From positions 1-21,347 of the IMG/VR virus record IMGVR_UViG_3300045136_000248: a stretch of 21,347 bases of DNA; one strand, written 5' to 3'. This DNA is from a virus. Under the pieces are notes generated by a model that worked only from the letters and a program-made list of their open reading frames with translations, had not been told where the DNA came from and did not search any database. The position numbers and the translations under genes were made by a program. Every line of letters begins with the position of its first letter. The stretch's first letter is position 1. This document shows positions 1-21,347 of this stretch, piece after piece.

Positions 1-63
1 AGTGCTTTTGAAAGTGTTTATGATGAATTGACTGAAATGAAAAATGTCAATGCCCATATTTAA
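1..63 (+). CDS. 3' end of an unidentified gene (partial)
   Basis: Frame 1 is open from the window edge to a TAA and encodes the last 20 residues, ending in TEMKNVNAHI. It runs in the same direction as all following genes, so it is probably the previous member of the early operon. Too little is present to assign a family. The start lies outside the window. Confidence 0.5.
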   Translation, partial: SAFESVYDELTEMKNVNAHI

Positions 64-250
64 ATATTGTTGTAATGGGGAAATTGGTTACACACGAGCA
101 CCGAATATCTATATCGCTTCTTTAAGAGTGCGGTATAAATATCTCCGGACTTTTGGCAAAGCTGAATTAACAGACATTAAACAAGTAAAACCACCGAGGA
201 GGGAAAGAAATGACAAACTTCCGGGAAAAGTTTCTGGCAAAATATCTTAA
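44..250 (+). CDS. doubtful 68-aa ORF overlapping its neighbours
   Basis: An ATG 20 nt before the upstream stop opens a 68-codon frame. It fills the otherwise empty 64-209 gap, which favours a real gene, and the middle (RVRYKYLRTFGKAELTDIK) looks protein-like. Against it, no Shine-Dalgarno precedes the ATG, it overlaps the next gene by 41 nt, and it reads through that gene's strong ribosome binding site. No family is recognised. If it is not a gene, 64-197 holds nothing that I can identify. Confidence 0.3.
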   Translation: MSMPIFKYCCNGEIGYTRAPNIYIASLRVRYKYLRTFGKAELTDIKQVKPPRRERNDKLPGKVSGKIS

Positions 251-392
251 TAAGATCGGTGAAAAACGGGCAATTCTAACAGAGAAAGAAAGAGAATTTT
301 TTGACACTGTTAAGAATGCTTATGAGAAGGGAAAGTATATAACTCCACATCAGTTTAATTGGCTGAAAGATATTTATGAAAGCCTGAGGTAA
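210..392 (+). CDS. small hypothetical protein, 60 aa
   Basis: The start is set by a strong Shine-Dalgarno (GAGGAGGG, about 5-6 nt before ATG). The product is short, charged and probably all helical (TEKEREFFDTVKNAYEKG). There are no cysteines, membrane segments or recognised motifs. The stop is 2 nt before the next ATG, so translation is likely coupled. Small helical proteins like this are usual in phage early operons. Function unknown. Confidence 0.6.
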   Translation: MTNFREKFLAKYLNKIGEKRAILTEKEREFFDTVKNAYEKGKYITPHQFNWLKDIYESLR

Positions 393-394
393 CT

Positions 395-625
395 ATGAAC
401 AGATTATTTGACGATCTTGACCAGATCATAGAAGATAAAGCAAAAACACTTCAGGTTTATTATTTCCTGAAAGATCATAATCTTTTTGATGAGTTTCAAT
501 TACTTCAATACAACCGCTTCCGGAATAATAAAAGACAACTAATACCGGTCGCAGAATGCGACCACAAAAATATAGTTCACGCAGCAGGACTTAGCATTTG
601 CTATGACTGCGGGCTTGAATATTAA
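395..625 (+). CDS. small protein with C-terminal zinc-ribbon-like motif, 76 aa
   Basis: Residues 1-50 look helical and charged. The C-terminal 22 residues hold C55-x-H57 and, after 11 residues, C69-x2-C72-G, a spacing suited to binding one Zn ion. The motif ends the protein (CYDCGLEY), as in many short phage zinc-ribbon proteins. ATG follows GAGG by 5 nt and lies 2 nt after the upstream stop. Position in the replication module suggests a nucleic-acid or protein-binding accessory role. Metal binding is inferred from Cys/His spacing only, and no named family is recognised. Confidence 0.65.
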   Translation: MNRLFDDLDQIIEDKAKTLQVYYFLKDHNLFDEFQLLQYNRFRNNKRQLIPVAECDHKNIVHAAGLSICYDCGLEY

Positions 626-642
626 CAAACTCAGGAGGGAAA

Positions 643-801
643 ATGGAAGTTTTAACGGGTATTATTTTCTTCATTCTTTTTGTTGTTGCAGGTTTGATGA
701 CATCTTATTCCGCATTGCTTTACCGGGATTTATACCGATTGAAAAATAAACTGGGGGATGATGTTTTTCAGTGGTTGATTAAAGAAGAAGAAAATGGATA
801 A
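643..801 (+). CDS. small single-pass membrane protein, 52 aa
   Basis: An AGGAGGG Shine-Dalgarno sits 5 nt before the ATG. The product has one hydrophobic segment at about residues 4-27 (LTGIIFFILFVVAGLMT followed by SYSALL), then a basic and later acidic tail (YRDLYRLKNK to IKEEENG). This is a typical one-TM layout with a short N-terminus. It overlaps the primase start by 8 nt, so it probably couples translation of the next gene. There is no sign that it is a holin, since it stands alone in an early module without an endolysin. Possible roles include a membrane anchor or superinfection factor, but nothing in the sequence selects one. Confidence 0.6.
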   Translation: MEVLTGIIFFILFVVAGLMTSYSALLYRDLYRLKNKLGDDVFQWLIKEEENG

Positions 802-1906
802 GATTACCTACATCAAGCAACATCTCAGAATGCCGGAGTTACTAAGGAAAATGAATTTGTATCCGAACAGAAGCGGATTTATTTACAGCATTTATAAAAA
901 AGAGAGCACTCCATCATTGAAGATATATGATGATGGTTACTTCTGTTATGCTACTTCTCAGGGGGGCGATGTAATAAGGTTTTACAAAGATTACTACCGG
1001 CTTACAACCGCTCAGGCAATAGATGATTTATTTAGAATGGTTGGGGGAAGTAATATTGAAAGAGAAAAAGTAGATCCGCCACAATTAGAACAGAAAAAAA
1101 ATATAATTGATTGCCTTCTCGAGCACGAAAAATATTTGTTCGAGGAAATATCTGCAGTTTCTTCTGAAGAATTTGCATTGATGGAAGTTAAAAAATCGAG
1201 ATTGGAAAATAATAAAAAGATTTTTGCTGAAATGTATAACTACTGTTTGAAATATTCCCAGGCGGATTCTTTCAGCAAATATATGAAGTCGAGAATGTTA
1301 AGTGAAGAGACTTTGAATAAGTTCAAAGTTTTTTATATCGAAAATTACTTCGAGCTGAATAATCACTTGAAGAAAAAATTTCAGATGGATGAATTAAAAG
1401 CATCTGGAGTTATGAATGAAAAGGGAAATTTAATTTTAGCTAAGCACAGAATAATAATTCCTTATTTATTCAAAAATGAAATAGTTTATTTGAGAGCAAG
1501 ATATTTTGATAATGGTGAGACTGAAATCGCCGGTGGTCCAAAATACATTGGATTAAGAAATGATTTATTGGGGGTTAACACTGCAAAACGATTATTTAAC
1601 TCAGATATACTTGATGGATTAGTAAATGGTGACCGTTTATTTATAGTAGAGGGAGAATTCGATGCAATGGTTCTGTCGCAGGAAGGCTTTTTTGCAGTTG
1701 CTATTCCTGGAGTTGGGAATATACCATCAATGAAATGGTTTAAGAAGATGAAGGGATTGCGTGTTCAGATTTTTGTTGATAATGATGAAGCTGGCGAGCA
1801 GTTAAGAGATGCTTTGCACAAAATATTAGATAGCAATTCAATTTCTTATGATGACATTTATCTTAAAAACTATAAAGATATTTCAGATTATGCGAGGGCA
1901 ATATGA
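794..1906 (+). CDS. DnaG-like TOPRIM primase with degenerate CHC2 finger
   Basis: The 370-aa protein has the order of a phage DnaG-type primase. Residues 1-80 match the CHC2 zinc-binding region in outline (ESTPSLKIYDDGYFCYATSQGGDVIRFY corresponds to the usual TPS...CFGCGxGGDVI pattern, here residues 37-64), but the cysteines and histidine that bind Zn are mostly gone: IYSIYKKE stands where CPFHxE is expected. The C-terminal TOPRIM domain is intact, with VEGEFDA (E286) and DNDEAG (D329, D331), which bind the catalytic Mg ions. By family it synthesises RNA primers. No helicase domain follows, and a separate VirE-like ATPase is encoded at 3235. The stop overlaps the next ATG (ATGA). Confidence 0.85.
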   Translation: MDKITYIKQHLRMPELLRKMNLYPNRSGFIYSIYKKESTPSLKIYDDGYFCYATSQGGDVIRFYKDYYRLTTAQAIDDLFRMVGGSNIEREKVDPPQLEQKKNIIDCLLEHEKYLFEEISAVSSEEFALMEVKKSRLENNKKIFAEMYNYCLKYSQADSFSKYMKSRMLSEETLNKFKVFYIENYFELNNHLKKKFQMDELKASGVMNEKGNLILAKHRIIIPYLFKNEIVYLRARYFDNGETEIAGGPKYIGLRNDLLGVNTAKRLFNSDILDGLVNGDRLFIVEGEFDAMVLSQEGFFAVAIPGVGNIPSMKWFKKMKGLRVQIFVDNDEAGEQLRDALHKILDSNSISYDDIYLKNYKDISDYARAI

Positions 1907-2160
1907 GAAAATCTCACGGAAAATCTTTTGAGGAATTAAGGGAAATTTATAAAAAGAAAAAGATGACACGAAGGCAGATTTGCGAAAAGTATGGGGTTGG
2001 TTTTGACTCTTTTTCAGCTTCTCTCAGAAGAAACAAGATTGATATTTGGGATTATGAATTGAACATTAAAAAGAATAATGGTAAAAGTAAAAGTCCGTTT
2101 TATCATTGGAAAAATGATAAATCGGATTACGCAAGATTATTTTATGAGTTTAATAAATGA
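1903..2160 (+). CDS. small putative HTH protein, 85 aa
   Basis: GAGGG lies 5 nt before an ATG that overlaps the primase stop by 4 nt. Residues 19-48 (MTRRQICEKYGVGFDSFSAS then LRRNKIDIWD) read as a helix-turn-helix of the kind used in terminase-small-subunit, resolvase or sigma-like DNA binding: helix, GV turn, recognition helix. The rest is basic and asparagine/lysine rich. DNA binding is likely but the target is unknown. It ends in ATGA overlap with the HNH gene, so the two are probably co-translated. Confidence 0.6.
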   Translation: MRKSHGKSFEELREIYKKKKMTRRQICEKYGVGFDSFSASLRRNKIDIWDYELNIKKNNGKSKSPFYHWKNDKSDYARLFYEFNK

Positions 2161-2852
2161 TAGAACATAAAAGAAAATATTGGACCGAAGCAGAAATTTC
2201 ATTTCTTAAAATAAATTTCGGGAAAATAACTTTTCCTGAAATAGCAATAGCATTGGGAAGAAGTAGGAATTCTGTTAAGTGCAAAGCAGATAAGTTAGGG
2301 CTTAAACTTCCTGAAGAGATAAGAAAAGCAATTATCGAATCAACCAGATTTAAGAAAGGACAAACCCCCTGGAATAAGGGCATCTACTATAGATGCAGTA
2401 TCCGGACCGAATTTAAAAAAGGACAAAAACCGAAAAACACTAAAACACTTTATAGCGTTTCGTTGAGAAAGAAAAGATTAAAAGATGGTGGGGTTCAAAA
2501 ATATTTATTTATCAAATTGGCGGATAATAAATGGGAGTTGCTTCACAGATATTTGTGGAGGCAGTATAACGGTGATATTCCGCCGGGAATGTTGGTGGTA
2601 TTTAAGGATCACAATTCATTGAATTGTGTTATTGAAAATCTGGAGTTAATTGACAAGGCAGAAAACTGCAAAAGAAATTCAAAAGATCATCCGGCAGTTC
2701 GATTGAATGATGGTTTTATAGTGGCGAGATGCTTCGGATTATCCGGGAAGTATAATGATGAAAAATACAGATTTATTAAAGAAAATCCGGAGTTGATTGA
2801 ATTGAAGAGAAAACAATTATTATTAAATAGAGTAATAAGAAAGGTGGAATAA
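2157..2852 (+). CDS. HNH-type protein with Myb/SANT-like HTH
   Basis: Residues 8-50 (YWTEAEISFLKINFGKITFP, then EIAIALGRSRNSVKCKADKLGL) form a Myb/SANT-like helix-turn-helix typical of phage HNH endonucleases. Two FKKGQxP motifs follow (65-75 and 86-92), a linker seen in this group. The HNH_3-like core runs from H130 (LLHRYLWRQYNGDIPPGML) through VVFKDHNSLN to NLEL (N161). At the usual catalytic DH dipeptide this protein has V148-F149, while D151 and N161 are kept. I recall phage relatives with an F(K/L)DGN form, so activity is uncertain. It may be a free-standing homing-type nuclease or a DNA-binding remnant. The start overlaps the upstream stop. Confidence 0.75.
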   Translation: MIEHKRKYWTEAEISFLKINFGKITFPEIAIALGRSRNSVKCKADKLGLKLPEEIRKAIIESTRFKKGQTPWNKGIYYRCSIRTEFKKGQKPKNTKTLYSVSLRKKRLKDGGVQKYLFIKLADNKWELLHRYLWRQYNGDIPPGMLVVFKDHNSLNCVIENLELIDKAENCKRNSKDHPAVRLNDGFIVARCFGLSGKYNDEKYRFIKENPELIELKRKQLLLNRVIRKVE

Positions 2853-2854
2853 AA

Positions 2855-3235
2855 ATGAAAGAAACACTTGAGCAGAGATTAACCGCAATGTGCGGGAAAA
2901 AATATATGTACAATGCAGTTGTGCATAATGTGCTTTCGTTTAATATAGAAAATAACATTGTTACAATTGTAACTGATCGGCAATGGATTAAAGTGCCAAT
3001 AACAGCGGTTAACAGAAAGCTGGACGAGTTCGAAAAGATTGAAGAACCGAAGACAAGTTTATTGCCAGTTCAGCTTCAAAACAAAGAAACGCTTATTGAT
3101 ATTCTGAACCAGAACATATCAAAAATACAAAATAATCCGGAATACATTGGGCAAGCAAAAGAAATAAATAACCAGATCAAAACAATCATAGATATATTCA
3201 AAACAGAATTACTTTTCCACAGAGTTAAAAAATAA
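2855..3235 (+). CDS. hypothetical protein, 126 aa
   Basis: AAGGTGGA precedes the ATG by about 6 nt. The first half suggests a small beta-rich domain (YNAVVHNVLSFNIENNIVTI then VTDRQWIKVPITAV), and the second half is helical (ETLIDILNQNISKIQNNPEY to TIIDIFKTELL). No catalytic motif or cysteine pattern is evident. It lies between the HNH gene and the VirE-like ATPase, sharing one base with the latter (TAATG), so a replication-accessory role is plausible by position only. Confidence 0.6.
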   Translation: MKETLEQRLTAMCGKKYMYNAVVHNVLSFNIENNIVTIVTDRQWIKVPITAVNRKLDEFEKIEEPKTSLLPVQLQNKETLIDILNQNISKIQNNPEYIGQAKEINNQIKTIIDIFKTELLFHRVKK

Positions 3236-4551
3236 TGGCTAAGAAAATAGTTGATGCGATTAACAATGCTACTCAACTGCCTGAGCCAATTGTAGCAGAT
3301 AAGACTGTTCAAAAAATCTCTGATGCGATACGATATGTTAATGACCGGTATAAATTTAAATTCAATGTTGTAACCGCAGACTTGGAATTTAAGGTTAAGG
3401 GTGGGGGAGAATTTAGAATAATCCAGGATAGGGACATTCGCAATATAAGAATGGAATTGGCTTTGAGAGGATTAAAACTTTCAATAGATGATCTCCGTGA
3501 CCTGGTTTATTCCAAGTATGTATCTACATCTTATCATCCATTCAGAGAATATTTTGATAGCTTAGAACCGTGTAAATCAAAATTTAAGTACGATGATGGA
3601 AGGTTAATATCCGTTGAGGGCAAGGATTATATTCGGGAGTTTTGTGATCAAATATATCTAAAGAATGAATCCCTGAGAAACTATTTGGTTGAGGGCTTTC
3701 GCAAATGGTTCGTTGGATTAGTTGTTTCCATTTATGATGATGAAATATCAATGTATAAGATAAACCAGATATGTTTTGTTCTTGTATCTGGTCAGGGTAA
3801 ATACAAAACAACTTTTTTTGAACACATTCTTCCCAAACAATTTCGGAACGATTATTTCTACTCAGGAAGTTTCAATTTTCACGATAAGGATAACGAGAGA
3901 AGAATGGGAACAAAGATTATAATGTCAATGGAAGAAATGGCAAGTTACACTAAGACAGACATTGAGATCGTCAAAGCCAAGATTACACAACCGAGAATAG
4001 TTGTTCGTCCGGCTTTTGCCAGAGCAGATGTTAGGTTAAAGAGAAGAGTTTCTTTTTGTGGAACTCAAAATAATAAAGAATTTTTAAAGGATGATACCGG
4101 TTCACGCAGATTTTTCGTGGTTGAAATAGATCGTGTTGTACTTGATAATGATTTTCCGGTTGATAAAATGTTTGCTCAGGGCTTACAGCATTACCGGGAT
4201 GGATTCAGGTATTGGTTGGATGCAAACGAATTAAATGAGATTGAAGAAATAAATGAAGCACATCAATTGCATACTTTTGAGTATGAATTGCTTACTAAAT
4301 ATTACGAAGTTCCGGAAGATGATTACGAAGGATCGTTACTGAAATATGTTACGGCAACCGATATAGCAGTTAAATTAGCGAAGGATAATAATGTGAATGT
4401 GAATAATACGGTTATTAAGAATATTGGGTTGGCTTTGGCAAGATTAGGTTTCAAAAGAACGAGTAAAAGAATAAACGGCAAGGCACAATATTTTTGGGTT
4501 GTGAAAGAGAAAATATCCACAGAGAATTGGGAAAAACCTGATATTTTTTAA
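3235..4551 (+). CDS. VirE/D5-family helicase-like ATPase
   Basis: The 438-aa product matches the virulence-associated E (VirE) family, superfamily-3-like ATPases used as phage replicative helicases. Visible landmarks are a P-loop at residues 185-193 (SGQGKYKTT), a Walker B strand at 227-234 (KIIMSMEE), and a conserved block at 274-298 (FCGTQNNKEF to GSRRFFVVEI), equivalent to the TxNxxxxLxDxTGxRRF motif that holds sensor and arginine-finger residues. The C-terminal 80 residues look like a winged helix. The N-terminal primase domain found in many relatives is absent, so the primase at 794 probably acts in trans. This is the last gene before the GTAGTAAG dyad region, where an initiator or helicase loader could act. 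Confidence 0.85.
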   Translation: MAKKIVDAINNATQLPEPIVADKTVQKISDAIRYVNDRYKFKFNVVTADLEFKVKGGGEFRIIQDRDIRNIRMELALRGLKLSIDDLRDLVYSKYVSTSYHPFREYFDSLEPCKSKFKYDDGRLISVEGKDYIREFCDQIYLKNESLRNYLVEGFRKWFVGLVVSIYDDEISMYKINQICFVLVSGQGKYKTTFFEHILPKQFRNDYFYSGSFNFHDKDNERRMGTKIIMSMEEMASYTKTDIEIVKAKITQPRIVVRPAFARADVRLKRRVSFCGTQNNKEFLKDDTGSRRFFVVEIDRVVLDNDFPVDKMFAQGLQHYRDGFRYWLDANELNEIEEINEAHQLHTFEYELLTKYYEVPEDDYEGSLLKYVTATDIAVKLAKDNNVNVNNTVIKNIGLALARLGFKRTSKRINGKAQYFWVVKEKISTENWEKPDIF

Positions 4552-4575
4552 TTAAAGTTATTTATTAAATGTTTT

Positions 4576-4605
4576 TTGTAAGTTTTTATAAATAGATATT
4601 ATGAT
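4576..4605 (+). promoter_or_regulatory. possible promoter upstream of the GTAGTAAG array
   Basis: TTGTAA (4576-4581) and TATGAT (4600-4605) are separated by 18 bp, a passable -35/-10 pair. Transcription would begin just before the first GTAGTAAG copy and run toward the terminase genes. The region is very AT-rich, so chance matches are expected. Confidence 0.25.
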
Positions 4606-4703
4606 AAATAAAATAATGTAGTAAGTAGTAAGTATGTAGTAAGAAAAGTAAAATCTTACTTACTACAACTTAACTCTTTATATTTATTATAATTATAATT
4701 AAT

Positions 4704-4796
4704 GTAGTAAGTGTAGTAAGTATAATTTAATATTTTTATAAAAAACATTGCTGATAAATTTGGCTGTATATGAAAACTACTTACTACACTTACTAC
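4704..4796. repeat. 19-bp perfect inverted repeat
   Basis: The left arm at 4704-4722 (GTAGTAAGTGTAGTAAGTA) is exactly complementary to the right arm at 4778-4796, with a 55-nt AT-rich centre. Each arm contains two GTAGTAAG units joined by T or sharing context. As DNA it is a large symmetric binding platform; as RNA it would be a long stem. Confidence 0.8.
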
Positions 4797-4850
4797 TTAC
4801 TACATTTAGCATAAAAATTAAGAATATAAGCAAATTTCAAAACATTTAGT

Positions 4851-4889
4851 GTAGTAAGTAAATTTTTATATAATAAAATTACTTACTAC
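4851..4889. repeat. hairpin just before the first late-type gene
   Basis: 4851-4861 (GTAGTAAGTAA) pairs perfectly with 4879-4889, and after a one-base bulge the stem continues with A/T pairs. The loop is AT-rich. It lies about 12 nt upstream of the GGAGG ribosome binding site of the GPZ-like gene, so it could also act in mRNA. Confidence 0.6.
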
Positions 4890-4910
4890 CCACTAACTAC
4901 CGGAGGTAAT

Positions 4911-5444
4911 ATGGGGCAAATAAAAATTGAGAAAAGCATTAAAGATGCAATTAAAAAACAAATAAATATTGCAGAAAAAGCAAAAGTGATGGCAATTAAC
5001 AAAGCAATTAAATCCACACGGACTGCGATATCCAAATTTATCCGGGCAAAATATAAAATAAAGAAAAGTGACTTGGATAAATTTTTGCGGATTATAGCAG
5101 CTTCATACGCAAATCCCAAAGGTAAACTCGAAATAACAGACAAGCCAATTCCGCTTATTAAATTTAATGCTAAACAAACAAGTAAGGGTGTTACTTATTC
5201 TTATTATGTAGGGGGTGGGAGAAAACATATCAAATCTGCGTTCATACAAACAATTAAAAAAACAAATTATACAGGCGTGTTCAAAAGAAAGGGCAAAGAA
5301 AAATATCCAATAGAACATTTATACGGTCCATCGGTTTGGGTTATTACATCAGAAGAAGCAAGAAATGAAATAAGAAGAATATTCGAAGAAAGATATGCCA
5401 TCGAATACGACCGGGCATTGAAATATTTGAAAGGTACTTCCTGA
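4911..5444 (+). CDS. Prophage minor tail protein Z (GPZ)-like
   Basis: The strong GGAGGTAAT Shine-Dalgarno fixes the start. The 177-aa protein shows the GPZ family layout: a lysine-rich N-terminal helix, then AINKAIKSTRTAISKFIRAK, a KSDLDKF element, the core PIPLIKFNAKQTSKGVTYSY, and the C-terminal HIKSAFIQTI ... TGVFKRKG ... PIEHLYGPSVW. In lambda the Z protein acts late in tail completion and is needed for infectivity. Here it is encoded before the terminase genes and far from the other tail genes (13685 onward), an unusual place. It is the first gene after the GTAGTAAG region, so it would lead the late transcript. The family match is by eye. Confidence 0.8.
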   Translation: MGQIKIEKSIKDAIKKQINIAEKAKVMAINKAIKSTRTAISKFIRAKYKIKKSDLDKFLRIIAASYANPKGKLEITDKPIPLIKFNAKQTSKGVTYSYYVGGGRKHIKSAFIQTIKKTNYTGVFKRKGKEKYPIEHLYGPSVWVITSEEARNEIRRIFEERYAIEYDRALKYLKGTS

Positions 5445-5486
5445 GCATTTTAATAATCGAGTACAGTGCCCGCCGAATTTGCTCAG
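5441..5486. other. dyad upstream of small terminase; possible cos-like site
   Basis: In the 71-nt gap between the GPZ-like and small terminase genes, CTGAGCA (5441-5447, containing the upstream stop) is inverted at 5480-5486 (TGCTCAG). Between them is a GC-rich patch (GTGCCCGCC, about 5466-5474) that stands out from the AT-rich surroundings. Phages with Nu1/GpA terminases often have cos just upstream of the small subunit gene. It could equally be a weak terminator or chance. Confidence 0.25.
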
Positions 5487-5515
5487 TTAGTGATTAAAAA
5501 ACAAGGTATTGCGTT

Positions 5516-6004
5516 ATGAGTTTAATAGTAGATGCTGAGAGTTTAGCTAAATATTTTTACCGTGACATACGGACAATACAACATTGGGCTCAATATGAAG
5601 GAATGCCCAAAGAGGAAAGAGGAAAATACAATATTGTCCTATGTGCAAGGTGGAGAATTGGTAAACTTGAAGAAAAAATAAAAGAACTCGAAAAGGGTGA
5701 TGCTACTCTTTACCAGTTGCAACAAGAATATCAAAAATTAAGGAATGAGGAAAAGGCGCTTGACCTTGAGGTAAAGAAAAGGAATTTGTTAGACAGAGAA
5801 ACAGTAGAGATAACAAACACTGTTTTTTTAAAGTTAATTGTGCAAAATATAAAGGCATTGGGACCGAGATTAAATAAAAAACTAACCGGCGATGCAAATA
5901 CGCTTGCAATTATAAATGCTGAAATTGATGAATTATTAAAAACGATAAGTCAAACTCCGTTGAGCTATTTTGAAGAACAGATACCGGGTGAAGATGAAGA
6001 GTAA
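5516..6004 (+). CDS. terminase small subunit, Nu1-like
   Basis: The 162-aa product has an N-terminal MerR/Nu1-type winged helix-turn-helix (residues 3-35: VDAESLAKYFYRDIRTIQHW then AQYEGMP), the part that recognises cos DNA in lambda gpNu1. A coiled-coil-like helix (LEEKIKELEK to EEKALDLEVKKRN) follows, then a C-terminal helical domain for contact with the large subunit. It sits directly before the large terminase and overlaps it by about 11 nt. AAGG lies about 11 nt before the ATG. It should bind the packaging site and hand DNA to the large subunit. Confidence 0.85.
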   Translation: MSLIVDAESLAKYFYRDIRTIQHWAQYEGMPKEERGKYNIVLCARWRIGKLEEKIKELEKGDATLYQLQQEYQKLRNEEKALDLEVKKRNLLDRETVEITNTVFLKLIVQNIKALGPRLNKKLTGDANTLAIINAEIDELLKTISQTPLSYFEEQIPGEDEE

Positions 6005-7949
6005 TATCAAAGAGTTGATTAAGGTAATGTTGCGGTGTTTTGAACCGCCGGAACGGATTACTGTAACCGAATGTGCAGAAAAATATAGAATATTACCTAC
6101 ATCCAATAGAGAAGGGGGTGCTTATAGAGTATCCAGGACACCGTTTGCAAAGGAAATAATGGATTCTTTCAATGATCCGAATGTGGAAGAGATAACGATA
6201 ATGGGCAGTGCACAGTGGGCAAAGACTACAATAATGGAAAATATTATTGCTTACATAATCAAAGTGCAGCCATCGAATATATTATTGGTGTTGCCGACTT
6301 TGGATTTTGCGAGAAGATTTTCTAAAACGAGGTTGGAGCCAATGATTGAGGATTCTCCGGAGATTAAAAAGTTAGTGTCGAAAAAGAAAAGCCGGGATTC
6401 TGATAATACTATTTTGTCTAAGTCTTTTGTTGGGGGAACTATTGCAATGGTCGGGGCTAATTCTCCAGGGGGATTAAGAGGATTTACTGCACCATACATT
6501 TTTGCAGACGATATTGATGCTATTGAAATTGGTTCTACAAAAGAAGGTGATTTTATTGCAAGGGCGGAAAGAGCAGCCGAAACTTACGAGGGAATAAGAA
6601 AGTTTTTCCGCGCATCTACTCCATCTATTGCTGGGGGAAGTAGGATTGAAAAATACTATAACAAAGGCACGATGGAGGAATGGCATATTCCGTGTCCTAA
6701 ATGCGAAGAATATCAATTGTTTGAAATATCTCAGTTAAAGTGGGAATATGAAACCGATGCTTTTGGGAAAAGGATTCCGAATTCTGATAAGCCGGAAACG
6801 GCAGTAATTATTTGTAAATATTGTTCGCACGAGATAAATGAGGGTGAAAGGCAGATGATTATTCCTAAAGGAAAGTGGGTTGCAAAGTTTCCTGATAGGA
6901 TTTATCACAGGTCTTTTTTCTTTAACCGGTTTACGAGTCCCTTTTCTTCTCTCAGGAATATTTGTAAGGCATATATTGAGGCGCAGGGGGAGGAAGAGAA
7001 GATGCAGGCATTTACAAATTTGTATTTGGGATTGCCTTACAAACCTGATACTGTTGTTGAATTACTTGAAGATGAGATTTTACAAAAGGTAGAGCAGTAT
7101 CTTGATCCATCAAAGCCGTATGAATGTCCATCTTCTGTGCTGATGTTGATTGCAAGTGCAGATGTGCAGGATGACCGTATTGAAGCGCAGGTTTGGGGCT
7201 ATGGAATGAATTACGAGTGCTGGATACTGAATAAGTTTAAGTTGCCAGGAGATCCAAGATTACCGAAACATATAAACGGATCGCCGTGGGCGCAATTAGA
7301 GAAGGTTTTGCTGAATACCTGGAAAAGAACTGATGGGGTTGAGTTGAAGATAGTTGCTGCCGGAATAGATAGTAGTTTTTTGTCCGATGAGGTTTATGCT
7401 TTTTGCAGGGGGTTTGAATTTACCAGGAATTGGTGGGCGATAAAAGGGGCAAGAAATCCGTTTGCTGAGATAATACCACAAAAATATAGTGTAATTGAAG
7501 AGAAGAGAAGTAAGTATTTACGGCTGGGAGTTAATTTGGAAAAGCAAAGTATGTTTAGTCTCCTTAAGATGCCGAGACCTGAAAATTATGATGGTGAACC
7601 ATTGCCTAAGTATATTCATCTTGATGAGAGCATTTGCGATCTTGAGTTTGTTGAACAGTTGACAAGTGAGCACGGTGTTAAACGGACTTCCGGGAGTGTG
7701 GAATATATTGTGTATGTTAAGAAGAAAAGTGGTTTAAGGAATGAGGCACTTGATCTTATGGTATATAACCGGATTATGGCTAAGATACAGAATCCTAATT
7801 GGCAGAAGTTGAAGGAAAATATTGATGCAAGGAAAAACAAGAATGTTGAGAATGAAAAATCTCTGCCGGAGCCACAGACATTATTAAATAAACCGACTAT
7901 GAAAGTGACTAAAGTAAAACCTTTTATTAACAAAATAACTAATTGGTGA
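5994..7949 (+). CDS. terminase large subunit, GpA family
   Basis: I chose the ATG at 5994 (651 aa, GGGTG 4 nt upstream); a TTG at 5970 in frame is possible but has no ribosome binding site. The protein matches the phage terminase GpA family. It has an ATPase with SAQWAKTT at 72-79 in the Q-x-GKT position, Walker B at ADDIDA (171-176), a zinc-ribbon pair CPKC (234-237) and CKYC (274-277), and a C-terminal nuclease beginning IASADVQDDRIEAQVWGYG (D390) and ending with GIDSS and NEALDLMVYNRI. It cuts concatemers and pumps DNA into proheads through the portal. The P-loop glycine of QxGKT is alanine here, a variation to note. Genes on both sides abut. Confidence 0.93.
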   Translation: MKSNIKELIKVMLRCFEPPERITVTECAEKYRILPTSNREGGAYRVSRTPFAKEIMDSFNDPNVEEITIMGSAQWAKTTIMENIIAYIIKVQPSNILLVLPTLDFARRFSKTRLEPMIEDSPEIKKLVSKKKSRDSDNTILSKSFVGGTIAMVGANSPGGLRGFTAPYIFADDIDAIEIGSTKEGDFIARAERAAETYEGIRKFFRASTPSIAGGSRIEKYYNKGTMEEWHIPCPKCEEYQLFEISQLKWEYETDAFGKRIPNSDKPETAVIICKYCSHEINEGERQMIIPKGKWVAKFPDRIYHRSFFFNRFTSPFSSLRNICKAYIEAQGEEEKMQAFTNLYLGLPYKPDTVVELLEDEILQKVEQYLDPSKPYECPSSVLMLIASADVQDDRIEAQVWGYGMNYECWILNKFKLPGDPRLPKHINGSPWAQLEKVLLNTWKRTDGVELKIVAAGIDSSFLSDEVYAFCRGFEFTRNWWAIKGARNPFAEIIPQKYSVIEEKRSKYLRLGVNLEKQSMFSLLKMPRPENYDGEPLPKYIHLDESICDLEFVEQLTSEHGVKRTSGSVEYIVYVKKKSGLRNEALDLMVYNRIMAKIQNPNWQKLKENIDARKNKNVENEKSLPEPQTLLNKPTMKVTKVKPFINKITNW

Positions 7950-7952
7950 AGA

Positions 7953-8267
7953 ATGGAAGATACAAGAATACGCCTTAACAGAGGCATTGCGGACCGTTAT
8001 ATGGAGTCCGACGAATATAAAAACAATCCATTATCGCTTACTCAAATATGCAATCAATTGCTGGAGATGTATTTGGATGGAAGGTTGGTTATGCTTGAGC
8101 AGGAAAATTTTGTTGCGGTTAATGAATGTGCTGTGAAGATGCGGAAAAAGAATAGAGATATTGTGAATATGGTGTTGCACCAGGTTGAGTTGATTGCTAT
8201 GCCTACTCCGAAAGTGCCAGTAAAGATCACGCCGGCAAAGAAAAGTGTAAAAGTTGCACATAAGTAA
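7953..8267 (+). CDS. hypothetical protein, 104 aa
   Basis: GGTGA precedes the ATG by 4-5 nt, and the start is 3 nt after the terminase stop, so the two are translationally linked. The N-terminal part (TRIRLNRGIADRYMESDEYK) and the helical middle (LSLTQICNQLLEMYLDGRLV) give no family; the C-terminus is lysine/proline rich (VPVKITPAKKSVKVAHK). By place it may assist packaging or head assembly, but nothing specific is visible. Confidence 0.6.
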   Translation: MEDTRIRLNRGIADRYMESDEYKNNPLSLTQICNQLLEMYLDGRLVMLEQENFVAVNECAVKMRKKNRDIVNMVLHQVELIAMPTPKVPVKITPAKKSVKVAHK

Positions 8268-8296
8268 AATTTTAACAAAATTTGGTTAATTTTAAG

Positions 8297-8327
8297 GATA
8301 AATGGTAAATATTTGTGATAAATGGTA
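8297..8327. promoter_or_regulatory. two 11-bp direct repeats, 20 bp apart, abutting the -35
   Basis: GATAAATGGTA occurs at 8297-8307 and again at 8317-8327, exactly two helical turns apart, and the second copy ends at the base before the -35 hexamer. This geometry is that of an activator or cooperative regulator site on one DNA face. Confidence 0.6.
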
Positions 8328-8356
8328 TTGACAAGATACGCTTTGCGTATTATATT
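8328..8356 (+). promoter_or_regulatory. near-consensus promoter of the HTH cassette
   Basis: TTGACA (8328-8333), a 17-bp spacer and TATATT (8351-8356) make the best sigma-70-type promoter in the window. Transcription should start near 8363 and read the 8396 and 8678 genes, then on into the head genes. The 128-bp gap 8268-8395 is explained by this control region. Confidence 0.75.
8336..8350. promoter_or_regulatory. palindromic operator within the promoter spacer
   Basis: ATACGC-TTT-GCGTAT is a perfect 6-bp-arm palindrome that fills most of the spacer between -35 and -10, so a dimer bound there would block RNA polymerase. The XRE-type protein at 8678 is the obvious candidate ligand (autoregulation). 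The half-site ATACGCTT recurs at 8921-8928, after that gene. Confidence 0.65.
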
Positions 8357-8395
8357 TGAGATGTAAGTTAAACAAAATTTGAAAGGGTAAAAAAA

Positions 8396-8671
8396 ATGTT
8401 AAAAAGCTGGTTAAAAACAATATCTTCGGATAACAAACATTTTTCCGTTTATTTTGCGGATGTATATATAGGCGAAATTTATATGGAAGATGGAAAATAC
8501 ATTCCATCATTGCCGAATCCCGAAGGAAAAGTTGAAAAATATCAATATGTTGAAACTGCTGCAGCACGGATTTTAGAAGAAAGCAAAAATGAATTAAAAT
8601 TAAGATTATTTGCTCAATTTGAGCAAGCTGTTGATAGCGGTTTAGAGCCGTTAAAACGATTTAGGAGCTAG
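8396..8671 (+). CDS. hypothetical protein of the HTH cassette, 91 aa
   Basis: First gene after the promoter; AAAGGG lies about 9 nt before the ATG. The N-terminus looks like a short beta-sheet (HFSVYFADVYIGEIYMEDGKYI), then a proline-rich turn and a long amphipathic helix (TAAARILEESKNELKLRLFA then QFEQAV). It has no cysteine, signal peptide or recognised catalytic motif. It precedes an XRE-type gene with a 6-nt gap, an arrangement shared by toxin-antitoxin and repressor/anti-repressor pairs. No toxin family signature (HigB, RelE, HipA) is visible, so I leave the role open. Confidence 0.6.
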   Translation: MLKSWLKTISSDNKHFSVYFADVYIGEIYMEDGKYIPSLPNPEGKVEKYQYVETAAARILEESKNELKLRLFAQFEQAVDSGLEPLKRFRS

Positions 8672-8677
8672 TCTGAA

Positions 8678-8878
8678 TTGAATCCAAGGGATTTAAAAAA
8701 TCTGAGAGAGAAGTATAATCTCTCTCAGAAAGAGCTTGCCCGGTTGTTTGGATTATCCGGGCAGGCAAGAATAAGCGAATATGAGCGGGGAATCAGGAAG
8801 CCTTCTAAACAAATCATTCTTCTTTATCAGTTGTTACCTACCTTAATTAAAAATTTAACCACTGATAGAACAGATTAA
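8678..8878 (+). CDS. XRE/Cro-CI-type helix-turn-helix regulator, 66 aa
   Basis: The frame starts with TTG, supported by AGGAG at 8663-8667 inside the end of the upstream gene (10 nt spacing). Residues 3-45 form a textbook XRE domain: DLKNLREKYNLSQKELARLF, GLSGQARISEYERGIRKPSK, with the Q of the recognition helix and the conserved E-RG-RKPS end. The protein is little more than this domain, like Cro. It should bind DNA as a dimer, most likely at the palindrome in its own promoter (8336-8350). Its presence inside the late gene run, between terminase and portal, is odd. Confidence 0.85.
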   Translation: MNPRDLKNLREKYNLSQKELARLFGLSGQARISEYERGIRKPSKQIILLYQLLPTLIKNLTTDRTD

Positions 8879-8968
8879 AAACAGATATAGTGCCCAATGT
8901 GGGTACATAATGGGTATTAAATACGCTTGAGTTGATTGAATATTTTTGTCCCAGAAAATGGGATGAAA

Positions 8969-9511
8969 ATGTTTGCAATCGAAAAAGCATCACTTAATAA
9001 ACAACTAATTGCCGGGACAAGATGGGAAATTCTTGAGCCGGAGGATGTTTATTCTGCTTCTGAGTATAAACTTATCTATTTATTCCGATCAATTAATGAC
9101 ACTTCTCCAAAATCTTTTGAAACTTCTTCGAATAACGGGCATTTGCTTGCTTTAACTCCTGAACAAACGGCACAGTTAGCAGGGGGGTATTATAATGTAA
9201 ATGTTTTTGCAAAGTCTTTAACCGATAATGAGATTATTTATCCTTATGCTTCTGTTGTTGTATATGTTCAAGGTGATATAAATACTTCTGCTGATACGAG
9301 ATCATTTTATCAGAAAATGGTTGAGAAGATAGAAACGGTTTTGTTGTCGCTTGCTGAAAAAACTATGGATTCTGTTTCTGTTGAGGGAATGACTTATAAT
9401 TATAAAGATATTGAGAAACTGGAACGGCTTGCAGATTATTATAGATATAAAGCAGGGATGAATGGTAATCAGGGGGGACGAAGAATATTGATAAGGTTTA
9501 CTAATGAATAA
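8969..9511 (+). CDS. head-tail connector-like protein with N-terminal Ig-like domain
   Basis: The start is uncertain: a TTG at 8936 and ATGs at 8963 and 8969 are in frame; I prefer 8969 because GGGA lies 5 nt upstream. The N-terminal part is a beta-sandwich-like domain of the phage Ig/BppU kind (LIAGTRWEILEPEDVYSASE ... GGYYNVNVFAKS ... VVVYVQGDI). The C-terminal 75 residues resemble a gpW-type adaptor: a long helix (FYQKMVEKIETVLLSLAEKT), then a YNYKDIEKLERLADYYRYKAG segment like the yxl..L..LRd.y pattern. Position directly before the portal, with 8 nt overlap, fits a small connector. The exact role is not certain. Confidence 0.65.
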   Translation: MFAIEKASLNKQLIAGTRWEILEPEDVYSASEYKLIYLFRSINDTSPKSFETSSNNGHLLALTPEQTAQLAGGYYNVNVFAKSLTDNEIIYPYASVVVYVQGDINTSADTRSFYQKMVEKIETVLLSLAEKTMDSVSVEGMTYNYKDIEKLERLADYYRYKAGMNGNQGGRRILIRFTNE

Positions 9512-11066
9512 ATTGTTTTATAAAATATTATTTAGTATTCCTTTTGTTAGAAGTTTTGCTGAGAAGCAGTATCAGAAAATTTATTTAAGATATTTTCAGG
9601 GTGCTACTTCTAACAGGTTGACGATGGATTGGTTGACTGATTTGGAGTCAATCAATAAGGCATTGAAGGGTGAGTTTAGAACACTGCTTTCGAGATCGAG
9701 GGATTTGGCGGTTAATAATGATTATATAAAAGGTTATTTGAAAAGATGTGTAACGAATATTGCTGGTCCTGGTGGATTTAAGTTGCAAAACCGTGCTGTA
9801 AAAAACAATGAGCCGGATGATCAGTTAAATAGTTTAGTTGAGGAAGCGTGGGATGAATGGTGCAAGAAAGAGTATTGTGATTTCAAACAGGAAAATAGTT
9901 TTGCTGAATTACAAAAGATAATGGTAAAGCAGTGGAAGCGTGATGGAAATATTCTGATTAAGAAACATTACGGAAGTAATATTAATAAATTCAGTTTTGC
10001 AATAGAGCTTCTGAATATTGAGCAATTGGATATTGCTTATAATAGTACTTTGAGTAATGGCAATGTAGTGATAATGGGGGTTGAGTTTAATGAATCCAAC
10101 CGGAGAGTAGCATATTGGATTAAAGCAAACAAACCGGAATATGAATTAAGTTTTGCTTATATGTATGATTATTCGAGGCAATCTGTAAGAATACCGGCGG
10201 AAGAGATAATACATTTCTTTTCTAAGGATTTTCCAAATCAGGTAGTTGGTTATCCTGCTATTGCGACATCTTTATTGACAATGCACGATTTGCAAGGTTA
10301 TGAAAAGGCAGCGATAATAAATGCAAGGGGTGGCGCAAGTAAGATGGGATTTATTCAGACTCAGCAGGGTGTGCCTTTAACTAAGTCTTATGAAGGTGAT
10401 GCTGTTGATGAACAAGGAAATGTAATCAGATCATTTTCTTATGGTGAGATTGAGCAATTGCCCCCTGGTTTAGAGTTTAAAGGTTGGGATCCAAGTTATC
10501 CGAATGGGGAATATGGCAGTTTTGTTAAAGAGATATTGAGAAAAGCAGCAACGGGTCTGGGGGTTGCTTATGCAAATTGGGTTGGGAATTTAGAGGCAGT
10601 TAATTTCAGTTCGATGAGAAGCGGTTTGCTTGATGAGAGAGATAATTGGAAAGATGAGCAGGGAAGTTTTGTTGATGGGGTTTTATTAGAAATCTTTGCT
10701 GAGTTTTTGAAATATGGAATGCTGGGGGGTGCGATAAATGTATCTTTTGCGAATTATGAGAGAGCCAATAAGCCGGAGTTTATTGGTAGAAGGTGGGATT
10801 GGGTTGATCCGAGAGCGGATGTTGAGGCAAAAGTAAATGCGGTTAATAACAACTTAACAACATTGACTGATGTAATGGCTGAGATGGGTGTTGATTTTGA
10901 GGATTATGTAAGAAGAAGAAAGATGGAGTTGGTTAAGTTAAAAGAGATTAAGCAATTGGAGAGTGAATTAGGAATTGGAAAAGATAAAAAGCAGGTGAAT
11001 AATGCAGTGGACTCAGGAAGTAATGGTAATGGAAAACATTTACTAAAACATTTGGAGATGATATGA
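9504..11066 (+). CDS. portal protein, lambda family
   Basis: The 520-aa product matches lambda-family (gpB-like) portal proteins. The N-terminal hallmark is LLSRSRDLAVNNDYIKGYLK followed by RCVTNIAGPGGFKLQ (about residues 60-95). Later come the conserved IELLNIEQLD, PAEEIIHFF, GYPAIATSLLTMHDLQGYEK (the conserved P-x-L..L..Y module) and LEAVNFSSMRSGLLDERDNW near the C-terminus, followed by RRWDWVDPRADVEAKV. Twelve copies should form the ring at the capsid vertex through which the terminase pumps DNA. Lambda B is 533 aa, so length fits. ATGA overlap couples it to the capsid gene. Confidence 0.93.
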   Translation: MNKLFYKILFSIPFVRSFAEKQYQKIYLRYFQGATSNRLTMDWLTDLESINKALKGEFRTLLSRSRDLAVNNDYIKGYLKRCVTNIAGPGGFKLQNRAVKNNEPDDQLNSLVEEAWDEWCKKEYCDFKQENSFAELQKIMVKQWKRDGNILIKKHYGSNINKFSFAIELLNIEQLDIAYNSTLSNGNVVIMGVEFNESNRRVAYWIKANKPEYELSFAYMYDYSRQSVRIPAEEIIHFFSKDFPNQVVGYPAIATSLLTMHDLQGYEKAAIINARGGASKMGFIQTQQGVPLTKSYEGDAVDEQGNVIRSFSYGEIEQLPPGLEFKGWDPSYPNGEYGSFVKEILRKAATGLGVAYANWVGNLEAVNFSSMRSGLLDERDNWKDEQGSFVDGVLLEIFAEFLKYGMLGGAINVSFANYERANKPEFIGRRWDWVDPRADVEAKVNAVNNNLTTLTDVMAEMGVDFEDYVRRRKMELVKLKEIKQLESELGIGKDKKQVNNAVDSGSNGNGKHLLKHLEMI

Positions 11067-13051
11067 ATAAGTTAAAGAAAAAAAATCCAATTTACAAATA
11101 TTATTACAGTAGAGAAGCACCAATTCAATCTTTGAATGAAGAAACCAGGACAGTCACTGGAGTGCTTACGACTGAATTACCTGCAATTGTAATGGATTGG
11201 TATAACTGGCGGATGATTAGAGAGATCCTTCTTATTGATGGTATAGAAGTACCAGAGAGAATCCCTTTGCTTGATACACATTCCAGGTTTACCGTATCAG
11301 ATATTAAAGGTTCGGTTATTAATGCAAGAATAGAAGTTGATAAGGTATTAGGAAAAATAATTGTTGCTGATTTTGTATTTTCTTCTACCGCTGAGAAGGA
11401 ATTCCAATTAGTTAAAGAGGGTCATTTATCGGCAACATCAATCGGTTATCGGGTATTTAAAGATGAATCTGTTGAAATAAAACCCGGTCAGAAGAAGGAG
11501 GTGAATGGAAAAATTTATGAAAATAATTATCCGGATGAACTTCCTTTGGTTATAAGATTAAGATCGAAGGTTTTTGAGGACAGTTTGGTGCCGATTGGTG
11601 CCGATGAACTTGCGAAGTTCAGAGAAATGATTGATTTGGATGTGGAAGAGAACGAAGAGGATGAAGGTATAAGATATAAGGAAATAAGGGAAGAGGAGAT
11701 AGTGAATGAGGGAATAAGGAATAAGGGTATAAGTGAAGGTGAGGTTGGGGGAGATGAGAATAAGACAAGAGATAAGCCGGAAGAAGTTGAAACCAAAAAT
11801 GAAACTAAAACAAACATTAAAATAACATTAAATAAGGAGACTAAAATGGATGGAATAACCGAAGAATTGAGAGTAGCTGCAATAAATAAATTAGCAGAAA
11901 CTTTCGACGGGAAGGTTCAGGGGGAAAATTTAAAAGAAACTGCTCAGTTGTATATACACGGTGGCAAGAGCGAGCGTGAATTTGCAGATTACATTATGGA
12001 GCGCCAGAAAAGCACTGCATCATTTGGAAAACCTGTTTTTGGTTTGACTGAAAAGGAGCTCAAGGAATATAATATTGTTAATGGTTTGCGTGCTATGTAT
12101 AAGGGTCAGAACTCTTTTGAGAAAGAAGTTTCTGATGAATATATAAAGAGAAGCGGTGCAAAGATTGAAGGAATAGCAGTTCCTTATGATATTCTGCTTC
12201 CCAAGTTTTTCCAGAGAGATTTGCAGGCAACAGGTACAGGTTCCGGTGCTGAATTGGTTGGTACAGAGCATCTTGGATCAATGTTTATTGATTACCTATA
12301 TAGTAAACTCGTGCTTGATAATATTACATTGCTTCCAAACAGACAGCAAGATGTAAGAATTCCCGTATTAACTGGCAGTGCTGGATATGGATGGGCGGCA
12401 AGTGAAAACGCTACATTGGCTGAGGGCAGTCCTTCAACAGGTGTAAAGGTTGCAAGTCCCAAAAGAGGTGGAAGATTTATTGATATTTCGAAGCAGTTAC
12501 TTATTCAAAGTGATCCACCTGCTGAAAGAGTATTTATTAATGATCTTGTACAAAGCATTGCAGTAGGTATTCAGAATGCAGTTTTGAATGGTAGTGGTGC
12601 GTCAGGACAGCCAACCGGATTAAAGAATACATCTGGTTTACCGACTACAATTGATCTGACAACACCATCCTGGGCAAAATTTGTTCAGTTTGAAACAAGT
12701 GTTGATGATAATTTCAGTGATGACCGGTCAATGTACTTTGTTACACGCAGAGCACACAGAGGTGTGTTAAAATCAACTCCGAAAGTATCCGGTCAGCCAG
12801 TATTTATTTGTGAAAATAATCAGGTAAATGGTTACGAGATGCGTACATCTAATATTGTAACAGCCGGAGATGTTTTCTTTGGTGACTGGACACAGATAAT
12901 TGTGCCGATGTGGGGTGCATTGGATGTTATAATAGATCCATATACACAGGCAACAAGTGGATTGGTTAGAGTAACTGCGGATCAGTTATTGGATGTTATT
13001 GTAAGATATCCGCAGGCATTTGCATATGGTAATAATATGCCTTCTTCATAA
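11063..13051 (+). CDS. prohead protease-major capsid protein fusion
   Basis: One 662-aa frame holds two normally separate proteins. Residues 1-190 are an S78-type prohead protease: PLLDTHSR with H73, HLSATSIGYRV with S126, and the closing SLVPIGADELAKF. Residues 262-662 are an HK97-fold major capsid protein: a helical scaffold-like delta region (DGITEELRVAAINKLAETF), then PYDILLPKFFQRDLQATGTG, GWAASENATLAEGSP, RGGRFIDISKQLLIQ, VLNGSGASGQPTGL and FGDWTQIIVPMWGALDV. The linker (about 202-260) is acidic, low-complexity and encoded by the purine repeat described below. GGAG lies before the ATG, which overlaps the portal stop. Cleavage after assembly would free the capsid domain. An internal ribosome site may also make capsid protein alone. 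Confidence 0.9.
   Translation: MNKLKKKNPIYKYYYSREAPIQSLNEETRTVTGVLTTELPAIVMDWYNWRMIREILLIDGIEVPERIPLLDTHSRFTVSDIKGSVINARIEVDKVLGKIIVADFVFSSTAEKEFQLVKEGHLSATSIGYRVFKDESVEIKPGQKKEVNGKIYENNYPDELPLVIRLRSKVFEDSLVPIGADELAKFREMIDLDVEENEEDEGIRYKEIREEEIVNEGIRNKGISEGEVGGDENKTRDKPEEVETKNETKTNIKITLNKETKMDGITEELRVAAINKLAETFDGKVQGENLKETAQLYIHGGKSEREFADYIMERQKSTASFGKPVFGLTEKELKEYNIVNGLRAMYKGQNSFEKEVSDEYIKRSGAKIEGIAVPYDILLPKFFQRDLQATGTGSGAELVGTEHLGSMFIDYLYSKLVLDNITLLPNRQQDVRIPVLTGSAGYGWAASENATLAEGSPSTGVKVASPKRGGRFIDISKQLLIQSDPPAERVFINDLVQSIAVGIQNAVLNGSGASGQPTGLKNTSGLPTTIDLTTPSWAKFVQFETSVDDNFSDDRSMYFVTRRAHRGVLKSTPKVSGQPVFICENNQVNGYEMRTSNIVTAGDVFFGDWTQIIVPMWGALDVIIDPYTQATSGLVRVTADQLLDVIVRYPQAFAYGNNMPSS
11666..11776 (+). 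repeat. purine-rich 7-8 bp repeat inside the protease-capsid linker
   Basis: Units GGTATAA, GATATAA, GGAAATAA, GGGAATAA, GGAATAA and GGGTATAA, with degenerate spacers, encode the linker (EGIRYKEIREEEIVNEGIRN). The same units fill gaps at 13108 and 18889. The frame used is one of few that avoids the TAA in every unit. Confidence 0.75.
11835..11848 (+). promoter_or_regulatory. internal ribosome binding site and ATG for the capsid domain
   Basis: AGGAG (11835-11839) lies 6 nt before an in-frame ATG (11846, residue M262) at the exact start of the capsid delta-like region. Translation from here would give a 401-aa capsid protein ending at 13051, a normal size for the family, in addition to the fusion. 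Confidence 0.65.
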
Positions 13052-13070
13052 TTGAAGGCACTTCCTGAGT

Positions 13071-13106
13071 GGTGCGATGTATTCCCCCTGCATCGCACCG
13101 GTTTTT
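13071..13106 (+). terminator. rho-independent terminator after the capsid gene
   Basis: GGTGCGATG (13071-13079) pairs perfectly with CATCGCACC (13091-13099) around an 11-nt loop, followed by GG and five T. The stem is GC-rich against an AT-rich background. Nineteen nt after the capsid stop, it would raise capsid mRNA relative to downstream tail genes by partial termination. Confidence 0.8.
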
Positions 13107-13107
13107 A

Positions 13108-13156
13108 GGTATAAGGGAATAAGGAAATAAGGTAAAAGGTATAAGGTATAAGGGGG
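13108..13156 (+). repeat. purine-rich 7-8 bp repeat array between capsid and next gene
   Basis: A run of GGTATAA, GGGAATAA, GGAAATAA, GGTAAAA, GGTATAA, GGTATAA and GGGGG follows the terminator. It has no ORF. It ends ten nt before the GGAGG ribosome binding site of the 13177 gene. Confidence 0.75.
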
Positions 13157-13176
13157 TTAAAATTTGGAGGTTAATA

Positions 13177-13389
13177 ATGAAGTATTTAGTAATTAAAAAT
13201 GTAAGATATAAAGGCAAAGATATTAAAGAAGGGGAAGTGATTGAATTGGATGAGAAGTCAGAGGATTTTTTGAATTTAAAAATGGTGGGGGCGATTGATA
13301 AGTGGCAGGAAGAAGTTCAGAATGAAGAAGTGAAAGAAGGGAATGCTGGTGAAGAATCATCTTTGATAATTAAAAAGAAGAAAAAATAA
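13177..13389 (+). CDS. small head-region protein, 70 aa
   Basis: GGAGG lies 6 nt before the ATG. The N-terminal 45 residues (MKYLVIKNVRYKGKDIKEGE then VIELDEKSEDFLNLKMVGAI) follow a pattern common in small proteins encoded just after phage capsid genes: a short beta barrel with a K-x-G-E-VIEL core, then a helix before a glycine/alanine turn. The C-terminal 25 residues are acidic, then six lysines in a basic end. Its role is not known; such proteins may decorate or stabilise the capsid or head completion site. TAATG links it to the next gene. Confidence 0.65.
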   Translation: MKYLVIKNVRYKGKDIKEGEVIELDEKSEDFLNLKMVGAIDKWQEEVQNEEVKEGNAGEESSLIIKKKKK

Positions 13390-13688
13390 TGTTTATACCT
13401 GCTGATTCAATGGATGAGATATTGAATAGTGAGATGTCGGAAGAGGCTAAAGTAACGACAGATACGAGGATTAAGTATATCCGGGTGGTGTTTTTAACGG
13501 ATTATATTGGTGAGGAAATGTTGGATCAGAGGCGGGAAGCATATAAGCATTATTGTTATTGTAAAGCGAGTGATGTTGAGGATGTTAAGCAGGATGATAT
13601 GATGGAAATAAAGGGAGTGAAATACAATATTGAGGCAAAGAGATTGAGAAGCGATAGTTGGGCGGTAATTGATTTGAGTTTGATATGA
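13389..13688 (+). CDS. probable head-tail joining protein, 99 aa
   Basis: By position (after the capsid, before the tail terminator) and size it corresponds to lambda gpFII-type or similar head-tail connectors. The C-terminal half has the expected small beta-barrel rhythm: YCYCKASDVEDVKQDDMMEI, KGVKYNIEAKRLRSDSWAVI, similar to the x-x-GD-x-x-x-I-G-x-x-x-x-V pattern. The N-terminus is an acidic helix. Two cysteines (CYC) occur but there is no metal site. The start shares one base with the upstream stop; no strong ribosome site is present, so coupling is likely. Confidence 0.6.
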   Translation: MFIPADSMDEILNSEMSEEAKVTTDTRIKYIRVVFLTDYIGEEMLDQRREAYKHYCYCKASDVEDVKQDDMMEIKGVKYNIEAKRLRSDSWAVIDLSLI

Positions 13689-14143
13689 CGAGACGGGAAA
13701 AAATAACAAGGACAATAGCGGAATGGTTGCAGAATATATCCATTGCGAATGGTTACAGAACAAATACCGGGCAATATGTTTCTGTTTGGGGGACGCAAAT
13801 AATTCCGCACAAAGAAACTTATGATTTGAATTTAAGAGATACAGGAAGTGAGAGAATAACCGGGAGTTTGAGTCAAATAAAATATGAAATATTGATTGCT
13901 TACAGCGGTAAGAATGTTTATAAAAATTTGTGTGATATACTTGCTGATGTGGAAAAGGCATTATATGATAATGAAGAACAGTTAAATACAGTGCTTAACG
14001 ATACCGGAATAAGAATACTTCCGAGTGATACGGAGATAGATATTACGAGAGAGAATGACAGTGAAAGAGGGTATGCAAAATTTGGATTCATAGTTGAGCA
14101 TTTGTATCAGGAAAAATGGGAACCAGATAATAACAATTATTAG
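13685..14143 (+). CDS. probable tail terminator/minor tail protein, 152 aa
   Basis: The ATGA start overlaps the upstream stop. The N-terminus (REKITRTIAEWLQNISIANG, then YRTNTGQYVSVWG) is a helix followed by the nGYxTd.G turn typical of phage tail-terminator-like proteins. The centre has the beta strands QIKYEILIAYSG and a helix KNLCDILADVEKALYD, and the C-terminus returns to strands (YAKFGFIVEHLYQEKWEP). Tail terminators cap the tube at the correct length and bind the head connector. Gene order just before the tail tube fits. Confidence 0.65.
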   Translation: MTRREKITRTIAEWLQNISIANGYRTNTGQYVSVWGTQIIPHKETYDLNLRDTGSERITGSLSQIKYEILIAYSGKNVYKNLCDILADVEKALYDNEEQLNTVLNDTGIRILPSDTEIDITRENDSERGYAKFGFIVEHLYQEKWEPDNNNY

Positions 14144-14154
14144 GAGAGAATAAA

Positions 14155-14580
14155 ATGCTAACAGGCGTAATAACCGGTAAAAACGGTACAATGAAAATAG
14201 GTCCAAGCGGAACGGCTTATGGATCATTAACCGAAGTTAAAATAAAAAACTGGCAGTTAACGATTAGTGGGGGTGCGTTAGATATAAGCGATTGCAGCAG
14301 CGGAGATGCAAGAGATAAAGTACCAGGTAAAAGATATAGTTGGAATGGTAGTGCGGAGGCAATATTAAGGGCTGGCGAGTGGGGGTTGCACATAAACACG
14401 CAGGTAAGTATGGCATTGGTTGCTGAGGATACACCTGGAGATGAGGTTTATTGGAAGGGTGAAGCAATAATTATAAATATTGGTGTAAACACTCCTATCG
14501 AAGGGGAAGATGTGGTAACCGTACCATTTAATTTTGAGGGAGCCGGGGCATTAACAAGAGTAGATAATTCGGATAACTAA
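14155..14580 (+). CDS. major tail (tube) protein, 141 aa
   Basis: GGAGAGAATAAA precedes the ATG. The protein has the tail-tube pattern of siphoviruses and related systems: a start of the G-x-x-G-T-M-K-I-G type (TGKNGTMKIGPSGTAYGSLT), the strand EVKIKNWQLTISGG, DISDCSSGDARDKVPGKRY, then SWNGSAEAILRAGE, EVYWKGEAIIINIGV and the final VPFNFEGAGALTRVD. Hexamers of such proteins stack to form the tube through which DNA passes. It directly precedes the frameshifted chaperone gene, as in most siphovirus genomes. Confidence 0.85.
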   Translation: MLTGVITGKNGTMKIGPSGTAYGSLTEVKIKNWQLTISGGALDISDCSSGDARDKVPGKRYSWNGSAEAILRAGEWGLHINTQVSMALVAEDTPGDEVYWKGEAIIINIGVNTPIEGEDVVTVPFNFEGAGALTRVDNSDN

Positions 14581-14581
14581 T

Positions 14582-15106
14582 ATGCAGAGAAAAACATTTA
14601 GTTATGAATTATTAGATGGGAAGGAATATACATTCTCTGAAAGAAACAGGGAGGATGTAAACTTTCTGCATTATCAAAACCTGATTAGAGCGAGCCGGAT
14701 TAAGTTTATAAGTGATAATGTGCAAGATGATATGGACAGGTTTGCATTGTTGAGGCTGGAAATGGATAAGGTTTACAGCGATGTTGAGGTAGGAATATAT
14801 ATAATGAGTAATCCGGAAGAGGTTGCGAAGTTGGTTTATGCATCATTTAAGATTGCTAATCCGGGAATATCGTTTGAGGATTTTAAGAAATTGGTTGATG
14901 AAAAGATGATTAAAGAGTTGAATGAATTGATAAGTGAATTGGAAAGACCAGAAGAAATATTTGATGAGATGATTACGAGTGAACTGGGGGTTACACAGAA
15001 AAAACTTGCAGAATGGGCTAAAGAACAGCCGGCATTATATAAATGGTTGAAGAAAGCTGGTAATATTGCGATCAAAAAAAAAGAAGCAGGATCTCAAACG
15101 AAGTAG
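14582..15106 (+). CDS. tail assembly chaperone, G-type product, 174 aa
   Basis: The gene begins 1 nt after the tube gene stop and reads in zero frame to a TAG. The product has beta strands at the start (KTFSYELLDGKEYTFSERNR) and then long acidic helices (ELNELISELERPEEIFDEMI). Place and size match lambda gpG, which binds tape measure protein and the tube before assembly. It ends just after a run of nine A, where part of the ribosomes should shift to the -1 frame (see the next entry). No family can be named beyond this functional analogy. Confidence 0.75.
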   Translation: MQRKTFSYELLDGKEYTFSERNREDVNFLHYQNLIRASRIKFISDNVQDDMDRFALLRLEMDKVYSDVEVGIYIMSNPEEVAKLVYASFKIANPGISFEDFKKLVDEKMIKELNELISELERPEEIFDEMITSELGVTQKKLAEWAKEQPALYKWLKKAGNIAIKKKEAGSQTK

Positions 15107-15288
15107 CAGATGCGCTGATACTCAGCACCTTTCCGGGAATTGACATTCATAAAATAACAACAAGGCATTACGAGATGCTTTTAGAACAATCCTTTAATAT
15201 GACAAATTTGAAATTAAGCGGCAAACTTGAATATGAGAGTGAGCGGGCAAAGAGAAGAAGATTGAAAGAGGAATATTTAAATGGCTAA
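14582..15288 (+). CDS. tail assembly chaperone GT fusion by -1 frameshift, about 235 aa
   Basis: After the A run the -1 frame stays open for 68 more codons to a TAA at 15286-15288, covering the 174-nt gap that has no start codon of its own. The extension reads RSRISNEVADALILSTFPGI, DIHKITTRHYEMLLEQSFNM, TNLKLSGKLEYESERAKRRR, LKEEYLNG, which is protein-like with normal codon use. It corresponds to T of lambda gpGT, which recruits tube subunits to the tape measure. Its end overlaps the tape measure start by 8 nt. Zero-frame residues 1-167 are shared with G. Confidence 0.85.
15076..15082 (+). promoter_or_regulatory. programmed -1 frameshift site A_AAA_AAA
   Basis: Nine A occupy 15074-15082, followed by G. 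In zero frame they are three AAA codons, giving the canonical heptamer A_AAA_AAA at 15076-15082. After the slip the next codon is AGA at 15082-15084. No strong upstream Shine-Dalgarno stimulator is visible. A small hairpin (GCTGA-TAC-TCAGC) lies about 30 nt downstream, probably too far to matter. Confidence 0.85.
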
Positions 15289-16954
15289 GCAAAGAGTATT
15301 TATTGCCGAGTTTGATGCAGATGGTAAAGCGTATTTTAAGACGCTTGATCAGGCGGAGAAACGCACTTTAGAAGCATCGAAAAGGATGAAGCAATCTTTT
15401 GATTTGGTTGGTTCGAGTATTACCAAGTTGGCGGGATCGCTGGGGGTTCTGGCATTTGCGAAGGATTCGATGGATAAATTTATTGAATCGCAGAGGACTT
15501 TGGAGAAACTTGAGAGAGCGGTTGGAAAATTAAGTGATGCGACAAAAGATTGGATTGATCAGATGGAGTTAAGCAGTAGATATGGTGATGAAGAAATTAA
15601 AGGTGCAATGGCGAGGATAGGTGCATATGTAAAAGAAGAAGGAATGTTGAAGCGGATTACCGAGGCGGTAATGGATTTTGCTGCGGCGAAGGATATGGAT
15701 TTGGTTGAGGCATCGGAGCTAACGATAAAGAGTATTGTATCCGGGACAAATGCTTTATCAAGATATGGAATACAATTAGATGAAACTGCAAGTCCTTTAC
15801 AGAAGGTGAATCAGTTGATTGAGCAGTTTGGAATATTTGCTGGTGAGGGAAAATTACAAACGGATAGTCAGGTAGATGCTTTAATCAGGTTGAGAAAAGA
15901 ACTTGAAAATACTCAGGAAAGTTTGGGAGAAAATATATTACCAATATGGAATACATTTTTAGAAACTATAAATCAAATTATTTATTCTGTTAGAGTTTTA
16001 TCTGAGGTAATTAGCGGTAAAAGGGCATTTAGTGATTTATGGGTTCCTGTTGATCAGTTAATGCAATTGGATAAATGGAGAAAGGAAAAAGCAAATGAAT
16101 TAAAATCATCTTTACAAGGGTTTGGTGGGTTTGGGGTAAGTTCTTTAGAAGATGCAAAAAGTCAGGTTTTAAGTGCTATTGGTGGGATTGTTGGGAGTGA
16201 GCCAAAAGAGAAAAAGAAAAAAGAAAAAGAAAGAAAGTTGCCGACTGATTTGGGCAAGGTTTATATGCGGGATTTTGAAAAAGGTTATTTACCGGGATTG
16301 ATGGCTGCACCTGATTTATCTCAAATGGGTTTTCAGATGTATGAGAGCATTTCGAACGAGGGAACCAAGGTTGAGGATTTAGTTAAGCAATGGGCTGATG
16401 AGTGGGCGGAGGAATTTAATAATAAATTTAATAATGCTGTTGATGTAGCGCAGAGAGTTAGATCAATATTTAATATTACAGCGGATACATTTGTAGGGAA
16501 GTTAATAAGTGGAGTTGAAACGGCAGCGGAGATTTTGGGTTTAATAAATTCGATCGGGAATTTATTGAATATAAGTTCTACAGTTGCTTATGGTGCTTTT
16601 GCAAAGGGTGGAACGATTTTAAATAAAAATGGTGCGGTTTCGATAACAGGTTTTCCAAGTTTTGCAACAGGGGGGAGTTTTAGTGTACCGCCAGGTTACA
16701 GCCGTGACAATTATCCGATATTAGTTAAAAGCGGTGAGAGGGTTGATATTACACCAACTAATCAGGTTCCGAATATTTTGCAATTATTAAAGCAGATAAA
16801 TTCATCTATTCAGGCAAGTACGATGACAGCGGTTAAGAGAAAGAGTGCGCCGGTAGTGGTTAATTTATCTTTGGATGGAAGGACATTGGCAAGTCAGGTT
16901 ATATCTCATCAGAATAGTTTAAGCAGAGCGGGGAAGAATTTCGATGAGTTATAG
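15281..16954 (+). CDS. tail tape measure protein, 557 aa
   Basis: AGAGGA precedes the ATG by about 9 nt. The protein follows directly on the G/GT chaperones, as tape measures do. The N-terminal half is long alanine/lysine-rich helix (LDQAEKRTLEASKRMKQSFD, MDKFIESQRTLEKLERAVGK, ELTIKSIVSGTNALSRYGIQ). A lysine-rich linker (EPKEKKKKEKERKLP) follows, then hydrophobic stretches (AAEILGLINSIGNLLNI). The C-terminus has the usual glycine-rich tape measure end: FAKGGTIL, FPSFATGGSFSVPPGYSRDN, SGERVDITP. With the rule of about 0.15 nm per residue known from siphoviruses, a tail near 80-85 nm is expected, rather short. Confidence 0.88.
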   Translation: MAKQRVFIAEFDADGKAYFKTLDQAEKRTLEASKRMKQSFDLVGSSITKLAGSLGVLAFAKDSMDKFIESQRTLEKLERAVGKLSDATKDWIDQMELSSRYGDEEIKGAMARIGAYVKEEGMLKRITEAVMDFAAAKDMDLVEASELTIKSIVSGTNALSRYGIQLDETASPLQKVNQLIEQFGIFAGEGKLQTDSQVDALIRLRKELENTQESLGENILPIWNTFLETINQIIYSVRVLSEVISGKRAFSDLWVPVDQLMQLDKWRKEKANELKSSLQGFGGFGVSSLEDAKSQVLSAIGGIVGSEPKEKKKKEKERKLPTDLGKVYMRDFEKGYLPGLMAAPDLSQMGFQMYESISNEGTKVEDLVKQWADEWAEEFNNKFNNAVDVAQRVRSIFNITADTFVGKLISGVETAAEILGLINSIGNLLNISSTVAYGAFAKGGTILNKNGAVSITGFPSFATGGSFSVPPGYSRDNYPILVKSGERVDITPTNQVPNILQLLKQINSSIQASTMTAVKRKSAPVVVNLSLDGRTLASQVISHQNSLSRAGKNFDEL

Positions 16955-18362
16955 CATTAAAATAAATAATGTTGATAAAAGCAGTTATGTTATTGGAATG
17001 AGCAGGATACCGATGGTTAATCATAACCGTACAGGTGAACCGGTTTGTGAGCAAATTACTATAAAGATGGTTGATCAATATGCCGGAGTGATAAGTGAGG
17101 GGGATGAAGTAGAAATTTTCTGGAATGGAACGCCGGTTTGGTTGGGTTATGTAACTAAATCCGAGACGGAGGAATACAATACTTACAGAAATTTATTCGT
17201 TCAGCATTATGCTTATAAATTAAGTAATTATAGTGTCAGAGCAAGTGAATTAGAAGAGAAAATAAGGGATGTGGGCAATTGGAGCGGTGCAAAGCAATTT
17301 GGATATTTTAATGTGAATCCTGCTAATAACAGAATCACAATATTATCGCACGGGTTTTCGAGTGGTGATATTGTGGTATTGAAAAGCAGTGGTGTACTCC
17401 CTGGGGGATTGTACACCAATTATCAGTATCAGGTATCTGTTGTAGATGCGAATACGATTGAATTATTATATCCGCCAACGGGAGCGCCGGGAAGCGGAAT
17501 TGTTGATATTACATCGCAGGGGGGATTAAATGATACACATTACATAACGAAGAATGTTGATTTAGAAAAGTTTTGCGAGTGGGACAATGCTTATTTACCG
17601 AATGTAAGTATAGAGTGGTTATTAAAGGCAATGTTTAAGATGATTGGATGTGAATTGACGGTTGAAGATCCGCAATTTAGTTTTGGCGCAAGGACTTTAA
17701 ACGCAAGGAATATGGCGATTGATTTAAATATGATGAAAGTTTTGGGTTATGCTTATGCAACAAAGACGCCAACGAGTGATGATTGGGAAACTATTATTAC
17801 TGTATATGAATTATTTCAAAGATTGGTGCAGATATTTAAATGGCAATTGGTTTATAATGGAGGGGGTGGAAGTAAATCATATCGTTTGATGAGAAAAGCA
17901 AGTTACAGCAATTATGATTTTAATGATTATGTAACGATTAAATACAATAAAACAAATGTTTTCAATACACCATCACAGGTTTATGGAGTTGAGTTATTTG
18001 CACCGATAGTTGGGGGAACTTGCAGGAATGCTTATAAGTCGGCAACAAAAACAAATTTAGAAGAGCATAACCGGGTAACAAGTTCGATAAATAATTATGA
18101 GTATCCGTATCCAAGTAATTTAAAGATATTGGTAAGGAAAACGAGTCCGACTTATCATATAAGTTATGATACAAGTCCGATTCCGACAGAGGAATATATA
18201 CCAATATCATCAATGGTGGGCAGTTACCAGGATACTTATGAGAATGATTACATAGAATATGAGTACGGTTTTGCAAATTTGACTTATCTGGATATTATAA
18301 ATCACAGGGCATTTGAAGTATGGATGGATTTGGAAAGCAGAACATTTGAGGTGAAGCAATGA
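16944..18362 (+). CDS. tail tip/hub protein with inserted FCCH-like domain, 472 aa
   Basis: The start overlaps the tape measure stop by 11 nt. Gene position and size suggest a distal tail or baseplate hub component. The first 110 residues are beta-rich (SYSIKINNVDKSSYVIGMSR ... EGDEVEIFWNGTPVWLGYVT), as in phage tail hub domains. Residues about 121-195 form a separate module (NNRITILSHGFSSGDIVVLK, SSGVLPGGLYTNYQYQVSVV, DANTIELLYPPTG), matching the FCCH-like domain often inserted in phage tail proteins. The rest continues with IEWLLKAMFKMIGCELTVED and beta structure. It probably joins tail tube to fibres. Confidence 0.7.
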   Translation: MSYSIKINNVDKSSYVIGMSRIPMVNHNRTGEPVCEQITIKMVDQYAGVISEGDEVEIFWNGTPVWLGYVTKSETEEYNTYRNLFVQHYAYKLSNYSVRASELEEKIRDVGNWSGAKQFGYFNVNPANNRITILSHGFSSGDIVVLKSSGVLPGGLYTNYQYQVSVVDANTIELLYPPTGAPGSGIVDITSQGGLNDTHYITKNVDLEKFCEWDNAYLPNVSIEWLLKAMFKMIGCELTVEDPQFSFGARTLNARNMAIDLNMMKVLGYAYATKTPTSDDWETIITVYELFQRLVQIFKWQLVYNGGGGSKSYRLMRKASYSNYDFNDYVTIKYNKTNVFNTPSQVYGVELFAPIVGGTCRNAYKSATKTNLEEHNRVTSSINNYEYPYPSNLKILVRKTSPTYHISYDTSPIPTEEYIPISSMVGSYQDTYENDYIEYEYGFANLTYLDIINHRAFEVWMDLESRTFEVKQ

Positions 18363-18895
18363 TATTCGGGATTCAAAATCCAAAATTTGAAGAAATAAAC
18401 GGAGCGGAGACAGTAGATCTGCTTCATTCGAATATGGAGCCGGATTATATACAGCCGAATGAGGTTGAATTTGAGTCAATTGTAAATGGTAACAGAAGTT
18501 TTTTGAAGAAATACAATCCACACGCAGAGTTTTCGGTGACAATTCATTTGTTTAAGTATGCTAATCCGGGAAGTATATTTTGGAAAATATATGGTTATTT
18601 GGGGAAGGATGTATGGTTTTATCCGCATAAAGATAATTCGCTGAAATTAAAATGCCATATAGTTGATGTGAAGTTATTTTATTTAGAGCAACCATTTCAT
18701 TATGATGCTTGCACGGTGGTATTCAGGACGGTTGAGCCGGTGCAGTATCTTGAGGAAACATTTACGAGTATTCTTGTTAATAAGAGTGGTGTACCGATTA
18801 AGGATAAAGATGGAAATACTATTTACATAAAGAAGGGACCGGAGATATTCAGGGAACAGCCGGGTGGGGGAGGAGGAATAAATGATGAGGTATAA
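18359..18895 (+). CDS. tail protein, Dit-like position, 178 aa
   Basis: GAGGTGAAGCA precedes an ATG that overlaps the upstream stop (ATGA). The product is beta-rich (PNEVEFESIVNGNRSFLKKY, AEFSVTIHLFKYANP, LKLKCHIVDVKLFYLEQPFH, YDACTVVFRTVEPVQYLEET). It looks like a small distal tail protein but I cannot name its family. The C-terminus is a glycine run (QPGGGGGINDEV) encoded by purine-rich DNA. The stop codon is the TAA of the first GGTATAA unit of the following repeat array, so the repeat may have changed the end of the protein. Confidence 0.65.
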   Translation: MIFGIQNPKFEEINGAETVDLLHSNMEPDYIQPNEVEFESIVNGNRSFLKKYNPHAEFSVTIHLFKYANPGSIFWKIYGYLGKDVWFYPHKDNSLKLKCHIVDVKLFYLEQPFHYDACTVVFRTVEPVQYLEETFTSILVNKSGVPIKDKDGNTIYIKKGPEIFREQPGGGGGINDEV

Positions 18896-19018
18896 GGGAA
18901 TTAGGAAATTAGGTATAAGGAAATAAGGTATAAGGGAATAAGGGGGAAGGGGAATAAGGGAATAAGGGGGAGTGAGGTATAAGGTATAAGGTATAAGGAA
19001 ATAAGGGAATAAGGAGAT
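18889..19018 (+). repeat. large purine-rich 7-8 bp repeat array before the fibre genes
   Basis: About seventeen units run in tandem: GGTATAA, GGGAATTA, GGAAATTA, GGTATAA, GGAAATAA, GGTATAA, GGGAATAA, then GGGGG variants, GGTATAA three times, GGAAATAA, GGGAATAA, GGAGATAA. The strand is almost free of C. The first unit supplies the stop of the upstream gene. The last (GGAGATAA) is the Shine-Dalgarno of the downstream gene, 5-6 nt before its ATG. No ORF on the + strand. Confidence 0.85.
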
Positions 19019-19021
19019 AAA

Positions 19022-20122
19022 ATGAAAAAAATAATTTTAATAGTAATTGCAATAATAATTCAACTAAGTGCACAGACGAATATAACTGTGCCTTCTTTGA
19101 ATTTAAAATCTGTGCTTGATTCAACGGATTTGTTTTTGATTTCACAGACTGATACAAATTATTACAAAGTATCTTTTGATAATCTTGTTGATCAGATTGA
19201 AGATTCATTGGGGAAAAGTAATATAAATTATATTAACAAGAGTCAGACAATAACGGGTTGGAAAACATTTGCAGGGGGTTTGACTTCTACAAACACAACA
19301 AATCTGAATGGACCGCTGACTTTAGGGAATACTACAACTGTAAACGGAGCAATAACATTTAATTCCAGACCAAGTTTTTATGGTGCATTGTTTAATAGTG
19401 CGAGTTATGGAACGGTTAGGTTTGAAGATAGTACATATTTCTATAATGGATTCAGTACATTTTATAATAATCCGGTTGTGTTTGACGGTAACAGTAATAT
19501 AACTGTTTATGGTACTCAGGATATGATTGCTGGTTCAAGATTGAAGATTGCATTGAGATCATATCCGCAGACATACAGAGCGCTTGGATATGTTGGGAGC
19601 GATGGGGGTTCTTATCTTGCATTTGATTATGGTTCAACGGGCGGACAGACAGATACTATTCCTGGATTCAGATATTTAAGAAGTAATTATGCTGGATTGA
19701 GTTCAAATAATACTTTTAATGGTAATAATACATTTTACGGAACAAATACATACTGGAATAATGTAACATTTGGTGAGCCGGTTGTATTTAGCAAAAGAAT
19801 TACATTGAATAAGGAGTTGATAAGCAAAGTAGATTCAGTTGCTTATGGTGCGGAGGATGTAACTATTGATATAACGACAAAGTCGCCGTATGTAGTAATC
19901 TACGGTTACCAGGATGCACCAAATGTAACATCAATCAGTGGTTATCACGGGCAGGTTGTAACATTTTTAATCCACCCATCAACTTATACTACTGTGAATT
20001 TTACAAATAACAGTATAATAAAATTAACCGGAAGTACGAATGTTCAATTAACACCAGGAAGTACAATCACATTTATGAATTTCCGGGACAAATGGTATGA
20101 AATATCAAGATCGGTGAAATGA
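19022..20122 (+). CDS. fibre-like protein with Sec signal peptide, 366 aa
   Basis: AAGGAG (end of the repeat array) lies 5 nt before the ATG. Residues 1-18 (MKKIILIVIAIIIQLSAQ) are a clear signal peptide: two lysines, a hydrophobic core and an SAQ cleavage site. The mature part is rich in N, T, S, G and aromatic strands (TSTNTTNLNGPLTLGNTTTV, NGAITFNSRPSFYG, NTFNGNNTFYGTNTYWNNVT), as in beta-helical or trimeric phage fibres. The C-terminus (NSIIKLTGSTNVQLTPGSTI, TFMNFRDKWYEIS) resembles fibre tip domains. It probably makes contact with the host cell. A Sec signal on a virion fibre is unusual, so it could instead be a secreted protein. Confidence 0.7.
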   Translation: MKKIILIVIAIIIQLSAQTNITVPSLNLKSVLDSTDLFLISQTDTNYYKVSFDNLVDQIEDSLGKSNINYINKSQTITGWKTFAGGLTSTNTTNLNGPLTLGNTTTVNGAITFNSRPSFYGALFNSASYGTVRFEDSTYFYNGFSTFYNNPVVFDGNSNITVYGTQDMIAGSRLKIALRSYPQTYRALGYVGSDGGSYLAFDYGSTGGQTDTIPGFRYLRSNYAGLSSNNTFNGNNTFYGTNTYWNNVTFGEPVVFSKRITLNKELISKVDSVAYGAEDVTIDITTKSPYVVIYGYQDAPNVTSISGYHGQVVTFLIHPSTYTTVNFTNNSIIKLTGSTNVQLTPGSTITFMNFRDKWYEISRSVK

Positions 20123-20637
20123 TGAAACCAACAAACATAGATATAACATTATACCGAAGGCAGGCAACAGAATTGATTTATCGTATACCTGCTAATCTTA
20201 CTGGATATACTGTTTATTTTGTTGTTAAACAGGATAAAGAGCCGGGAAGCAATAAGATCATTGAAAAAGTATCTACTAACAGTGAGCAAATAATATATGG
20301 ATATGAATATCCTTACACTTATTTGACTGTAAAGATTGTTAGTGCGGATACTGAATCATTGGTTAACGAGAGATTTTATTATGAATTATATGCTGTGAAC
20401 GACAGTAATCCGTCTGATTTGAAGGTTTATTATTATGGAAAGATGAATCTGGTTATAAGTGTAAGTACGCCTACAGATGTTGCTGGTTCGATGGACAGCA
20501 TTTATTATGATACTTTGACTACAGTGCAGAGACTTGCGCTTGGAAGTACGCTTGGATTAGAGGATGAAGGTAAAGTAATAATTTATGATACTGATGACGA
20601 TACAGTCTATACCTGGACGGGGGACGGATGGCATTGA
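20119..20637 (+). CDS. Ig/BppU-like baseplate or fibre protein, 172 aa
   Basis: The ATG overlaps the upstream stop (ATGA), with GGTGA just before. Residues 1-120 look like the N-terminal domain of phage BppU-type baseplate proteins: DITLYRRQATELIYRIPANL, TGYTVYFVVKQDKEPGSNKI, FYYELYAVNDSNPSDLKVYY, YGKMNLVISV. Residues about 136-172 are a small separate module, RLALGSTLGLEDEGKVIIYD then TDDDTVYTWTGDGWH, of the kind that ends many phage fibre proteins. The next gene encodes a second copy of this module. Likely an adaptor between tail tip and fibres. Confidence 0.7.
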   Translation: MMKPTNIDITLYRRQATELIYRIPANLTGYTVYFVVKQDKEPGSNKIIEKVSTNSEQIIYGYEYPYTYLTVKIVSADTESLVNERFYYELYAVNDSNPSDLKVYYYGKMNLVISVSTPTDVAGSMDSIYYDTLTTVQRLALGSTLGLEDEGKVIIYDTDDDTVYTWTGDGWH

Positions 20638-20807
20638 AAACATTTATTGTAAATAGTAATCCGAAATCATTAACGATTTATGTCGGAACGAGAGCAGAAA
20701 GATTGGCGTTGGTGACAAGTTTATCCGCTAATGATGAGGGAAGGGTTTGGTTTTATGACAAGGATGATAAAACAACATATTTCTGGGATGGAAATCAATG
20801 GAGATAA
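20628..20807 (+). CDS. small fibre-module protein, 59 aa
   Basis: The ATG overlaps the upstream gene by 10 nt and has GGGGGA just before it. The 59-aa product is homologous to the C-terminal module of the previous gene: RLALVTSLSANDEGRVWFYD, KDDKTTYFWDGNQWR. Shared positions include RLAL, DEG, YD, DD, T-Y-x-W and G-x-x-W. The N-terminal 20 residues (MALKTFIVNSNPKSLTIYVG) add a short strand pair. It is a tandem duplication, free or part of a complex with its neighbour. Being shorter than 60 aa it is easily missed. Confidence 0.7.
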   Translation: MALKTFIVNSNPKSLTIYVGTRAERLALVTSLSANDEGRVWFYDKDDKTTYFWDGNQWR

Positions 20808-20809
20808 CA

Positions 20810-21347
20810 ATGAAAAAAATAATTTTATTTATCTTGTTTTTGGCTGTGAATTTATCTGCACAGAATTACATAATCAGACAGGATTCATTAAGAGCGAGTG
20901 AAAGCAGGTTAAAAGGTGCGATTAAAGACTCGCTTGATGCGAACACACGGGGGTGGATAAATTCTCAGCAGGCTGGTATTCTTATAAAAGATACATTAGA
21001 CGCAAATAACAGGGGGTTTATAAACTCTCAGCAAGCAGGTAATTTAGTTAAGGATAGTTTAAATGCTAATACGAGGGGGTTTATAAATTCTAATCAAGCG
21101 AAGCAGATAATGACAGATACTCTTAACGCAAATACAAGGGGATTCACGACATCTTCGCAAGTAAGAACGATGATTAGGGATAGTTTACAGGCGAATTCAC
21201 GAGGTTGGATAAATTCTATACAAGCACGGCAAATAGTTGGAGATAGTTTGAATGCTAATTCACGGAATTGGCAAAGCAAAACTCAGGTTGAGAATATTGT
21301 AAAAGATACATCGACAGTTTTAAATGCTAAAATTGCTACAAAAGCAG
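20810..21347 (+). CDS. repeat-rich fibre-like protein with Sec signal peptide (partial, 3' end outside)
   Basis: GGAG lies 6 nt before the ATG. The frame is open for 179 codons and runs off the window. Residues 1-18 (MKKIILFILFLAVNLSAQ) are a signal peptide very like that of the 19022 gene. From residue 40 come six tandem 21-residue repeats (40-60, 61-81, 82-102, 103-123, 124-144, 145-165) of the form D(S/T)L-x-AN-x-RG(W/F)INSxQAxxI. The last is divergent. Each repeat probably adds a fixed rise to a trimeric helical shaft, so copy number may set fibre length. No homologous function can be named from the N-terminal part alone. Confidence 0.75.
   Translation, partial: MKKIILFILFLAVNLSAQNYIIRQDSLRASESRLKGAIKDSLDANTRGWINSQQAGILIKDTLDANNRGFINSQQAGNLVKDSLNANTRGFINSNQAKQIMTDTLNANTRGFTTSSQVRTMIRDSLQANSRGWINSIQARQIVGDSLNANSRNWQSKTQVENIVKDTSTVLNAKIATKA
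20927..21304 (+). repeat. six tandem 63-bp coding repeats
   Basis: Units begin at 20927, 20990, 21053, 21116, 21179 and 21242, each encoding 21 residues. They keep the protein pattern but differ in codon choice, so they are old repeats under selection on the protein and not a recent slippage expansion. Confidence 0.8.

Follow-up and report, generated by a model that had tools for sequence, protein, structure and literature searches.

How phages whose prohead protease is fused to the major capsid protein avoid placing hundreds of proteases in each prohead is a question to which we found no answer in the open-access literature. It is raised here by a single frame in a virus record of 21,347 bases, which was analysed whole and is called the window in the following. 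We propose, with a probability of about 0.8, that this frame belongs to an old and widespread protease-linker-delta-capsid family, in which one gene would give rise to the full-length fusion and, from a stronger internal site, to a nested free capsid protein. A conserved nested start would offer a simple answer to the protease overload in proheads. The features of the locus are as follows (SD, Shine-Dalgarno sequence):

5970-7949: gpA-type terminase, head module
8936-9511: head-tail joining protein, head module
9504-11066: lambda-type portal, head module, directly before the 662-aa frame
11063..13051, + strand: fused prohead protease/major capsid protein gene, 662 aa; its own start has the SD TTTGGAGATGAT-ATG, -6.4 kcal/mol
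11102..11629, + strand: S78-type protease domain, about residues 14-189, with conserved H73, S126 and E172
11630..11845, + strand: acidic/lysine-rich disordered linker, model pLDDT about 32-43 across residues 182-259
11835..11839, + strand: internal SD AGGAG, followed by a 6-nt spacer and the ATG at 11846 (residue 262)
11846..13051, + strand: nested gene for a predicted free major capsid protein (delta domain and HK97 fold), 401 aa, whose start ATG is residue 262 of the fusion
11846..12037, + strand: delta (scaffold) domain, helical, about residues 262-325, from the model, with its boundary set by alignment
12038..13048, + strand: HK97-fold capsid part, from profile and structure matches
13071..13107, + strand: hairpin and T run right behind the capsid stop, a likely intrinsic terminator (z -3.6)

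The 662-aa frame is a real fusion of an S78-type protease, a disordered linker and a delta/HK97-fold capsid part. It is uninterrupted along its full length and lies in a head module with the order terminase, head-tail joining protein, portal and 662-aa frame, after which comes the strong hairpin with its T run. In the protease part, the candidate catalytic residues H73 and S126 are nearly invariant and invariant, respectively, among 53 to 58 relatives, and E172 is invariant too; this part scores 13.9 bits against Pfam Peptidase_S78, for which the gathering cut-off is 21, and within the same family the relatives L014, L108 and L049 exceed that cut-off with 28.7-30.1 bits. For the capsid part, Pfam Phage_capsid gives a match above threshold (E 2e-24), and a match to phrog_617 spans the whole length (residues 21-658 on 18-623 of 626, E 1.6e-74); the score against NF045541, 79.5, is below the curated cut-off of 525 bits, so the protein is not assigned to NF045541 proper. 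In the AlphaFold2 model, residues 182-259 form a disordered linker, the first helix follows at residues 259-281, and ATG262 stands at the start of the modelled delta helix. The capsid model matches the solved capsids 8gta (R4C; Z 18.1 over 239 residues) and 8fqk (HK97; Z 17.6), and these whole-model structure searches bear on the capsid part alone, the stand-alone protease model having a pLDDT of 39. The initial annotation had read the frame as an S78-type protease (H73, S126) joined to an HK97-fold capsid protein, which the open frame, the conserved residues and the Phage_capsid and phrog_617 matches bear out; the AGGAG-6-ATG that it placed at residue 262 is exact.

With an SD energy of -9.3, ATG262 is the strongest of the 12 in-frame ATGs of this gene, ahead of the start of the frame itself; the other ten reach -3.9 or weaker, and the mRNA around ATG262 is predicted to be unstructured. 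Since 14% of synonymous-codon shuffles of the window gene also reach -9.3, the SD of the window is by itself not decisive, and it is the comparison with relatives that decides. For this comparison, 103 non-redundant fusions were used, and the site tested was the first ATG after the protease domain. The mean SD energy at this ATG is -5.7 kcal/mol, against -2.4 at 1290 other internal ATGs (p 4e-25) and against -4.0 in synonymous-codon shuffles of the 103 genes (set means -4.4 to -3.5). The distance from a GGAG/GAGG/AGGA core to the first ATG is 6, 7 or 8 nt at 21, 41 and 23% of the loci, respectively, against a background of 0.1-0.9% at the other internal ATGs. A strict core at 5-10 nt is found at 71 of the 103 loci and at 2.7% of the other internal ATGs, a count that omits the window, the linker of which is longer than the limit used. 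When in-frame SD-ATGs are binned along the gene, 34 and 27 fall in the two bins right after the protease and 1-12 in each of the others. The first-ATG and spacing tests replaced a best-of-several-ATGs test over the whole junction, in which the signal is diluted (59% vs 24% in the control).

The nature of this signal is seen from its codon phase and its variation. The SD cores are spread over all three codon frames (21/30/28), and within clusters the encoded residues vary (KE, EV, KV) and AAGGAG, GAGGT or AAGGTG is kept. Conserved protein motifs can mimic SD-ATG sites, as is shown by a frame +1 spike of SD-ATGs inside the protease at 26 loci; the linker carries no conserved protein motif of this mimicking kind. 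The conserved SD-ATG is best explained by selection that acts on the nucleotides and keeps a site of initiation. Of 15 phages examined, 10 have an internal SD stronger than that of the fusion itself and one shows a tie; about 17 of the 103 loci are without a clear SD under the search used. In the cyanophages L005 (S-CBS3) and L007 (S-LBS1), the linker ATG is kept (MDPSTIDMEAV and MEPTIDIEAV) and no Shine-Dalgarno precedes it. Taken together, the comparison of about 100 other phage lineages supports a family-wide conservation of the internal start, and with it the suggestion of the initial annotation that a free capsid protein may be made beside the fusion.

We propose the following working for such a gene. 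Ribosomes starting at 11063 would make the 662-aa protease-capsid fusion, and those starting at 11846, behind the stronger and unstructured SD, would make the 401-aa delta-capsid protein. The free capsid protein is expected in excess over the fusion, because the internal SD is the stronger of the two and its surroundings are unstructured. Both products may then co-assemble through the capsid part, so that the number of protease domains carried into the prohead by the fusion would be limited; by analogy with the established HK97 pathway, these would cleave the linker and the delta domain off all subunits. A single gene would thus probably be enough for such phages to fix the ratio of protease to shell protein. 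The R4C gene is likewise fused, with GGAGG-ATG at residue 189, and the deposited mature R4C chain begins at residue 362 of 629; the N-terminal half thus appears to be lost from either product on maturation. For this reason, the two products are indistinguishable in mature virions, and N-terminal sequencing of the virion capsid protein, which had been suggested as a check, would be non-discriminating.

Three other accounts of the internal site have to be weighed against initiation. It could be a chance product, as purine-rich linker DNA easily yields SD-like sequence and 14% of the shuffles of the window gene reach the same energy; the site would then be meaningless in the window. However, it is the best ATG of the gene and it stands at the homologous place where the relatives keep an SD-ATG, so that chance is quite improbable. 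A site at the domain boundary might also pause ribosomes for folding with no initiation taking place, and its location there fits. An ATG would be superfluous for pausing, but the core keeps a fixed distance of 6-8 nt to one, and we reject this account on the SD-ATG spacing as very improbable. More serious is a pure polyprotein, in which only the full-length fusion is made, the protease excises itself and the SD-like motif is incidental or left over. Such self-processing of the linker is conceivable for a prohead protease, and everything before residue 362 is missing from the mature R4C chain, as a polyprotein would have it. Nevertheless, a sharp spacing peak at one ATG, over 103 diverged lineages and all codon frames, is unexpected for an inactive site, and a polyprotein would load one protease per capsid subunit, that is 415 in R4C by the count of the major capsid protein (PMC10276861). 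We consider it unlikely, and prefer a fusion made together with a nested free capsid protein.

The remaining account, put forward in the initial annotation, has an intergenic repeat expanding into the gap between two independent genes and joining them in one frame, with the internal start as the former start of the capsid gene. In its favour, the linker does contain the repeat, and stand-alone capsid genes with separate proteases do exist. However, 160 of the 172 compared records, the window among them, have protease and capsid in one frame; the fusion is present in relatives that share about 24-40% identity, and split genes together with this protease and portal type were found in none of the 172. 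Among the non-fused remainder, seven start close to the end of a contig, and those that are genuinely separate have different protease types; the few non-fused records use other proteases and portals. Five candidates for a split version (L076, L079, L080, L089 and L013) were rejected as separate-gene modules with other proteases, and L182 and L183 as separate capsid genes behind ClpP-like protease genes. In the latter two, from the order of G374 in the phylum of L044, a ClpP-like protease is paired with a similar capsid instead of the S78 fusion. Fused relatives are found in phages infecting enterobacteria, vibrios, roseobacters and cyanobacteria, and also in records from diverse bacterial groups, which include metagenome bins, taken as binned. 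Close relatives of the window were found neither in IMG/VR, by capsid, portal or terminase, nor among phages by megablast. With 160 of 172 records fused and none in which this protease and capsid are split, the fusion is, as far as these comparisons reach, older than the repeat and belongs to an established family (phrog_617, phrog_4523, NF045541). The profile libraries and the same count mean that the claim of a repeat-made fusion fails; the linkers listed for relatives lack the repeat as well, which refutes this origin by the test that the initial annotation itself proposed, and we give it hardly any weight.

The repeat itself is present in the linker and in two intergenic arrays:

11660..11735, + strand: repeat-derived linker stretch (AATAAGG / GGTATAAGG), by similarity to the arrays of the window
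13108..13155, + strand: intergenic AATAAGG/GGTATAAGG array, by repeat comparison
18889..19020, + strand: larger intergenic array of the same AATAAGG/GGTATAAGG repeat, the last unit of which is the SD of the gene at 19022

Linker bases 11660-11735 align to the array at 18892-19021 with a score of 63, against at most 56 in 1000 codon shuffles and at most 28 in 129 other coding windows. The derivation of the linker from intergenic repeat units, as claimed earlier, therefore stands for this stretch, about one-third of the linker, and falls for the remainder, which is merely lysine- and glutamate-rich. From the end of the protease match to the internal start, the linker of the window has 71 codons, against about 20 in most relatives, and no repeat of the AATAAGG/GGTATAAGG type was found in the linkers listed for relatives. 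A search of IMG/VR for the repeat gave two contigs, and in L176, the one examined closely, the array lies outside any such fusion gene. Of 395 bacterial genomes sampled from the phylum of L044, four (L178-L181) also contain arrays of the GGTATAAGG type, at several sites in two of the four and on both strands, and the reversed pattern gave none; the protease-capsid fusion is absent from all four, and the capsid relatives in the order of one of the four are the separate genes L182 and L183 described above. Most simply, the repeat was inserted in frame at a later time, in this phage, into a disordered linker that already existed, which it lengthened while the internal start was kept; the linker repeat would then be late and incidental, and would have had no part in creating the fusion. 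The array before 19022 ends in GGAATAAGGAGATAAA-ATG, its last unit being the ribosome-binding site of that gene, and a sequence nearly identical to GGAATAAGGAGATAAA precedes the internal capsid start. It is conceivable, though doubtful, that nested starts serve S78 protease-capsid fusions in general as a means of setting dosage and that, in this phage, an SD-carrying repeat (last unit GGAATAAGGAGATAAAATG before 19022, almost the same as AAATAAGGAGACTAAAATG at the capsid start) entered the linker and might have provided or restored the SD, repeat insertion thus tuning the protease-to-capsid ratio. Other repeats of the window include short direct repeats of ACTACTTACTACACTT at 4776-4808 and inverted copies of a TACTTACTAC-like sequence at about 4760-4900, both intergenic before the gene at 4911, and a 63-nt repeat in 2.4 copies at 20949-21099 near the record end, probably within a tail-fibre-like gene that is truncated where the contig stops.

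In the literature, protease-capsid fusions are mentioned in passing in two papers, in the relevant passages of which an internal start is not mentioned (PMC8601537, PMC11080557). The structure paper on R4C gives 415 copies of the product of the gene, and the word protease is absent from its main text (PMC10276861). No earlier description of an internal start of the fusion was found in the open-access literature, subscription journals being outside the scope of the search. A conserved nested start also implies that many proteins of 600-900 aa annotated as 'major capsid proteins' probably correspond to two products.

Compared with known systems, the window protein shares its domain order and whole-length similarity with the protease/major-capsid fusion family (phrog_617, phrog_4523, NCBIfam NF045541; Arya, VP882, R4C, RcCronus, S-CBS3), many members of which also have its neighbours, a large terminase, a head-tail joining protein and a lambda-type portal; it differs in a linker that is about 50 residues longer and partly repeat-derived, and in an NF045541 score far under the cut-off. 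With HK97 gp4 protease and gp5 capsid, it has in common the S78-type protease, the delta domain and the HK97 fold; however, gp4 and gp5 are two separate genes, and here there is one fused gene. Lambda C/Nu3 has a nested in-frame internal start within the prohead-protease gene, as is predicted from sequence here; the nested product of lambda is the scaffold, and the capsid protein E is separate, whereas here it would be the capsid protein itself with its delta domain. In herpesvirus UL26/UL26.5, the protease is fused to the assembly protein and an abundant nested product lacks the protease. The same nesting logic, with one protease-bearing and one protease-free product, is predicted for the window, but the herpesvirus product is a scaffold made from a separate internal transcript, and a predicted translation start would yield a capsid protein here. 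Nested in-frame starts in protease genes and protease-capsid fusions are both already known; in the gene described here, the nested product would be the capsid protein itself.
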